Positions 1 to 64,000 of a stretch of DNA of 64,000 nucleotides are shown in pieces. The stretch is from contig CAMCVK010000001.1 of assembly GCA_945881865.1 (NCBI GenBank), positions 62,001-126,000 on the forward strand, read 5' to 3'. The notes beneath the pieces are model-generated. The model was not told the DNA's origin, ran no database searches, and saw nothing but the letters and a program-made list of their open reading frames with translations. How positions within the stretch are numbered: position 1 is the stretch's first letter; each line of letters begins with the position of its first letter. Made by a program: the position numbers and the translations under genes. This DNA comes from Fimbriimonas ginsengisoli Gsoil 348 (lineage in GTDB: Bacteria > Armatimonadota > Fimbriimonadia > Fimbriimonadales > Fimbriimonadaceae).

Positions 1-2222
1 AGGCCGCTCACATCGAGCGTCCAAAGCGAACGACCGTGGGTTGCAATCACGAGATCGAGCTCGCGCGGATGCACGACCAAGTCGTGCACGGCGACGGTCG
101 GAAAACCACCGCTTCGGAACCGGGTCCAGTTCTTGCCGCGATCGAGAGACACTCGCAGCGACATCTCGCTGCCTAGGAACAGCAGGTCGTCGTTCTTCTC
201 GCCTTCCCGAATCACGTAGACCGAGTCGTAATCGGCAAGCCCGGCCGCCAGGCTCGTCCAAGTTTTGCCGAAGTCCTCGGTTACGTAAACGTACGGCTCG
301 AAGTCGTTAGAACGGTGACCATCGAAGGTGGCATAGGCGCGCCCTTCGGCCCATTTACTGGCAATCACGCGGGAGCACCACGTGTTCTTCGGCAAGCCCG
401 GAAGGTTGTCCGTAACGTTCGTCCACGTTGCGCCATCGTTCTGGGAGACCTGAACCTGGCCGTCATCGGTACCAACCCAGAGCAATCCGGGCTTGAGCGG
501 GCTTTCGCTGGCGGTCGTGATGGTGCAGTGTCGCTCGGCACCGGTGTCCTCCGGAGTCACGCTCTTCTGCCCGGCTTTGTTCTTCTCCGGGTTGTTCGTG
601 GTGAGGTCGGGCGAAACCGGCTGCCAAGCATCGCCTCGGTTCACAGTTTTGAACAGTCGATTCGCGCCTAGATACAGCGTCCGCGGGTTGTGCGGGCTGA
701 TGAAGAACGGCGTGCTCCAGTTGAAGCGCAGACCCTCGCCGCGCGGGCGGATGAATCGGGAAGCGCCGGTGGAAAGGTCCGTCCTCACGATCGCGCCGCC
801 CTGGCTTTCGCTGTAAACCGTGCGCCAATCCGTCGGATCGACCGCGCAGTAGAAGCCGTCTCCGCCGCCGAGCGGCACGCTGTGGAAGTAGTTGATGCTG
901 CCGTAGCTGGTTTGCGTGGGAACGCCCCAGCAGGAGTTATCTTGCAGGCCGCCGTAGATCCAATACGGCCGTCGATTATCCACCGCCGCCGCATAGAACT
1001 GCCCAAGCGGCATTCCGTTGTCATGAATCCAGGTTTTGCCCTTATCACGGGTGTGAAAAATGCCGCCATCTCCGCCGATGAGGATATGGTTCGAGTCCTT
1101 CGGATTGATCCAAAACGCGTGGTAATCGGGATGCACCGAGTTGTTTTGGACGGCGAACTTCTTGCCACCGTCTACCGACACTCGGAGACTGTCCGCCGGG
1201 AGATAGATCGTTTTCTCGTCGTTCGGGTCGATTTTGGGCAGGCTGAAGTAGAACGGACGCGGGTTCAGCGGGTTGATCATCTCGAAGCTGTCGCCGCCGT
1301 CGCTCGAAAGGAACGTTCCGCCGCCGTAGTTCTTCACCACGCCGCCGTCGCGGGGCCGATTCGGCTCCTTCTTCGGGTCGGGCCGATACTCGATCGTCGC
1401 GACGATCTTCTTAGGGTTTGAGCGCATGTAGTCGAAACCAATCCGGCCAAGCGGCCCTTCCGGCAGGCCCTTAGTAATCTTGCGCCACGCCCGGCCGCCA
1501 TTCGTCGTTTTGTACAGCCCGGAACCCGGACCGCCGGAGATGAAGTCGAAGGGCATGCGAACCCGTTGCCACATCGAAGCCAGCAGCTCGTTGGGATTCG
1601 CCGGATTCAGCGCGAGATCGACGGCACCGGTCGCTTCGTCAACCTTCAGAATCTGCGTCCAGGTCTTTCCGCCGTCGGTAGTTTTGTACACTCCCCGCTC
1701 CGGATTCGAACCCCAGAGGCGGCCCAGCGCAGCCACGTAGACGACGTCGCTGTTTCGCGGATCGATCACGATCTTGCTGATGTGCCGGGTTTCGACCAAG
1801 CCCATGTTTTTCCAGGTCTTGCCGCCGTCGGTCGAACGATAGACGCCGTCACCCCAAGCGACCGAGTTGCGCGACGTGTTTTCGCCGGTGCCGACCCAAA
1901 CCACGTTAGGGTCCGTCTGCGATACGGCCGTCGCGCCCAGTGAGATTGATCCTTCGCGCTCGAAAACGCACGTGAAAGAGCCGCCCGCATTCTCGGTTTT
2001 GAACAACCCGCCGCTGGCGCTCGCAACGTAATAGATACGCGGTTCTTTCTCGTAGACAGCTAGGTCGGTGATTCGGCCGCCCATCGTGGTCGGGCCGACG
2101 TTCCGGGCAACCAAGTTGTCCAAAATCGGTGCCCAGGCATCCGACTGGCCGAAAGCGGCGCTGGTGAAAGCGGCAAACAGGGCAACGCCCGCAAAATAGG
2201 TTCTGTAGGTGGACCGACTCAT
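1..2222 (-). CDS. Secreted BNR/Asp-box repeat protein (sortilin VPS10-like), C-terminus outside window
   Basis: An uninterrupted frame runs leftward from an ATG at 2222 off the window edge, giving the first 740 residues. The N-terminus has a hydrophobic signal peptide ending near AAFGQ. The body is a series of Asp-box (BNR) motifs: STDGGKTW, TTDGGKTW, TTNGGRAW, SSDGGDSF, SVDGGKKF, TRDKGKTW and SLDRGKNW. Such repeats build six- to ten-bladed beta-propellers in sialidases, photosystem assembly factors and VPS10/sortilin proteins. The density and the phrases GLVETRHISKIVIDP and GGLQDNSCWG are typical of the bacterial proteins annotated as VPS10-domain or 'glycosyl hydrolase'. No glycosidase catalytic residue is identifiable, so the enzyme label should not be trusted. 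It is divergent from the acyl-CoA dehydrogenase across about 100 bp. A role as an exported ligand- or protein-binding propeller is inference. Confidence 0.85.
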   Translation of the reverse strand, partial: MSRSTYRTYFAGVALFAAFTSAAFGQSDAWAPILDNLVARNVGPTTMGGRITDLAVYEKEPRIYYVASASGGLFKTENAGGSFTCVFEREGSISLGATAVSQTDPNVVWVGTGENTSRNSVAWGDGVYRSTDGGKTWKNMGLVETRHISKIVIDPRNSDVVYVAALGRLWGSNPERGVYKTTDGGKTWTQILKVDEATGAVDLALNPANPNELLASMWQRVRMPFDFISGGPGSGLYKTTNGGRAWRKITKGLPEGPLGRIGFDYMRSNPKKIVATIEYRPDPKKEPNRPRDGGVVKNYGGGTFLSSDGGDSFEMINPLNPRPFYFSLPKIDPNDEKTIYLPADSLRVSVDGGKKFAVQNNSVHPDYHAFWINPKDSNHILIGGDGGIFHTRDKGKTWIHDNGMPLGQFYAAAVDNRRPYWIYGGLQDNSCWGVPTQTSYGSINYFHSVPLGGGDGFYCAVDPTDWRTVYSESQGGAIVRTDLSTGASRFIRPRGEGLRFNWSTPFFISPHNPRTLYLGANRLFKTVNRGDAWQPVSPDLTTNNPEKNKAGQKSVTPEDTGAERHCTITTASESPLKPGLLWVGTDDGQVQVSQNDGATWTNVTDNLPGLPKNTWCSRVIASKWAEGRAYATFDGHRSNDFEPYVYVTEDFGKTWTSLAAGLADYDSVYVIREGEKNDDLLFLGSEMSLRVSLDRGKNWTRFRSGGFPTVAVHDLVVHPRELDLVIATHGRSLWTLDVSG

Positions 2223-2324
2223 CGTGATTAACGCACGTTACCGTACGCACCGGCGGTTCGGTTCCCTTTCAGTTCTGATTAAAAGTTCGAACTTACAAAA
2301 TTGGACCACGGGTACGCTCATCCC

Positions 2325-3521
2325 ATGGATTTCTCCCTCAGCGCCGAGCACGAACTGATCCGCGAGATGGCGTACAAGTTTGGCCAGCAGGTCATCGTTC
2401 CGGATGTCACCAAGCGTGACCGCGAGGCGAAAAGCGACCGCGCCGTGCTGGAAAAGATGGCCGAGGCCGGCCTGCTCGCGGTCAGCATTCCCGAGGCGTA
2501 CGGCGGAAGCGGCACAGATTACGTCTCCCTCGGCCTTGTTTGCGAAGAACTGGAACGAGCCGATACCAGCGCCCGCGTCGTGATGAGCGTCCACAGTGGA
2601 CTGCACGCGATGACCATTTTGCAGTGGGGCACCGAGGAGCAGAAGCAACGCTGGCTGCCCAAACTGGCCTCCGGCGAACTCGTCGGCGCGTTTGGCCTAA
2701 CCGAGCCCGACGCTGGTTCCGACGCCGCGAACATCCGGTCCACCGCCCGCAAAGACGGCGATTCTTACGTACTAAGCGGCGAGAAGACTTGGATCTCTCT
2801 GGCAGATTATGCCGACCAATTCCTGGTAATCGCGCGCCTTGAGGACCCGGCCGTCGAGAGCGAAAAGCCGCGGCACGTCGCGCTCATCGTCAACCGGAAC
2901 CTTGCCGGATTCACCAGCCGGCCGCTTCACGGCAAGCTCGGTGTTCGGTCTGGCAACACCGGGCAGATCTTCTTTGACAACGTTCGCGTCTCGGCCGAGG
3001 ACCGGCTGGGCGAGGACGGCGACGGATTCAAGGTCGCCATGTCTGCCCTTGACCACGGACGATACACCGTTGCGGCGGGCGCGGTCGGAATCATCACCGC
3101 CTGCCTCGATGCCTGCAACACCTACGCCCGCGACCGCAAGGTCGGCGGCGAGGAGATCGGCAAGAAGCAGCTCGTCCAGCAGATGATTGCCAACATGGCC
3201 GCCGGGCGCGATATCGGCCGGTTGCTGTACTACCAAGTCGGCTGGATGAAGAACACCGGCGCGCGCCACACCCGCGAGGTCAGCATGGCCAAATGGGTCA
3301 ACTGCAAGAACGCCTTCGACGCGGCGAACTCCGCCGTCGAGATTCACGGTGCTTACGGCTTCACGGACGAATTCCCGGTCGAGCGCTACTTCCGAAACTC
3401 GCGCGGCGCGATGATTTACGAAGGCACGCACGAGATTCACACCCTCATCCAAGCCGAGTACGAGCTCGGCTACCGGGTCGACCGACCGCTCGCCCGAACG
3501 CTGCCGACGTTTAACGGCTAA
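2325..3521 (+). CDS. Acyl-CoA dehydrogenase
   Basis: FAD-dependent oxidation of an acyl-CoA to the trans-2-enoyl-CoA, passing electrons to electron-transfer flavoprotein in the cytoplasm. The order is the family's: N-terminal helical domain (MDFSLSAEHELIREMAYKF), the FAD/substrate signature GLTEPDAGSDAANIRST, a mid beta-domain, and a C-terminal helical domain. The latter ends with IYEGTHEIHTLIQAEYELG, in which the Glu of YEGT is the usual catalytic base of short- and medium-chain enzymes. The length (about 398 residues) is normal. I choose the ATG at 2325 over the in-frame TTG at 2301 because the family starts at MDFxLS. A TACGCT hexamer ends six bases before that ATG. No beta-oxidation partner is adjacent, so the chain length or branched-chain substrate cannot be named. 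Confidence 0.93.
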   Translation: MDFSLSAEHELIREMAYKFGQQVIVPDVTKRDREAKSDRAVLEKMAEAGLLAVSIPEAYGGSGTDYVSLGLVCEELERADTSARVVMSVHSGLHAMTILQWGTEEQKQRWLPKLASGELVGAFGLTEPDAGSDAANIRSTARKDGDSYVLSGEKTWISLADYADQFLVIARLEDPAVESEKPRHVALIVNRNLAGFTSRPLHGKLGVRSGNTGQIFFDNVRVSAEDRLGEDGDGFKVAMSALDHGRYTVAAGAVGIITACLDACNTYARDRKVGGEEIGKKQLVQQMIANMAAGRDIGRLLYYQVGWMKNTGARHTREVSMAKWVNCKNAFDAANSAVEIHGAYGFTDEFPVERYFRNSRGAMIYEGTHEIHTLIQAEYELGYRVDRPLARTLPTFNG

Positions 3522-3834
3522 GTTCGTCGAAGGCCGCCTGCAGGTCGGCCGTTGCAATGATGAACCGCTCGTTGCCGCTGCCAACGCCAACGATGCCGCG
3601 AATCTCCTCGCCCCCGTTCTCCAGAATGAGGCCGAGGAGATCTTCGAACTTGTAGCCGGGCTCGGCGTTCAGCAAAAACGCGATGTCGCCCAGGCTAACT
3701 TCCTCGTCCACCTCGCGCCCCGCGAACCCGCCGTCGATGAGGATGCGTACGCCGTCGCCGTCGGACTCCAGGTCCATCGTGTACTCGGTCGGCTTGCCGT
3801 ATGCGTTTGATATCGGAATCTGAAACTGCGCCAT
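3511..3834 (-). CDS. Conserved-looking hypothetical protein, about 107 aa
   Basis: I do not recognise the family. The protein is acidic and soluble, with no signal peptide or membrane segment. It has alternating strand-like stretches (MAQFQIPISNAYGKP, GVRILIDGGFAG) and a helix-rich C-terminus ending TADLQAAFDELSR. The amino-acid composition and frame look like a real gene rather than a shadow. It converges on the acyl-CoA dehydrogenase and overlaps its last 11 bases. The start could be the ATG at 3834 or the one at 3846 (adding MPRT); neither has a convincing ribosome site. Confidence 0.65.
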   Translation of the reverse strand: MAQFQIPISNAYGKPTEYTMDLESDGDGVRILIDGGFAGREVDEEVSLGDIAFLLNAEPGYKFEDLLGLILENGGEEIRGIVGVGSGNERFIIATADLQAAFDELSR

Positions 3835-3894
3835 CGTTCTAGGCATTCTGGCCGGGAACAGATTCTTCTCGCCAGCCGTCTGCGTCAGAGTTTT

Positions 3895-4026
3895 ATGCGA
3901 AACCGGCGATTATTTGTTTCTTTAGGTGCCTTTGGTCTGATTGCGGCGGCGGTGGCCGTTTATCTTCTGAAAGAAGACCCGAGAAAGCGACGACCCGCCG
4001 GACTTCCCTACGAGATCATCGACTAA
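3895..4026 (+). CDS. 43-residue single-pass membrane peptide
   Basis: The frame MRNRRLFVSLGAFGLIAAAV... has a positively charged N-terminus, one hydrophobic helix of about 18 residues and a hydrophilic basic tail (KEDPRKRRPAGLPYEIID). This gives an N-in or signal-anchor topology. The stop is separated by a single base from the GTG start of the next gene (TAACGTG), which implies co-transcription and translational coupling. Function unknown; short length is the main reason for doubt. Confidence 0.5.
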   Translation: MRNRRLFVSLGAFGLIAAAVAVYLLKEDPRKRRPAGLPYEIID

Positions 4027-4027
4027 C

Positions 4028-4741
4028 GTGCTGCGGTTAATGTCTTTGAACCTGCGGTACGGCACCGCGCCGGACGGACCGAACTCTTGGGAGCATCGTC
4101 GCGCGGCGGTAATGTCCTTTCTGGAACGGACCACCCCGGACGTGCTGTGCACACAGGAGGCGTTGCGATTCCAGATCGATGAAATTTTGCTCGCCAACCC
4201 ACGTTTTGTCTCCGTGGGTCTCGGGCGGGACGACGGCCGTGCGGCTGGCGAGCACTGCGCCGTATTCGTGGACCGGTCGCTGACGGTCCTTGAAAAAGGC
4301 ACGTTCTGGTTTTCTGACCGTCCTTTCATGCCGGGGTCAAATGACTGGGGGAACCGACTTCCCCGTATCTGCACCTGGGTCCGGCTCGCTGAGCCCGCGC
4401 TTACGATCTACAACCTCCACCTGGACCACGAGCACCAGGGCAGCCGCCTCAAAAGCATTCGCCTGATCCGCAGCCGCGCTGTGAACCCGTGCGTGGTGAC
4501 GGGCGACTTCAACATGGAGCCGGACAACCCGGCCCTTTCCCTGCTATCGGGCTTTCAAGACGTGATGGCGGGCTCCACCGAGCCCACCTTTCACGGGTGG
4601 GATTCGCTACAGTCCCGAATCGATTACATCTTTGCTTCGCCCGACGTCTCGTTTGCCGACGCCAATATCCACCCCGAAGTGATCTCAGATCACTTCGCGA
4701 TTTCGGCCTCGGTTACGCCAATGCCATCAGAAGCTCGTTGA
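4028..4741 (+). CDS. Endonuclease/exonuclease/phosphatase family protein
   Basis: A metal-dependent phosphodiesterase fold (DNase I/exonuclease III/inositol phosphatase superfamily). The visible motifs are MSLNLRYGTAPDG at the N-terminus (metal-coordinating Asn), CTQEA (catalytic Glu), IYNLHLDHEHQGSR, GDFNMEPDNPA (catalytic Asp/Asn) and the C-terminal SDHFAISA (catalytic Asp-His pair). All are in order over 237 residues, the usual length. There is no signal peptide, so it is cytoplasmic. The substrate (nucleic acid, sugar phosphate or phospholipid) cannot be told from sequence. The start is a GTG one base after the preceding small gene. The 3' end overlaps the M3 peptidase by 29 bp. Confidence 0.87.
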   Translation: MLRLMSLNLRYGTAPDGPNSWEHRRAAVMSFLERTTPDVLCTQEALRFQIDEILLANPRFVSVGLGRDDGRAAGEHCAVFVDRSLTVLEKGTFWFSDRPFMPGSNDWGNRLPRICTWVRLAEPALTIYNLHLDHEHQGSRLKSIRLIRSRAVNPCVVTGDFNMEPDNPALSLLSGFQDVMAGSTEPTFHGWDSLQSRIDYIFASPDVSFADANIHPEVISDHFAISASVTPMPSEAR

Positions 4742-6419
4742 TACGGGCTTCGGCGGCTTCGGCAAGCTCCGAGAGCGTCGCGGCGTCGAACGCAAACCGT
4801 CCGCCAACGGCGGCAAACAGCTCCGGCAGTCCAACCGTCGAACCCAGCGCCAGCCCCGCTCGGTACGCCGTGACGGCGTCCGCGAGGTCCTTCTGCGAAT
4901 TTCGCCAAACCTGGTACGCGCCGATTTGTGCAAGGCCGTACTCCACGTAGTAGAACGGAACCTGGAAGATGTGGAGCTTGCGGTGCCAGCCGGTTGCTTC
5001 GATTTCGTCTAGCCCCGAGTAGTCGATTCCCGGCATGAACTGCCGCCAGAGCTCGGTCCACTTGGCGTCGCATGCCGCCGGGTCCGCTCCCTCCGCGTGC
5101 GTGTGGGCCCAATCCTGGAAGCCATCCACCACCGCCATGTACGGCCAGAACAGCAGCGTGCTCTCAAGGTGCTGAATCTGCGCGCGAGCCGAATCCGCCG
5201 GAGAATAGAACCGGTCCAGGTGCGGCTGGCAAAGCATTTCCATGCCCATCGACGCGACCTCGCAGAACTCGATCGGCGGCTGGGCTTCCAGCGCGACCGG
5301 AATCTCGAAGCACGCGAACGCGTGGAACGCATGGCCGGCCTCGTGCAGCAGGGTCTGCAAGTTGCTGTGCGTGCCCGAGGCATTCATGAAGATGAACGGT
5401 CGCCGCGCAAGCCGAAACTCGGTGCAGTACCCGCCGCCGGCCTTGTTCGGCCGACCAAAAAGGTCCAGCAAGCCGTCTGCCTGCATCTGCTTAAACCAGC
5501 CCGCCAGCACCGGATCGAGGCTCTCGAACACCGCGTCCGAGTTCTGCAGCAGGTCGGCTTCAGCTTCAAACGGTCGGAGCGGCGTGGCGCCGTACGCACT
5601 TACGTCGGTATCCCACGGTCGCAATTGCTGAAGGCCAAGCCGCTCGGCGCGGCGTGCGTAGATTCGGTTCGCCACCGGCACGACCGTCTCCAAAATCGTT
5701 TGGCGGAACTGAGCGACGTCCGCCGGGTTATAGTCCAGGCGGCCCATCTTCGCGTACTGATAGTCGCGAAAGTTCGCGTGCCCGGCCTCGTGCGCCATTT
5801 CCTGGCGGATGGCATACATCTTCGTCCAGAGCGCGTTGTAGCTCTCTCGGTCCTGCAAAATTCGGCCGTGCTTTAGCTCCCACGCGGCCTGGCGCTCGTC
5901 GCGCTCCGGCGATTGCAGGGCAGGGCTGAGCATCGAAAGCGGCAGCGATTCACCCTTCCATTCCACCGACTGCGCCCCTTCCAGCTTGTCGAAGTCGTTG
6001 CTCAGCTCGACGATTTGGGTGTCGCGCGGGAGGTTCGCCTCGCGGAAAACGCTTGCCTGGACCTTGAGGGATTGCAGCGCGACTTCCAGCGTCGGGGTCG
6101 AGAGCCCGCTTGCGAGTAGCTTGTCCTTGAGGACCTGCTCGGCGGCGGCACGCGGCTCCGAGATCGTCTTGGCGAAGTTCAGGAGGGCGGCTTCGGCGGC
6201 CTCGTCGGCGGTGTTCACGCTCACAGCGACGTAGAGCCGACTGTCAACTTCGTTCAGTACGTCGCTGAGGGCGGTCCAATCCAGCAGCCACTCCGGCAGG
6301 CTTTCCGGGGTGAGCTCCTGAGCGGCCAGGGCCTCGTAGTGGGGGCGGTAGTCCTCCCAGGTCCAGGCGAAGGCGTCTTTGGCAGAGGTCGGCAGCGCAT
6401 CACGCAACATGCTCTGCAT
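4713..6419 (-). CDS. pepF: Oligoendopeptidase F-type metallopeptidase (family M3)
   Basis: A cytoplasmic zinc peptidase that degrades short oligopeptides. The zinc motif HEAGH lies in TLLHEAGHAFHAFACF, with the downstream third ligand in PIEFCEVASMGMEML. The C-terminal part (KLHIFQVPFYYVEYGLAQIGAYQVW) is a hallmark of PepF-like M3 enzymes. I choose the ATG at 6419 (MQSMLRDALPT). The frame stays open to 6683 upstream, but that stretch holds stem-loops and low-quality sequence with no homology. The resulting 568 residues fit bacterial M3 peptidases of this subgroup. It is convergent and overlapping with the EEP-family gene. Confidence 0.9.
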   Translation of the reverse strand: MQSMLRDALPTSAKDAFAWTWEDYRPHYEALAAQELTPESLPEWLLDWTALSDVLNEVDSRLYVAVSVNTADEAAEAALLNFAKTISEPRAAAEQVLKDKLLASGLSTPTLEVALQSLKVQASVFREANLPRDTQIVELSNDFDKLEGAQSVEWKGESLPLSMLSPALQSPERDERQAAWELKHGRILQDRESYNALWTKMYAIRQEMAHEAGHANFRDYQYAKMGRLDYNPADVAQFRQTILETVVPVANRIYARRAERLGLQQLRPWDTDVSAYGATPLRPFEAEADLLQNSDAVFESLDPVLAGWFKQMQADGLLDLFGRPNKAGGGYCTEFRLARRPFIFMNASGTHSNLQTLLHEAGHAFHAFACFEIPVALEAQPPIEFCEVASMGMEMLCQPHLDRFYSPADSARAQIQHLESTLLFWPYMAVVDGFQDWAHTHAEGADPAACDAKWTELWRQFMPGIDYSGLDEIEATGWHRKLHIFQVPFYYVEYGLAQIGAYQVWRNSQKDLADAVTAYRAGLALGSTVGLPELFAAVGGRFAFDAATLSELAEAAEARINELLMALA

Positions 6420-6448
6420 TTTGGCACCACCCGCCACCGGAGCAATGA

Positions 6449-6502
6449 TTCCGAGATGGTTCCCCGTGCAAGGGGGAACCGTGTCTTCCGAGATGGTTCC
6501 CC
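6449..6502. repeat. Short direct repeat with embedded perfect hairpin
   Basis: The 17-mer TTCCGAGATGGTTCCCC occurs at 6449-6465 and again at 6486-6502. The first copy contributes to a perfect inverted repeat, GGTTCCCC (6458-6465) and GGGGAACC (6473-6480), with a 7-base loop. It sits in the upstream region of the M3 peptidase. It resembles a palindromic intergenic repeat unit rather than a terminator, as no T-run follows. Confidence 0.6.
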
Positions 6503-6652
6503 ATGAAGCGCAGCGGAAGGTGCAACCGTGGGGGAGGGTGTTGCCGATGAACCCCGGATGGTCGCAACGAGAAGCGTCCGGTAGGTCATTTAGGTCCGTG
6601 GCACTGACATGCTGCCGTTTATGCTGATATCCTAGTACTTTGCGAGCTTCGG

Positions 6653-7054
6653 GTGAGACAGACGCTGAGACTGAGTAGGGCACAAGTAATACTAATTGCG
6701 ATTGCAGTCGTCACCCTTATCGTGTGCCTTAAGATTTCTTCTACGATGGCTTGGCCCATGGCAGCAACCATCACGTGGGAGCCGATCTTGATGGCGGTTG
6801 CGTCCGCTGGCTTCGTCACCTCGGTTGCAGGCATCTGGAGCAGGGACGACTTTAAACCGTTGCTCCGCCGCGCGTTAACCGTCTGGTTAGCCATTGCCGT
6901 CGCGTTCGTGGCCGCACTCGCCTGGACGACCGCTTTTTCTGGATCTTTCGAGCAATGGAGTTCGCTTTGCTTACTTCTGTTTCTCTGCTGCTCTCCCCCA
7001 ATCATGTCCGAGGACTTTCTGAAAAGGCTCTTCAGAGTTAAGGAAGGAGATTAG
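6653..7054 (+). CDS. Small integral membrane protein of unknown function
   Basis: 133 residues from a GTG start. There are four hydrophobic segments, near residues 10-28, 38-57, 70-92 and 100-114, with basic connecting loops (RDDFKPLLRR) and a charged C-terminal tail (SEDFLKRLFRVKEGD). I recognise no family. It is the first of a run of six small rightward genes between the peptidase and arsR, most of them membrane proteins. Codon use looks coding, but the start is uncertain. Confidence 0.5.
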   Translation: MRQTLRLSRAQVILIAIAVVTLIVCLKISSTMAWPMAATITWEPILMAVASAGFVTSVAGIWSRDDFKPLLRRALTVWLAIAVAFVAALAWTTAFSGSFEQWSSLCLLLFLCCSPPIMSEDFLKRLFRVKEGD

Positions 7055-7080
7055 AATCGGGTTCTTGGACGGGGTGTTCG

Positions 7081-7545
7081 GTGGCTGATCGTCGAGAGCG
7101 CCTGCCGCTGCTTGGGCGACTGGAAGTGGCACTCCCAATCTTTTGCGGGCTGGCCGCCATCGGGTATGGATTCTACAATTTCGGATCGAGCCCGGCGCTA
7201 ACGGCCGTAATGATGCCCGTCGCGCTCGGTCACTGGCTTCTGGCGGCTAGCCTTTGGCGCATATGGTCTCATCGGCCGGCATCTTTCATCTTTGACGATG
7301 AGGGTCTGACAAAGACTCTCGGAAACAAAACTTGGCGAGTTTTGTACTCGGATGAAGCTAGCCTAAGCTTCCGTGGTCCGTTTGGAGAGACTTACCCAAG
7401 CGAAGCCGGGCGGTTAAGTTTGCTTTGGATCCGATGCGGAAATCAAAAAATTTCGATTTCGCCTCACTTAAATGGTCCAGAGTATGCATTTCTAATGGAT
7501 ATGTACTTTCAACGCACTCGCTGGCGCCTCCAAGAGAAAGTGTAA
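7081..7545 (+). CDS. Membrane protein with C-terminal soluble domain, unknown function
   Basis: 154 residues from a GTG. Two N-terminal hydrophobic helices (about residues 15-33 and 38-58) are followed by a soluble domain of about 90 residues (FIFDDEGLTKTLGNKTWRVLYSDEASLSF...). The pattern is like small PH-like or YcxB-type membrane proteins in which a FDDEGL-type strand follows the helices. That resemblance is fold-level intuition only. The next gene's ATG follows the stop codon directly. Confidence 0.6.
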   Translation: MADRRERLPLLGRLEVALPIFCGLAAIGYGFYNFGSSPALTAVMMPVALGHWLLAASLWRIWSHRPASFIFDDEGLTKTLGNKTWRVLYSDEASLSFRGPFGETYPSEAGRLSLLWIRCGNQKISISPHLNGPEYAFLMDMYFQRTRWRLQEKV

Positions 7546-8151
7546 ATGGAAAGGCTTTTCTTGGATGGCACAGCTTGGTCAGGTGATCCTGCTAAATCGC
7601 GCACGGGCAGTTCGGGCGCTTCAATCCCTCTGACGTGCCGACCGCTACTGCCGTCGGGGTTCGCCGACTGGGGGGATGGTTCACCCAACGACTTGCAGCC
7701 GAGAGCGCTTTCTCTCATCAAGCGTCTGGCTTGCCTACAGTCAAAGTACTTCAACACGTACCTCATAGGCGCCGGCACCCTGCGGGAATCGAACAACTCA
7801 GAATGCGCCTCGATCCGGCCTCCCGACCTAGGGGACGTTTTCATCGCGGCCAGGCATGGAATTCAATTCGTCGAAGCCGTCGTCTGCACCTTCGGGCATA
7901 GTTCTGCGCTGTATTACCTTTCGTTCGCGGAAGAATCTGCCTTCCAAGGGGTGCTTGAATCCGCGTTGAGTCGGCCAGAGTTGATCCCAACAATATTGCA
8001 GGATGCTCTCTTGATGAACTTTCCCTTCGCGGTTGACGCAGTTACAAATCTTCAAGTGATCGATTTCGACGACGATAAAAGACCGCCATTTCTCGCTGCA
8101 CTAACCCCGGCCACTGGGGCTGGGCAAAACAATTCGGAGCGACGCCACTAG
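7546..8151 (+). CDS. Hypothetical protein, 201 aa
   Basis: The ATG abuts the stop of the preceding gene, with a purine-rich AGAGAAAG upstream as a possible ribosome site. No motif or signal peptide is recognised. The C-terminal two thirds (GDVFIAARHGIQFVEAVVCTFGHSSALYYLSF and FPFAVDAVTNLQVIDFDDD) look like a folded protein. The N-terminal 50 residues are low-complexity Ser/Pro/Gly and could be non-native or wrongly started. Function unknown. Confidence 0.5.
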   Translation: MERLFLDGTAWSGDPAKSRTGSSGASIPLTCRPLLPSGFADWGDGSPNDLQPRALSLIKRLACLQSKYFNTYLIGAGTLRESNNSECASIRPPDLGDVFIAARHGIQFVEAVVCTFGHSSALYYLSFAEESAFQGVLESALSRPELIPTILQDALLMNFPFAVDAVTNLQVIDFDDDKRPPFLAALTPATGAGQNNSERRH

Positions 8152-8288
8152 GAATGAGAATGACGTCGAACAACAAGCAGCCATCTGAACCTTTCTTCGA
8201 ATGGAGATGGGCGTTAGTGTCGCGAATCAGCTAGCTCTTGATCCTTTCGCAAGTATCATGTATTTCCTATCCCCTCCAAGGATTGCCC

Positions 8289-8465
8289 ATGAAGATCACG
8301 GTCTGCCTTCTTATCTTCCAATGCATCTTGCTCTTCGGCATTCTGCCTTTTTGCAGGTTTATCAAGCCCGAGCAAAATAGAACGACGATCGGTTTGCTCT
8401 TACTCGGCGGTATTTTCACGTTAATTGTTTGGTTGGGCATGTTTGCCATGGGAAGCTTTGATTAA
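8289..8465 (+). CDS. Two-helix small membrane protein, 58 aa
   Basis: Starting at the ATG at 8289, which has an AAGGA just upstream, the peptide has two hydrophobic helices (KITVCLLIFQCILLFGILPF and a segment around GLLLLGGIFTLIVWLGMFA). A short basic loop (RFIKPEQNRTT) separates them. An upstream in-frame ATG at 8238 would add 17 residues without hydrophobic logic. Unknown function. Confidence 0.5.
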   Translation: MKITVCLLIFQCILLFGILPFCRFIKPEQNRTTIGLLLLGGIFTLIVWLGMFAMGSFD

Positions 8466-8596
8466 TAGTCCGTTCGAGCTTCTAGAGTTCGAACTGAATT
8501 GCGATCACCAGAGGAGTTGGCGCCGATCTTTCGACGATTCACACACCTCCGCTTCAACAACCGCTTCTGCCGCGCGAATCACACCTGGACGGACAC

Positions 8597-8929
8597 ATGG
8601 AAAGTAACTTGATCCCACAACTTCGACAGAATCGTGTTTCGCTGATCGGTTTCGTTTTCCCGGTCGGCATCGCCGTCTTTGCCATCGTCGTCTTGGACCT
8701 CATCTCCGGAAGGTCGATAGCCTACGTGCTCTGGTCAACTCCATCCCTCGCGATTTGGCTCGCCAGGAGCCAAACCGTGGCATGGCGCCTATTTGTCGCG
8801 AGCATCGTCACAGGCATCTTCGGCGGCCTAGCCTTCTCGAATGGCCGGAGTCTCGTTGCCGCAGGCATCATCGTTTGCGTCGGAGTCGTCTATCTCTTAT
8901 TCGGCCCGAAGTTGCAAGCTGCTAGCTAA
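8597..8929 (+). CDS. Four-helix small membrane protein, 110 aa
   Basis: MESNLIPQLRQNRVSLIGF... contains four hydrophobic stretches: about residues 15-36, 42-57, 62-79 and 86-103. Charges are few and short loops lie between. No family recognised. It ends 9 bp before the next GTG start, so the two are probably co-expressed. Confidence 0.55.
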   Translation: MESNLIPQLRQNRVSLIGFVFPVGIAVFAIVVLDLISGRSIAYVLWSTPSLAIWLARSQTVAWRLFVASIVTGIFGGLAFSNGRSLVAAGIIVCVGVVYLLFGPKLQAAS

Positions 8930-8938
8930 GAAGACATC

Positions 8939-9250
8939 GTGATCAAGCGGATTCCCGACCCCGAAGGCAACGTATCGCGCCAAAAGCTGATCTCCGTGCT
9001 TTCGGACACGGCGATTCCCTTCTGGGTTGGACGCGTCCTCATCATTCTTGGCCTGCTCCAGGTACTGCCGAGGACGAGTCCGGGCGCGGTCCTAGTCTTA
9101 ACACTCTCATATCTGCTTACGGTCAAACTCCTGCACCACACAGTGAGCTCTCGGCTTGCCCCAGGCGAACCGCCACCCCTCGTTTGGAAACGGGGTTGGA
9201 TTTTCCTGGAGGACCCGCTCCTGCAAGCCCTCTGGCGACGACGCCGCTAG
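8939..9250 (+). CDS. Small membrane protein, 103 aa
   Basis: From a GTG at 8939 the protein has a basic N-terminus and a hydrophobic hairpin around residues 28-62 (FWVGRVLIILGLLQVL, SPGAVLVLTLSYLLTV). The soluble basic tail ends LLQALWRRRR. It resembles generic two-helix membrane proteins; function unknown. It lies immediately upstream of the arsR promoter. Confidence 0.5.
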   Translation: MIKRIPDPEGNVSRQKLISVLSDTAIPFWVGRVLIILGLLQVLPRTSPGAVLVLTLSYLLTVKLLHHTVSSRLAPGEPPPLVWKRGWIFLEDPLLQALWRRRR

Positions 9251-9277
9251 CGGGCCCCACAACAACGGACTCTTCAT

Positions 9278-9307
9278 TTCGACATTCATCGAACTGTATG
9301 CTATGAT
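9278..9307 (+). promoter_or_regulatory. Promoter of arsR, leaderless type
   Basis: TTCGAC (9278-9283) and TATGAT (9302-9307) are separated by 18 bases. The -10 ends six bases before the ATG at 9314, so transcription should begin at or next to the start codon. Confidence 0.6.
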
Positions 9308-9313
9308 TCCTGC

Positions 9314-9658
9314 ATGGAAGCAAGCACGGATCTGATCCGCCTGAAGGCGCTGGCCGACCCAACTCGGCTGGGCATCGTCGAATTTCTTTCGACAAGCTGC
9401 TGCGGAAGCGCCACCTTGAATGACGAAGGCGGCGTGATCGGCCCGACCGCCGGCGAAGTTTGCTGCCACATCACCGGAGTTTCGAAAGTTAGCTCCACCA
9501 TTTCGCACCATCTGCACGAGCTGGCCGACGCTGGGCTGATCAAGCTGGAGCGGCGCGGAAAATCGATGGCATGCAATTTGGAGCCCGAGGCGCTGCGCGC
9601 AACAGCTGACTACCTGCTGCGATTAGCCACCCAAACGAGCGAGGCAAAGTGCTGCTGA
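9314..9658 (+). CDS. arsR: ArsR-family metalloid-responsive repressor
   Basis: A 114-residue winged-helix repressor. KALADPTRLGIVEFL is the typical ArsR N-terminal helix, and VSSTISHHLHELADAGLIKLERRGK is the recognition helix plus wing. Three vicinal cysteine pairs are visible: C29-C30 (TSCCGS), C50-C51 (EVCCHITG) and C113-C114 at the very C-terminus. Such pairs are used by ArsR proteins to bind trivalent arsenic or antimony and release DNA. The next gene, an aquaporin, starts inside its last codons, which fits an arsR-aqpS type operon. The pair C50-C51 sits at the start of the DNA-binding helices, as in the classic ELCVCDL site of ArsR. Direct metalloid binding is inference. Confidence 0.9.
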   Translation: MEASTDLIRLKALADPTRLGIVEFLSTSCCGSATLNDEGGVIGPTAGEVCCHITGVSKVSSTISHHLHELADAGLIKLERRGKSMACNLEPEALRATADYLLRLATQTSEAKCC

Positions 9659-10326
9659 AGCGGTCGCTCGCCGAGCTCATCGGTACCTTCTTCGTGGTTT
9701 TTGGCCCGGTTGCCCTCTCAGCGACCGGCAAGCTTCCGGGCGGAGACGGCAGCCTTTTGGGTTCCGCACTCATTTCGGGCCTTGCCGTCCTCGCGATGAT
9801 TGCCGCTTTTGGGGGCATCTCGGCGGCGCACTTTAACCCCGCCGTGACCATTGCTTTCGCCGTCGCCCGCCGCTTCCCCGCCGGTTGGATCCTTCCCTAC
9901 ATCGCCGCCCAGGTCATCGGCGCAATCCTTGCCGCCGGAGCCGTTTTCATCATGTTCGGGCCCGGGTTTGGCGTTCACATTCCCGCCGAGCCGGCGCTTT
10001 TCGGCAGAAACTTCCTGGCCGAAGGACTGATCAGCTTCTTCTTGATGCTCGTCATCATGGCAGTGGCCACCGAAAAAGGCGTGGACGGCGCGCTGCCTGC
10101 CCTCGCTATTGGCTTCGTCGTGGTGGCGGGCGTTTTGCTGGCCGGCCCGGTGACGGGCGGATCGATGAATCCGGCCCGCTCGCTCGGCCCCGCGCTTTTT
10201 GCCGGAGGCGAGGCTCTCGCCAATATTGCCTTGTACCTTAGTGCCCCCATCGTGGGAGCCGTGCTGGCCGCGCTGACCTACGAAGCGATTCGATTCGACC
10301 GAACCGGGAAAAACGCCCCCGCATGA
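9649..10326 (+). CDS. MIP-family aquaporin, probable arsenite/metalloid channel
   Basis: A six-helix membrane channel of 225 residues. It has both half-helix signatures, HFNPAVT near residue 63 and SMNPARS near residue 175, and the usual inverted-repeat architecture. It starts at a GTG that overlaps the 3' end of arsR by 10 bp, so the two are translationally coupled. In Sinorhizobium meliloti an aquaglyceroporin (AqpS) in an arsR operon exports arsenite; the same arrangement here suggests metalloid efflux down its gradient. No arsC, arsB or acr3 accompanies it. A plain water channel cannot be excluded from sequence. Confidence 0.85.
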   Translation: MLLKRSLAELIGTFFVVFGPVALSATGKLPGGDGSLLGSALISGLAVLAMIAAFGGISAAHFNPAVTIAFAVARRFPAGWILPYIAAQVIGAILAAGAVFIMFGPGFGVHIPAEPALFGRNFLAEGLISFFLMLVIMAVATEKGVDGALPALAIGFVVVAGVLLAGPVTGGSMNPARSLGPALFAGGEALANIALYLSAPIVGAVLAALTYEAIRFDRTGKNAPA

Positions 10327-10329
10327 ACC

Positions 10330-10335
10330 TATAAT
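10330..10335 (+). promoter_or_regulatory. -10 element of phhA operon, leaderless type
   Basis: A perfect TATAAT ends five bases before the ATG at 10341. No good -35 is seen at the normal distance. The intervening AAGGA could act as a Shine-Dalgarno only on a longer transcript. Confidence 0.55.
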
Positions 10336-10340
10336 AAGGA

Positions 10341-11279
10341 ATGCAAACCTCCGCGAGCAGCGTGGCTCCCGACGGTGGCGTTCGCTCTGGGCTAACGACA
10401 ACCGAGTCGGCCTTCATCGAGCAGGCCCAACGAAACGGCGATTTGTATATTGATCAGCCGTACGACTTGTACAGTGAGGCCAACCACCGCGCCTGGCAGA
10501 GCCTTTTTGCCCGCATGCGCGGCCCTTGGGAGCGGTACGGCAACCCGAGTTTCCTGCGCGGCATCGATTCGCTCGCCCTGGACCCCAACCGGGTTCCCCG
10601 TCTAAGCGACGTCAATCAGTTCCTCTCCCCCCTCACCGGGTTCAGTGCGAAGGCGGTCAGCGGCTACGTGCCCGCCTATCTGTTTTTTGATTGCCTTCGA
10701 AACCGCGAATTCCCCACGACGATTACGATTCGCCGCGAAGACCGCCTGGACTACCTGCCCGAGCCAGACATTTTTCATGACATCGCCGGGCACGTGCCGA
10801 TGCACACCGACCGCGCCTTCGCCGACACGCTGGTTCACTTTGGCGAGTGCGCGCGTCGCGCGGCCGAGATTGGCCAAGGCATCGCCGACCCTGGTGAACG
10901 CCTAGCAACCCTGACGAGCATTCTTCGGGCGATGGCCAGGTTCTTCTGGTTTACCATTGAGTTTGGACTGATGGAATCTCCCAATGGCTTACGGGCTTAC
11001 GGTAGCGGGCTCCTGTCTTCCTACGGCGAACTATCACATAGCATCGACTCGCCTACCGTCCAGAGATCGCCGATGCAGCTCGAATGGGTAATCCATCAAT
11101 CGTTTGAAATTGATCGCTACCAGCCGTTGCTGTTTTCCGTCGCTTCCTTCGATCACCTATTCGAGCTAGTAAACGAGCTTGAACGATGGATGCTTGACGG
11201 CAAACTGAATAACGTTGCCCCGGGCGAGCCAGAGGTAAGCCCGCTCGACCTACAAAGTTTCCTCGACGCAAACGGATAA
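10341..11279 (+). CDS. phhA: Aromatic amino acid (phenylalanine-4-) hydroxylase
   Basis: A non-heme iron, tetrahydropterin-dependent monooxygenase converting phenylalanine to tyrosine. The signature PEPDIFHDIAGHVPMH supplies two iron ligands (His146, His151), and FWFTIEFGL supplies the third (Glu207). The length, 312 residues, matches the single-domain bacterial enzymes that lack the regulatory ACT domain. It is the first gene of a four-gene operon and is followed after 4 bp by homogentisate dioxygenase, so its product feeds tyrosine degradation. No pterin-recycling gene is present in the window. Confidence 0.92.
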   Translation: MQTSASSVAPDGGVRSGLTTTESAFIEQAQRNGDLYIDQPYDLYSEANHRAWQSLFARMRGPWERYGNPSFLRGIDSLALDPNRVPRLSDVNQFLSPLTGFSAKAVSGYVPAYLFFDCLRNREFPTTITIRREDRLDYLPEPDIFHDIAGHVPMHTDRAFADTLVHFGECARRAAEIGQGIADPGERLATLTSILRAMARFFWFTIEFGLMESPNGLRAYGSGLLSSYGELSHSIDSPTVQRSPMQLEWVIHQSFEIDRYQPLLFSVASFDHLFELVNELERWMLDGKLNNVAPGEPEVSPLDLQSFLDANG

Positions 11280-11283
11280 ACCT

Positions 11284-12504
11284 ATGGCGCTAATTGTTCG
11301 ACGCGGTGACTTACCCAACACGCCCCACACGGAGTTCTACGCAATTCCAGGCGTGCTCGCTTTGGAGGAAATCCACGGCAGTTATGGCTTTGACGGACCT
11401 TGGAGCCGTAAGATGCACGTCCGGCATTATCCAACGGAGCAATCTTCAAGACCGACCGTTGCGGACTTCCATTTCCGGCCGACTTTCGTAGATGCTTCTG
11501 CAGTTGCGCTGGAGCCGTACATGATTCACTCCGGGGATATTCCCTACGGCGGCGACGCGCTTCGCTCTCGGTTTGCGTTGTGCGGCGGGCACAGCACCCT
11601 GATGTCGGTGATTAAGGCCACCGAAAGCTTTCCGGCGGATACGTACTTCCGAAACGCTGCCTCGCACGAATTGTTCTTTGTTCAAGAAGGAAGCGGGGTG
11701 CTTAGCTCGGAGTTCGGCGAACTACCCTTCAAGCAGCACGACTATATTGTTGTTCCTAAAGCGACGACTTATCGAATCGACCTCCACGAAGGTTCGGTTT
11801 GGCTATTACTTATCGAGTCGAAATTCCCTTACGAGTGGCCTCCGCACTACATGAACCGAGGCGGACAAGCTCACATGACCGCTCCGGTGGTGGAAACCGA
11901 AATCGGGTTACCAGAACTGAGGCCATTTCGCGACGAAGTCGGCGAGTTTACGGTGTTCATTAAAGCGCCAGGTGGAACGGTTACCGATAGCAAACAGTCA
12001 CATCACCCGTTTGACGTTAGCGGATGGGAGGGTGCCCTCTATCCGTTTACCTTCCCGATTCTTAACCATCATGGAATCGCGCGGGAGATCCACACCGCAC
12101 CGCCGATGCACAACACGTTTCAGTCGGGGCATATTCCCAACACCGGCTTCAGCGTCTGCTCTTTTGTTCCCCAGATGGAAGGTTGGCATCCGAAGGAAGT
12201 TTGCGCACCTTACGCGCACATGAACGTGGATAGCGACGAGTTCATGTTCTTCTGTAACGGCAGCTACGGCGCGCGCAAGGGCATCATCAAAGACGGCTCG
12301 ATCAGCCTCCATCAGGGCGGCGTTCCCCACAGTCCGCACGGCAAAGCCGCCGAGCGCTCGCTCGCGAACCGCGGGAAAGTCGCCGAGCGACTCGCCGTGA
12401 TGCTGGATACCTACTTCGAACCGTTAACAATTACGGTTCCCGCATTAGAATTTTGTGATCCCGAGTACTCAACCAGCTGGAGCCGCGCGGCCCAAACCCA
12501 ATAG
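11284..12504 (+). CDS. hmgA: Homogentisate 1,2-dioxygenase
   Basis: Opens the ring of homogentisate to maleylacetoacetate using Fe(II) and O2. The cupin fold is shown by KMHVRHYPTEQ, a mid domain with LFFVQEGSGVLSSEFGELPF, and the iron site. That site is seen as YAHMNVDSDEFMFFCNG (His and Glu) and SLHQGGVPHSPHG (His). At 406 residues it belongs to the shorter bacterial type. Spacing to both operon neighbours is 4-8 bp. Its product would need an isomerase before FahA; none is encoded in the operon. Confidence 0.93.
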   Translation: MALIVRRGDLPNTPHTEFYAIPGVLALEEIHGSYGFDGPWSRKMHVRHYPTEQSSRPTVADFHFRPTFVDASAVALEPYMIHSGDIPYGGDALRSRFALCGGHSTLMSVIKATESFPADTYFRNAASHELFFVQEGSGVLSSEFGELPFKQHDYIVVPKATTYRIDLHEGSVWLLLIESKFPYEWPPHYMNRGGQAHMTAPVVETEIGLPELRPFRDEVGEFTVFIKAPGGTVTDSKQSHHPFDVSGWEGALYPFTFPILNHHGIAREIHTAPPMHNTFQSGHIPNTGFSVCSFVPQMEGWHPKEVCAPYAHMNVDSDEFMFFCNGSYGARKGIIKDGSISLHQGGVPHSPHGKAAERSLANRGKVAERLAVMLDTYFEPLTITVPALEFCDPEYSTSWSRAAQTQ

Positions 12505-12512
12505 GAAACACC

Positions 12513-13682
12513 ATGAACCCAACCCAAAACATTCATCAAGGTCATTGGATTGCGCCCCGGCCAATCACACTTCTCGAAGGCGAGGATCCTCAGGCAATTG
12601 AAGGCTTTGACTACGCCGAGTTCTACGTTGAGAATGCCCGCCAAACGGCGATGTACTTCTGCTTTTCCTTCGGCTTTACCCCAGTAGCTTACCGAGGACC
12701 CGAGACGGGCTATACCGAATCTGCTAGCTACGTTCTGAAGCAGAACAAAGTTACCTTGCTCATTACGGCCCCCCTTAAGACGACTAGTCCGATCTGCAAT
12801 CAGGTAGCCCTGCACGGAATGACGGTGCACGACGTTGCGTTCCGCGTGCCCAACTGCGAAGCGTTCTACTATGCGGCGATGGAGAAGGGCGCCGAGTCGG
12901 CGATGGTGCCAACGGTCTGGCAAGATGAGCACGGTGTGATCAAGAAAGCCGCCATCAAAGCCTACGGCGATACGATCCACTCCCTTGTCGAGCGAACGAA
13001 CTATAGCGGAGACTTCTGGCCGGGGTTCGTGCCGTACGGTGACCTGTTTGCCGTTCCCGAAAATACGAGCCTCGATGGCCTCATCGTCATCGACCACATG
13101 GTCGCAAACGTGCAGCTCGGAAAGATGGAGCATTGGGTGAAGTATTACGAGAACATTCTCGGCTTCAGCCAGTTCCTCTCGTTCTCAGACGACGACATCT
13201 CCACCGAATACTCCGCGCTTATGTCCAAGGTCATGACCGGCGGACATGGAAAAATTAAGCTGCCCATCAACGAGCCGGCGCACGGAAAGCGGAAGTCGCA
13301 GATTGAGGAGTACCTTGAGTTCCATAACGGCCCGGGCGTCCAACATCTCGCCCTAGCCACCAACGATATCATCGGAGTTGTGCGGGAACTCAAATCACGG
13401 GGCATCACGTTCCTCAACGTGCCAAAGTCGTACTATGACGATCTACCGGAGAGAGTCGGGCCGATTAAGCAGGATCTTCAGCAGCTAGCTGAGCTCGGCA
13501 TTCTCGTAGATCGCGACGAGGATGGCTACCTACTCCAGCTCTTTACCAAGCCGCTACACGACCGACCGACGATCTTCTTCGAAATCATTCAGCGCCAGGG
13601 ATCAAAGGGATTCGGCGTCGGAAACTTCAAAGCGCTCTTCGAAGCTATCGAGCGAGATCAGGAGCTTCGGGGCAACCTTTGA
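12513..13682 (+). CDS. hppD: 4-hydroxyphenylpyruvate dioxygenase
   Basis: Converts 4-hydroxyphenylpyruvate to homogentisate with loss of CO2. Two vicinal-oxygen-chelate domains are seen. The catalytic C-terminal one carries the 2-His-1-Glu iron triad His195 (VIDHMVANV), His278 (GPGVQHLALAT) and Glu357 (IFFEIIQRQG). An AGGAAA lies just upstream of the ATG. The length of 389 residues is close to eukaryote-like HPPDs rather than the shorter 350-residue bacterial forms. The enzyme acts between an aminotransferase (not in the window) and HmgA. Confidence 0.95.
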   Translation: MNPTQNIHQGHWIAPRPITLLEGEDPQAIEGFDYAEFYVENARQTAMYFCFSFGFTPVAYRGPETGYTESASYVLKQNKVTLLITAPLKTTSPICNQVALHGMTVHDVAFRVPNCEAFYYAAMEKGAESAMVPTVWQDEHGVIKKAAIKAYGDTIHSLVERTNYSGDFWPGFVPYGDLFAVPENTSLDGLIVIDHMVANVQLGKMEHWVKYYENILGFSQFLSFSDDDISTEYSALMSKVMTGGHGKIKLPINEPAHGKRKSQIEEYLEFHNGPGVQHLALATNDIIGVVRELKSRGITFLNVPKSYYDDLPERVGPIKQDLQQLAELGILVDRDEDGYLLQLFTKPLHDRPTIFFEIIQRQGSKGFGVGNFKALFEAIERDQELRGNL

Positions 13683-14614
13683 AGTTTGGATCGACCCAAG
13701 AGGGTCGCCTAGTCATCACGAGCCACGATTCCGGGAAGGCCGTCTTTTCGGAATCGTACGGTAGCTTGCTTGACGCATTATCAGATTGGGATTCCGCACT
13801 ACCCGCGCTTGAAGCCGAATTCGAAGCGAGAAAGGGCAGCGAACTAGCCCTACAGGATTTCGCGGCTCCGCTACCAAAGACTTGGGCGTTCTTAGACGGT
13901 AGTGCGTTCATCCAGCACATCGTGTTGGTGCGCAAGGCTCGGAAAGCCGCGCTTCCGGAGGACCTCACAACGATTCCTCTTATGTATCAGGGGATCAGCG
14001 ATACCTTGGATGGTCCGACTGCGAACATCCCCGCCTTCGGCCCAAACGACGGCCTGGATTTTGAAGGCGAGATCGGCATCATCACCGACGAGGTCCCGAT
14101 GGGAACCACCGCCGAAGAGGCCGAGAAGCACATCAAGCTAGTCGTCCTGCTCAACGACGTAAGCCTTAGGAACCTCATCCCCCGCGAAGTCGGTACCGGT
14201 TTTGGATTCATCCAAAGCAAGCCAAGTTCGGCGTTTGCGCCTTGGGCCGTCACGCCCGATGAACTCGGCAGCGCGTGGCGCGATACCCGCCTTCACCTAC
14301 CTCTTGTCACCCACCTGAACGGAGTGCAATTCGGAATCCCGGATGCCGGTGAAATGCATTTTTCCTTCGCCGAGCTGATCGCCCACGCCGCAAAAACGCG
14401 GCGACTTAGTGCCGGAACGATCATCGGCTCGGGCACCGTCGCAAACAAAAACGCAGAGGTCGGCTCAAGCTGCATCGCCGAGAGAAGAATGCTTGAGATC
14501 ATCGAAACCGGCGAGGCAACAACCCCATTTTTGCAGCCCGGCGACCGGGTGCAGATGGAAGTCCACAAGGACGGTCACAGCGTGTTCGGCCAAATTGACC
14601 AAATGGTCTCCTAA
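13679..14614 (+). CDS. fahA: Fumarylacetoacetate hydrolase family protein
   Basis: Carbon-carbon hydrolase completing tyrosine degradation to fumarate and acetoacetate. The FAA-hydrolase core is seen from about residue 100: [15 protein letters not shown] (metal Glu residues), [36 protein letters not shown] and the C-terminal GSGTVANKN. The start is a TTG that overlaps the hppD stop (TTGA). Its stop overlaps the kinase stop on the other strand in the 4-bp CTAA. Position in the operon supports fumarylacetoacetase rather than another FAH-family function. Confidence 0.88.
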
Positions 14615-17600
14615 GCGGCCGGCGGACGACCGCCCCAGGATCGGAGCTTTTCGTACATTTCGTTTGCGTTCACGGGTTTGGCCAAATAATCGTCCATGCC
14701 CGCCCGGAGGCAGCGTTCCCGATCGCCCTTGACGGCGTGGGCCGTCATCGCGATCACGGGCGTGCGAGTCCCCGATTCTCGGCGGCGAATTGCCTCGGTG
14801 GCAGACAGTCCGTCCAACACCGGCATCGAAACGTCCATAAGAATCACGTCAAAGCGCTCCTCCGCCACGGCGGCAACCGCTTCCATCCCGTTCACAACGT
14901 CTCGATGGGTGCAGCCCCACCTTTCCAGCCTTCTTTTGGCTACCGTGGCATTCACCATGTTGTCTTCTGCCAGCAAAACATGAAGTCCAAGCGGCGCAAA
15001 AGTCGCTGCTGCTTCCCGGGGTTCGGGATGAGTTTTGCCTCCAACCGCATCCAAAACAGCCCGGGACAGGGCCGCCAAACGAACCGGCTTACTGAGAAAC
15101 GGTCGGGCCTCCGTAGTCTGTGCGGCCATCGACAACCGCTGGCCCACCGATACCAGTTCGACGATTGGGCAGACGCGGCCACCGATCGGTTGCCAGCCCA
15201 TGTGGTCGACCAGCAAAACGTCGGGGTCCTTCGCCTCAATCGTTCCGCCTAGCCCGGTTACGTAGTCGCAAACCACGCGCTGTAAAGTGGGCGTCTGAAG
15301 AGAAACCGCAACACGAATGCCCTGAAGAGAACGCAGATGGAACGCAGATTCCGTCTGCTTCGGCAGCGTCAGCGAAATCCAGAATGAACTTCCCTCCCCG
15401 AGCCGACTCTCCATACGCACTTCGCCACCCATCAACGCTGCAAGTTGCCGCGTGATAGAGAGGCCCAGGCCGGTTCCGCCGTGCTTCCGCGTGATACTTC
15501 CATCCTCTTGGGTAAAGCTCTCAAAAATCGCTTCTTGCCGATCCGGGTGCACTCCACTTCCCGTGTCTTGCACCTGTAGCTCAAGGGAAACGGCGGATTC
15601 CGTTTCTTCCAAAACCCTTGCCGACAGGCAAACTTCGCCGTGGGCGGTGAACTTTACGGCGTTCCCCACAAGGTTTGTAAGCATCTGCCGAATGCGGTCG
15701 GCGTCGCCGATGAGTAGGGTCGGTACCGAAAGCGGCAGGTCACAGATCAGTTCGGCGCCGTCGCCATCGCGGCGCGCCCCGGCCAGTTCCAAAACGTCTT
15801 CCATCACTTGCCGAAGGTCAAAATCTTCCGGATGTAGGTCCAATCGCCCGGCCTCGACCTTAGAAAAGTCCAGAATATCGTCGATAATCCCCAACAGCGA
15901 ATCGGCACTCTTCTGCACCGTCAGCGTATAGTTCAGCTGCTCGGTAGAGAGTGCCGTATCCAGCAATAGCGAGGTCATTCCAACCACCCCGTTCATCGGA
16001 GTACGGATTTCGTGGCTCATGTTCGCCAAGAACTCGCTTTTCGCGCGCGTTGCGGCCAAGGCGGCATCTCGCGCGTGGGTCAGCTCCTCGGTTTGCGCCC
16101 GAAGGGCATCTTCGACCTCCCGTCTACGCTCAATCTCAATCTCTGCCGAACGGTGCAACATGCTGTTCTTCACCGCAACGGCGGCTTGACGCGCAAACGG
16201 CAGAATGGGAAGCAGCGCCGCCTCGGTCATCGGTCGCAGGGTTAGGGCGTTGTCCGCCATCAAGAAGCCCAACAACTCTCCGGCAGCCCGCAGCGCAATA
16301 ACGGCATGCGGGATCATGATCTCCGGACCAGACGAATCTAAGTCTCGGTACGGAATCGTGCGAATAGAAGTGAGCTTCTGCGAGTCCTGGAACTGCTCCA
16401 GCAGCCATTTCACGAATTCGGGTTTCAGAAGCAGTTCGTGTTCATCGAGCAGGCTTCCGTCGATATTGGTTCCCCATGTGCCGCGAACCTCAGCGCCGTC
16501 AAAAATCCAAACCCCGGCGCGATCCACAATTTTCGCGTCGAGGAGGGCATCCCTCACCAGACGAAAGACATTGTCGGGGTCTTGGTAGGCCGCAAGCGCA
16601 ACGGAGAGCTCCATCAGGTGACGTTGTTGCTGAACGATCTGCTCTTTTTCTACAAGCAGTCGCGAGTTCTTCACCGCAACGGCGGCCTGGCGCGCAAACG
16701 GCAGAATTGGAAAGAGCGACGCCTCGGTCAGCGGCCGCTCCGTAAGGGCGTTGTCCGCCATCAGAAATCCTAGCAGCTCGCCGGCGGCACGAAGGGCAAT
16801 CACGGCATGGGGAATCAGTATCTCCGGGCCCGACGAATATAAGTCTCGGTACGGAATCATACGAATAGAAGTGAGCTTCTGCGAGTCTTGGAACTGCTCC
16901 AGCAGCCATTTCACGAATTCCGGTTTCAGAACCAGGTCATGTTCATCGCGCAGGCTTCCGTCAATATTGGTTCCCCAAGTCCCACGAACCTCAGCGCCAT
17001 CAAAAATCCAAACCCCGGCGCGATCCACAATTTTCGCGTCGAGGAGGGCATCCCTCACCAGACGAAAGACATTGTCGGGGTCTTGGTAGGCCGCGAGCGC
17101 AACGGAGAGCTCCATCAGGTGACGTTGTTGCTGAACGACCTGTTCTTTTTCTTCTAGCACTCGCGAGTTCAATACAGCAACGGCCGCCTGCTCTGCCAGA
17201 GGCAGGATGGGAACAAGCGTTTCGTTCGTGATCTCGCGCATCGAGTTCAGGTTGTCCACCGTCAGAACCCCGATAAGCTCGCCGCGTGCATGCAGCGGAA
17301 TAATGGCGTGCGGCACATTCTCGCGCACGTCACCGTTTGGCAACACAACTACCGGAGTCGCATCCAAGACGAAAGGAATCTTGCCCTCCATCGCCTCCGG
17401 TAACTTGGTTCGATATTCGCCAAGCGGAAAGGAAAGGTGATGTTCCGCCCGGGGCTTGCCATGCGGGTCAGTGCCCCAAGTTCCGCGGGCTATGTCGCCA
17501 TCCACAATCCAGACGGCGGCACGATCTACGACGCAGAGGTCTAGGATGGCATCGCGCACCAGCCGGAATGCCCCATCCGAAGTCGGGTTTGCCGTCATTT

Positions 17601-18732
17601 GAACTGCGATCTCGGCGATTCGCCGCTGCTGAAGTAGCATCCGATCCCGCTCATCTCGCAGGCGAGCCTGAATTACTGCCACCGCCGCCTGCTCGGCAAA
17701 AGGCAGGATCGATTCGAGCATGGGCCGCGTGATTTCGCGCATCGTAAACGGCATGTCGACTCCCACGAACCCGACGAACTGGTCTCCGGACTTCACGGCA
17801 ACGCTGGCATGGGGCACGTCGTGCAGGATTTCGCCGTTGGGCATTGTCACAGAGCCCCAGTTATGCCAAGAGTAGACGTCGCTGCCGGACGCGAGGGCGT
17901 CGATTCGCACCTGCATCCATTCCGCCGGGAAGGTCACTTCCCGATCGTTCGCCAGGTTGCGATGGAGATCGGTGCCCCACGTCCCGCGAACAATATCACC
18001 CTCAATGAGCCAAATGCCCACTCGATCGACGTCGCAAAGTTCCATGATCGCGTTGCGAATCGACAGCAGAACCTGGTCGATATCTTCGTTACTGCCGATT
18101 GCCACGGCAATCTCGGCTAGCCGCTTCTGGTTCAGAAGGAGTCGCTCATGCGACTCTAAGAGCCGAAACTTCCAAATCGCGATGGCGGCCTGCTCGGTGA
18201 ACGGTAGCAACTCCATCAGATCCGCCTCGTTGAACCGCTTCGACGTGATGAGGTTGTCCACGGCGATGAGGCCGACGAGCTCGCCCTCTGCCCGCAAATA
18301 GAGCAACGCGTGGTCGAGAACCTGAACCATTCCCTCCGGAAAGTTCTCCCGGTACTGGCCGGGCTCAATCGAGGAGAGGGAAAAGTCTTGCTGATATGGA
18401 CCGAACAGTTTCCAACGCGACGGCTCTGCGGCAGAAGCTGGGATACGATCTCGGGGGATATCCTCCAATTCCCCTTTGCGGTTCGTTCCGATCGTCCCAA
18501 CGAAGCAGTTCTCTGCCGGATCAAAGAGGAAAAGTCCGCAACGATCGAACCCGCTGCCAACAACGATGGCCTGCTGCACAAGCGTCAGCACAGACCGAAG
18601 GTCTCGGCCGCGATTGATGGCGGAAGTCAGCTCAAAAAGCCGGCGAAAACGGTCTTCGGACTCGTCGCGCGATTCCGCAAACCCTTGGGCCTCGGCCGCC
18701 ACTTCGTCGCGTCCAGTTTCTTCGGGATTCAT
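14611..18732 (-). CDS. Hybrid sensor histidine kinase: five GAF domains, HisKA, HATPase, pseudo-receiver, receiver
   Basis: A 1,373-residue soluble kinase with no membrane helices. Five GAF sensor domains follow one another (about residues 30-190, 205-365, 370-530, 535-695 and 700-860), each ending in a PF(A/T)(E/R)QAA(V/I)AV helix. Then come a dimerisation/phosphoacceptor domain ([15 protein letters not shown], His near 905) and an ATPase with the N box [10 protein letters not shown] and a GTGLGLSI G box. Next is a degenerate receiver ([15 protein letters not shown]). The last domain is an intact receiver with phospho-acceptor Asp in [14 protein letters not shown] (near 1299) and the DYLAKPV lysine. 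The ligand is unknown. GAF4 and GAF5 are almost identical at the DNA level. It is divergent from the PEP-CTERM gene; no partner regulator is adjacent. Confidence 0.93.
16149..17150 (-). repeat. Tandem 501-bp in-frame duplication encoding GAF4 and GAF5
   Basis: Two nearly identical blocks are offset by exactly 501 bp (167 codons). For example, TTTCGCGTCGAGGAGGGCAT occurs at 16531 and again at 17032. The same phrase order ([40 protein letters not shown]) is encoded twice. Block edges are approximate. Confidence 0.9.
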
Positions 18733-18913
18733 CGGTTAAAACTGCTGTAAATGAGGGGACGCAGGATCAAGATATCCTCCGGGAAATTCGCAAACCTATT
18801 CTGGCAGGTAACTTCATCCGGGGTCACGGTAAAGAGCGACACGCGTAAGTGGGGTTTCGAATCTATTCTAATGAGTACGCGGAATGTCTGTTCGCGGTTA
18901 GGGTCACATAAAA

Positions 18914-19498
18914 ATGAAAACTAAGCTAGGCCTGGTTGCTGTTCTCGCCACTGTTTCGGCTATCTCATCGGCGAATCTCATCGTTAACGGTGGATTCGAG
19001 ATTCCCGACGTAAACGGAAACTGGGGCCAATTCCCCAACGACACCGCCGGCGGTTGGTTCGCCGAGGTTGATTCGATGGAAGTTGGTGCCGGATCGGTTT
19101 ACGGAGTCACCGGTTTCGAGGGCGATCAGGTTCTCGAGCTCGACTCGAGCGCCAACGCGAAGATTTCGCAGAACGTCAACACGTCCTCGACGCTCTACAC
19201 GGTTTCGCTGCTCGCCGGTCTCCGAGCTCGCACGACGGCGGCAAACGCCAGCCTCGACATTCTTTGGAATAACGTTGTCATCGGTAGCATCGCTCCGACC
19301 AGCACGAACCTCTCGCTTTACACGTTCACCGTAGCCGGTACGGGCGGGCTCGATAAGCTCTCGCTCGTCGGAACCGGTACGTCCGACCGCCTCGGTGCCG
19401 TCGTTGACGCGGTTAAGGTGGAAGCCGTTCCAGAGCCGGCAAGCATGGCCGTTCTCGGCCTCGGACTTGCGGCATTCCTTCGACGCCGCAAGAAGTAA
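18914..19498 (+). CDS. Secreted PEP-CTERM sorting-domain protein
   Basis: A 194-residue exported protein. There is a cleavable signal peptide (MKTKLGLVAVLATVSAISSA), then a beta-rich carbohydrate-binding-like domain beginning NLIVNGGFEIPD. It ends in a PEP-CTERM tail: the VPEP motif, a hydrophobic helix and RRRKK. PEP-CTERM proteins are processed by exosortase and associated with extracellular polysaccharide. No exosortase gene is in the window. A TAGGGT hexamer lies 9 bases before the ATG and a strong terminator follows 20 bp after the stop, so the gene is monocistronic. Confidence 0.9.
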   Translation: MKTKLGLVAVLATVSAISSANLIVNGGFEIPDVNGNWGQFPNDTAGGWFAEVDSMEVGAGSVYGVTGFEGDQVLELDSSANAKISQNVNTSSTLYTVSLLAGLRARTTAANASLDILWNNVVIGSIAPTSTNLSLYTFTVAGTGGLDKLSLVGTGTSDRLGAVVDAVKVEAVPEPASMAVLGLGLAAFLRRRKK

Positions 19499-19517
19499 GC
19501 CTCGCTGCTTTCTGAAG

Positions 19518-19546
19518 AGCCCATCGCACTGCGATGGGCTTTTTTT
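19518..19546 (+). terminator. Rho-independent terminator
   Basis: A perfect 10-bp stem (AGCCCATCGC / GCGATGGGCT) with a 3-base loop is followed by seven T. It ends the PEP-CTERM transcript just before the convergent holA stop. Confidence 0.95.
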
Positions 19547-19556
19547 ATATGTCGCG

Positions 19557-20636
19557 CTAGCGCATCACGGGAGTCGGGTGGAGAACCGCCGCCATCTCCA
19601 GCAGCATGCGCTCGCAGGTTTCCTCGGCAGAAAAGGCGGGCAATCCTCCCTTCAGCCGGGCATCGGCATCCGCCAGGATGGCAAAACACCGCACCAACCG
19701 CTGACGCTTAAGGGATCGGGCCGCCTCCATGTAAGTGTTTTGGGTCCAGGCCTTTTCCCGCCCCAGGTTTGGCTTTTCGGGGAATTGACGGGTAACCGAC
19801 TCCGGCGCGTTTGCCGGACCGACCCCGGCCTCAGAGCAAAGTTTGGCCTGCCAGAGCAGCCGCAACGCACGCCGAACCTGCGGCACGATGTTGTTTCGAA
19901 CGCGATCGTCAGGATCCTTCGTACCACTCAGCAACGTTTTCATTTGTGCCAAGGCAGATCGAATGTCGTTCTTCAACACGCCGTCGACCACCTTGAAGAC
20001 ATTGAATTCAATGGACGGCACCGCCACCGCCCGGATGTCCGCTTCCCGGATGTTTTCGGCGTCGCCGACGAACAAGGCAACTTTTTCCACTTCGTCAAGC
20101 GCCCGGCTCAGGCTCGACCCCGTCATCTCGACCAGGAGTCGAATTCCCGTGCTGGATATTTTTTTTCCGTACCGCGTCGTGACATCGCGAATCTCCTTTT
20201 CTACCGTGCCGACGGTGAGCGTGAGATCGGCGACGTGACCCCCGGCGGTCGTAACCAGCTTTTTCCAAGCCGTTAGGGCCGTGGCAAGCCGCCGCTGCTT
20301 ATCCTCATCCGCAATCTCCTCGTCGGCGACGAGAATCAGTAGCGCATGCTCGGGAAGTCGATCCAGTTGCGCGTTCTTCGCCCGATCTGCGCCCAAACGA
20401 AGCAGATGACGCACGATGAGGACTCGCCGCTCGGCCAGGAACGGCGTAGTTGCCGCCCGCGCCGCCCACTCGGCGGCCGAGACCTGGTCCGCATCCACCG
20501 TCTCCAGGTCGAAGTCGTCCGGCACCATCTCCAATTGAGTCAACAGCGCCGCGACGGCGCGCGCTCGTAGCGTTGCCTCGTCCCCCGAGATGAGGATGAT
20601 CCGGTGCTTCACCGCCTTTTTGGCGTCGAAACTCAC
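19557..20636 (-). CDS. holA: DNA polymerase III subunit delta
   Basis: Clamp-loader delta subunit, which opens the beta sliding clamp. The N-terminus (HRIILISGDEATLRARAVAALL), the FLAERRVLIVRHLLRLGADRAK strand-helix pair and the LPEHALLILVADEE segment are typical. So is a C-terminal helical collar domain (KTLLSGTKDPDDRVRNNIVPQVRRALRL). As in other delta subunits there is no functional Walker A. At 359 residues it is normal in size. The ATG overlaps the stop of the transglutaminase gene by 4 bp, making it the last gene of the moxR-DUF58-tgpA-holA operon, an unusual companion for a replication gene. Confidence 0.88.
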   Translation of the reverse strand: MSFDAKKAVKHRIILISGDEATLRARAVAALLTQLEMVPDDFDLETVDADQVSAAEWAARAATTPFLAERRVLIVRHLLRLGADRAKNAQLDRLPEHALLILVADEEIADEDKQRRLATALTAWKKLVTTAGGHVADLTLTVGTVEKEIRDVTTRYGKKISSTGIRLLVEMTGSSLSRALDEVEKVALFVGDAENIREADIRAVAVPSIEFNVFKVVDGVLKNDIRSALAQMKTLLSGTKDPDDRVRNNIVPQVRRALRLLWQAKLCSEAGVGPANAPESVTRQFPEKPNLGREKAWTQNTYMEAARSLKRQRLVRCFAILADADARLKGGLPAFSAEETCERMLLEMAAVLHPTPVMR

Positions 20637-22678
20637 GCCTTCTTCCCGCGCTTGAAGGTCCGTCCGTAGGTTTTCAGTTCTGCTTTCAGGGTGACAATCT
20701 CTTCCGGCGAAAGGTCAACCGGCCCGTACAGCCCAGAGAATATCTTGCGGTGGGCCTGCCACACCGCATCCCGCGACTCGCCGAACTGCGCCTCGGCCGC
20801 GCGGAAGAAATCATCCGGGGTTTCGGCCAGCTTTCGGCGTCGGCCGGCGACTTTTTCCAGGAACTTGATCCAACGGTTCGCCAAGCGTTCGGTCTCCGTT
20901 TTGCGGATCGCGATGGGGCGATTTTGGTAGAGCCGCCGGGCAAAGAATCCTCCCAATCCAAGGGCGACGATGGCGATGCCGACGTTGATTGCGGTCGCCA
21001 CTCCATCGTGCTGCCACAGCGGCCGCCCGTCGTTCTCGGAACCGCGTTCGCCGCCTTCCACCGCCGTCGATCCTCCGGTGGCATCGAACACCACCCAGCC
21101 GACGTCCTTGAAGAGGATCTCGCACCAGGCGTGGTAGTCCTTCTCAAGGACAATCGTGCGGCCTTGCTCGTCCAAATTGTTCGTGTCTGGAAGGTATCCC
21201 TGCACATATCGCGCGGGCAGCCCAACCGACCGCGCCGTTTCCACCATCGCGGTTGCGAACAGGTCACAGTACCCTTCTTTCGATTCGAACAAGACGAACC
21301 GAACGGGATCGATGTTTGGCGGCACCGCGGCGGCCCGAAGGTTGTACTTGATCCGCTTCGAAATCATGTCGCGCAGCCGATCTGCCTTTTCGCGGTCGGT
21401 TTTTGCCCCTTCCACGGTGGCTTCAGCCAGCGCGATGACCTCGGGATCGGCGAACGGATCCTCGCGGAAGATGCCGGGCGCATCCAAATTCTGATCTGTA
21501 GCTTTCCTCAGGTCGTCCGGCTTCGCTACGAAGGCAAACCCGGCAAACACGTTTGCCGACTCACTCGCCGCGACCGGCAGCCCTTCTGGCCCGCGTCGAA
21601 CCAGCGAAGGATTCTGCCAGCCTCCGACCACGCCCGGCACCGGCACCAGGCTTTCTTTGTCCAACCTTCTGGCCGTAAACTGGACCATATCTGGATCAGT
21701 AATGTAGATCGGGTCGTCGTAGACGCCGATTCCCGAGCGGTTCCAGCCCCTCGCCGACCGCACGTCGAACACCTCGGTTTTCAAGTAGGGCGCCGCCGAA
21801 CTTGCCTCCATCGTCCAGAGTGGCCGTTTGCTTAGGCTGACGTTTGGCCCACGGCCGACCTGCACCGAGCTCTGGGTGGAATTGCTGGAAGACGAGCGCG
21901 ACGGCGTGATCTGCGCCACCGGAACTTTCACTCCGGCCGCAACGGTTTGCACCGACTGCTGGATGATCGGCGCACCCAACAAGCTCAGAAGAATGACAAT
22001 GAGTGCGAACGCGAGCGCCCACTCCGGACCGGCGACCCATCGCCACGGACCGCTTCGCATGCGCTCGTAGAGTGCCTGGTCACGGCGAACTTCCTTACGG
22101 TGATCCGGGCGCGCGTCGGCACGGTTCACGTAACCGGATTCGGCCGCATAGCGCAGCATTTCCCGGCCGTTGGCGCGGGCGAACAGCGTGCTGAGGCACA
22201 GGAGGAATATGAAGAAGGCGAACGTCGCCTCTCGGTAGGTGTCGTACACCCCGACCAAGCCAAACAGCGCAATCGCGGGCACGGCTTGGAACAAAAGCGT
22301 CCCGTCGCGCCAAGTCACAAAGCTGCCGAGCGCCAGCATCCAACTGAGCCAGGCGGCGGCGATGAACGGTCGCGGGAAGGTATCTGGCGGAAACGCACCC
22401 GAAAGCAAATCCACCCGCGTCACGGCGAACACTGCGACGATCGCGTAGAGAACGCCGTCCAGCTTTAGGAACTTCGATTCCCGGAAGAATCGTCGCATCA
22501 GGAAGCTGACCACCGAACCCGCCAGGATGAGCTGGACAAAGAAGTGCCCAACGGACGGTTGGCCGATAGCGCGCCCGGCCGAGTAGGCCGCCAGCGCACT
22601 GCCGACGCTCATCATCAAGAAGTCCAGCGTATTGATGCGACTTCTGTCTCGTGGCTGCGGGACGGGACTACTCTTCAT
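20633..22678 (-). CDS. tgpA: Membrane transglutaminase-like protein (TgpA/DUF3488 type)
   Basis: 681 residues. Five or six N-terminal membrane helices are followed by a periplasmic or extracellular region of about 400 residues containing a transglutaminase core. One more helix (ATAINVGIAIVALGLGGFFA) and a cytoplasmic tail complete it. The Cys-His-Asp triad is visible in KEGYCDLFATAMV (Cys near 471), KDYHAWCEILF (His near 516) and WVVFDATGG (Asp near 530). TgpA-like proteins commonly sit beside DUF58 and MoxR genes, as here. The start ATG overlaps the DUF58 gene by 11 bp. The substrate is unknown; peptidoglycan- or envelope-protein-directed activity is the usual suggestion. Confidence 0.9.
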   Translation of the reverse strand: MKSSPVPQPRDRSRINTLDFLMMSVGSALAAYSAGRAIGQPSVGHFFVQLILAGSVVSFLMRRFFRESKFLKLDGVLYAIVAVFAVTRVDLLSGAFPPDTFPRPFIAAAWLSWMLALGSFVTWRDGTLLFQAVPAIALFGLVGVYDTYREATFAFFIFLLCLSTLFARANGREMLRYAAESGYVNRADARPDHRKEVRRDQALYERMRSGPWRWVAGPEWALAFALIVILLSLLGAPIIQQSVQTVAAGVKVPVAQITPSRSSSSNSTQSSVQVGRGPNVSLSKRPLWTMEASSAAPYLKTEVFDVRSARGWNRSGIGVYDDPIYITDPDMVQFTARRLDKESLVPVPGVVGGWQNPSLVRRGPEGLPVAASESANVFAGFAFVAKPDDLRKATDQNLDAPGIFREDPFADPEVIALAEATVEGAKTDREKADRLRDMISKRIKYNLRAAAVPPNIDPVRFVLFESKEGYCDLFATAMVETARSVGLPARYVQGYLPDTNNLDEQGRTIVLEKDYHAWCEILFKDVGWVVFDATGGSTAVEGGERGSENDGRPLWQHDGVATAINVGIAIVALGLGGFFARRLYQNRPIAIRKTETERLANRWIKFLEKVAGRRRKLAETPDDFFRAAEAQFGESRDAVWQAHRKIFSGLYGPVDLSPEEIVTLKAELKTYGRTFKRGKKA

Positions 22679-23867
22679 ATCGGGCCTCCAACGGCATCAC
22701 AATCGGGGTCGAGCCGGCGGCGCGTAGCGAACCGATGAACTCCGGATCCGTCGCGGACTTCGTGTTTTGTCCAAGTTTTCCTAGTTGATCTGCGGCATAA
22801 AGCAAAGGTACGACCGTCGTCCCATGCGATGCTGCCGCACCAATCGCACCCGGCAAACCGGCGTCGGCCACCGACAACAGGACGAAAACGATGCTGCCAA
22901 CTGGCAGCCGACCGGTCACCGCATCCAGCACTTCCGAAACCGTTTCCGACTTATCGTCGTCGATCTCCGCCATCGCCTCGCTGACGGCCGCGATGCGCTC
23001 GGATGGCGTGTAGGCGTTGCCGCCTTCCGAAAGGTCGGGGAAGTCGACCCGGGCGCCTTGCCGCAGAAAGACTTCGCACAGGTACAGGGCGTGCCCGCAC
23101 ATCAAGTCGAGGCTGCTGACCTCGCCCTTCCCTACGTCCGAGCCGGCGGTTTGTTGAAGGATGAACACGGCGGAAGCATGGGTACCGGCTTCAAACTCCT
23201 TCACTAGGAGCCGACCGGCGCGTGCGCTGGACCGCCAGTGAACGTGCCGCAGCGAGTCGCCCTGAGAATATTCCCGAATACCACGTGGTTCAATGCCAGC
23301 ACCGCGCGTTTGGCCGCTCTCGGCCTCGCTGATTCCCCAGCCCGCCGCCATCGGCATGTCGATGCTCACGGGAATCGGGCGCGGAACCACCGTCAGTTCC
23401 GTCGGTTCGGTGCGGTAATCCTTCCGCTTCACGACCAGGCCAAGCGGGTCGCTTGCCATGACGGTAAGGCCGCTCCAGCGGAAACGGCCGCGCCGCTGGG
23501 CCCGGAATTGGTACATGGTCTCAATCGGAAAGTCGTAAGCGGGAGCGATGGGTAGGCTCGAGGACACGTACGAGAGCCGCATCTTCTCGGGCAGCTTGTC
23601 CCGAAACGTGATCAACGGACGACGAATCTTGTGTTCGCTCCAAACCTCGATCTCAACGGTGACGAGATCGCCGATCCGGGCGCTGCCCGGTGCCAAGCGG
23701 CGGAAGCGCAGCCCGCGCACCGCGAGCCACGCCTGCAGGTTGCACCCACCGATGAGGGCGAAGAGGGCCGTCGCCATGTAGAACAGCGACGGAGCCTGGA
23801 TGAGAACCGAGACGACCGCCAAAAATATGGACGCGATCGACATCGCAAAACCGGCAACCCTTCGCAT
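22668..23867 (-). CDS. DUF58 domain protein (MoxR-associated, vWA-like)
   Basis: 399 residues. Two N-terminal membrane helices (GFAMSIASIFLAVVSVLIQ and SLFYMATALFALIGG) are followed by a beta-rich domain. The DUF58 signature GIREYSQGDSLRHVHWRSSAR..LLVKEFEA is present. The C-terminal region resembles a von Willebrand A fold. Only 3 bp separates it from the MoxR ATPase upstream, and it overlaps the transglutaminase downstream. DUF58 proteins are thought to be the membrane-bound partners of MoxR chaperones; the actual client is unknown. Confidence 0.9.
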   Translation of the reverse strand: MRRVAGFAMSIASIFLAVVSVLIQAPSLFYMATALFALIGGCNLQAWLAVRGLRFRRLAPGSARIGDLVTVEIEVWSEHKIRRPLITFRDKLPEKMRLSYVSSSLPIAPAYDFPIETMYQFRAQRRGRFRWSGLTVMASDPLGLVVKRKDYRTEPTELTVVPRPIPVSIDMPMAAGWGISEAESGQTRGAGIEPRGIREYSQGDSLRHVHWRSSARAGRLLVKEFEAGTHASAVFILQQTAGSDVGKGEVSSLDLMCGHALYLCEVFLRQGARVDFPDLSEGGNAYTPSERIAAVSEAMAEIDDDKSETVSEVLDAVTGRLPVGSIVFVLLSVADAGLPGAIGAAASHGTTVVPLLYAADQLGKLGQNTKSATDPEFIGSLRAAGSTPIVMPLEARYEE

Positions 23868-23870
23868 GGT

Positions 23871-24878
23871 TTAACCGATTGGGACGGGGACGGTTTCCAG
23901 AATTCGCTCCACCACGAACTCGGGAGTGACGCCTTTACTCTTTAGCTCGGACCGGCCAATGACGCGGTGCGCCAGCACGGAAACCGCCATTTGCTTCACG
24001 TGATTGCCACTCACGTGGGTCTCGCCTTCCAGCAGCGCCGCCGCCTGGCTAGCCCGCATCAGATGCAACGATCCGCGCGGAGACGCGCCCATCAGAAGCT
24101 GGTTACTCTCTCGTGTCGCCCGGACAACGTCCACGATGTAGCCGCGCATCTTGTCGGAAACGAAGACTTCTCGAACGGCGATTTGCATGGCTCGCAAGTC
24201 GGTAAGCGATACTACGGTTCGAACGCGGTCAAGCGGCTTTGCGGTCTGCTGCTGGCTCAGCACGTCGATTTCGCCTGCACGGTCGGGATAGCCTAGGCTG
24301 AGCCGGGTGAAGAACCGGTCCATCTGCGCCTCCGGCAGCGGGTACGTGCCCGTCATTTCCAAATTGTTTTGCGTCGCGACAACGAAAAACGGGTCGGGGA
24401 GCATGCGGGTTTCGCCATCAACCGTGACCTGCCCTTCTTCCATTGCTTCAAGCAGGGAGCTTTGAGTCTTGGGCGTCGCGCGGTTGATTTCGTCCGCGAG
24501 AATAACGTTGCCAAAAATCGGACCAGCCCGGAATTCAAATTCCGAAGTTCGCTGGTTAAAAACGGCGCTACCGGTTACGTCCGCGGGCAACAGGTCGGGC
24601 GTGAACTGCACGCGACGGAACTCTCCGCCAATCGCCCGAGCGAGTGCCTTCGCCAAGGTCGTCTTTCCAACCCCGGGAATGTCCTCCAGAAGGATATGCC
24701 CTTTGCATATCAGCGAGATGACCGCGCGGCGTACCGTATCGCGTTTGCCGACGATGGCCGTTTCCACCTCGGCGATTAGGCTTTGGGCTCTCGCCGCTAC
24801 TTCAGGTGCCGTCCAGGCTCTTGTTTCTCCCACCGCATCAGTTTCCACCGAAAATTCGAATTCTTCTCGAAGCGCCAT
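23871..24878 (-). CDS. moxR: MoxR-family AAA+ ATPase
   Basis: A 335-residue AAA+ chaperone-like ATPase. The Walker A is GVGKTTLAKALA (in LLEDIPGVGKTT), the Walker B ILADEINRATPKTQSSLLEAM and sensor 1 FFVVATQNNLEMTGTYPLPEAQMDRF. The C-terminal lid carries the MoxR phrase GASPRGSLHLMRASQAAALLEG. It is the first gene of a leftward operon. An AGGAAA lies just before the ATG. MoxR proteins assist maturation of complexes containing vWA-domain proteins, here presumably the DUF58 and transglutaminase products. Confidence 0.93.
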   Translation of the reverse strand: MALREEFEFSVETDAVGETRAWTAPEVAARAQSLIAEVETAIVGKRDTVRRAVISLICKGHILLEDIPGVGKTTLAKALARAIGGEFRRVQFTPDLLPADVTGSAVFNQRTSEFEFRAGPIFGNVILADEINRATPKTQSSLLEAMEEGQVTVDGETRMLPDPFFVVATQNNLEMTGTYPLPEAQMDRFFTRLSLGYPDRAGEIDVLSQQQTAKPLDRVRTVVSLTDLRAMQIAVREVFVSDKMRGYIVDVVRATRESNQLLMGASPRGSLHLMRASQAAALLEGETHVSGNHVKQMAVSVLAHRVIGRSELKSKGVTPEFVVERILETVPVPIG

Positions 24879-24992
24879 AGTTTCCTGTTATTGTGCGCGG
24901 GTCCGCAAAATTTCGTCCCGCCCATCAAAGGACGTCGGCACGAAGGGCGTCGTTCTCCAAGTCCAAGACAACCGGCCAAAAGTCGGACGGGC

Positions 24993-24998
24993 CATAAT
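24993..24998 (+). promoter_or_regulatory. -10 element of the ROK kinase gene, leaderless type
   Basis: CATAAT ends six bases before the GTG start at 25005. No clear -35 or Shine-Dalgarno is present. Confidence 0.5.
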
Positions 24999-25004
24999 TC
25001 GGCG

Positions 25005-26042
25005 GTGCAACGCGTTGTGATCGGAGTTGATTTGGGCGGCACGAACGTGCGCGCCGGAGCATTTTTTGAAGACGGAACCCCGGCCGGGCCCGATTTTAGT
25101 AACCCCAGCCGCGCCCAGGAAGGAACGGAGGCGATTATGGACGCCACCGCCCACACCATTCACCAAGCGGTTCGGGCCGCATCTGGAACGCCGGAGGGCG
25201 TCGGCCTAGCGATTCCGGGCCACGTGGATAACGAGCGCGGCATGGTTCGATGGGCGCCAAACTTTGGGCAATCGGTGAACGGTGTCTTCGAAATGTGGAC
25301 CGACGTTCCGATTCGCGAGCCGCTCTCGCGCCGCGTCAATCTCCCAATCGTGCTGGATAACGATGCCAACATGGCCGCACTTGGCGAATACAAATTTGGC
25401 TCGGGCAGAGGCACGGCAAGCTGCCTCGTCATGCTCACTGTCGGCACCGGCATCGGCGGCGGCATCGTCCTTTCGCCGAAGAGCATCATCGGCGACGCAC
25501 GCGGTCCACTCGTTCTTGTAGGTGGAAATAAGGGCGGCGCGGAGCTGGGCCACATCATCATTGCTCACGGCGGGCTCGACTGCAATGCGGGCTCTTACGG
25601 CGCGCTTGAGGCCTACTGCCAGCGCGACAGCATCATTCGGCGCGCGCAGCACCGCCTGCGACGCGGGCGAGCCAGCATCATCAGCGACCTCGTGGATGGC
25701 GATCTTGCGAAGATCACGCCGCGGATCATCTCGGTGGCGGCAGATCAGGGCGATCTCGTCGCGATTGAGGTCTACCGCGAAGTCGGCGAGATGCTCGGCG
25801 TTGGCATTGGAAACTTTATCAATGTTTTTGCGCCGGACATCTTTGCGATCGGCGGGCAAATCGCCAAAGCCGGCAAATGGCTGCTAGACCCCGCCATTGC
25901 GACCGCCGAAAACGTTGCCATCGGCTCGCTGTTCGCCGACTGCAAGATCGGCATCGCCGAGCAGATCGAAGACGCCGGAATGCTCGGCGGAGCCGCCCTT
26001 GCCTTCGAAGTTTTGCGATGGAGCAAGCCGGCCGATGCCTGA
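25005..26042 (+). CDS. ROK-family sugar kinase (probable glucokinase)
   Basis: An ATP-dependent sugar kinase of about 345 residues. The N-terminal phosphate-binding loop is VVIGVDLGGTNVRAG; the sugar site has VLDNDANMAALGEYKFG with the catalytic Asp; the adenosine side has LTVGTGIGGGIV. The zinc motif of most ROK proteins (CxCGxxGCxE) is degenerate here: HGGLDCNAGSYGALE keeps one cysteine and the Glu. The GTG at 25005 is chosen because the family begins within a few residues of GVDLGGT; the upstream open frame is antisense to the moxR leader. An ATG for a 50-residue peptide overlaps the stop. Confidence 0.87.
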   Translation: MQRVVIGVDLGGTNVRAGAFFEDGTPAGPDFSNPSRAQEGTEAIMDATAHTIHQAVRAASGTPEGVGLAIPGHVDNERGMVRWAPNFGQSVNGVFEMWTDVPIREPLSRRVNLPIVLDNDANMAALGEYKFGSGRGTASCLVMLTVGTGIGGGIVLSPKSIIGDARGPLVLVGGNKGGAELGHIIIAHGGLDCNAGSYGALEAYCQRDSIIRRAQHRLRRGRASIISDLVDGDLAKITPRIISVAADQGDLVAIEVYREVGEMLGVGIGNFINVFAPDIFAIGGQIAKAGKWLLDPAIATAENVAIGSLFADCKIGIAEQIEDAGMLGGAALAFEVLRWSKPADA

Positions 26043-26187
26043 AAACGAAGAGCTGACATTTGAGCGCGAAACGGTCGAGATTTCCGGCGGCCGGGAGCTC
26101 TACAACTATCGGTTCTCACTGGACGGCGAACCGCTTCCTTGCCCGCCCGTTGAATCGGCAACCGAGCCGGACAAAGCCGCCGGGTAA
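26035..26187 (+). CDS. 50-residue acidic protein
   Basis: The ATG lies inside the last codons of the ROK gene (overlap of 8 bp) in another frame, so translation is probably coupled. The peptide MPENEELTFERETVEISGGR... is acidic and has a strand-like middle (YNYRFSLDGEPLP) and a Pro-rich tail. There is no membrane segment or recognised family. It might be real because the frame composition matches neighbouring genes. Confidence 0.45.
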   Translation: MPENEELTFERETVEISGGRELYNYRFSLDGEPLPCPPVESATEPDKAAG

Positions 26188-26246
26188 TCTTGGCGAGAAA
26201 CAGACGCATCGGCAACCGCCGACGTAGTCTCTGGGGGAACTGAAAA

Positions 26247-27488
26247 ATGACCGAAGTGATCATGCCGAAGATGGGCGACGGAATGGAAGAGGGAACGCTT
26301 CTTGAGTGGCTGAAAAAGGACGGCGAAACCGTAAAATCGGGCGAGGTCATCGGTTCCATTCAGACCGACAAGGCGACCCTGGAACTTGAAGCCCCGGGAA
26401 GCGGAACGCTGACCGGCCTCTTGGTCGCAGCCGGAGAAACTGTGCCGGTCGGACGCCCAATCGCGGCCATCCTGAGGGCAGGGGAGACCCTTCCAGCCGG
26501 TTGGGGTGGCGCATCGGCCGCCCCCGCAGACGCTCCTGCCGAGGCACCGGTTGAGGCCGCTGCCGAGGTTGCGGCGCCGGCTGCCGAACCCGAAGTAGCC
26601 ATGGTCGAGAGCCGCGTTAAGGCTTCCCCTCTCGCAAAGAAGATTGCTGCCGAGAAGGGTTTGGACCTTTCCACCGTTGCCGGAACCGGCCCCGGCGGAC
26701 GCATCGTGGAGAAGGACGTTGTCGGCGTCGCCGCCCCGGTTGCCGTTCCCGTAGCCGCGCCCGTTGTTGTCACGAAGGCCCCCGAGCCGGTGCTCGCCCC
26801 GAGCGGCGAAGACCGCGTCATCAATCTGCCGCGACTCCGGCAGATCACCGCGAAGCGAACCACCGAGAGCAAGCAGCAGGTTCCGCACTTTTACGTCACC
26901 GTCGAGGTCGACGTGGAGAAGATTCTTCAGCTCCGCGCGATGTTCGAAGCCGAAGAAAGCGGCAAAGTCAGCGTCAACGATTTCGTCATCAAGGCCTGTG
27001 CGCTTGCCCTATGCGATATGCCGGAAGTCAACGCCGTATTCCAAGGCGACAAGGTCACGATTCATGGCGGTGTGCACGTTGGCATGGCAGTGGCGATTGC
27101 CGACGGCCTCACCGTTCCGGTCATCAAGAACGCCGACCAGCTCTCGCTCCGCGCCATCGGCGCGAAGTCGAAGGACCTCGCCAAGAAGGCGCGAGAGAAC
27201 AAGCTCTCGCTGGACGAGATTCAGGGTTCGACGTTCAGTATTTCGAACATGGGCATGCTCGACGTGGATAACTTCCTCGCGATCATCAACCAGCCAAACA
27301 GCGCGATCATTGCCATCGCTTCCGCCCGTAAGAAGGTGGTCGTCGGCGAAAACGACGAGTTGGAGATCCGCACCCGGATGAACATCTCGGGCAGCTTCGA
27401 TCACCGCGCGCTTGATGGCGCCGTTGGGGCCAAATTCATCAACGTCGTCAAGGCGTACCTCGAGAACCCGACCCGACTGCTGAGCTAA
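26247..27488 (+). CDS. 2-oxo acid dehydrogenase E2 (dihydrolipoamide acyltransferase)
   Basis: Core acyltransferase of a pyruvate- or branched-chain-dehydrogenase complex, 413 residues. It has one lipoyl domain at 1-75 with the lipoylated Lys in IQTDKATLELE, then an Ala/Pro/Glu linker. A peripheral-subunit-binding domain follows (KASPLAKKIAAEKGLDLSTV..GTGPGGRIVEKDV). The catalytic domain ends in SFDHRALDGAVGAKF, which contains the active-site His and Asp. A strong GGGGGAA Shine-Dalgarno precedes the ATG. No E1 or E3 gene is adjacent, so which 2-oxo acid it serves cannot be decided. The stop shares the 4-bp CTAA with the convergent methyltransferase. Confidence 0.93.
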   Translation: MTEVIMPKMGDGMEEGTLLEWLKKDGETVKSGEVIGSIQTDKATLELEAPGSGTLTGLLVAAGETVPVGRPIAAILRAGETLPAGWGGASAAPADAPAEAPVEAAAEVAAPAAEPEVAMVESRVKASPLAKKIAAEKGLDLSTVAGTGPGGRIVEKDVVGVAAPVAVPVAAPVVVTKAPEPVLAPSGEDRVINLPRLRQITAKRTTESKQQVPHFYVTVEVDVEKILQLRAMFEAEESGKVSVNDFVIKACALALCDMPEVNAVFQGDKVTIHGGVHVGMAVAIADGLTVPVIKNADQLSLRAIGAKSKDLAKKARENKLSLDEIQGSTFSISNMGMLDVDNFLAIINQPNSAIIAIASARKKVVVGENDELEIRTRMNISGSFDHRALDGAVGAKFINVVKAYLENPTRLLS

Positions 27489-28123
27489 CGCACCCGGGCA
27501 ACCGTAATGCCGTCGGCGATCGGAATGAGGGCGAGATCAACTCGCTCGTCCGCTCGCAGACGGCCGTTTAGCTCGCGAAACATCACTGTGTCGGCGTCCT
27601 GCACTTCCGGATTCGCGACTTTTCCATCCCAAAGGACGTTGTCGATGAGGATCACGCCGCCCGGCCGGACCAGCCGCAGACATGCCTCGTAATAATGCGG
27701 GTAATTCGGCTTGTCGGCGTCGATGAAGGCCAAGTCGAAGGGTCCCTCAATCTCCGCTAAGGAATCCAAAGCCGGGCCGAGCTTCAGCTGAATGCGATCC
27801 GCTAGTCCCGCTTCTAACCAATACTGCCGGGCAATCGCGGTGTACTCCTCGGAAACATCACAGCAAACCGCCGTCGCCGTCGAGGGCAACGCCAACATCA
27901 CAGCCAGCGACGAATAGCCGGTGAAGGTGCCTAGCTCCAGATAGTGTTGCGTGCCGATTAGGCTCGCAAATAACCCCATCAGCTGCCCTTGGTCCGGGCT
28001 AATTTGATATCCAGCCTGGGGGAGCAACGCCGTTTCGGCCCGAAGCCGCGCCAGAATCTCCGGCTCCCGGTCCCAAGCCTGGAGAATGTAGCTTGCCACG
28101 TTCGGCGAAAGGTGGGATTTCAT
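27485..28123 (-). CDS. SAM-dependent O-methyltransferase (caffeoyl-CoA OMT family)
   Basis: A 212-residue class I methyltransferase. The SAM loop is YLELGTFTGYSSLAVMLA. The metal/catalytic segment FDLAFIDADKPNYPHYYE carries the Asp residues that bind Mg2+ in catechol and caffeoyl-CoA methyltransferases, and PGGVILIDNVLWDGKV follows. The size is typical. Substrate unknown; bacterial members act on catechols and other hydroxylated aromatics. Confidence 0.9.
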   Translation of the reverse strand: MKSHLSPNVASYILQAWDREPEILARLRAETALLPQAGYQISPDQGQLMGLFASLIGTQHYLELGTFTGYSSLAVMLALPSTATAVCCDVSEEYTAIARQYWLEAGLADRIQLKLGPALDSLAEIEGPFDLAFIDADKPNYPHYYEACLRLVRPGGVILIDNVLWDGKVANPEVQDADTVMFRELNGRLRADERVDLALIPIADGITVARVR

Positions 28124-28129
28124 CCGACC

Positions 28130-28135
28130 ATTCTA
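28130..28135 (-). promoter_or_regulatory. -10 element of the O-methyltransferase gene, leaderless type
   Basis: Read on the minus strand, TAGAAT is followed by six bases and then the ATG at 28123. Confidence 0.5.
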
Positions 28136-28203
28136 ACTCCGAAAGAACAGGGCCGAATCCTCGGAACATTGTCATACACTAAAGGGTCGGAGCAATTACC
28201 CTT

Positions 28204-30759
28204 ATGTCTTGTCGATCTTCTTGGTCGTTTGCCGCCTTCGCGTTGGCTTGCTTGCCCGTCGGTGCTGCTGCATCGCCGGCACTCCTGGGTCCCGCCGGTC
28301 TCCAGGTTCCGAAGTTAGCCGAGAAAAAAGCGCTGAAGCCGATCTTCGCGGGCCGCTCCTTTGCGGGGACCATTCGAACCCTCATTGAGCGGTCGAACCT
28401 TGCCCTTGCAAAGCCGACCAGCGCGGTCATTCCCGGCTTTGTCCTTGTGAAGTTTCGCCCTTCGCAGGCGGCACGATTGAGCGAGGCACGCCAGACTATG
28501 CGCGGTGTGGTTCCGGCTGCCCTGAAAGGTGCGACCTTCCGCAACCAGATCGCAAAGAGCGGTTGGACGGTGTGGAACCTTCCCACCGGCAAGGACCCCG
28601 TGCGGGTTTCCGAGCAGATTTTGGCTTCGAAGGACGCCCTGTACGCGCAGCCTATGCACCGCATCACACCGATGCTCGCCACCCCAAATGACGCCGACTT
28701 TGACGTTTGGGAAACCGGCCAGCCGATGGTTTTGGCAGGCGAAAACGTCACCTTCCGCCGCCTGTGGTACCTCGACGATGTCGGTGGACTGGCCGCGTGG
28801 GAAGATTGGCCAAACGAATTCATTGACGGCACCGACCGGCCAACGGACGTCCCCACCATCGCCGTCATCGACTCCGGCGCCGACATGGACCATCCGGACT
28901 TCATTAACCCGGGCGGAACCGGAACCGATGTTTCGGAAGGTGGCCAGTTCATTAAGGACGAGTCGAAGCTGTTTAGCTTCGGCGAAATCGTGCCGGGCGG
29001 CGTGACGGACGACGTGCTTGGACACGGAACCCACGTTGCCGGGCTTGCCCTCGCGGCGGCGAACAACGGTGGCACCCCGGGTGGCGCGCAAGGAAACGGC
29101 GGCATCATCGGCCTCGGCTATCCCTGCAAGGGCGTCATCCTTCGGGTTTTTGATGACAACGGCAGCGGTTCGGACGCCGACGCCGCCGGAGCGCTCTTCT
29201 ACGCGGCCGACAAAGGCTACGACATCCTCAACCTAAGTCTGGGAACCAAAGAATATTCGCAGATCTTTCAGGACGCCGTGACCTACGCCAGCGAGAAAGG
29301 ATCGCTTGTCGTTGCGGCCGGAAATGAATCCGGTAGCGGCGGCGGCGATCTCGGCCCGATCTACCCGGCTGCCTGCAGCGGCGTCATCGCCGTAACCGCA
29401 AACGGCCCGAGCGGGCAACACGCGAGCGACTACTACGCCGGCACCGGCAGCTATCTTGACGTTGCGGGCCCCGGCGGAAACTTCGTGCAGGACCTCTCCG
29501 ATCTGGAGGACATCAAGGTTTACGCGCCGTACATTTACAGCACGACCCCTCGTAACGACAACGTGATCCTGGCGAATCCGAACGTCATCGGTTACTACAA
29601 AGGGTATGGCTACCTTGTTGGCACGTCGATGGCCACGCCGATGGTGGCCGGGATGCTGGGCCTATACTACGGCAAAAACAACCTTCGGGCTTCGGACGGC
29701 CGAGCCAACATTCGCGCCGCTCGGGCCTTGGAGCGGAGTGCAATCAGCGTTTACGGCGCGCCGAAAGGCTCGTGGGAACCCACCCAGGGCTTTGGAACCG
29801 TGTTTGCGCCGGCGTTGCTTCAGGACTACGACACGCGAAACGCGACCGCCGGTGCCATCGAAGGAATTCTTTATCTCAATGGTGTTGCGCAATCCAACGT
29901 GAAGATCAATGCGAGGAAGGTCGGCAGCACGTTCACCTTCGTGACGACGACCAACGTTGTGGGCATGTACCGGTTCGACGCCCTGCCGCCCGGAACCTTT
30001 GAAGTTTGGTCGGCCCCGGGCGGATTCAAGAAAACGAAGTTCTGCACGGTGGTGAACGGCAGCAACCGCCCCGGGTTCAACTTCTGGTGCGGAACCTATA
30101 CCGGCGACGAAACTGGCCCGACAATTCGTAACTTCGAGGTTGTGGATCAGGTCTATCCGTCTTCTGGCCCCACCGCCCTGAAGCTGAAGATCAATGCTTT
30201 TGACAGCGAGACCAGCATCGATAAGGTGATGGTTCGGGTTGGAACGGCGCCCGGACTTGCCGACATCTCGGCTGAATCAGAGGCGATCGTGGAAGACGTC
30301 ACCGTCGACTTCCCGGTTTCCGCCTTGCCAATTGGCAAACGGGCTTATCTCACGATGACGGTTACCAACGGCGCGGGAATGGTGCAAACGGCATCGACCT
30401 TCACGACTCCGATGGCCGCGGATTGGGATGCGACGTTCGTTTCTGGCACTCCGCCGACGAGCGTCGCCCGGAATGCTTCTTTCGCGGTCACGGTGAAGTT
30501 CAAGAACACGGGCCAGAGCCCGTGGAGACCCTCGGCTCGGAACCGCATGGCTCTCGTTGGCCATGACAGCACGTGGGGCATGGCGCATGTGAACCTGCCG
30601 CCGGGCGTTTCGGTTCTTCCTGGCGAAGAGCTGACGCTGACGCTTCGCTGTACGGCACCGGCGACCGCCGGGAACCACGCGTTTGTCTGGCAGATGCGGC
30701 GCAACGGCGAGCGCTTCGGCGCGACGTCTACGGCGGGTCGAACGATTACGGTGAACTAA
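28204..30759 (+). CDS. Secreted subtilisin-like serine protease (S8) with C-terminal Ig-like domains
   Basis: An 851-residue exoprotease. A signal peptide (ending near GAAASPALLG) and an inhibitor-like propeptide of about 170 residues come first. The catalytic domain has Asp223 (IAVIDSGADMDHPDF), His274 (GHGTHVAGLALA) and Ser475 (GTSMATPMVAGM). Downstream is a carboxypeptidase-regulatory/CNA-B-like segment (GAIEGILYLNGVAQSNVKI..GMYRFDALPPGTFEVW), then a cadherin-like linker. The last domain (FAVTVKFKNTGQSPWRP..GNHAFVWQM) has the pattern of the NBR1-type Ig domain. There is no sorting signal, so the enzyme is probably released or surface-adsorbed. The gene is monocistronic. Its last 14 bases overlap a convergent hypothetical gene. 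Confidence 0.93.
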   Translation: MSCRSSWSFAAFALACLPVGAAASPALLGPAGLQVPKLAEKKALKPIFAGRSFAGTIRTLIERSNLALAKPTSAVIPGFVLVKFRPSQAARLSEARQTMRGVVPAALKGATFRNQIAKSGWTVWNLPTGKDPVRVSEQILASKDALYAQPMHRITPMLATPNDADFDVWETGQPMVLAGENVTFRRLWYLDDVGGLAAWEDWPNEFIDGTDRPTDVPTIAVIDSGADMDHPDFINPGGTGTDVSEGGQFIKDESKLFSFGEIVPGGVTDDVLGHGTHVAGLALAAANNGGTPGGAQGNGGIIGLGYPCKGVILRVFDDNGSGSDADAAGALFYAADKGYDILNLSLGTKEYSQIFQDAVTYASEKGSLVVAAGNESGSGGGDLGPIYPAACSGVIAVTANGPSGQHASDYYAGTGSYLDVAGPGGNFVQDLSDLEDIKVYAPYIYSTTPRNDNVILANPNVIGYYKGYGYLVGTSMATPMVAGMLGLYYGKNNLRASDGRANIRAARALERSAISVYGAPKGSWEPTQGFGTVFAPALLQDYDTRNATAGAIEGILYLNGVAQSNVKINARKVGSTFTFVTTTNVVGMYRFDALPPGTFEVWSAPGGFKKTKFCTVVNGSNRPGFNFWCGTYTGDETGPTIRNFEVVDQVYPSSGPTALKLKINAFDSETSIDKVMVRVGTAPGLADISAESEAIVEDVTVDFPVSALPIGKRAYLTMTVTNGAGMVQTASTFTTPMAADWDATFVSGTPPTSVARNASFAVTVKFKNTGQSPWRPSARNRMALVGHDSTWGMAHVNLPPGVSVLPGEELTLTLRCTAPATAGNHAFVWQMRRNGERFGATSTAGRTITVN

Positions 30760-31204
30760 TCTCTTTCGCCTGAAGTATTTGGATCCATTCGCGTTCCGTG
30801 GTCACACCTCTCTCCATCAGCTCGGAGAAGTGAGGGCCATACGTAGCAGACATACCACCGCTATCAAACTTTACAACAGTTACGCTGTCTTTACAGACTA
30901 ACGTTAATCTAGCGGTCAGGTTTGAAGTTGGCTGAGAGAGCTTCGGCAGCCTGAATCGATCGAGTTCGTTCAGTAGCTGCCGAATCAGCTCCGGGTCTGT
31001 GGTCGCATAGAAATAATCGTCTTCGACAGCAATTGCCTCGCACCCACACGATTTGGCATGGCGAAAGGGTGCGGTCGACATCGCGGACATCGCACCTGCA
31101 CAGTCCATCAGAAGCACGACGAGACAAAGTGCGACGAGAAAAAGCCACCGCACCAGCATCGCGTTACGGCCCCGGGGGAAATTCTCCAAGAAATGATGCT
31201 GCAT
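30746..31204 (-). CDS. Hypothetical protein with one N-terminal membrane anchor
   Basis: One strongly hydrophobic segment (MLVRWLFLVALCLVVLLMDCAG) ends in a cysteine followed by AG, so it might be a signal anchor or an atypical lipobox. The outside portion of about 100 residues (CGCEAIAVEDDYFYATTDPELIRQLL...) is soluble. No family recognised. The start is uncertain: ATGs at 31243, 31204 and 31159 are in frame. I take 31204; 31159 would put the helix at the very N-terminus. Confidence 0.6.
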   Translation of the reverse strand: MQHHFLENFPRGRNAMLVRWLFLVALCLVVLLMDCAGAMSAMSTAPFRHAKSCGCEAIAVEDDYFYATTDPELIRQLLNELDRFRLPKLSQPTSNLTARLTLVCKDSVTVVKFDSGGMSATYGPHFSELMERGVTTEREWIQILQAKEISSP

Positions 31205-31270
31205 ACTCTGCAGGCGTAAGGTGCTTGCGCGAAGCGACGGCAAAAACCAGCCGTCGGCTACAAATCGCTG

Positions 31271-31295
31271 GCCACCGGATGCTCTTTCCGGTGGC
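31271..31295 (-). terminator. Hairpin downstream of the ABC ATPase gene
   Basis: A perfect 8-bp stem (GCCACCGG / CCGGTGGC) with a 9-base loop lies 27 bp past the ATPase stop. No T-run follows on the minus strand, so it is a possible Rho-assisted or processing hairpin. Confidence 0.45.
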
Positions 31296-31321
31296 TGCGA
31301 AATCCAACGAACCGGCGTCCG

Positions 31322-32452
<1,131 letters not shown>

Positions 32453-32582
32453 CGATATCTCCTTCTTCGGATGCCCAAGTATAACGCGTCTTCCCCCGGT
32501 TCCGTTTGTTTCGCGCTACAGATTCTTCCGCGGATACTTGACTTTTTTGAGTAGATAGAAATATATTTTGAGTCATCAAAAG

Positions 32583-32915
32583 ATGATGGAAAACGGGTTT
32601 GTCGCGGTGAATCGAATTAGCGTGCGAGAGGGCTACCACGCCCGGTTTGAAGAGCTGTTTGGCAGCCGGGCCAAGGCGATCGACCGGTTCCCGGGCTTCC
32701 AGCACATGCAGGTGCTCAAGCCGAACCGCGACGGCGAGCCGTACCTGATCGTTTCGCACTGGCAAGATGAAACGGCGTTCCGGGCTTGGGTTGGGTCAGC
32801 GGAGTTCGTCGAGGGCCACCGACGCGGCTTCCAAGACCTCGCCGACGCAAAAGCCCGTGGCGAGGAACCGCCAATGACGAGCGACTTCGTCACTTACGAC
32901 GTCATCGCACGGTAG
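32583..32915 (+). CDS. Antibiotic biosynthesis monooxygenase (ABM/HmoA-like) protein
   Basis: About 110 residues forming a ferredoxin-like dimeric alpha/beta barrel: FVAVNRISVREGYHARFEELFGSRAKAIDRFPGFQHMQVL, then PYLIVSHWQDETAFRAWVGS and FVEGH. The W..E..F..W pattern and the final His are shared with heme-degrading monooxygenases of the IsdG/HmoA group and with quinol monooxygenases. Without an iron-uptake context the substrate is not decidable. Two consecutive ATGs at 32583/32586 are preferred over the TTG at 32568. Confidence 0.85.
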   Translation: MMENGFVAVNRISVREGYHARFEELFGSRAKAIDRFPGFQHMQVLKPNRDGEPYLIVSHWQDETAFRAWVGSAEFVEGHRRGFQDLADAKARGEEPPMTSDFVTYDVIAR

Positions 32916-33022
32916 TTCAATCGCCGCGCGGGAATGAATCGTCGCGACTACGGTTCCCGCCGGACGCAGAAAACTCATCCCCGCCTGTCCCTTTTTTAGA
33001 ACTAGCGTCGCTGCAACGATGG

Positions 33023-33028
33023 TAGGCT
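33023..33028 (+). promoter_or_regulatory. Possible -10 element of the repeat-protein gene
   Basis: TAGGCT ends seven bases before the GTG at 33036. No good -35 is visible. Confidence 0.35.
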
Positions 33029-33035
33029 CACGGCC

Positions 33036-36000
33036 GTGTTTGTTCGTAGCCTCTTACTAATATCTTGCATCGCCGTGTCGGCGACGGGTTTTGCAGATCC
33101 GTTGCCGCAACCCTCCCTTCAGAAAGAACCCGTCAAAGTTGAGGCAGGTTTAGCCCTTGCCATTCAAAAAACCCAGCGCGAGTTCGAAGTGACCAAATCT
33201 AGCTTCCGCGCCTTGCAGGGTGCACAATACGGCCTCAAACTTGACGCTTCCACCGCCGCCCTGCGGCTCGAAAGCGGCAAGGCCGCTTTCGGCGTAAAAC
33301 TGACCACTTTTGGCCGCGGCCAAAAAGTTGTTCCAATCGGACTTGCCACGTCGGCGACTTCCAAGGATTCGGAAGGCTGGCCGCAGGTCAAGTTCATTCG
33401 AGACACCGTTTCCGAAAAGTTTGTCAATGAAGCGCAAGGGCTTCACCATTGGTTCCAGGTGAACCAGCGCTTAGCCGGTTCGTCCAACCTAACCTTGAAG
33501 CTCCAGGTTTCGGGTGCGGAGGCTCTGCGGAAGTCCGGCGAGAACGCCGTGGAGGTCTCCGTCAAGGGACTTCGCTTCCAATACTCCGGGCTCAAAGTCT
33601 GGGATGCCAAGGGCCGCGAACTTGAAGCCCGCATGGAGGCTGTTCCGGAGAACAGTCAAATTGCACTGGTCGTGAACGATTCCGAGGCTACGTACCCGGT
33701 AACAATTGACCCAACTTGGACGCAGGAAGCCAAACTCACGGCCAGCGACAAGGCAGCAACTGACAACTTCGGCTGGTCCGTTTCCCTCAGCGGTGACCGC
33801 GCGCTGGTCGGTGCGCACGTGAGCGATCCGGGCGGCACGTCCGGCGCCGGAGCCGCCTACGTCTTTGCCCGGGCCAGCGATGGCACCTGGACTCAGGAAG
33901 CCAAACTCACGGCCAGCGACAAGGCTGTGGATGACCAATTCGGCTACTCAGTATCCATAAGCGGTGACCGCGCGCTGGTCGGTGCGCCCTTGAGCGACCC
34001 TGGCGGCACGTCAAACACCGGAGCCGCCTACGTCTTTACCCGGGCCAGCGACGGCACCTGGACTCAGGAAGCCAAACTCACGGCCAGCGACAAGGCAGCA
34101 CTTGACAACTTCGGCGGGTTCGTTTCCGTAAGCGGTGACCGCGCGCTGGTGGGTGCGCTCGGGAGCGACCCGGGCGGCACGTCAAGTGCCGGAGCCGCCT
34201 ACGTCTTCACCCGGGCCAGCAACGGCACCTGGACTGAGGAAACCAAACTCACGGCCAGCGACAAGGCAGCAAGTGACAACTTCGGCGTCTCAGTTTCCCT
34301 AAGCGGTGACCGCGCGCTGGTCGGTGCGCGCCGGAGCGATCCGGGCGGCACGTCAAACGCCGGAGCCGCCTACGTCTTTACCCGGGCCAGCAACGGCACC
34401 TGGACTGAGGAAGCCAAACTCACGGCCAGCGACAAGTTTGCAAGTGACAACTTCGGCATCTCCGTTTCCCTAAGCGGTGACCGCGCGCTGGTCGGTGCCA
34501 ATACCAGCAATTCGGGCCCCGACGCCGACACCGGCTCGGCCTACGTGTTCACCCGGGCCAGCAACGGCACCTGGACTCAGGAAGCCAAACTCATGGCCAA
34601 CGACAAGGCGGCGGATGACAACTTCGGCTACTCAGTATCTCTAAGCGGTGACCGCGCGCTGGTCGGCGCGCCCTTGAGCGACCCGGGCGGCTTATCCCTC
34701 GCCGGAGCCGCTTACGTCTTTACCCGGGCCAGCAATGGCACCTGGACGCAGGAAGTCAAACTCACGGCCAGCGACAAGGCGGCGGGGGACCACTTCGGAT
34801 GGCCCGTTTCCCTAAGCGGTGTCCGCGCGCTGGTCGGTGCGCGCCTGAGCGATCCGGGCGGCACCACTGACGCCGGCTCCTCCTACGTCTATACTGTTTC
34901 TTATGGAACGTTATTCGTATCCTTTCCAACACTGCACCTGTACGGCGGCGTGCCGGGATTCTACGGTGGACTCACCCGGGCTAACGCCGGGACCGTCACC
35001 GTCTCCGAGGCAGCTCCTACCGGTGGCCTAACCGTGAACCTGTCTGCGCCTGGAACTACCATTCCTTCAAGCGTGACCATTCCGGCCGGTGCCACTACGG
35101 CTACTTTCGACGTCTCGGCCAACCAGGTCGTGAGCGAGACGGTGGCAACCGTCACCGCAAGCGCGACCGGATACACGAACGGTAGCGCCAGCGTAAAGGT
35201 GCTCGCGAACACGGTATTCGCGACGCACTTCCCGCAAAAGGAGGTCAACAGCTCAAGCTCCATCACCGGAACGCTCAAGTTGTGGGTTCCGGCTGTGACG
35301 GATTTCACGGCGACCCTGAGTTCCAGCAACCCGAGTGCGCTTTCGGTGCCGAGCACGGTCGTTGTTCCTGCCGGAGCTAGCCAGGTGACCTTCACCGCGA
35401 CCGCCGGCGCAGTCAATGCCGACACCGTCGTCACGGTCTCGGCCGGACCTGCCAACGAACCAAGCGGGGTCAAGGTCTATCTCATCACGGTCAAACCGTC
35501 CCGTGAGCTTGCGTCAGTCGCCGTTTCACCGATCCACTACGGTCGCACCGGAACCGGTCGCGTGGAACTCTCGGCTCCGGCCCCGGTCGGCGGACAAGTG
35601 GTTGCGCTCAAGTCGAACCGCGGCAACGTCACCGTGCCAGCGACGGTGCTCGTGCCCGAAGGAGAGACGGGAGCAAACTTTACCGTCACCTCAACCGGGA
35701 CCGTAGCCACTTCGGCGACCATCACCGCAACCGTCGGAAAGGTCTCCAAGACGGCCACCGTCACGGTCGTCCAGCCGGCGCTGGCTTCGGTGACCCTCAC
35801 CCCGGCATCGGTCGTGGGCGGAAACTCATCGACCTTCCAGGTGACGCTCACCGCTGCGGCACCGCAAGGTGGCGTCGTGGTCTCGTTGACGGCCTCCAAC
35901 GGCTTCGCCATGGGGCTGCCGTCCACGGTGACGATTCCGGAAGGCGAGACCGTTGCCAACGTGACCGTCAACACCGCCGCGCACACGTCGGCAACGGCTA

Positions 36001-36077
36001 GAACGGTCACGCTGAAAGCACTGGTTTCGCGGAACCGCTCCGTCAGGACGGCCATCCTCACCATCACCAGAAACTAG
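33036..36077 (+). CDS. Secreted FG-GAP-like repeat protein with Calx-beta/Ig-like C-terminus
   Basis: A 1,013-residue exported protein with four parts. A signal peptide (ending near VSATGFA) comes first. An N-terminal beta domain of about 200 residues ends in ATYPVTIDP. Seven consecutive 57-residue repeats follow, each reading TWTQEAKLTASDKA..FG.SVSLSGDRALVGA..SDPGG..AGAAYVF. Last come three or four Ig/Calx-beta-like units (TVSEAAPTGGLTVNLS.., VSAGPANEPSG.., VELSAPAPVGGQVVALKS.., VTLTAAAPQGGVVVSLTA..). The repeats resemble FG-GAP/integrin alpha propeller blades, and seven is the number in a closed propeller. There is no PEP-CTERM or other anchor at the C-terminus. A structural or adhesive role is inference. 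Confidence 0.87.
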   Translation: MFVRSLLLISCIAVSATGFADPLPQPSLQKEPVKVEAGLALAIQKTQREFEVTKSSFRALQGAQYGLKLDASTAALRLESGKAAFGVKLTTFGRGQKVVPIGLATSATSKDSEGWPQVKFIRDTVSEKFVNEAQGLHHWFQVNQRLAGSSNLTLKLQVSGAEALRKSGENAVEVSVKGLRFQYSGLKVWDAKGRELEARMEAVPENSQIALVVNDSEATYPVTIDPTWTQEAKLTASDKAATDNFGWSVSLSGDRALVGAHVSDPGGTSGAGAAYVFARASDGTWTQEAKLTASDKAVDDQFGYSVSISGDRALVGAPLSDPGGTSNTGAAYVFTRASDGTWTQEAKLTASDKAALDNFGGFVSVSGDRALVGALGSDPGGTSSAGAAYVFTRASNGTWTEETKLTASDKAASDNFGVSVSLSGDRALVGARRSDPGGTSNAGAAYVFTRASNGTWTEEAKLTASDKFASDNFGISVSLSGDRALVGANTSNSGPDADTGSAYVFTRASNGTWTQEAKLMANDKAADDNFGYSVSLSGDRALVGAPLSDPGGLSLAGAAYVFTRASNGTWTQEVKLTASDKAAGDHFGWPVSLSGVRALVGARLSDPGGTTDAGSSYVYTVSYGTLFVSFPTLHLYGGVPGFYGGLTRANAGTVTVSEAAPTGGLTVNLSAPGTTIPSSVTIPAGATTATFDVSANQVVSETVATVTASATGYTNGSASVKVLANTVFATHFPQKEVNSSSSITGTLKLWVPAVTDFTATLSSSNPSALSVPSTVVVPAGASQVTFTATAGAVNADTVVTVSAGPANEPSGVKVYLITVKPSRELASVAVSPIHYGRTGTGRVELSAPAPVGGQVVALKSNRGNVTVPATVLVPEGETGANFTVTSTGTVATSATITATVGKVSKTATVTVVQPALASVTLTPASVVGGNSSTFQVTLTAAAPQGGVVVSLTASNGFAMGLPSTVTIPEGETVANVTVNTAAHTSATARTVTLKALVSRNRSVRTAILTITRN
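33714..34907 (+). repeat. Seven tandem 171-bp coding repeats
   Basis: The repeats start at 33714 and recur every 171 bp (57 codons), the last being one codon shorter. They are conserved at DNA level, for example GGTGACCGCGCGCTGGTCGG in most copies. Repeat 5 departs most in its loop (NTSNSGPDADTG). Confidence 0.93.
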
Positions 36078-36092
36078 CACCCACACTCACAC

Positions 36093-36125
36093 GGGCTCTT
36101 CCTCTCCCCGCCAGAGGAAGTGCCC
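36093..36125 (+). terminator. Hairpin after the repeat-protein gene
   Basis: CTTCCTCT pairs with AGAGGAAG, and GGGC pairs with GCCC outside one T-T mismatch; the loop is 7 bases. It lies 16 bp after the stop codon. There is no T-run, so termination is probable rather than certain. Confidence 0.5.
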
Positions 36126-36170
36126 GGTAAGGCATCTCGTCAACCGTGCCGATAGAACCGGCCAACCGCT

Positions 36171-36176
36171 CATAAT
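36171..36176 (+). promoter_or_regulatory. -10 element of the MutL-family gene, leaderless type
   Basis: CATAAT ends seven bases before the ATG at 36184. No Shine-Dalgarno is visible in between. Confidence 0.5.
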
Positions 36177-36183
36177 AGAAACC

Positions 36184-38046
36184 ATGTCCGACGTCATCCG
36201 GCGCATCGTTGCCACCGACTGTGGTTCCACCACCACCAAGGCGATTCTCATTGAGCAAAACGACGCCGGGGATTACCGCCTAGTCGCCCGGGGCGAGGCA
36301 CCGACCACCGTCGAAAAGCCGTTTGAAGACGTCACGTTGGGCGTTCTCAACTCCATCACCGAGCTGGAAGAAATCACCGAGACCACGGTTCCGGTCGGCT
36401 TCGCGCCGGGTCGCAGAAAACTCATCGCCGACGGCGTGGTGTGGCGTCAACTCAAGCGAGGCGTGCGCAACTCCGCCGGAATCACCGGACCGCTCGACGC
36501 TTCAGACCTGTACGTTTCGACGTCATCCGCCGGTGGCGGTCTCCAGATGATGGTTGCGGGCGTCGTGAAGACGATGTCGGCGGAATCAGCCGAGCGCGCC
36601 GCACTTGGCGCGGGCGCGATCCTAATGGACACGCTGGCGGTCGATGACGGCCGACGCGACTACCAGAAAGTAGAGCGACTCCGACAGCTTCGCCCGGACA
36701 TCATCCTCATGTCGGGCGGAACGGACGGCGGCACGAAGAGCCACCTCATCGAAATGGCCGAGGTAATTCGCCGCGCCGACCCCAAGCCGCGATTCGGCGA
36801 CATGAAACTGCCGATCATCTACGCCGGTAACAAAGAAGTCCGCGAAGAGGTTCGCGCGGTGTTAGGTGAAGGAATTGCCCTTCAAGTTGTCGATAACCTG
36901 CGACCCAAGCTAGAGCAAGAGAACCTTGGCCCCGCCCGCGAAGAGATTCACGAGATGTTCTTGGAGCACGTCATGCAGCAGGCACCGGGCTACAGCAAGC
37001 TGCTGGAGTGGACCAGCGAAGAGGTCATGGCGACCCCGAACGCCGTCGGAAAGCTCCTCAAGGAGTACGCCGAAAACGAGAAGATCAACGTCCTAGGCGT
37101 CGACATCGGCGGCGCAACCACCGACGTATTCTCGGTGTTTATGTCTAGCTCTGGAGAGCGAATCTATAACCGAACCGTTTCGGCGAACCTCGGCATGAGC
37201 TACTCGATTTGTAACGTGCTGAAGGAAGCCGGGGTGGAAAACATCGCCCGCTGGCTGCCGTTCGAGATCGCCCCTTCCGAGGTCCGAAACCGTCTGCGGA
37301 ACAAAATGATCCGCCCGACGACGATTCCGCAGACGTATGAAGACCTGCTGATCGAGCATGCGGTTGCCCGCGAGGCCCTTCGTCTGGCTTTCATCCACCA
37401 CAAGTCGTTGGCCCGCGACCTGGTTGGTGTCCAAAGCACCAGCAACGTCGACCGGTTGTTCAGCGCGGCCGAAGCCGGAAAGAGCCTCGTCAACATGATG
37501 GCCCTCGACATGATCATCGGCTCGGGCGGAGTTCTCTCCCACGCCCCGCGCCGCGCCCAGTCGGCCCTAATGATGATGGATGCCTACCTTCCGGAGGGCA
37601 TCACGATGCTCACCGTCGACAGCATCTTCATGATGCCGCACCTTGGCGTGCTCAGCGAGCACCTCTACGCGGCCGCAAAGCAGGTCTTCGAATACGACTG
37701 CATCGTCAAGTGCGGCCATTGCATTGCGCCGATTGGCGTCGGGAAAGAGGGCGAGACCTGCATCACGGTCACCGGAGACGGTGTCAACCTGACGGTGCCG
37801 TTCGGTCAGATCGCGGTGGTTCCGTGCGGACGAAACGAGTTCAAGGAGCTCACGATCACGCCCGGCAAGAACTTCGACCTCGGCGCGGGCAAGGGCAAAG
37901 ATGTCCGCCAAAAGCTGGAAGGCGGTACCGTCGGCATCATCATCGATGCGCGAGGCCGACCGTTCTCGGTCGACCTCAACGCGCCCAATCGCGTGGAAAA
38001 GCTTCGCAGCTTCCTCACGGCGATGGGGCTGCCGCTTCCGAAGTAA
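36184..38046 (+). CDS. MutL/GlmL-family protein (glutamate mutase L type ASKHA ATPase)
   Basis: A 620-residue protein with two actin/Hsp70-type phosphate loops: VATDCGSTTTKAILIE at the N-terminus and VLGVDIGGATTDVFSVF near residue 310. This is the layout of the MutL family found beside adenosylcobalamin-dependent glutamate mutase and ornithine aminomutase. There it is believed to act as a reactivating chaperone. Other conserved-looking blocks are LMSGGTDGGTKSHLIEMAE, ARWLPFEI, GSGGVLSHAPRR and a C-terminal CGHCIAPIG. It is longer than clostridial GlmL (about 460). No mutase gene is next to it, so its partner is unknown. The nearest B12 enzyme is the ribonucleotide reductase 5 kb away, but a link is speculative. 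Confidence 0.8.
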   Translation: MSDVIRRIVATDCGSTTTKAILIEQNDAGDYRLVARGEAPTTVEKPFEDVTLGVLNSITELEEITETTVPVGFAPGRRKLIADGVVWRQLKRGVRNSAGITGPLDASDLYVSTSSAGGGLQMMVAGVVKTMSAESAERAALGAGAILMDTLAVDDGRRDYQKVERLRQLRPDIILMSGGTDGGTKSHLIEMAEVIRRADPKPRFGDMKLPIIYAGNKEVREEVRAVLGEGIALQVVDNLRPKLEQENLGPAREEIHEMFLEHVMQQAPGYSKLLEWTSEEVMATPNAVGKLLKEYAENEKINVLGVDIGGATTDVFSVFMSSSGERIYNRTVSANLGMSYSICNVLKEAGVENIARWLPFEIAPSEVRNRLRNKMIRPTTIPQTYEDLLIEHAVAREALRLAFIHHKSLARDLVGVQSTSNVDRLFSAAEAGKSLVNMMALDMIIGSGGVLSHAPRRAQSALMMMDAYLPEGITMLTVDSIFMMPHLGVLSEHLYAAAKQVFEYDCIVKCGHCIAPIGVGKEGETCITVTGDGVNLTVPFGQIAVVPCGRNEFKELTITPGKNFDLGAGKGKDVRQKLEGGTVGIIIDARGRPFSVDLNAPNRVEKLRSFLTAMGLPLPK

Positions 38047-38072
38047 GGATTACTTCTTCTCGGTCTTGTTCT

Positions 38073-38109
38073 TGATCGTCTCATTGCGGACACGGCAATG
38101 AGACGATCA
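38073..38109. repeat. Perfect 15-bp inverted repeat (hairpin)
   Basis: TGATCGTCTCATTGC (38073-38087) is repeated as its exact complement GCAATGAGACGATCA (38095-38109) around a 7-base loop. It lies 27 bp after the MutL-family stop. Neither side has a T-run, so it may be a terminator-like stem or the end of a degraded mobile or repeat unit. Confidence 0.8.
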
Positions 38110-38181
38110 CGCTCTCTTGAACACACGGTGCGGTGTCCTGGCTGCCGGATTCTGCAAGCCTTGAGAGCATTGCGCCCGGAT

Positions 38182-38319
38182 TCATGGCATTACCCATCGG
38201 TCCCTCGTCGCGCGACAGCTGAGTTCGGAGGTCTTCTTGTCCGCCGCCTTCGCCTGCACGAAAACCGGGAACAGGATGGCGATGATCGCGACTACGACCA
38301 ACAGTTTAATGAGCGCAAA
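38182..38319 (-). pseudogene. Remnant of a type IV prepilin-like (N-methylation) gene
   Basis: Read leftward, the frame gives FALIKLLVVVAIIAILFPVF and then VQAKAADKKTSEL, followed by a premature stop. This is the prepilin N-terminus FTLIELLVVIAIIAILAAILFPVF..AKAAAKKTS known from Armatimonadota and Planctomycetes proteins, with three changes. The conserved Glu5 is now Lys, three residues of the helix are missing, and an upstream stop replaces the leader peptide. It is therefore a dead fragment. Confidence 0.7.
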
Positions 38320-38698
38320 TGCTCAAGTTGCGATTGGCGCTCTTCCGAAGAAGAGAAGAGATGGGACGGACTTGAACCCAAGAAAGCCCCGCTTTCTAGC
38401 GTAGTGGTCACCTCGCGCGGACGCATGGAACGGACAGAAAGACTGTCAATGTATTTTCCAAGTACACATTCCATTATTTCGCCAAACGGTGCGATCGATG
38501 AAGTGAGAAAGCACAGCTGGCATCTTCAATTCCGCTCATTCTTGCAGTCCATTTTCCGAGATTTGTCGAATTGTGCGGATGGCAGCCGTGCGAAGGTCAA
38601 GACCGTTGATACGTTGAAGTTTCGGTGGAACATTTACAGCCCCCCCTCGGTCTGTTTTGACCGAGGAGCCCGCTAGAGTGCTCCCGAAGAACATCATG

Positions 38699-39244
38699 AT
38701 GAAACACATCGCGGTAGGTTGCGTTTTGCTTTCGGCAGTTGCCAGCCAGGCACAGGTTGCGTTCGACACTTTCGGTACAGGAAACTCAACTGGCGGGTCT
38801 GGTTGGGGATTTGGGGACCTCGACGACACCCGCATTGCCAGTCAGTTCACCTCTGCGTCAACGGGTACTCTGAGCGCCATCACAATGAGGCTGCAAAGAA
38901 GCAGCACCCCGGCCAATGCGACGATAACCATTTTCCAGGATTCGGGTAATAACATCGGTGCCGCAATGGCTCGCTTTTCTGTGAGGGTGTCGACAGGTGG
39001 ATTAGTCACCATCAGAAGCTCCAACCCAAACAACCAATTGATCGCTGGCAGAAAGTACTGGCTTGAGGTCAAGACAACGGTCGCTGGATCGGGGCTCTAT
39101 TCCGGATGGAGCTGGAACAACAGGACAATACGAGGCCTGATCAAGTTCGGCAAAGCTGCTGGTCAAAAACCCAGCTATGCAGTAGGTAATGGAGTGCTTC
39201 CAGCGTTTAGAGTCGAAGTTGCCAGGCCGCGGTTAATCCCTTAA
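38699..39244 (+). CDS. Small secreted protein, choice-of-anchor-R-like
   Basis: 181 residues from the second of two adjacent ATGs. The signal peptide (MKHIAVGCVLLSAVASQAQ) has an AXA site. The mature beta-rich domain contains ASQFTSASTGTLSAITMRLQ and NNQLIAGRKYWLEVKTTVAG, phrases like those of choice-of-anchor R proteins in which LTAGTTYWLxL occurs. Unlike many such proteins it has no PEP-CTERM tail, ending ARPRLIP. Function unknown; probably extracellular. Confidence 0.75.
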   Translation: MKHIAVGCVLLSAVASQAQVAFDTFGTGNSTGGSGWGFGDLDDTRIASQFTSASTGTLSAITMRLQRSSTPANATITIFQDSGNNIGAAMARFSVRVSTGGLVTIRSSNPNNQLIAGRKYWLEVKTTVAGSGLYSGWSWNNRTIRGLIKFGKAAGQKPSYAVGNGVLPAFRVEVARPRLIP

Positions 39245-39317
39245 CCGGCCCGTACTTCGACGCGAAGCAAACCAATAGAGGGGTGTCTCTACACCTCTCC
39301 TGCAACAGTTATAAAGA

Positions 39318-39356
39318 TCCGTAAAGCGACGCGACCGGTAAGTGTCGCTTTACGGG
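39318..39356. terminator. Bidirectional hairpin between convergent genes
   Basis: CCGTAAAGCGAC (39319-39330) and its perfect complement GTCGCTTTACGG (39344-39355) surround a 13-base loop. It lies between the small secreted protein gene and the convergent APH-family gene, where a shared terminator is expected. It runs into the last codons of the latter. Confidence 0.65.
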
Positions 39357-40270
39357 ACGGAAATTCTTCTAACGGTGCGATCGATAAATTCCGAGAGCAC
39401 CGACCTCATTTCTGCCTCGTCGGCGTCGTCTAATCCCCAGTCGGAGAGGTACCTCAGCGGTCGAACCGTGGCCACCAGGTCCCAAAAGGCGAGATCGGCC
39501 CAGTCAATGTCGGAGAGCGATCGGTACTCGACGGTAAACGCTTCCATCGCCTCGAAGCCAGCGTTGAACGCCTGCTCCAGCCGGGCGATCGCCACGTCGG
39601 CCACCGGGTCGCCCAGCGATGCATCCTCCCAGTCGATGACCGCCGCGATCTCACCGTCCTGCCAAAGAACGTTGCCGGTCCAATAGTCTCCGTGGAGCAG
39701 CGTCATCGGGTTTCGGTCGGGCAGCGGCCAAACCGGGCCGAGCGCCCGACGAACCTTTTTGGCCGGCTCATCGCTGTCGGGAATCTCGCTTAGCGCATCC
39801 TTGAAAAGGTCGCACACGTGCGGCAAGCCAAGGTCCCGGTTTGGCTTGCCGGCGGCGTGAAACGCCGCCATTTCTCGGGCCATCTTTCGGGCATTCAGTA
39901 CGCCGTTTGCAAGATCAAAATCGATCTTTCCCGCCACGTACTCCAGCATCAGATACGGTCGGTCAAAGCAATCGCCCGAGACGTCAACGAGGAGCGGCTT
40001 GGGCACTTTCAGTCCTCGTTCGCGAAGGTCTGAAAGCAGGGCGAACTCAACTTCTGCCGGTTGGCCGCTGCCCGGCTCGCTGGAAAGAACGCGCACCACT
40101 ACTCGGAGCTCCTCGTCCGTGCAGGCCCTTGCCGTCACCGAGTAAACGTCCGCAGAAACGCCACCGGTCAGTCGCTCGTGCGCGACGTATTCGCTCGCGG
40201 GGTCCAGTCGCTTCAGGGCGAGGCGAAGCGCGGCTTCAACATTTGCTGGAGGAGTTTGGCTGCCCGACAT
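39350..40270 (-). CDS. Aminoglycoside phosphotransferase-fold (APH) kinase
   Basis: A protein-kinase-like small-molecule kinase of 306 residues. LLHGDYWTGNVLWQDG carries the catalytic Asp and metal Asn, and AAVIDWEDASLGDP the second metal Asp. LTGGVSADVYSV near the N-terminus is the nucleotide loop, and YLMLEYVAGK is the hinge. APH-fold proteins act on aminoglycosides, homoserine, choline, fructosamine or macrolides; nothing here identifies the substrate, and resistance should not be assumed. The only good ATG (40270) lies inside the 3' end of the tRNA-Gln gene upstream. Either the first residues overlap the tRNA or a non-standard start downstream is used. Confidence 0.85.
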   Translation of the reverse strand: MSGSQTPPANVEAALRLALKRLDPASEYVAHERLTGGVSADVYSVTARACTDEELRVVVRVLSSEPGSGQPAEVEFALLSDLRERGLKVPKPLLVDVSGDCFDRPYLMLEYVAGKIDFDLANGVLNARKMAREMAAFHAAGKPNRDLGLPHVCDLFKDALSEIPDSDEPAKKVRRALGPVWPLPDRNPMTLLHGDYWTGNVLWQDGEIAAVIDWEDASLGDPVADVAIARLEQAFNAGFEAMEAFTVEYRSLSDIDWADLAFWDLVATVRPLRYLSDWGLDDADEAEMRSVLSEFIDRTVRRISVP

Positions 40271-40330
40271 GGATTCGAACCACGATTAACTGAGTCAGAG
40301 TCAGTCGTCCTACCGTTAGACGATCGGGCA
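40257..40330 (-). tRNA. tRNA-Gln (anticodon CTG)
   Basis: The acceptor halves TGCCCGA and TCGGGCA pair perfectly. The anticodon stem ACTGA/TCAGT encloses loop CTCTGAC, giving anticodon CTG. The T loop is GTTCGAATC. Discriminator G is followed by an encoded CCA at 40257-40259. The first 14 bases of the APH-family frame overlap its 3' end. Confidence 0.95.
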
Positions 40331-40364
40331 ATGCCCTAAAATTGTACCCCGAGAGGCGACAAAA

Positions 40365-41630
40365 CTAGCCGACCTCGCGCAGCATCTTGTCGGTAATCCA
40401 CATCGGTGGCGTTTTTGTATCGATGACGCCCCGCGGAACGATAATCCGCCGAATATCCGCCAGCGACGGCACCTCGTACATCGACTCCCGCAGGATCGAT
40501 TCGAGAATCCCGCGCAGCGCCCGCGCCCCGGTTTTCCGTCGCAATGCCTCGGCGGCAATCTCGCGTAGGGCGGACGGCTCTACGACCAGCTCAACGTTGT
40601 CAAGCTCGAAAAGCCGCTTGAATTGTCGCAGAAGCGCATTCTTGGGTTCGGTGAGGATGCGCACCAACGTCGGTTCATCCAGCGGCTCCAACTGGGTGAT
40701 TACGGGGAGCCGCCCTACAAATTCTGGAATGAGTCCGTACCGAACCAAGTCTTCTGGCTCAAGGTGATCGGCTTCTTCTTCGGCGACCGGAGACCGAAAA
40801 CCGATCCCGCCCGATTCGACACGCCGTCGGGTGATCTCGGCCAGACCGTCGAACGAGCCTCCGCAAATGAAGAGGATGTTGCGCGTGTCCAGCGTCACGG
40901 TTTCTTGGTGCGGGTGCTTACGCTTTCCGTGCTCGGGCAGGTTCGCACGGGTGCCTTCCAAAATTTTGAGCAACGCCTGCTGGACTCCTTCCCCACTCAC
41001 GTCGCGCGTGATCGAGCGGTTCTCATCCCGTCGGCCGATCTTGTCGATCTCATCGAGATACACAATCCCGTTCTGGGCTAACGCTACCGGATCGCCGGCG
41101 TTCATTTGCTCGGCGGCATGCAGCAAGCCAACGAGCACCATCTCGACGTCTTCACCCACATAGCCGGCCTCGGTGAGGGAGGTCGCGTCGGCAATGGTGA
41201 ACGGAACCCGCAACATCCGCGCGAGCGTCTCGGCCAACAGGGTCTTACCGGTACCGGTGGGACCGATCAACAGCACGTTGCTCTTGGCGATTTGCGGGTC
41301 GGATCCGTTATCGGCGACCCGTTTGTAGTGGTTATAGACCGCGACCGCCAGCGAAACCTTAGCGGCGTTCTGCCCGATCACGTATTGGTCCAAGAACTCG
41401 ACGATTTCTCGGGGGCGGGGCGGAGCTTCAGGGCCGAGGGTTCGCTTTGGCCCAGAAACCTGGGGCAACGGCTCAATGCCGGGCTGGTTCGACTGCTGCA
41501 GAATCTCGTCGCACAGCGCAACGCAATCGCCGCAGACGGCGCCATGCAAACCGACGATGAGCCGAGTCACGGAGTCTTTGCTCCGCCCGCAGAGGGCGCA
41601 AGAGCTACTGACTTCGCTGTATCGGCTCAT
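40365..41630 (-). CDS. clpX: ATP-dependent Clp protease ATP-binding subunit ClpX
   Basis: A hexameric AAA+ unfoldase feeding ClpP, 421 residues. It has an N-terminal zinc-binding domain with two CxxC pairs (CALC and CGDC), Walker [16 protein letters not shown], the ClpX phrase [15 protein letters not shown] and Walker [12 protein letters not shown]. The ClpP-docking IGF loop is in SGGIGFRSP, and arginine-finger/sensor regions follow in the C-terminal small domain ([11 protein letters not shown]). It follows clpP after 12 bp on the same strand and is probably co-transcribed from the clpP promoter. Confidence 0.97.
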
Positions 41631-41642
41631 CTCTCTATTCTT

Positions 41643-42236
41643 TTACGACGCGACTTTGGGTACCGGACGCACCACGTTGTCGATAATGCCGTAGGCCTGG
41701 GCTTCTTCCGAGGACAGCCAATGGTCTCGGTCGCAGTCCTTGCGCACGGTTTCGGCATCCTTTCCGGTGTGCTCGGCAAGGATGTTCATCAGACGATCCA
41801 TCAGCCATTGCGACTCCTTCACTTGAACGTTGATGTCGGCAATCGTTCCGCGGAAGCCGCTGCTCACCTGGTGGATCATGACGCGGGAGTTGGGCAAACA
41901 GCCGCGCATGCCGTGCTTTCCGCCGGCCAGAAGCACCGCGCCCATGCTGGCCGCCATGCCCACGCACGTGGTCGCGACGTCGCACTTGACGTGCTGCATG
42001 GCATCGTAGATGGCAAGTCCGGCGTAGACCGAGCCTCCTGGCGAGTTGATGTACAGCTCGATCGGCTTATCCTTGTTGTCCTTCTCCAAGAAGAGGAGCT
42101 GGGCAACGATGATGTTCGCGACGTTGTCGTCGATTTCTGACCCGAGGAAGATGATTCGGTCCTTAAGGAGCCTGGACCAGAGGTCGTACGAGCGCTCTCC
42201 GCGCCCATCCTGTTCAATCACGTAGGGGATCAGCAT
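41643..42236 (-). CDS. clpP: ATP-dependent Clp protease proteolytic subunit ClpP
   Basis: A tetradecameric serine peptidase of 197 residues. The catalytic triad is Ser97 (GMAASMGAV), His122 (RVMIHQ) and Asp171 ([12 protein letters not shown]), at the same spacing as in E. coli. The start [32 protein letters not shown] is the canonical mature N-terminus with little propeptide. It is divergent from pfkA across 116 bp. Confidence 0.98.
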
Positions 42237-42243
42237 TTGGTTT

Positions 42244-42249
42244 ACTTTA
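42244..42249 (-). promoter_or_regulatory. Possible -10 element of clpP, leaderless type
   Basis: On the minus strand TAAAGT ends seven bases before the clpP ATG (42236), and no Shine-Dalgarno lies in between. Confidence 0.4.
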
Positions 42250-42352
42250 CTATCATCCGTTCGAGGCGGCTAGTTCCGGTCCCGCGAGAAGAATTGTGCG
42301 TTCCTTAACGTGATGTACCGGTAATCCCTGCCATACTGCCCTACCTGTTCTT

Positions 42353-43426
42353 ATGAAGCGCGTTGGGATTCTCACGAGCGGCGGCGATTGTAGCGGCCTT
42401 AATGCCGTCATCGCCTCCATTGTCAAAACTGGATTGCCCCTTGGCTATGAATTCGTTGGATTCATCCGGGGTTGGGAGGGTGTGCTTTCGCCGATTGACG
42501 CCCGCCCACTGCGTGCGGAAGACGTGCGCGGCATCAGCTACCTTGGCGGCACTATCCTCAAGACCACGAACCGTGGCCGATTTGGCGGAAAAATGGGCGC
42601 CGGCGGCATCCGACGCATTCCGGCTGACGTCCTAGCCGAGGCGAAGGCTAATTTGTCTTCTCTTGAGATCGATGCGCTCATCGTGATCGGCGGGGATGGG
42701 TCGCTAAACGCGGCGATGCAGCTTGCCGAGCTCGGCGTGAACATCGTTGGAGTGCCGAAGACCATTGACAACGACCTTTCGGCAACCGACCGAACCTTTG
42801 GCTTCGCCACCGCCGTGCAAGTTGTGGTCGATGCGATGGACCGCGTTCACACAACCGCCGCTTCCCATAATCGAATTCTCGTGGTGGAGACGATGGGACG
42901 TCATGCCGGATGGATCGCCATGCGGGGCGGCTTGGCCGGCGGCGCGGATGCCATTCTGATGCCCGAGTTTCCATTCAGCATCGGCGCCCTGGCCGACTTC
43001 CTGCGCTACCGACAAGAAAAGTACGGAAGCTCGATCGTGGTCGTCGCAGAAGGCGCGAAGATCAATCAGCGGATGACCTCGAAAGACGGCGGTGCCCAGC
43101 AAGAGCTGATGCTCGGCGGTATCTCGAACCACCTCATGATGGCCCTGGAAGCGGCGGCGCCGGGCGAGTTCGAGATGCGCGGCACGGTTCTCGGCCATGT
43201 TCAGCGCGGAGGCACCCCGACCGCCGCTGACCGAGTCTTGGCGAAGGCCTACGGCGTGGAGGCCATGAAGGCCGTCCAGCGCGGCGACTTTAACCGAATG
43301 GTGGCCTACCAAAACCAAGGGATGACGACGGTGGCGATCGCCGAGGCGTGTGGCCAACTCAAGGTCGTCACAAGCAATACGTTCGAATACATCACCGCCC
43401 GCGAACTTGGCGTTTTCATGCACTAA
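42353..43426 (+). CDS. pfkA: 6-phosphofructokinase
   Basis: Phosphorylates fructose 6-phosphate in glycolysis, 357 residues. It has the nucleotide loop GILTSGGDCSGLNAVI, GGDGSLNAA, PKTIDNDLSATDRTFGF (catalytic Asp), VETMGRHAGWIA and HVQRGGTPTAADRVLA. At the two positions that separate ATP from pyrophosphate enzymes it has Gly (GGDGS, ATP-type) but Lys (PKTIDND, PPi-type). This is the mixed pattern of group III PFKs, so the phosphoryl donor is probably ATP but not certain. CATACT lies 15 bases before the ATG, implying a very short leader. Confidence 0.93.
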   Translation: MKRVGILTSGGDCSGLNAVIASIVKTGLPLGYEFVGFIRGWEGVLSPIDARPLRAEDVRGISYLGGTILKTTNRGRFGGKMGAGGIRRIPADVLAEAKANLSSLEIDALIVIGGDGSLNAAMQLAELGVNIVGVPKTIDNDLSATDRTFGFATAVQVVVDAMDRVHTTAASHNRILVVETMGRHAGWIAMRGGLAGGADAILMPEFPFSIGALADFLRYRQEKYGSSIVVVAEGAKINQRMTSKDGGAQQELMLGGISNHLMMALEAAAPGEFEMRGTVLGHVQRGGTPTAADRVLAKAYGVEAMKAVQRGDFNRMVAYQNQGMTTVAIAEACGQLKVVTSNTFEYITARELGVFMH

Positions 43427-43447
43427 TCGCGGGCGGCAGCGGCCGCT

Positions 43448-46400
43448 CTAGGAGCAGCCGCTGGTCTCGCCGCAAGTGTCGCACTTGAGACAGACTCCGT
43501 TACGCACCATCGTGAACGAGCCACAGTTGGTACATGGGTCAGCCTCGTAGCCTTTCAGCCTCGCTTGCCGCACCGACTCTGACACGGAGAACAGCGGCTT
43601 TTGCTCTACCAAAGCCACGCCGTTCGCGCCGTTTCCGCTGACGAACCGATCCTCAAACGTCGGGCTGGCCGAAGCTTGGTTGCGGATCAGGGTGTCGGTC
43701 GGACTGCCGGTTGCCCGCGCATTGTCTCCAAACGGAAGCGGAGATTGCAGATCCTCCAGCGAGCCTTTCATTCGGAAGCCTACCGAATCATGTACGGTAA
43801 CCGCCCGTCCTGGAACCGGTCCGTCGAAGTTCTCCGCCTCGACTTCCTCTGCATCAAAATCCGGGTTTTGCGCCGGTCGCCCCACCGTGTCGGCCTGGAG
43901 ATCTTCGGGCTTCACCTGCACGAGGTCGGTTCGGTCGAGGTAGGAGAGGGCCAGCTCGCGGAAGATGTAGTCCACGATGCTGGTTGACATCTTGATGTTC
44001 TCGTGACCCTGAACCGAGCCGCTCGGCTCGAACCGAGTGAACACGAATGCCTCTACGAACTCTTCTAACGGCACGCCGTATTGGAGTCCGAGCGAGATCG
44101 AGATCGCGAAGCAGTTCATCAACGACCGGAACGCGGCACCCTCGCGATGCATGTCGATGAAGATCTCCCCAAGCGTTCCGTCTTCGAATTCGCCAGTTCG
44201 CAGATAGACCTTGTGACCGGCAATCCGCGCCTTCTGGGTGTAGCCCCGTCGTCGCGGCGGCATCAGCCGTCGCTTTGAGATGTAGCGGTAGACCAGCTTA
44301 GTGGCAATTCGTTCGACTTCCAAAACAACTGGTGCCGTCGGCTCTTCTACTCCGCTATCTAGCGAAGCCTCAATGATGGCCGCCGCTGCGTCATCGGTAG
44401 AGGAATTCAGCGGCTGGCTGAGCTTGCTGCCGTCGCGGTACAACGCGTTCGCCTTGATACCGAGCTGCCACGAAAGCCAGTATGCATCGGCAACGTTCTT
44501 CACCGTCGCGTCGGCCGGAAGGTTGATCGTCTTCGAAATCGCTCCCGTAAGAAACGGCTGCGCCGCCGCCATTTGGCGTATGTGGCCCTCGGCCGAGATG
44601 TAGCGCGTTCCCTTCCGGCCGCACTTATTCGCGCAGTCGAACACCGCAAGGTGCTCGGCCCGAAGGTGCGGCGCACCCTCAACCGTCATCGATCCACATA
44701 CGAACTCGTTTGCGGCTTCGACCTCAGATCGGCTGAAACCGAGTGCTCCGAGCATGTCGAAGCTCCAGTCGTTCAGCTGGTCTTCCGTGAAGCCAAGCGT
44801 CTGGATGCAGAACTCCTCGCCCAGCGACCACTTATTGAAGGCGAACTTCAGCTCAAACGCCGACTCCAAACCGGCTTCCAGCGCGGCGATTTTGTCCGGA
44901 CCAAAGCCCCGTGCCGCCAGCGACTGGTGGTTGATGAACGGTGCTCCGGCCAGTGTCTTGTGGCCGAGCGCGTAGCTGATGATCTCGTGAATCTGCGGCT
45001 CGGAGTAGCCAAGCTTCCGCAGCGCCGGCGGAGCGGACTGGTTGATGATCTTGAAGTAGCCGCCGCCGGCCAGCTTCTTGAACTTCACCAGCGCGAAGTC
45101 CGGCTCGACGCCGGTGGTGTCGCAATCCATGATCAGCCCGATCGTGCCGGTCGGCGCAAGAACCGTGACCTGGGCGTTTCGGAATCCACTCTCTTGGCCC
45201 AGGGCCAGCGCGCGATCCCATGCCTCCCGGGCCACCGAAAGCAGCTCCATCGGGCAATAGGTCGGATCGATTCCGACCGGATGCACGCTCAGCCCCTCGT
45301 ACTCGCTCTTTGGCGCGTTGTAGGCGGCGCGTCGGTGGTTGCGGATGACCCGCAGCATGTTCTCGGCGTTGCGGTCGTATCCGTCGAACGGACCGTGCTC
45401 AGCAGCCATCTCGGCGCTCGTGCCGTAAGCATCGCCGCCGAGAATCGCCGTCAGCGCACCGTTGATCGCGAACCCCTGCAGGCTGTCGTACGGAATGCCC
45501 ATTTGCATCAGGAGCGCGCCAAGGTTTGCGTAGCCCAGGCCGAGCGTGCGGAACTCGTAGCTGAGCCGCGCGATTTCCTTGCTGGGGAACTGCGCCATCA
45601 ATACGCTGATTTCCAGCACGACCGTCCAGATCCGTACCGCCTGGCGGTAGCCCGCCACGTCGAACGCCCCGGTCTCGGCATTGTAGAACTTCACGAGGTT
45701 GATCGAGGCCAGGTTGCACGCCGTGTCGTCCAGGAACATGTACTCGCTGCACGGGTTGCTGGCGTTGATGCGGCCATCGGCCGGGCAGGTGTGCCACTCG
45801 TTGATCGTCGTGTCGTACTGCAAGCCGGGGTCGGCGCTGTTCCAGGCGGCCTCGCAAATCTGATCCCAAAGGTCGCGCGCCTTGACCGACTTCAGCTTCT
45901 TGCCGGTCGTTCTGGCGGTGAGGTCCCAGTCTTCGTCGCGCTCGACCGCGGCAAAGAAGGTGTTGGGCACTCGAACCGAATTGTTCGAGTTTTGGCCTGA
46001 AACCGTCAAATATGCCTCGCTCTCGTAGCCGGTGTCGAACGTTTCGAACTCCATGGAGCGAAAGCCTTGGTCGGCAAACTGGATCGCCCGCTGGATGTAG
46101 TTCAGCGGCACCTCGGCGGCTTTCGCCTCGGCGATGGCGCGGGTGAGATCGGGATTCTGCCGCGGGTTGGTTTGCGCGATTCCGCCCGGGAAGCAGGCCG
46201 CCATCACCGCGTTGAGGTGCTTTTGCACGATGCGCGATCCGGTCAAGAGGGCCGCCACCTTCTGCTCTTCCCGAACTTTCCAGTTCACAAACTCTTCAAT
46301 GTCCGGGTGGTCGAGGTCGAGGCAGACCATTTTTGCGGCCCTCCGCGTAGTTCCGCCCGACTTGATTGCCCCGGCCGACCGGTCACCAACCCGCAGGAAC

Positions 46401-47128
46401 GACATTAGCCCGCTGCTTCTGCCGCCGCCCGAAAGTCGTTCGCTTTCGCCCCGAACGCGCGAGAAATTGGTGCCGACGCCCGAGCCGTACTTGAAGATTC
46501 TGGCTTCGCGGGTCCACAAATCCATGATTCCGCCCTCGTTCACAAGGTCGTCCTTCACGCTGAGGATGAAGCAGGCGTGCGGCTGCGGCCGCTCATAGGC
46601 ATTGGCCGAGCGGGTCAGCTCTTTTGTCGTCGGGTCCACAAAGTAGTGCCCCTGCGGGACGCCGGTGATGCCGTACGAAAAGTGCAAGCCGGTGTTGAAC
46701 CACTGCGGAGAGTTCGGCGCGGCGATCTGCTTGGCCAGCATGTAGACCAGCTCGTCGTAGAACGTCTGCGCATCGTCGGCCGAGTTAAAGTAGCCGTTCG
46801 CTTCGCCCCAGGCGCGCCAGCAACCGGCCAGCCGGTGGAACACCTGTCGGCTGTCTGTCTCGTGCTCGGCCGTGGGAACGATTGCGGATGCCGCCTCGCC
46901 GGCGTATTCCAGCCCGGCGGCCTGGCCAACCGTGAGACCCGCCTTGCGGAAGTATTTCTGCGCAAGGATGTCCGTTGCGACTTGGCTCCAGTGGGCCGGA
47001 ACCATGACGTTCTCCATCAAGAATACGGTCGAACCGTCTGGGTTGCGGATCTCGCTCTTTCGCGCTTCAAACGGAATCGTTGCGTACGGAGAATTTCCGG
47101 CGGTGGTGAAGTATCGGCTAATTTTCAT
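43448..47128 (-). CDS. nrdJ: Adenosylcobalamin-dependent (class II) ribonucleoside-diphosphate reductase
   Basis: Makes deoxyribonucleotides using coenzyme B12, without an R2 subunit. At 1,226 residues it is of the long class II type. Visible signatures are [38 protein letters not shown], the active-site region [48 protein letters not shown] and [14 protein letters not shown]. The C-terminal cysteine motif ([21 protein letters not shown]) binds zinc and delivers reducing equivalents. It lies 34 bp after nrdR in the same orientation, so the repressor gene and its target share a promoter. No class I or III RNR is visible in the window. Confidence 0.96.
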
Positions 47129-47162
47129 GAGGCTGTTTGCGTTTAATATAGATGCTTGTCTA

Positions 47163-47639
47163 CTAGTTTAGAGCAGAAACCGGCTGGCGGTCGTGGAAAA
47201 TATCGTTAATCACGGCCTGGAAGTCGCGAATCGATTCGAAGTCGCGGTAGACCGAGGCAAAGCGAACGTAGGCGACCGGATCGATTTCGTGCAGTTCGCC
47301 CAGGACACGGTCGCCGATCCTTGGCGTTTCGACTTCGTCGTCGACTTCCATGAAGAGGGAGCGCTCAATCCGGTCCACCGCGTCGCGCAGGACTTCCATT
47401 GGAATGCGCCGCTTTCGGCAGGCCAACACCATGGAATTGAGAACCTTATCGCGGCTGAATTCCTCGCGAGAGCCATCGCGCTTCACAACGAATAGTCGCG
47501 GCCTTTCGGCGCGCTCATACGTCGTGAATCTACGTTTGCAGCGAGTACATTCTCGCCGCCGCCGAATCGAGTCTTCGTCCGCCGTTGGACGAGAATCCAG
47601 CACCTTCTGATCGGCAAAACCACAAAACGGACATCTCAC
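47163..47639 (-). CDS. nrdR: Transcriptional repressor NrdR
   Basis: An ATP/dATP-sensing repressor of ribonucleotide reductase genes, 158 residues. The N-terminal zinc ribbon ([16 protein letters not shown] and [17 protein letters not shown]) is followed by an ATP-cone ([29 protein letters not shown]). The GTG at 47639 is the start because NrdR proteins begin MRCPFC. The longer frame to 47768 reads through the promoter. It has a strong promoter and an operator-like palindrome directly upstream, and it precedes nrdJ, so autoregulation of the nrdR-nrdJ operon is expected. Confidence 0.96.
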
Positions 47640-47650
47640 AAGAATTCGGC

Positions 47651-47675
47651 TCCGACCCCATATGTTGGGGACGGA
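47651..47675 (-). promoter_or_regulatory. Operator-like palindrome at the nrdR start site
   Basis: TCCGACCCCA and TGGGGACGGA form 10-bp arms with one mismatch around TATGT. The palindrome overlaps the predicted transcription start. The centre CCCCATATGTTGGGG is only loosely like the NrdR box consensus, so the binder is a guess. Confidence 0.55.
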
Positions 47676-47678
47676 GTA

Positions 47679-47707
47679 ATGATAGACCACAAGGGGTTGA
47701 TTGTCAA
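47679..47707 (-). promoter_or_regulatory. Sigma-70 promoter of nrdR-nrdJ
   Basis: On the minus strand TTGACA (47707-47702) and TATCAT (47684-47679) are separated by exactly 17 bases. Transcription would start near 47672, giving a leader of about 33 nucleotides to the GTG. Confidence 0.85.
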
Positions 47708-47715
47708 GCGGTTTT

Positions 47716-47804
47716 TTATCCACTTTTTTCCCTTCGGTTTTCCCCAGGGAAATCCGTGAGTTTTCCACCGGTTATCGGCGAATTGTGGAAAAGGTTGTGG
47801 AAAA
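47716..47804. promoter_or_regulatory. Cluster of five DnaA-box-like 9-mers
   Basis: Forward: TTATCCACT (47716-47724), TTTTCCCCA (47738-47746) and TTTTCCACC (47761-47769), each with one mismatch to TTWTNCACA. Reverse: TGTGGAAAA at 47784-47792 and 47796-47804, both perfect matches, in tandem 12 bp apart. They fill the gap between the mcsB stop and the nrdR -35 element. Confidence 0.75.
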
Positions 47805-47806
47805 CC

Positions 47807-48802
47807 TCAGGCCGGGAACAGATCGCGCAGCAGCTGGGCCCGGTCTAAACGGGCATCACCTTCACCAATCGTCGGGCGAATCGCGAGGGCCGTGAGGGCA
47901 TGATCAACCGGTCGCGGGCCGGCCGGAAAACCCTCAATCTGGTCCACCGCCGCCCAGCGAATCCACGCGAGGCAGCGGAGAGAGTCGGCAAGCGAGAAGG
48001 CGCGGCTGCGAAGGACGAAGTCGCGCACTTGCGCGGCATGGTCGGTGATGTGGGCGAGGCCCATCTTCTCCCGCTCCAGTCGCTCTTCTTCCACCAGGTA
48101 TTCCACCGCACCCCGAAAATCTGGCAACGAGTCGTGCTGCACCGAAACCTGCGCGAAAGCGCCAATCGCCCGGCTGGACTCCCCAAACAACCCCCGAACC
48201 ACAATCTTCTGGGCGCCAAGCGCTCGAATCACGTCGTCGATCCGGCGGCTCTCGCGAAGTGCGATGAGGTGCAGCATGGCCGATTGCCGCCGCCCCGCAC
48301 CGAGGTTTGCCGGCGATGCGGCAAGAAACCCGAGGCTTGGTGCCCAGGCGAAATCGAGGGCATCGGCCATGTGGACCACTGCTTCGTTCGCCACTCGGTC
48401 GGCACTTTGGATGTCCCATCCGCCCACAATCGCCTGCACCCGCAGATGGTCCTCCTCATTGATCATCAGGCTCAGCGTGCGCGATTCGTTGAGCAAGAGC
48501 GCTCGGCCCGGCAGGGTCCATTCGAACTCAGGCGAGACCAAGCGGCAGCCCACAAGGTAGTCGCGCTCGGCGTTCGTAAGCGACCGATTGATGATGAGCG
48601 GGTCCTTGACCACGCTCGGCGACGATTTTGCCGCTTCGATCACCTTGCCCATGATGACCATGAGCTCCGGCGAATCGGCCCGGTTGGGAAACCGATGCCC
48701 GCGCAAATTGCGCATCAACCGGGTTCGGGTGCTGAGAACGACATCGTTGACCGGTGACTCCTTCGTGAGCCATTCCGGCCGCGGGAGGGAGCCCAAAACC
48801 AT
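47807..48802 (-). CDS. mcsB: McsB-like protein arginine kinase homologue lacking the active-site cysteine
   Basis: ATP:guanido phosphotransferase fold of about 331 residues. Recognisable blocks are VVLSTRTRLMRNLRGHRFP (nucleotide-binding arginines), LMINEEDHLRVQ and LGFLAASPANLGAGRRQSAMLHL. In active McsB and in creatine/arginine kinases the last block has a conserved cysteine (ACPTNxGTGLR); here Ser is at that position and a Leu is Arg. The C-terminus (DARLDRAQLLRDLF) keeps part of the domain that binds phosphoarginine. No mcsA, ctsR or clpC is adjacent. I prefer the ATG at 48802, preceded by GGAGG, to the GTG at 48835. It may be a low-activity kinase or a phosphoarginine-binding regulator. 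Confidence 0.85.
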   Translation of the reverse strand: MVLGSLPRPEWLTKESPVNDVVLSTRTRLMRNLRGHRFPNRADSPELMVIMGKVIEAAKSSPSVVKDPLIINRSLTNAERDYLVGCRLVSPEFEWTLPGRALLLNESRTLSLMINEEDHLRVQAIVGGWDIQSADRVANEAVVHMADALDFAWAPSLGFLAASPANLGAGRRQSAMLHLIALRESRRIDDVIRALGAQKIVVRGLFGESSRAIGAFAQVSVQHDSLPDFRGAVEYLVEEERLEREKMGLAHITDHAAQVRDFVLRSRAFSLADSLRCLAWIRWAAVDQIEGFPAGPRPVDHALTALAIRPTIGEGDARLDRAQLLRDLFPA

Positions 48803-48879
48803 CCGCCTCCAAGATTCTGCGCCTTCGGCCCGCACGGTTCAAATTACCGCACGCCCGAAGGTGTCAAACTTATTCGTCA

Positions 48880-49911
48880 ATGAATGCCGCCGAACAAGAG
48901 ATTCAGAACGCCGTCCGGGAGGCATTTTCCGCGCTGGAAGCGGCAACAACGACGCAGCAAATCAAGGAGATTGAGCAAGCTTTTCTTGGTAAGAATGGAC
49001 AAATCGTTCAGTTTGCAAAGCGGATGGGAGCTTTGCCAAAGGAAGAGCGTCCGGCCTTCGGCGCGGCCGTTAATGGCGCAAAGCAAGAAGTTCAGGGCCG
49101 CCTGGACGCCCGAGCCGCCACCATCTTGGAAGCGGAACTCGCTCGCCAGTTCGAAGAAGAGGCCATCGACGTGACGATGCCGGGTCGACGTACGCGGCGC
49201 GGCAACAGCCACATCCTTCACCAGACAACCCTCCGCATCAAGCAGGTCCTGAGTGGCCTCGGATTTGTGTATGAAGAAGGGCCAGAACTTGAAGAATTCC
49301 GATATAACTTTGACGCTCTGAATTACCCGCCAGACCACCCGGCGATGGACGACCAGGACACGTTTTACGTCTCCGACGATCAGGTTTTGCGCACCCAATG
49401 CACCGGTTTGCAAGGCCGTGTGTTCGAAAAAACCGCCCCGCCTCTGCGGGTCTTCACCGTTGGCCGAACGTTTCGAAACGAGGCCGTGGACCGAACCCAC
49501 AACCACACGTTCCACCAGGTGGACTGCTTTATGGTCGACGAGGGCGTTTCGATGGCCGACCTGAAGGGCACGCTGGGGGCTTTTGCCCGTGCGATGTTTG
49601 GCCCCGAAGTGACGGTTCGCTTCCGACCCGATTTCTTTCCATTTGTCGAGCCCGGCGTCGACTACGCCATCTCTTCGCCGAAGCTTTTTGGCGGCCGGTG
49701 GGTCGAGTTGGGCGGGGCCGGACTCATCCATCCGAACATTCTTGAGCGATACGGCATCGATACGGAGCGGTACAGCGGGTTCGCGTTTGGCCTTGGCGTC
49801 GAGCGGATTCCGATGATGGCCTACGGCGTAGACGACCTTCGCAACTTCCTCGAAAACGACCTCCGATTCTTGGACCAGTTCCAGCGCCAGCCGATCCGGG
49901 GGCTAGCTTAA
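48880..49911 (+). CDS. pheS: Phenylalanine-tRNA ligase alpha subunit
   Basis: Catalytic subunit of the class II PheRS heterotetramer, 343 residues. An N-terminal coiled coil of about 80 residues contacts tRNA, then the catalytic core follows. Motif 1 is at YNFDALNYPPDHPAMDDQDTFY. Motif 2 is at FTVGRTFRNEAVDRTHNHTFHQVDCF and motif 3 at GFAFGLGVERIPMM. The usual LRTHTSPVQ segment reads LRTQCTGLQ and HPARD reads HPAMD, modest departures near the active site. pheT follows after 2 bp. Confidence 0.95.
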   Translation: MNAAEQEIQNAVREAFSALEAATTTQQIKEIEQAFLGKNGQIVQFAKRMGALPKEERPAFGAAVNGAKQEVQGRLDARAATILEAELARQFEEEAIDVTMPGRRTRRGNSHILHQTTLRIKQVLSGLGFVYEEGPELEEFRYNFDALNYPPDHPAMDDQDTFYVSDDQVLRTQCTGLQGRVFEKTAPPLRVFTVGRTFRNEAVDRTHNHTFHQVDCFMVDEGVSMADLKGTLGAFARAMFGPEVTVRFRPDFFPFVEPGVDYAISSPKLFGGRWVELGGAGLIHPNILERYGIDTERYSGFAFGLGVERIPMMAYGVDDLRNFLENDLRFLDQFQRQPIRGLA

Positions 49912-49913
49912 CC

Positions 49914-51932
49914 ATGAAGATTTCCTATTCGCTGCTGAAAACCCTGGTGAACACGTCGCTGACCGCCGAAGCGTTGGGTGATTTGCTCACGATGGCCGGC
50001 TTCGAACTTGAAGAAATCGAAACGGTAAACGGCGCGCCAGTGCTCGACATCAAAGTGATGAGTAACCGCGGGGATGGCCTGAGCGCGTTTGGCCTCGCCC
50101 GCGAAATCCTGGCGAAGGACGGCTCTTCGACTCCGACGGACTTGTATCGCCGGGCGGCGGCGCATTTTGCCGATGTTTCGCTGCCGGCCGGTGCCGCTTT
50201 TGAAGTGCGGATCGAAACCCCATCGTGTTCGCGATTTTCCGCGATGCGAATCGAAAACGTGACCAATGGGCCGTCGCCGGATTGGCTCAATGAGGCCCTG
50301 CTGCAGATCGGTCAACGACCCATTTCCGTCCTGGTGGACCTCACCAACTATGTGATGCTGGAGCTTGGCCAGCCATTGCATGCTTTTGACGCGGATCGGC
50401 TTGGCGACACCATTGTCGTGCGCGAAGCCCGTGACGGCGAAAAGCTGACGACCCTGAACGGCACGGAACACACCTTGGCCGCCGGGCAACTGATGATCTG
50501 TGATGCGGTTCGGCCGGTTGGTGTTGCAGGAGTGATGGGTGGTCTCGATACCGAAGTCCACGAAGGAACGCATCGAATTGTATTGGAATCAGCGCATTTC
50601 TTAAACAGAACCGTTCGAAAAACGCGAAAGCAGCTTGGGCTGAACACCGAAGCCTCGTATCGGTTTGAGCGAAGTGTTGACTCGAACGGCGTCGTTTCCG
50701 CCCAGCGTCGCTTTGCCGAGTTACTCCTTGCGATTCAGCCTTCGGCTCAGGTGTTCGAGGCGACGGATTTGTACCCGTTGCCCGCGTCTGACTTGTCTAT
50801 TTCGCTTCGCCTAATTCGTGCTTCCCGCCTATTGGGAATGTCAATTTCGGTCGAAGAGGCGGCGCGGTACTTCACCGCCCTCGGCTTCTCAATCCAAATA
50901 GAGGGAGAGCAACTGGCCGTAACCCTACCGTCGTGGCGACCCGATATCGTCCGCGAAGAGGACCTGGTCGAGGAACTTGGCCGCATTCACGGATATGAGC
51001 AGATCCCCGAGACTTTGCCCTCCGGCACCAGCGTCTTGGGCGGAGTTTGGGGCCGGTACGCCGCCACCGACCGTCTCATTGAGGCGGCGATTTCCGCCGG
51101 ATATAGCCAAGTTATCAACCATAGCCTGCAGGGAACGAGTCCCTTGGACGCGGCTGCGGAACGCGTCGGTCCGCGAAACCCAAGTTCTCCCGACCTCGCC
51201 TTTTTACGGAACGGCCTGCTCTCCGGCATGGCCGTCACAGCCCGCTTAAATGGCGGGCGTGACGTACATCTGGCCGAAGTTGGCCGCGTTTTCACGGCCG
51301 GGAAGGAATCCGTCCATCTTTGCCTGGTCTCCAACGGCGATCTGCACGTGCCTGACCGTGCCAGCGAGACGCCCCCTAAGGCTGATTTCTTTAGCCTGAA
51401 GGCCGATATCTTAGACATATTTCTCGCCGTTGGAATCGAACTCGACCTCGCCGCTGGTTCCCGCGATCCAAGATTCCACCCTGGACGGCAGGCCCGGCTT
51501 ACGCGGAATGGGCAAGAAATTGGCGTGATCGGGGAGATTCATCCGACCGTTGCCAACGAGCTTGGACTCGCGCCGAGAACCATCGCCGCCGAAGTTAGCC
51601 TGGACGCCATCTTTGCCGAAGGAGACGCCGAGCTTCCGCTGAAGTCATTTGCCCGCTTCCCCGCCGTTCGCCGCGACATCGCCCTCCTGGTGAGTAAGGC
51701 GGTTCCGTTTGCCGAGATCGAAGGTCGGCTACGCCGATCCATCGGACCACTCTTGGAAAGGCTCTGGCTGTTCGACGTGTTTGTCGGAACGGGAATTCCA
51801 GCCGGATCGCACTCGCTTGGAATTGCGCTCGTCATGAGAAAGCCGGACGGCTCGTTTACGGACGAAGAAGCGAACCAGCTGCGGGATGCAGCCGTCGCGG
51901 AGCTTGCCGAGCTGGGCGCGACCATGCGGTAA
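49914..51932 (+). CDS. pheT: Phenylalanine-tRNA ligase beta subunit, lacking the OB-fold tRNA-binding domain
   Basis: 672 residues against roughly 790-800 for most bacterial PheT. The N-terminal MKISYSLLKTLVNTSLTAEALGDLLTMAGFELEEIE passes, after only seven residues, into VLDIKVMSNRGDGLSAFGLAREI. The EMAP-II/Arc1p-like OB domain (B2, usually about residues 40-150) is therefore absent. The remaining parts are present: B3/4 editing domain (ISVLVDLTNYVMLELGQPLHAFD, ESAHFLNRTVRKTRKQLGL), B5 helix-turn-helix with VTLPSWRPDIVREEDLVEEL, the B6/B7 pseudo-catalytic core and the C-terminal B8 anticodon-binding domain (FARFPAVRRDIALLV). Its 3' end overlaps the convergent membrane-protein gene by 77 bp. 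Confidence 0.94.
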   Translation: MKISYSLLKTLVNTSLTAEALGDLLTMAGFELEEIETVNGAPVLDIKVMSNRGDGLSAFGLAREILAKDGSSTPTDLYRRAAAHFADVSLPAGAAFEVRIETPSCSRFSAMRIENVTNGPSPDWLNEALLQIGQRPISVLVDLTNYVMLELGQPLHAFDADRLGDTIVVREARDGEKLTTLNGTEHTLAAGQLMICDAVRPVGVAGVMGGLDTEVHEGTHRIVLESAHFLNRTVRKTRKQLGLNTEASYRFERSVDSNGVVSAQRRFAELLLAIQPSAQVFEATDLYPLPASDLSISLRLIRASRLLGMSISVEEAARYFTALGFSIQIEGEQLAVTLPSWRPDIVREEDLVEELGRIHGYEQIPETLPSGTSVLGGVWGRYAATDRLIEAAISAGYSQVINHSLQGTSPLDAAAERVGPRNPSSPDLAFLRNGLLSGMAVTARLNGGRDVHLAEVGRVFTAGKESVHLCLVSNGDLHVPDRASETPPKADFFSLKADILDIFLAVGIELDLAAGSRDPRFHPGRQARLTRNGQEIGVIGEIHPTVANELGLAPRTIAAEVSLDAIFAEGDAELPLKSFARFPAVRRDIALLVSKAVPFAEIEGRLRRSIGPLLERLWLFDVFVGTGIPAGSHSLGIALVMRKPDGSFTDEEANQLRDAAVAELAELGATMR

Positions 51933-53229
51933 CGGTGCCGCTGAGCAAGGCCGACGACAGACCAACGACGAAAATTGTTCGAAGCAGCATCGGTAGGTAG
52001 TAGTAGTGTTCGAAAGACTGCAACCAAGCCATCGGTAGAAACGCAACGAAGGAAGCTACGTATCCAAAAAGGCAAATGAGCCAAAGCCTACCGGCCGTAG
52101 CGGCCGTCGCTAACTGGGAGAGTAGGTTGAGGATTGCGGTGTATAAATGGCTTGTAAAGAGCGTTAGTGGTAATCCTTCTAGCAGAAATCCGAGGGCCGG
52201 TAATGCACCTAGGAACGGAAATAGAAAGTCACTAAGGGAGAGCCATACACCTGGGCCGTATCGCAGCTGCTGGTTCTGGTAACTCGATACATCCGGAGGA
52301 ATGACTTGATGCCTCAACGCAAAGTAGCCAAAGAGAACCGACCAGAAAATGCCGTGAACAAACCAGTTGATCCGATAACGTTGGAGATGAAACGCTAAGC
52401 CACAACCCAGTAGCAGGGCCGGTACCATCACCGCTTGCTCGTACGCCCCAAAGGCAAGCACCGTACCCAAAATCGACACCACTAGCCAGAAACTCCGGCC
52501 AGAAGATGAACTCGGCTGGACGCTAGTTCGGGTTGCTGGAGGATCAAGCGGACCTGGTTTACGATCGTCAGGTTGTTGTCCACCGAGCCGAACGTAGCGG
52601 CAATAAGCCGCCATGGCGATCAAGACGAACAAGGTCATGGTTGTGGCGGTTCGCCCCGGTAGCCAATCGAGGGTTCGAAACCGAATCGCGCGAATACCAG
52701 CGAGCTCCGTACCAAGGTAAAGCCAAGTGAGGGCTGGCACTAGGTAGACGAGGAAGTTTTTGCGATGGCGGTAAGCTCCAACTAAGGCCGTTAGTATGCC
52801 AGCGTAACCAACCCACTCCAGTAGCCGCCATGGCATTCCAATCGAGTAGCCAACCGACAACACGCCGCAACCAACCGCAAGCCAAGTCTTGTCAAACAGT
52901 TCCCTCGCCAGCCAGAAGACGCAAAGCGAACAGAGAAACATGACGGCTGCGTTCGTGAGGCCGAAGCCGGCGGCATTGCGACCGTAGACGTGGAAATCAA
53001 ATTCAAAGAAGAGCGTGCTAATCGGCCGGTAAAAATGGTTCTCTAACGGCCAGTCGCCCCAAAACCAGCTCAGAGGGTTATTTCGTTTCGCGATGGCTTC
53101 CAGCAATACTCTCGTATCACTATCCATAAGCATCGAAGCTGCCTGCGAAAAGTTCGCAAGAATCAGCAAGGCAAAGCCCACCGTAACCAAGAATGGTAAC
53201 GCGTAACGATTCTTGGTTAGGGCCCTCAT
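51856..53229 (-). CDS. Polytopic membrane protein, glycosyltransferase-like
   Basis: 457 residues with about 10 to 11 hydrophobic segments. An early extracytoplasmic loop contains MDSDTRVLLEAIAKRNNPLSWFWGDWPLENHFYRPISTLFF. The D..R....W...NHFYRP pattern recalls PMT/ArnT-like and related GT-C proteins, which use dolichyl- or polyprenyl-linked sugars. I see no further confirming motif. The ATG at 53229 overlaps the stop of the upstream gene by one base (TAATG), which supports this start over 53283 and indicates co-transcription with trxB and the zincin-like gene. Confidence 0.7.
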   Translation of the reverse strand: MRALTKNRYALPFLVTVGFALLILANFSQAASMLMDSDTRVLLEAIAKRNNPLSWFWGDWPLENHFYRPISTLFFEFDFHVYGRNAAGFGLTNAAVMFLCSLCVFWLARELFDKTWLAVGCGVLSVGYSIGMPWRLLEWVGYAGILTALVGAYRHRKNFLVYLVPALTWLYLGTELAGIRAIRFRTLDWLPGRTATTMTLFVLIAMAAYCRYVRLGGQQPDDRKPGPLDPPATRTSVQPSSSSGRSFWLVVSILGTVLAFGAYEQAVMVPALLLGCGLAFHLQRYRINWFVHGIFWSVLFGYFALRHQVIPPDVSSYQNQQLRYGPGVWLSLSDFLFPFLGALPALGFLLEGLPLTLFTSHLYTAILNLLSQLATAATAGRLWLICLFGYVASFVAFLPMAWLQSFEHYYYLPMLLRTIFVVGLSSALLSGTVTAWSRPARQAPRRLHPAAGSLLRP

Positions 53230-54326
53230 TATCGGCGCGTTTGAGTGATTGTGATTCCCGCTTGAGCCTTCACTTGAACCCACTTCCCAGATTTCTTAAG
53301 CGTTTGCGCTCCGGCAAGCTTCCCTTCGCCGACGGGCAGCCAAACAGACTTTCCGACCAAGTTAGCCGGAAATTGAACTGCCATTGACTCCGGTTCCATC
53401 GCCGCAAGTTCGACCGATTCGATGAATTCCCAGCGACGACTAGGATCGTTGAGGAGCATGCTGCGGGCCAGAACCCGAGGGCGTAGGGCAGCGGATACAT
53501 ACAAGGCTAAGCCCATGAAGTTATCCATGGCAGTCTTTCCAACCCCCGAAATCGCAGTTTTCGGTCCCTCAGTGGCGGCTCGCTCGACGATCGGATCAAC
53601 GTTCTTCTTTACGTAGGCGTTGACGTCATCAAAGGTCGCCTGCATGCAATCGGCCACGCCGTAACGGCCCGCAAGAAGCTCATCGCGAATCCATTGTAAG
53701 TACAGTCGCTCCCCTAAGTATCCGTTTGCCCAGTCCTCCGGCTCCTGAAAGCCGCCGATCGGCGGCAGCGAAGCGTGGCCATACTCGTGGGCGATCTCTC
53801 GCGCTCGCTCCAAAGGATCGTTGAAGCTCGCTAAGTCATAAATGTAGATGGTATTGACCCTGCCTCGCTTGCGTTGATTGTCTACATCGAACCGCTGCTC
53901 GCCGCCCGGTAGGCCAGCCGCGCAAAGGTAGACGTCGATCACGCCTTCCGAGTACGCCCGACCGTGATCCAGCCCGAGTTGGGAAACGTTGAAATCCCAC
54001 AATCGAAGCAGCATTTTCGCGACCTCAACCGCGGGATCGTCTAGTCCGGTTCGCGTCTGGCTGTAGATGCGAAAGCGCAGCTCAGGTGCACTCCCGCTCG
54101 GGGCTGCGGGCATCGTGCCATATGCACTAACGACATAGGGAAACTCCCACTGTTGGGGGGGATTCCCAAATCGCTTCGGCGAGAGTTTCGACTCGGCAAG
54201 CGGACGCATTTGCATCATAGCCTTAAGCCGTGATGGGCCTCCTTTCGGATTACTTAATGTAATTTCGGCGAGATCAAACGCTTTAGTTTGAGCAGCAAGT
54301 AGCAAAGCGGCGAAGCTGGCGATCAA
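53229..54326 (-). CDS. Putative secreted zinc metallopeptidase (HExxH)
   Basis: 365 residues with a short N-terminal signal (IASFAALLLAAQTKA). The central REIAHEYGHASLPPIGGF contains HEYGH, the zincin motif; a downstream Glu in NGYLGERLYLQW is a candidate third ligand. Preceding strands (GVIDVYLCAAG, NTIYIYDLASF) and a helix leading into the motif fit a metzincin/gluzincin core. The C-terminus is a small beta domain (VWLPVGEGKLAGAQTLKKSG). No known family assigned. It starts at a TTG inside the trxB stop (TTGA), so it is translationally coupled to trxB. Confidence 0.7.
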   Translation of the reverse strand: MIASFAALLLAAQTKAFDLAEITLSNPKGGPSRLKAMMQMRPLAESKLSPKRFGNPPQQWEFPYVVSAYGTMPAAPSGSAPELRFRIYSQTRTGLDDPAVEVAKMLLRLWDFNVSQLGLDHGRAYSEGVIDVYLCAAGLPGGEQRFDVDNQRKRGRVNTIYIYDLASFNDPLERAREIAHEYGHASLPPIGGFQEPEDWANGYLGERLYLQWIRDELLAGRYGVADCMQATFDDVNAYVKKNVDPIVERAATEGPKTAISGVGKTAMDNFMGLALYVSAALRPRVLARSMLLNDPSRRWEFIESVELAAMEPESMAVQFPANLVGKSVWLPVGEGKLAGAQTLKKSGKWVQVKAQAGITITQTRR

Positions 54327-55258
54327 GCATGGCCCCCGGAAAGGAAGCGCTCCGCATCAATGGCCGCCATGCATCCTGATCCGGCCGCCGTAACCGCTTG
54401 GCGATAGATACTGTCCTGGATGTCACCGCAGGCGAATACCCCCGGAATGTTCGTCTTAGAGCTTCCAGGTACCGTCTTTAGGTATCCACTTTCGTCCATA
54501 TCAAGCACCCCCCGGAAGAGGTCCGAATTCGGCTTGTGGCCGATGGCGATAAAGATGCCGTCCAGCGGCAGCTCGTAAGTATTGTCTTCCACGGTGTTCT
54601 TTAGACGAACACCGACGACTTTCTTTACGGGTTCAAGCTCGCCAAGAATGTCCTCGATCGTCACGTTCGTGTGAAGTTGGACCTTGGGGTTCCCAAGGAC
54701 TCGATCCTGCATGATTTTGCTTGCCCGGAACTCCGTCCGCCGGTGCAACAGGTGCACGCGGGAAGCATATTTGGTGAGGAAGTGAGCCTCCTCCATCGCC
54801 GTATCGCCACCGCCAACGACCGCGACCACCTTATTCCGGAAGAAGAAACCATCGCAGGTAGCGCAAGCGCTCACGCCATAACCTCCGAACGTAACTTCAC
54901 TCTCTAGTCCCAACCATTTAGCCGAAGCACCGGTCGCAATAATCACCGCGTCCGCTTCCACCATTTCGTCTTCAACCCAAACTCGGAAGGGACGCTGGCT
55001 AAAGTCGACCTTCGTGACGTTCTCGAGTCGGATCTCGGTCCCAAATCGTTCCACTTGTCGCTTAAACAAGTCCATCATCTCCGGCCCCATAATGCCATCC
55101 GGAAAGCCAGGGTAGTTCTCTACATCGGTAGTAATGGTCAGCTGCCCACCAGGCTGCAGGCCAGAAAACATGAGCGGACGAAGATCGGCTCGCGCAGCGT
55201 AAAGGGCGGCAGTGTAGCCGGCGGGTCCAGATCCGATAATGACAACGTTTCGGTGCAT
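54323..55258 (-). CDS. trxB: Thioredoxin-disulfide reductase
   Basis: NADPH:thioredoxin oxidoreductase, 311 residues. It has the FAD loop VVIIGSGPAGYTAALYAARA, the redox CxxC in SACATCDGFFFRNK, the NADPH loop VAVVGGGDTAMEEA and the C-terminal FAD motif GVFACGDIQDSIYRQAVTAAGSGCMAA. This is the low-molecular-weight bacterial type. A strong AAGGAAAG precedes the ATG. It could also supply electrons to the C-terminal cysteines of NrdJ through thioredoxin, though the genes are 7 kb apart. Confidence 0.97.
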   Translation of the reverse strand: MHRNVVIIGSGPAGYTAALYAARADLRPLMFSGLQPGGQLTITTDVENYPGFPDGIMGPEMMDLFKRQVERFGTEIRLENVTKVDFSQRPFRVWVEDEMVEADAVIIATGASAKWLGLESEVTFGGYGVSACATCDGFFFRNKVVAVVGGGDTAMEEAHFLTKYASRVHLLHRRTEFRASKIMQDRVLGNPKVQLHTNVTIEDILGELEPVKKVVGVRLKNTVEDNTYELPLDGIFIAIGHKPNSDLFRGVLDMDESGYLKTVPGSSKTNIPGVFACGDIQDSIYRQAVTAAGSGCMAAIDAERFLSGGHA

Positions 55259-55330
55259 CTTCTTTCCTTGAGTCTACCGTCCGCTTCTTCGAGCATCTAA
55301 CCTAGCGACCGGTCCGTCTCTACACGTACA

Positions 55331-55606
55331 ATGACGGACTCGCCAAAGCCGGTTCCAAGCGTTTACGATCATCTGGGCATCATTCTTCAACAGCTTGTAG
55401 AAGTTGCCTGGCAAAAACTTGGACTTCAGCCCGATATGATGACGGGAAGGATCGAGGCAAACTTTCCCGAGGCAAAGGTCGCGATCGATCTCGCGTCGCA
55501 TATTTCGAGTCTCGTCGAGCTGCAACTCGATGCCGACGATCGACGACAACTGCAGAATGTGATGCGCGACCTGAGGGTCAACTACGTCCAACGGGTCGGC
55601 GCTTGA
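55331..55606 (+). CDS. DUF1844 family protein
   Basis: A 91-residue helical cytoplasmic protein. The core VYDHLGIILQQLVEVAWQKLGLQPDMMTG..EAKVAIDLASHISSLVE matches the DUF1844 pattern in which VxxAxxxLGxxP and AkxaIDlL recur. Function unknown. It is divergent from trxB across 72 bp and is followed by an overlapping or closely spaced small gene. Confidence 0.75.
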   Translation: MTDSPKPVPSVYDHLGIILQQLVEVAWQKLGLQPDMMTGRIEANFPEAKVAIDLASHISSLVELQLDADDRRQLQNVMRDLRVNYVQRVGA

Positions 55607-55698
55607 GGCTGGATCTTCAGGGGCATACCGGCGCGCTGCGAGAGGCACTTTCACAGTCAAAGGTTCAACCCCTGGCCCCGCTCATCAAGGAGGTAACC

Positions 55699-55860
55699 AT
55701 GTTCACCCAGCCAATCGGGCTTTCACAAGATCCGGCCGTCGCCGCGTTCCTGGGCGGCGAACTTCCCTCCGAGATCACGGAACAGGCTAAACTTTCTTTG
55801 TTGAGAGGAGCCGGCTGCTACCTGCAGCATCTCGAGCTTCTTTCCGAGAAGACGCGATAA
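55699..55860 (+). CDS. Small protein, 53 aa, unknown function
   Basis: The frame is open from a TTG at 55603, which overlaps the DUF1844 stop as TTGA. However, the ATG at 55699 is preceded by a perfect AAGGAGGT Shine-Dalgarno at the right distance, so I prefer it. Using the TTG would add 32 residues. The peptide (MFTQPIGLSQDPAVAAFLGG..EQAKLSLLRGAGCYLQHLELL) looks helical and soluble. Its stop overlaps the ATG of the GNAT gene by one base. Confidence 0.5.
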   Translation: MFTQPIGLSQDPAVAAFLGGELPSEITEQAKLSLLRGAGCYLQHLELLSEKTR

Positions 55861-56780
55861 TGCTTGGCCACCCAACTGCCGCAATCGATGCTATCCACCT
55901 CTGGAACGGGTTCTATCCCGCAAAGTTCCATCTCACGCAAGGAATCTACGAGCGCTCGCTTTGTGGCTTGCCGACTTTCCGGGGCGACCTTTCGACGGCC
56001 GTCTATTCCCACGACCAACTCGTCGGCTTCGCCATCGTTAAGGAATCTGGCAACGAGCTCTACGGTAGAGCCGCAGATCACCGTTTTCACCTCGCCGGGG
56101 TCGCCTGGCGCGATCCAGACCAGGGAGCGGCGATGCTCCGCGACGTTATCGACCGCGTAGCAGGGGCCGGGGCGACTCGGTTGTCTTTCGGTCAAGACTC
56201 CGGCTCGGCCTTCCCCGGCGTCCCGGTAGAGTGCATCGAACTTAGCGGGGTTCTTAAAAAGCTCGGATTTCATGCATCCGAAGCCGTCGTCGATGTCGAG
56301 GCAGACCTCGCAGATCTGGAGCTCGAAAACTTCCCCAACGTTCGAGCGCTTTTGCCCAACGAGTCGCATCTGCTAGATGAATTCCTAGCCAGAGAGTTCC
56401 CGGGCCGATGGCAGCACGATGTGATGCTTAAGGCGAATACCGATGGCGCGGAGCATTGCGTGGTCGGGTACTTCGTGGAGAATCGGCTAGAAGGAATGGC
56501 ATTGATCCAAGATTCAGCCCAAAAACTATTCATATGCGGCGCGGTATGGCACCTCTCTCTGGGGGAGCACTGGGCTGCGCTCGGGCCCATCGGCGTCTCC
56601 GAATCCCAACGCGGTGCTGGCCATGGCGGACGACTGCTGCAGGGCGCACTCGCCGAACTCAAACATCGCGGAGGCCGTCGCTGCCGCATCGATTGGACAA
56701 CGCTCACGGAGTTTTACGGCAAGTATGGGTTCACGGTATCGCAAACCTACGAAACTTTCGACCTAGCCCTTCGGCGCTGA
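55860..56780 (+). CDS. GNAT-fold N-acetyltransferase, probably two GNAT domains
   Basis: 306 residues. The C-terminal half has a recognisable acetyl-CoA site (LGPIGVSESQRGAGHGGRLLQGALAELKHRGGRRC, then FYGKYGFTVSQTYETF). The N-terminal half repeats the fold weakly (STAVYSHDQLVGFAIV, LAGVAWRDPDQGAAMLRDVIDRVAGAGATRLSFG). Such double-GNAT proteins resemble mycothiol-synthase-like and related acetyltransferases; the substrate is unknown. The start overlaps the previous stop (TAATG), placing it in the DUF1844 transcript. Confidence 0.82.
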   Translation: MLGHPTAAIDAIHLWNGFYPAKFHLTQGIYERSLCGLPTFRGDLSTAVYSHDQLVGFAIVKESGNELYGRAADHRFHLAGVAWRDPDQGAAMLRDVIDRVAGAGATRLSFGQDSGSAFPGVPVECIELSGVLKKLGFHASEAVVDVEADLADLELENFPNVRALLPNESHLLDEFLAREFPGRWQHDVMLKANTDGAEHCVVGYFVENRLEGMALIQDSAQKLFICGAVWHLSLGEHWAALGPIGVSESQRGAGHGGRLLQGALAELKHRGGRRCRIDWTTLTEFYGKYGFTVSQTYETFDLALRR

Positions 56781-56826
56781 AGCAGGTACACCGAAGTAAG
56801 CGAGGCAGCGTGGCCGCGGAGAGGTC

Positions 56827-58113
56827 ATGGCGGTAAATCGGTTTGCAGGTGAAAAAAAGCGGGTTGTCGTTCTGGGCGGAGGTTTTGCCGGAGCCTATGC
56901 CGCCCGCGAACTTTGGAAGAAGGGCAAGCAAGAGGTCGAGGTCGTCTTGTTCGACCGGCACAACTACCTGACCTACTATCCCCTGCTCGTCGAAGCCGCC
57001 GTCGGCGCGGTCGAACCGCGTCACGTCGTCGTCCCGATTCGCCAATTCCTTCCGGAAGGCGAGTTCCGGATGGGCGAAGTCACCGGCGTCAACCTACAAT
57101 CTCGTCGCGTCGATTACACCCCGGCCGGTAGCGAGACGACGGAGACGCTTTTTTACGATCAGCTGATCATTGGCGTCGGCTCCGTCACCCGAAAGATGAA
57201 TGTGCCCGGCCTGGCCGAGCACGGGTTCGAGCTAAAAACGATGGGCGATGCGATTGGCCTGCGCGACCGCGCGATCCAATTGCTGGAACAGGCAGACGCC
57301 ACGCGAGACCCGATGCTAAAGAGGGAACTGCTCACGTTTGTCGTGGTGGGCGCAAGCTTCACCGGGGTCGAGCTGGTCGGTGAACTCCAAGCGTTCCTGC
57401 ACGAACTCGTCCCGCAATACCGAAACGTTTCGGTGGATGACATTCGCCTGGAGCTGTTTGAGCACGGCCGCCGGATTCTCCCGGCACTCGATGACGAGCT
57501 GTCGGGGTGGGTTTCGGGACGGCTCGCCGACCGCGGCATCGGCATCCATACTGGCAATTCGATACAAGAAATTGGCGAAAACTTCGCCACATCCGAATCA
57601 GGAATCCATGTCCACACACGAACCGTGGTTTGGACGGCAGGGATTGCGCCTTCGCCGCTCCTCAAGAAAATCGAGGGCCTTCCGCTCAACGAGAAGGGAT
57701 ATATCAGTTGCAACGCAGATCTCAGCGTACAAGGGCTGGAAAACGTGTGGGCAATTGGCGACGTCGCCACGATTTTTGACGCGGCCGGAAAGCCCTATGC
57801 CGCCACCGCCCAAAACGCGGTCCGTCAGGGTCCGGCGTGCGCAATAAACGTCTTGGCAAGGCTGCGAAATCAAGCCACACAACGGTTCGACTTTAAGCCG
57901 GTCGGCGTATTCTGCGTGATCGGAAATCGGCAGGCGGCGGCGGTTTTCCTTGGCAAGAAGTTTCGGGGCTTCCCCGGTTGGGTCATGTACCGTGGCGCGT
58001 ACCTCATGAAAATGCCGACGTTCAAACTCAAAGCCCGCCTGCTCATGGACTGGATCCTGGAATTCTTCCTAAAGTCTCCCACCGTCCAGTTAGGCGTCCA
58101 TCGAAAGAGCTAG
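56827..58113 (+). CDS. ndh: Type II NADH dehydrogenase (NAD(P)/FAD-dependent oxidoreductase)
   Basis: A 428-residue two-dinucleotide-fold flavoprotein. It has the FAD loop RVVVLGGGFAGAYAARELWK, the phrase NYLTYYPLLVEAAVGAVEPRHVVVPIR typical of NDH-2, the NADH loop FVVVGASFTGVELVGELQAF, and the second FAD motif NVWAIGDVATIFDAAGKPYAATAQNAVRQG. It ends in an amphipathic helix (MDWILEFFLKSPTVQLG) that would attach it to the inner face of the membrane, where it passes electrons to quinone without pumping protons. GGAGAGGTC precedes the ATG. The stop CTAG is shared with the small convergent gene. Confidence 0.9.
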   Translation: MAVNRFAGEKKRVVVLGGGFAGAYAARELWKKGKQEVEVVLFDRHNYLTYYPLLVEAAVGAVEPRHVVVPIRQFLPEGEFRMGEVTGVNLQSRRVDYTPAGSETTETLFYDQLIIGVGSVTRKMNVPGLAEHGFELKTMGDAIGLRDRAIQLLEQADATRDPMLKRELLTFVVVGASFTGVELVGELQAFLHELVPQYRNVSVDDIRLELFEHGRRILPALDDELSGWVSGRLADRGIGIHTGNSIQEIGENFATSESGIHVHTRTVVWTAGIAPSPLLKKIEGLPLNEKGYISCNADLSVQGLENVWAIGDVATIFDAAGKPYAATAQNAVRQGPACAINVLARLRNQATQRFDFKPVGVFCVIGNRQAAAVFLGKKFRGFPGWVMYRGAYLMKMPTFKLKARLLMDWILEFFLKSPTVQLGVHRKS

Positions 58114-58277
58114 TCGTCCGACTTTTTCGCAATCCGCGCCCGTTGCCGCGCGGCGATCGCCAGATCTCTTTTGCGCCACTTGAGAAAGCGGAGGTAGCCG
58201 ATGAGGACGGCGGTCACAATGGGCGTCGCAATAGCCACGATGGTGATGGCAAGCTCTTGGTCGCTGATCCGCTCCAT
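58110..58277 (-). CDS. 55-residue single-pass membrane protein
   Basis: MERISDQELAITIVAIATPI... has one hydrophobic helix (about residues 9-27) and a long basic tail (RFLKWRKRDLAIAARQRARIAKK). Its topology would put the positive tail in the cytoplasm. I start it at the ATG at 58277, which has TACGCT six bases upstream. The longer frame to 58334 crosses a terminator hairpin. Function unknown. Confidence 0.6.
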   Translation of the reverse strand: MERISDQELAITIVAIATPIVTAVLIGYLRFLKWRKRDLAIAARQRARIAKKSDD

Positions 58278-58283
58278 GCTTTT

Positions 58284-58289
58284 AGCGTA
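58284..58289 (-). promoter_or_regulatory. Possible -10 element, leaderless type
   Basis: On the minus strand TACGCT is followed by six bases and the ATG at 58277. It lies just past the gyrA terminator, where a new promoter would be needed. Confidence 0.4.
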
Positions 58290-58297
58290 CCGGAGGC

Positions 58298-58332
58298 AAA
58301 AAAATGCGAGCCGGCTCTTGGCAACGGCTCGC
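58298..58332 (-). terminator. Rho-independent terminator of gyrA
   Basis: On the minus strand GCGAGCCG and CGGCTCGC form a perfect 8-bp stem with an 11-base loop and are followed by A and seven T. It lies about 140 bp beyond the gyrA stop. Confidence 0.88.
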
Positions 58333-58335
58333 AAT

Positions 58336-58465
58336 ATCTCGGGAGTTTCCCGAGATGCCAGTGTCTGTTCTTGCTTGTCTCGGCCTCGCGGGACCAGGAC
58401 GGTGTAATTGTAGGTATCTCGGGGGCAAATCTCTAGGGCAAATCAAGATATTGCTCAATTTGCCC
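58336..58465 (-). other. Structured 3' untranslated region of gyrA
   Basis: Between the gyrA stop and its terminator are two more perfect stems: GGGCAAAT/ATTTGCCC (58436-58443 and 58458-58465) and ATCTCGGG/CCCGAGAT (58336-58343 and 58349-58356). Short direct repeats of TATCTCGGG and GGGCAAATC are also present. No open frame is supported. It could be a 3'-UTR-derived RNA or simply stabilising structure. Confidence 0.5.
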
Positions 58466-58472
58466 CAAGAAA

Positions 58473-60992
58473 TCACTCTTCGCCGTCTTCCGCACCGTCA
58501 ACATCGCCGGTGTCCACACTCTGAACGATCCGCGCGATGGAGCGAACGTGGTCACCCGCCGCCAAATCAATGAGCTTCACGCCTTGGGCAACCCGCCCCG
58601 TCGTTCGAATCTCGCGAATGCGAAGGCGGATTCCCTTCCCGTTGGCGGTCATAACCAACAGCCGGTCGGTCTCCTCGACCATCTCGGCCCCCACGATCTT
58701 GCCGGTCTTGTCGGTGCAGTTCATGGTGAGAATTCCGGAGCCGCCTCGTCCCTGAACCCGGTATTCCGGCATCTGCGTTCGCTTGCCATATCCGTTCTCG
58801 CTTACAACCAGCAGCGACTGCGCATCGTTCACAATGGCGGCCGTAACCACCTGGTCGTCGGCGTTGCCTTCTTTAAAGACGATGGCCTTCACGCCACCCG
58901 CTGCACGGGACCGCGAAGTGGCTTCCTTCTCGTTGAACCTGATGGACTGCCCCTCGCGGGTGACGAGGATGATGTCGTCGTTGCCGTTCGTGCGCAACAC
59001 CCAACCAAGCTCGTCGCCTTCATCGATGTCAAACGCCTTGATTCCGTTGCTTCGGATGTTCACAAACTCCGAAAGCGGCGTTCGCTTGACCTCGCTCTCG
59101 TGGCGGGCACCGGATCCCCTCGTAATCATCGAGAGGAAGCCGTCGGCGTTCAGGTCCTTAATCGAGATCGTTGCCGTCACCTTCTCGCTACCCACAATCT
59201 GGATGTAGTTGATGATGGGCATGCCCCTCGCGTATCGTCCGCTCTCGGGAATCTCGTAAGCCTTCAAACGGTACACGCGACCACGGTCAGTGAAGAAGAA
59301 GATTGTGTGGTGCGTGCTCACCTGGAAGAGGTGGGCCGGCTCGTCGTCCGCCTTCAGGGTGTTGTTCACGCCCTTACCGCCACGCTTTTGTTGGCGATAC
59401 GCGTCGATGCTCACGCGCTTGATGTAGCCATCGCGCGAGATGGAGATGATGGCTTCCTCATCCGGGATGAGGTCCTCTTCGGTGAACTCTCCGGCTTCGC
59501 GTGCCTGGATTCGCGTCCGACGGTCGTCGCCGTGCTTGTCGCGCAGGGCGGTCACCTCGTCGCGAAGCACCTTGATCATTCGGGCGTCGTCGTTCAGGAT
59601 GTCCATCAGGTTCTGAACCGCGAGAACCGCGTCCTTAAAGTCGCTTTCCAGCGTGGTTTGCTCCAGCTGGGTCAATCGCCGAAGCGGCATGTTCAGTACC
59701 GCATTGGCCTGAAGCGGGCTCATGCCGAAGCGGCGAACCAACTCAACCCGCGCGTTCGCCGTGTCGGCGCTGGCGCGGATAACGGCAATGATCTCATCCA
59801 AGAACCGCCGGGCAATCTGGTAGCCCTCTGCAAGGTGCAAGTCTTCCAGAGCGCGGTAAAGCTCATAGCGAGTTCGCCGCTCGATGACCTCTTTCCGGTG
59901 AAGAATGTATTGCTCAAGCAGCACCAGCAGCGGCGCGGTTCGCGGCGCCATGTCCACCAAGCTGAGCATCGTCGCGCCGAAAGTCGTTCGCAAGTTGCTG
60001 TGCTTAAGCAGGTAGTTCAGTGCCTTGTTCGGGTTGACGTCGCGCCGGATTTCGATCTCGATGCGCATGCCGCGCTTGTCCGAGTAGTCCTGCACGCTCA
60101 AAATGCCGTCGAACTTTCGCTCTTTTGCGATGTTGGCGATGGCTTTGACCAAGTTTTCCTTATTCACTTGGTACGGAATCTCGGTCACCACGATGACGGA
60201 CTTTCCGGAGTCGCCGCTTTCGATCATCGTCTTGGCCTGCATGACGACGCTTCCGCGGCCGGTTTCATAGGCCGACCGGATGCCCTTCGTGCCCATGATG
60301 ATGCCGTAGGTCGGGAAGTCTGGCCCTGGCAAAACCTCCATGATCTCATCGAGCGTTGCGTCCGGTTTGTCCAACTGAAGCAGGATAGCGTTGCACACTT
60401 CCGTCAGGTTGTGGGGCGGCATGTTGGTGGCCATTCCCACCGCGATGCCTTGCGAACCGTTGCAAAGTAGGTTCGGGAACTTGCCGGGCAACACGGTCGG
60501 CTCCTTCACGGTGTTGGCGTAGTTCTCACGCCAGTCGACCGTCTCGCGATCGAGGTCCTCCATCATTTCCATGGAGAGCGGCGTGAGGCGGGCCTCGGTG
60601 TATCGCATGGCTGCCGGGGAGTCGCCGTCGACGCTGCCGAAGTTTCCTTGACCGTCGATGAGCGGGTAGCGCATGGTCCAGGTCTGCGCCATTCGAACCA
60701 TGGTTGGATAGATAACCGCTTCGCCGTGCGGGTGGAAGTCGCCCGATGTGGTGCCGCAGATCTTGGCGCACTTCACGTGGCCGCTGTCCGCCGTAACGTT
60801 CAGGGTCCGCATCGCGTAGAGAATGCGACGCTGGACGGGTTTCAGGCCATCTCGGACGTCTGGCAACGCGCGCGCCACGATAACGGACATCGCGTAGTTG
60901 ACATAAGATCGGCCGAGTTCTTCGTCGACGTTGATGATGGAGAAGTTCGGGTTTTGCGCCACGTTTAAAGGTTCCGTTCGGGTGCGTGCCAA
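58473..60992 (-). CDS. gyrA: DNA gyrase subunit A
   Basis: 839 residues. The N-terminal cleavage domain has the active-site Tyr131 in [11 protein letters not shown] and the helix-turn-helix [22 protein letters not shown]-terminal six-bladed DNA-wrapping domain follows, with repeats of the form [13 protein letters not shown] and [13 protein letters not shown]. The GyrA-box is seen as QKRGGKG, which marks gyrase rather than topoisomerase IV. In the quinolone-interacting helix the usual Ser83 and Asp87 (E. coli numbering) are Ala and Pro. The annotated start is a TTG at 60992; an in-frame GTG ten codons later is an alternative. gyrB is not in the window. Confidence 0.97.
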
Positions 60993-61066
60993 GACACGCC
61001 GGTAAAAAGTTAGTTTACCTTTGGGTGATGCAGGCGCCTAATTTGCTTGGCGAAGAACCGCGAAAA

Positions 61067-61082
61067 TGCGTCGCGCGACGCA
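61067..61082. promoter_or_regulatory. Perfect 16-bp palindrome upstream of gyrA
   Basis: TGCGTCGCGCGACGCA has no spacer and is flanked by A-rich sequence on both sides. It lies 75 bp upstream of the gyrA start in the 255-bp divergent region, which otherwise shows no gene. A dimeric regulator's operator is plausible. Confidence 0.45.
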
Positions 61083-61247
61083 AAATCACGGAACTCTTAC
61101 ACAGAAATCAACGTCCGTTCTAAAGATCACGCCAGTGAAGCCGTTCTCCAGGGTTAGGCAACGACATCGGCAGCAAATGTCTTTGTTTCTGCTGAACTTA
61201 CGTTAGGAAAACACGTTAAACACTGTCGGAAGGGAAATTCACCGTTG

Positions 61248-62126
61248 ATGACTCAGACGTTCCTCCTCCTCGCAACTTCGCTTGCGGGACTTTCTGGCCA
61301 GGGATCTCCCCTGCGGGTCACATTTTCGGACGCTCAGTTCGCCACCCGATTGGTGAGTGACTCCGGCTGGGCACTGCCACCGCGCGGACGGAAGCTTCTC
61401 CAAGTTCGTTTCGTGGTCTCGAACCCGGCGAACTATGCAGTGGAGTACACCTCTGAAACCGTCCGCGTCTTCGTGGTCAAGCCGGCGAATGGCGAGATCA
61501 GCGTGGATGGCGGGGCCTCACCGCTGCAAGTCGGTGGCTACAAATCACAGACGATCTCTCCCGGCGGCAGCGTCAAAGCCGAAGCCGTTCTGGAAGTACC
61601 CAACGCGGACGTCGCGCCGAAGATTCGGTTTCACGTCGACGAACGCCAGACCGAGATCTCTCTGGCCGGAAAAGTGAAGCCCGCGCGCGGCCCGCTTGCC
61701 ACCGCCGGCGGCATGGTGACGGTGGACGACCTGGACGGGAAAGTCGGCGATCGGTTGCCTTTGGGCCCGTGGGACGTAAGTGTCGCAAAGCCGGTTTACG
61801 TCAAAACCAGCCCAACTCTCGCCCTCACCGTGGAGAAGGGGCAAACCATGCTTCTGCTTTCGTTAACGGCCCAGAACGCGCTCAAGGAAGGACAGACCTT
61901 CGACGCGGCAAGCGTCAACCCCGAGCTGACCCTGGAAGACGGAACGACGGTGGCTTGGCCGCGCATCATGCTGCAGGCCGATCGACCCGACTTCATCTCG
62001 GCAACCGTGCGTGGCGGCGGTAAAGCGACGGGGCGACTTGCCTGGACGATTTCGGCGGGCGCAAAGCCGAAATCGGTCAAATTAACCGACCCGACGACCG
62101 AGCGAACCGTGCTCATTAAGTTTTAA
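61248..62126 (+). CDS. Secreted beta-sandwich protein of unknown function
   Basis: About 292 residues with a signal peptide (MTQTFLLLATSLAGLSGQG). The first half has the form of a DUF4352/telokin-like Ig domain (RKLLQVRFVVSNPANYAVEY..VFVVKPANGEISVDGG). The second half repeats a similar sandwich (QTMLLLSLTAQNALKEGQTF..NPELTLEDGTTVAWPRIML). GGAAGGGAAA upstream is a good ribosome site for the ATG at 61248. It probably sits outside the cell; no ligand can be inferred. Confidence 0.7.
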   Translation: MTQTFLLLATSLAGLSGQGSPLRVTFSDAQFATRLVSDSGWALPPRGRKLLQVRFVVSNPANYAVEYTSETVRVFVVKPANGEISVDGGASPLQVGGYKSQTISPGGSVKAEAVLEVPNADVAPKIRFHVDERQTEISLAGKVKPARGPLATAGGMVTVDDLDGKVGDRLPLGPWDVSVAKPVYVKTSPTLALTVEKGQTMLLLSLTAQNALKEGQTFDAASVNPELTLEDGTTVAWPRIMLQADRPDFISATVRGGGKATGRLAWTISAGAKPKSVKLTDPTTERTVLIKF

Positions 62127-62163
62127 ACGGAACGAAGCCGCCGCGATTGCCTTAGAAAGTGAC

Positions 62164-63048
62164 ATGGCGAAGGTTGTCATCGCGGGCGGAACGGGATTCA
62201 TCGGGAAGGCGGTCGCCCGGCAACTCAAGCGGGACGACTTTGAGCCAGTGATTCTCGGTCGCGGCTCGAATGCGGACGTGGTTTGGGACGCCAAGAGCCT
62301 CGGCGAATGGACCAAGTGCCTGGAAGGAGCCGAAGCCGTGATTAACCTCACTGGAAGCCCGATCACCCAGCCTTGGACCGCGGAAAACCGCAAAAATATT
62401 CTGGAGAGCCGAATCGAGAGCGCGCGCGTGATCGGCCAGGCCATTCAGCGGGCCGACCGTCCCCCCGCCGTTTGGATCAACGCAAGCGCCATCGGCTACT
62501 ACGGAGACCGCGGCGACGAGCTTCTCACGGAGACCTCTTCTGCCGGGACCGGGTTCCTGAGCGAAGTTTGCCAGGCCTGGGAAGAGGCCCTCTTTGTCGG
62601 CGACTCGCCCGCGGTTCGGGCCGCCGTCCGGATCGGCATCGTTTTGGGTCGAGATGGCGGGGCGCTTGGGCCGCTCGTTCCGCTAACCCGCGCGTTCCTC
62701 GGCGGAGCGCAGGGCGACGGCAACCAGTGGATGTCTTGGATTCTGGACAGCGACCTGGCGTGGACGTTCTCCCACATCGTGAAGCAAAGAGAGTCTGGCG
62801 TTTGGAATGGAGTCGGGCCGTCCCCGGTTCGAAACCGAGACTTTATGCACGCCCTCCGGTCGCAGCTGGGACGGCCATGGAGTCCGCCGGCGCCGAAGTT
62901 CGCGCTGGAGGTGGCGGCGAAACTAGGCGGGCCCGATCCTTCCGTGTTGCTCTCCAGCATGCGGGTCGTGCCGCAACGGCTGCTGGACGGAGGCGCGCTG
63001 TTTACCGGCCGGGACTTGAAGCAAACCTTGGCTTCTCTAGGTCTTTAG
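62164..63048 (+). CDS. TIGR01777-family SDR epimerase (YfcH-like)
   Basis: A 294-residue extended short-chain dehydrogenase/reductase. The NAD(P) loop is VVIAGGTGFIGKAVARQL and the family phrase AVINLTGSPITQPWTAENRKNILESRIESARVIGQAI is clear. The active-site region INASAIGYYGDRGDELLTE has the tyrosine in the YYG context. It ends with FMHALRSQLGRPWSPPAPKFAL and LLSSMRVVPQRLL, both typical. Substrate unknown for the family. It starts 37 bp after the preceding gene on the same strand. Confidence 0.92.
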   Translation: MAKVVIAGGTGFIGKAVARQLKRDDFEPVILGRGSNADVVWDAKSLGEWTKCLEGAEAVINLTGSPITQPWTAENRKNILESRIESARVIGQAIQRADRPPAVWINASAIGYYGDRGDELLTETSSAGTGFLSEVCQAWEEALFVGDSPAVRAAVRIGIVLGRDGGALGPLVPLTRAFLGGAQGDGNQWMSWILDSDLAWTFSHIVKQRESGVWNGVGPSPVRNRDFMHALRSQLGRPWSPPAPKFALEVAAKLGGPDPSVLLSSMRVVPQRLLDGGALFTGRDLKQTLASLGL

Positions 63049-63066
63049 ACAAGCATCTCACGAAAC

Positions 63067-63092
63067 AAGATTCGCGAATCTTGAGGTATCAT
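63067..63092 (+). promoter_or_regulatory. Palindromic operator abutting the -10 of the zinc-ribbon/terC operon
   Basis: AAGATTCGCGAATCTT (63067-63082) is a perfect 16-bp palindrome over the -35 zone. TATCAT (63087-63092) fits a -10, which would place the transcript start near 63099, at the beginning of the riboswitch. No good -35 is seen, so an activator or repressor binding the palindrome is plausible. Confidence 0.5.
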
Positions 63093-63096
63093 GTGC

Positions 63097-63199
63097 GGTC
63101 CCTTCGAAGGGGAGTAGCCCCCGCCTCGCGGGGTGGAACGCCGTCAACACGCCAACCAGAATCACCTGGAACGCCGGTTCCCACGCAAGTCGCAAGACC
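63097..63199 (+). ncRNA. yybP-ykoY manganese riboswitch
   Basis: Both invariant loop sequences of the class are present and correctly spaced: GGGGAGTAGC (63109-63118) and GCCGTCAACAC (63140-63150). The stem CCCCGC/GCGGGG lies between them and a CCAG/CTGG stem follows. GGTC near 63097 can pair with GACC near 63196 to close the element. It stands directly before a terC-family gene, the commonest target of this Mn2+-sensing class. Ends are approximate. Confidence 0.87.
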
Positions 63200-63224
63200 T
63201 TCGGTTTAGGATGAGGAGAAACAT

Positions 63225-63548
63225 ATGATTTGTCCCGTTTGCAAAACCGTAAACCTATCTATGATGGTGCGGAGCGGAGTCGAGATCGACTACTGCCCGC
63301 AATGCCGTGGCGTTTGGCTAGACCGAGGAGAACTCGACAAGCTGATGGAGCGCGAAAGCTCCTCGATGGAGGCCACGCCGCGCCCCGCCGCGCCCCAGAC
63401 CGGCAACGACTACCGTCCGCAAGGAGATTATCGACCCCAAGGCGAATATCGGCCGCAGGGTGAATATCGGCCCGACTACGACGACGACGACTATCGAAAG
63501 AAGAAGAAAAAGAAGGGCTTCCTTTCGGACATCTTTGATTTCGACTAA
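63225..63548 (+). CDS. Small zinc-ribbon protein (zf-TFIIB domain)
   Basis: 107 residues. ICPVCKTVNL and DYCPQCRGVWLDRGELDKLMERE form the zf-TFIIB-type ribbon with two CPxC knuckles and the WLDRGEL helix. A low-complexity linker follows with four RPQGEYRPQGDY-like repeats, then an acidic patch, six lysines and FLSDIFDFD. A GAGGAG site supports the ATG. Placed between the Mn2+ riboswitch and terC, it may take part in metal handling; that is inference from position. Confidence 0.85.
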   Translation: MICPVCKTVNLSMMVRSGVEIDYCPQCRGVWLDRGELDKLMERESSSMEATPRPAAPQTGNDYRPQGDYRPQGEYRPQGEYRPDYDDDDYRKKKKKKGFLSDIFDFD

Positions 63549-63558
63549 AGGAGGAATT

Positions 63559-64000
63559 CATGGAAATTGCAGGGATTCCACTTTGGATCTGGGGAACGTT
63601 CCTCGGATTCGTCTTCGTCATGCTCGCGCTTGACCTTGGCGTCTTCCACAAGGAAGCGCACGAGGTTGGCATCAAGGAGGCGCTCATTTGGAGCGCCGTC
63701 TGGATCTCGCTTGCGCTCGTCTTCAACGTCGGCATCTACCAGTTCTGGGACAAGATTTACCCCGCGAGTGAGTACACAAACTCCGAGGCTGGCCTTGCCT
63801 TTCTCACTGGTTTTGTCGTGGAAAAAGCCTTAAGTGTTGACAATATCTTTGTCTTCATCATGGTCTTCGCGTACTTCAACGTCCCGCCGAAGTACCAACA
63901 TCGAGTGCTGTTCTGGGGCATCCTGGGAGCCCTGCTCTTCCGCGCGATCTTTATCGCGGCCGGAAGCGCGCTCCTCAAGGAGTTCGCGTGGATGGTGCTC
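63559..64000 (+). CDS. TerC-family membrane protein (Alx-like Mn2+ exporter), truncated by window end
   Basis: The first 147 residues. The pattern LWIWGTFLGFVFVMLALDLGVFHKEAHEV and GFVVEKALSVDNIFVFIMVF is diagnostic of TerC/Alx proteins, with the conserved acidic residues Asp (ALDLG), Glu (EKAL) and Asp (SVDN) in the membrane. Four hydrophobic segments are visible so far. A near-perfect AAAGGAGGA lies before the ATG, 10 bp after the zinc-ribbon gene. Control by the upstream Mn2+ riboswitch implies manganese efflux, possibly during metalation of exported enzymes. Confidence 0.93.

Follow-up and report, generated by a model that had tools for sequence, protein, structure and literature searches.

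Among described systems, the closest to the locus studied here is the nrdAB operon of E. coli, which encodes a class Ia ribonucleotide reductase (RNR). This operon has three DnaA boxes, one of them specific for DnaA-ATP; nrdAB is activated by low DnaA-ATP or by DnaA-ADP on the high-affinity boxes and repressed when DnaA-ATP is high (reviewed in PMC8203912). In vivo, E. coli DnaA binds almost exclusively to double boxes with a gap of 2 or 3 bp, one of which is the nrdA site (PMC11317965, which calls the regulation of transcription by DnaA poorly understood). DnaA regulation of RNR genes has also been proposed for B. subtilis and C. crescentus (reviewed in PMC8203912). Our search of the open literature returned no paper combining DnaA boxes with a class II RNR, and nothing relevant on DnaA in Armatimonadota. 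The claim of the earlier note on this DNA that no such arrangement had been described therefore stands for nrdR-nrdJ operons in the open literature, but not for DnaA control of RNR genes as such, which is known or proposed in the three bacteria above.

The locus analysed here lies in a stretch of 64,000 nucleotides (the window). Like E. coli nrdAB, it has predicted DnaA boxes upstream of the promoter, double boxes spaced by 12 bp (in E. coli, gTTATCCACAaagTTATGCACTt; PMC11317965) and a repressor, NrdR (for nrdAB, PMC4009431). Unlike in nrdAB, the operon begins with nrdR and encodes a class II RNR (nrdJ), the phylum is a distant one, the boxes number up to five or more in an 11–12-bp array that is phase-locked to the NrdR boxes, and the box core is TTTTCCACA. 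With the B. subtilis and C. crescentus proposals it would share a replication initiator acting on RNR transcription; those concern other phyla, and no phased array is reported for them in the review text consulted (PMC8203912).

The boxes lie between a McsB-like gene and nrdR (Table 1). As nrdR starts with a GTG at 47639, the interval 47640–47806 picked out by the earlier note is exactly the intergenic gap, with a GC content of 47% compared to about 60%. Read towards nrdR, it contains two perfect boxes, three one-mismatch boxes, a sigma-70 promoter and two NrdR boxes; the three one-mismatch boxes are oriented opposite to the perfect tandem pair. The promoter, TTGACA-17-TATCAT, agrees with the sigma-70 consensus at 11 of 12 positions. 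Both the promoter and the operon of nrdR followed by a B12-dependent RNR had been recognised in the earlier note, and the scores of both genes are above the model cut-offs. The nrdR and nrdJ coding regions are separated by 34 bp, and nrdJ is the sole member of the Ribonuc_red_lgC family that a search for this family detected in the genome. A second layer had been missed: the tandem NrdR boxes, 32 bp apart, overlap the promoter. The NrdR-box consensus of Rodionov and Gelfand is reportedly acaCwAtATaTwGtg. As in other tandem NrdR-box promoters, the two boxes of this RNR promoter are whole helical turns apart; unlike those promoters, it has a DnaA-box array upstream, which is undescribed for them in the literature that we found. 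The score of the McsB-like gene falls below the cut-offs of the McsB models (at least 385), and this gene may therefore be a divergent McsB member.

Table 1. Coordinates of the features of the nrdR-nrdJ locus in the window.
Feature	Position	Strand	Remarks
DnaA box TTTTCCACA	47796..47804	-	perfect; distal in the 12-bp double box; 16.8 bits, the maximum of the oriC-trained matrix
DnaA box TTTTCCACA	47784..47792	-	perfect; proximal in the double box; matches TTWTNCACA and the oriC-trained matrix
DnaA box TTTTCCACC	47761..47769	+	one mismatch; 23 bp from the next box; 14.1 bits
DnaA box TTTTCCCCA	47738..47746	+	one mismatch; 13.8 bits
DnaA box TTATCCACT	47716..47724	+	one mismatch; closest to the -35 element; 12.9 bits
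-35 element TTGACA of the nrdR promoter	47702..47707	-	kept across the family
-10 element TATCAT	47679..47684	-	17-bp spacer
NrdR box 1 AATCAACCCCTTGTGG	47687..47702	-	within the -35/-10 spacer
NrdR box 2 CCCCAACATATGGGGT	47655..47670	-	just 3' of the expected transcription start
nrdR, transcriptional repressor of RNR genes	47163..47639	-	TIGR00244, 161 bits (cut-off 125); GTG start
nrdJ, B12-dependent (class II) RNR, 1226 aa	43448..47128	-	NF005736, 1938 bits (cut-off 1737)
McsB-like (kinase) gene	47807..48835	-	162 bits to McsB (cut-off 500); stop codon adjoins the array

When 9-mers matching TTWTNCACA with at most one mismatch are counted as boxes, the five boxes span exactly 89 bp (47716–47804), compared to at most two per stretch of about 90 bp elsewhere in the window. 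Five boxes were reached in none of 20,000 local dinucleotide shuffles, and two perfect matches in 2 of 20,000. The pattern is not abundant in the genome, since its 39 perfect matches in the whole 3.23 Mb are outnumbered by those of the reversed control pattern (58). Nowhere else in the genome do two perfect matches lie within 100 bp of each other, and the pair at the nrdR locus is also its only strict 12-bp double box. These genome-wide statements are based on pattern searches plus about 481 kb of sequence stretches. The cluster and the tandem pair reported in the earlier note are thus borne out, and the genome scan that it had called for revealed no second such pair of perfect matches.

The earlier note had also advised comparing the nrdR upstream region in relatives, and there the array recurs. 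Of the 61 family genomes, 52 gave an NrdR homologue, and upstream regions were taken from 50 loci, in 43 of which nrdJ follows nrdR. The statistics below are based on the 39 promoters with clear NrdR boxes; the 11 remaining loci mostly have no NrdR box above the score threshold (loci without nrdJ downstream included) or were left out as too short (L167) or because of a misplaced anchor (L175). A wider NrdR scan gave mostly other phyla and was not used for conservation. In nearly all 39 cases the NrdR boxes are 32 bp apart, box 1 being in the -35/-10 spacer. Repeats of (T)GTGGAAAA precede the NrdR-boxed promoter in about 40 relatives (22 genera), in steps of 11–12 bp and in fixed phase with the promoter, and repeats of GTGGAAAAC upstream of NrdR box 1 can be recognised by eye. 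The 124 bp upstream contain 56 TTWTNCACA sites (at most one mismatch) in the 39 promoters, compared to 10.2 in shuffles (maximum 21), and an unbiased 7-mer search upstream of NrdR box 1 ranked GTGGAAA and GGAAAAC at the top. The box positions relative to NrdR box 1 have a period of 11.2–11.3 bp (R = 0.75), a value reached by none of 5000 random sets (each position counted once per genus; 37 positions, 16 genera). Pair spacings, which require no anchor, peak at 11–12, 22–23 and 33–35 bp, with no peak at 17–20 or 30–32 bp. Because the sequences are related, the counts are not independent and these family statistics should not be read as strict probabilities.

The array is not uniform within the family: in eight of the 39 promoters no site reaches 8 bits with the matrix described below, indicating decay or loss of the array in some genera. 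In genus g12, nrdJ is apart from nrdR, and it is the nrdJ promoter that has tandem NrdR boxes with DnaA-like boxes upstream (L309 and L310). Genus g30 has no detectable nrdJ, yet double boxes are present near nrdR. No close nrdJ homologue was found in genomes G030, G049, G060, G015, G041 and G001, most of which have nrdR, and these must therefore rely on another RNR; despite this, a strict double box precedes nrdR in G060. Beyond the family but within the phylum, NrdR boxes are frequent in the 20 nrdR promoters of other families that were compared, but the array is absent from them, so that it looks like an innovation of this family.

The same box code is found at the likely replication origin. 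In Fimbriimonas ginsengisoli, the subject of the one complete-genome paper for the family's presumed class, dnaA, dnaN, recF and gyrB are scattered and no typical oriC was found (PMC4072686); such scattering is consistent with the presumed placement of the source genome in Armatimonadota/Fimbriimonadia. Upstream of recF, many relatives have two boxes 12 bp apart and a third about 88 bp further on, followed after 10–13 bp by AT-rich trio-like repeats such as TTAATAGTAACAATAG. This resembles the DnaA-box plus DnaA-trio unwinding system, including its reported 10–13-bp spacer (PMC8287927). The loci concerned are L260 (contig C4 of the source genome G000, about 155.4–155.8 kb) and L257–L286. On C4 the GC skew has its minimum at about 140–165 kb, with recF at about 155 kb; in the complete relative G010, recF is at 459 kb and the cumulative GC skew has its low plateau at about 460–550 kb. 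As boxes and a trio-like tract thus coincide with a recF gene at or near the skew minimum, the region upstream of recF is likely the oriC of the family. No box cluster was found in the region near dnaA of the source genome, on a contig other than that of nrdR. A weight matrix was built only from the recF-upstream sites (consensus TTTTCCACA); it is independent of nrdR, but not of the general DnaA consensus, with which these sites had been picked. The five boxes of the window score 12.9–16.8 of 16.8 bits with this matrix. In the 39 promoters it detects 39 sites of at least 10 bits, compared to 4.8 in shuffles (8-fold) and 2.1 in segments drawn at random from these loci, and in 224 kb of the source genome the nrdR cluster is the densest, with five sites compared to at most two elsewhere. 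The DnaA of the source genome (TIGR00362, 444.6 bits) has a conserved recognition helix: in the alignment with 8btg, the solved DnaA chain that matches best, RDHSSMMHAYKKI corresponds to RDHTTVIHAHEKI.

The 2–3 bp between the boxes occupied by E. coli DnaA give box-to-box distances of 11 or 12 bp, a spacing found both in the window pair (12 bp) and in the family peak. Strict double boxes occur 34 times in the 61 genomes, 19 with the 12-bp and 15 with the 11-bp spacing, compared to two for the reversed pattern (2 and 0, respectively). Their neighbours include recF (six genomes), a Hda/DnaA-like AAA+ gene (four) and nrdR (three, including the window). In the four genomes with the AAA+ gene, the double boxes lie between it and a multihaem cytochrome/5'-nucleotidase-like gene (L230, L239, L248 and L252). 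Single cases were observed at the ftsA-ftsZ junction and at dciA, scpA, IMS-family polymerase, guaA, trigger factor and DNA C5-methylase genes (L243, L251, L256, L249, L245, L250 and L254); these cases hint at a DnaA regulon. Several further double boxes lie inside open frames or at genes without a link to replication.

We considered whether the repeats could be something other than binding sites for DnaA. A chance cluster in AT-rich intergenic DNA is hardly credible: single 9-mers with one mismatch are indeed common, with 43 in the window, but the local shuffles never gave five boxes, and conservation and phase-locking of the array in relatives already refute this explanation. The repeats might instead be bound by another transcription factor, or constitute phased A-tracts or an UP element, their likeness to DnaA boxes being superficial. 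In many relatives the motif is degenerate, with a GGNAAAA core; AAAA is its best conserved column, and the repeats nearest to the promoter overlap the UP-element zone. Phased A-tracts are expected to have a period of about 10.5 bp, however, which differs from the 11.2–11.3 bp measured here; GTGG is as enriched as AAAA, the sites are found by a matrix derived from oriC alone, and double boxes recur beside replication genes. We therefore regard this explanation as improbable, although it is the strongest competitor.

If the repeats are DnaA boxes, their main role might lie elsewhere than in transcription. The earlier note had suggested a replication origin as an alternative, in line with several predicted DnaA boxes in an AT-richer tract. 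The skew of the nrdR contig, C1, falls through near 109.7 kb without a switch, and in G010 nrdR, at 2.07 Mb, is remote from the skew minimum near 0.46–0.54 Mb, where recF lies; on C4 the minimum is likewise near recF, with its boxes and DnaA-trio-like tract. On the GC skew of C1 and G010 an origin at nrdR was therefore rejected; the likely origin is on a different contig, upstream of recF. The cluster might also serve mainly for DnaA titration or as a datA- or DARS-like site controlling DnaA-ATP, any effect on nrdR being incidental. With five boxes, two of them perfect, it is the densest cluster in the genome parts examined, at least equal to the likely oriC. But the phase of the array to the promoter and the NrdR boxes is fixed across genera, which makes a titration site less likely, and in genus g12 the array accompanies nrdJ rather than nrdR; we consider a titration or control site quite unlikely.

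The operon with its NrdR boxes, the phased DnaA-type boxes, the conservation in the family and the box code shared with the likely oriC can all be read directly from the sequence. On this basis we propose, with a probability of about three in four, that the nrdR-nrdJ promoter is under dual control, by cooperative binding of DnaA to the array and by NrdR repression. DnaA would bind cooperatively to boxes in tandem, some strong and some weak, at about -48, -70, -93, -116 and -128 from the expected transcription start, in steps of 11–12 bp (a 9-mer plus 2–3 bp) or multiples thereof. Transcription of nrdR-nrdJ would then be set by the level of active DnaA, which we infer to be the ATP-bound form. 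NrdR, the first product of the operon, would repress from its two boxes, which overlap the -35/-10 region, when nucleotides signal sufficiency. The placement of every box upstream of the -35 element leads us to expect activation when DnaA occupancy is low to moderate, with odds slightly better than even; repression at high DnaA-ATP, by analogy with E. coli nrdAB, is possible. The proposal of the earlier note that DnaA boxes control nrdR-nrdJ is thus well supported by the conservation, the DnaA-specific 11–12-bp spacing and the match to the likely oriC boxes, while the origin that it had offered as an alternative is not supported. A more specific version is tentative, and we would give it less than an even chance: the array may be a lineage-specific platform for a DnaA filament in fixed register with the RNR promoter, in which about 8–10 slots of 11–12 bp read DnaA-ATP stepwise and NrdR reads nucleotides, together setting the cell's only detected NrdA/NrdJ-type RNR, and which evolved apart from E. 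coli nrdAB.

The analysis yields a DnaA box code and a candidate oriC, upstream of recF, for the family, and the phase-locked array is a natural promoter series for testing how DnaA regulates transcription. Because the row of boxes is conserved across the family, the supply of DNA building blocks is probably tied to the control of replication in these bacteria. If this is true, the coupling between dNTP supply and DnaA, so far demonstrated chiefly for the class I and class III RNRs of E. coli, would extend to a B12-dependent RNR in a distant phylum, where the same DnaA-plus-NrdR logic would probably have been reached independently.
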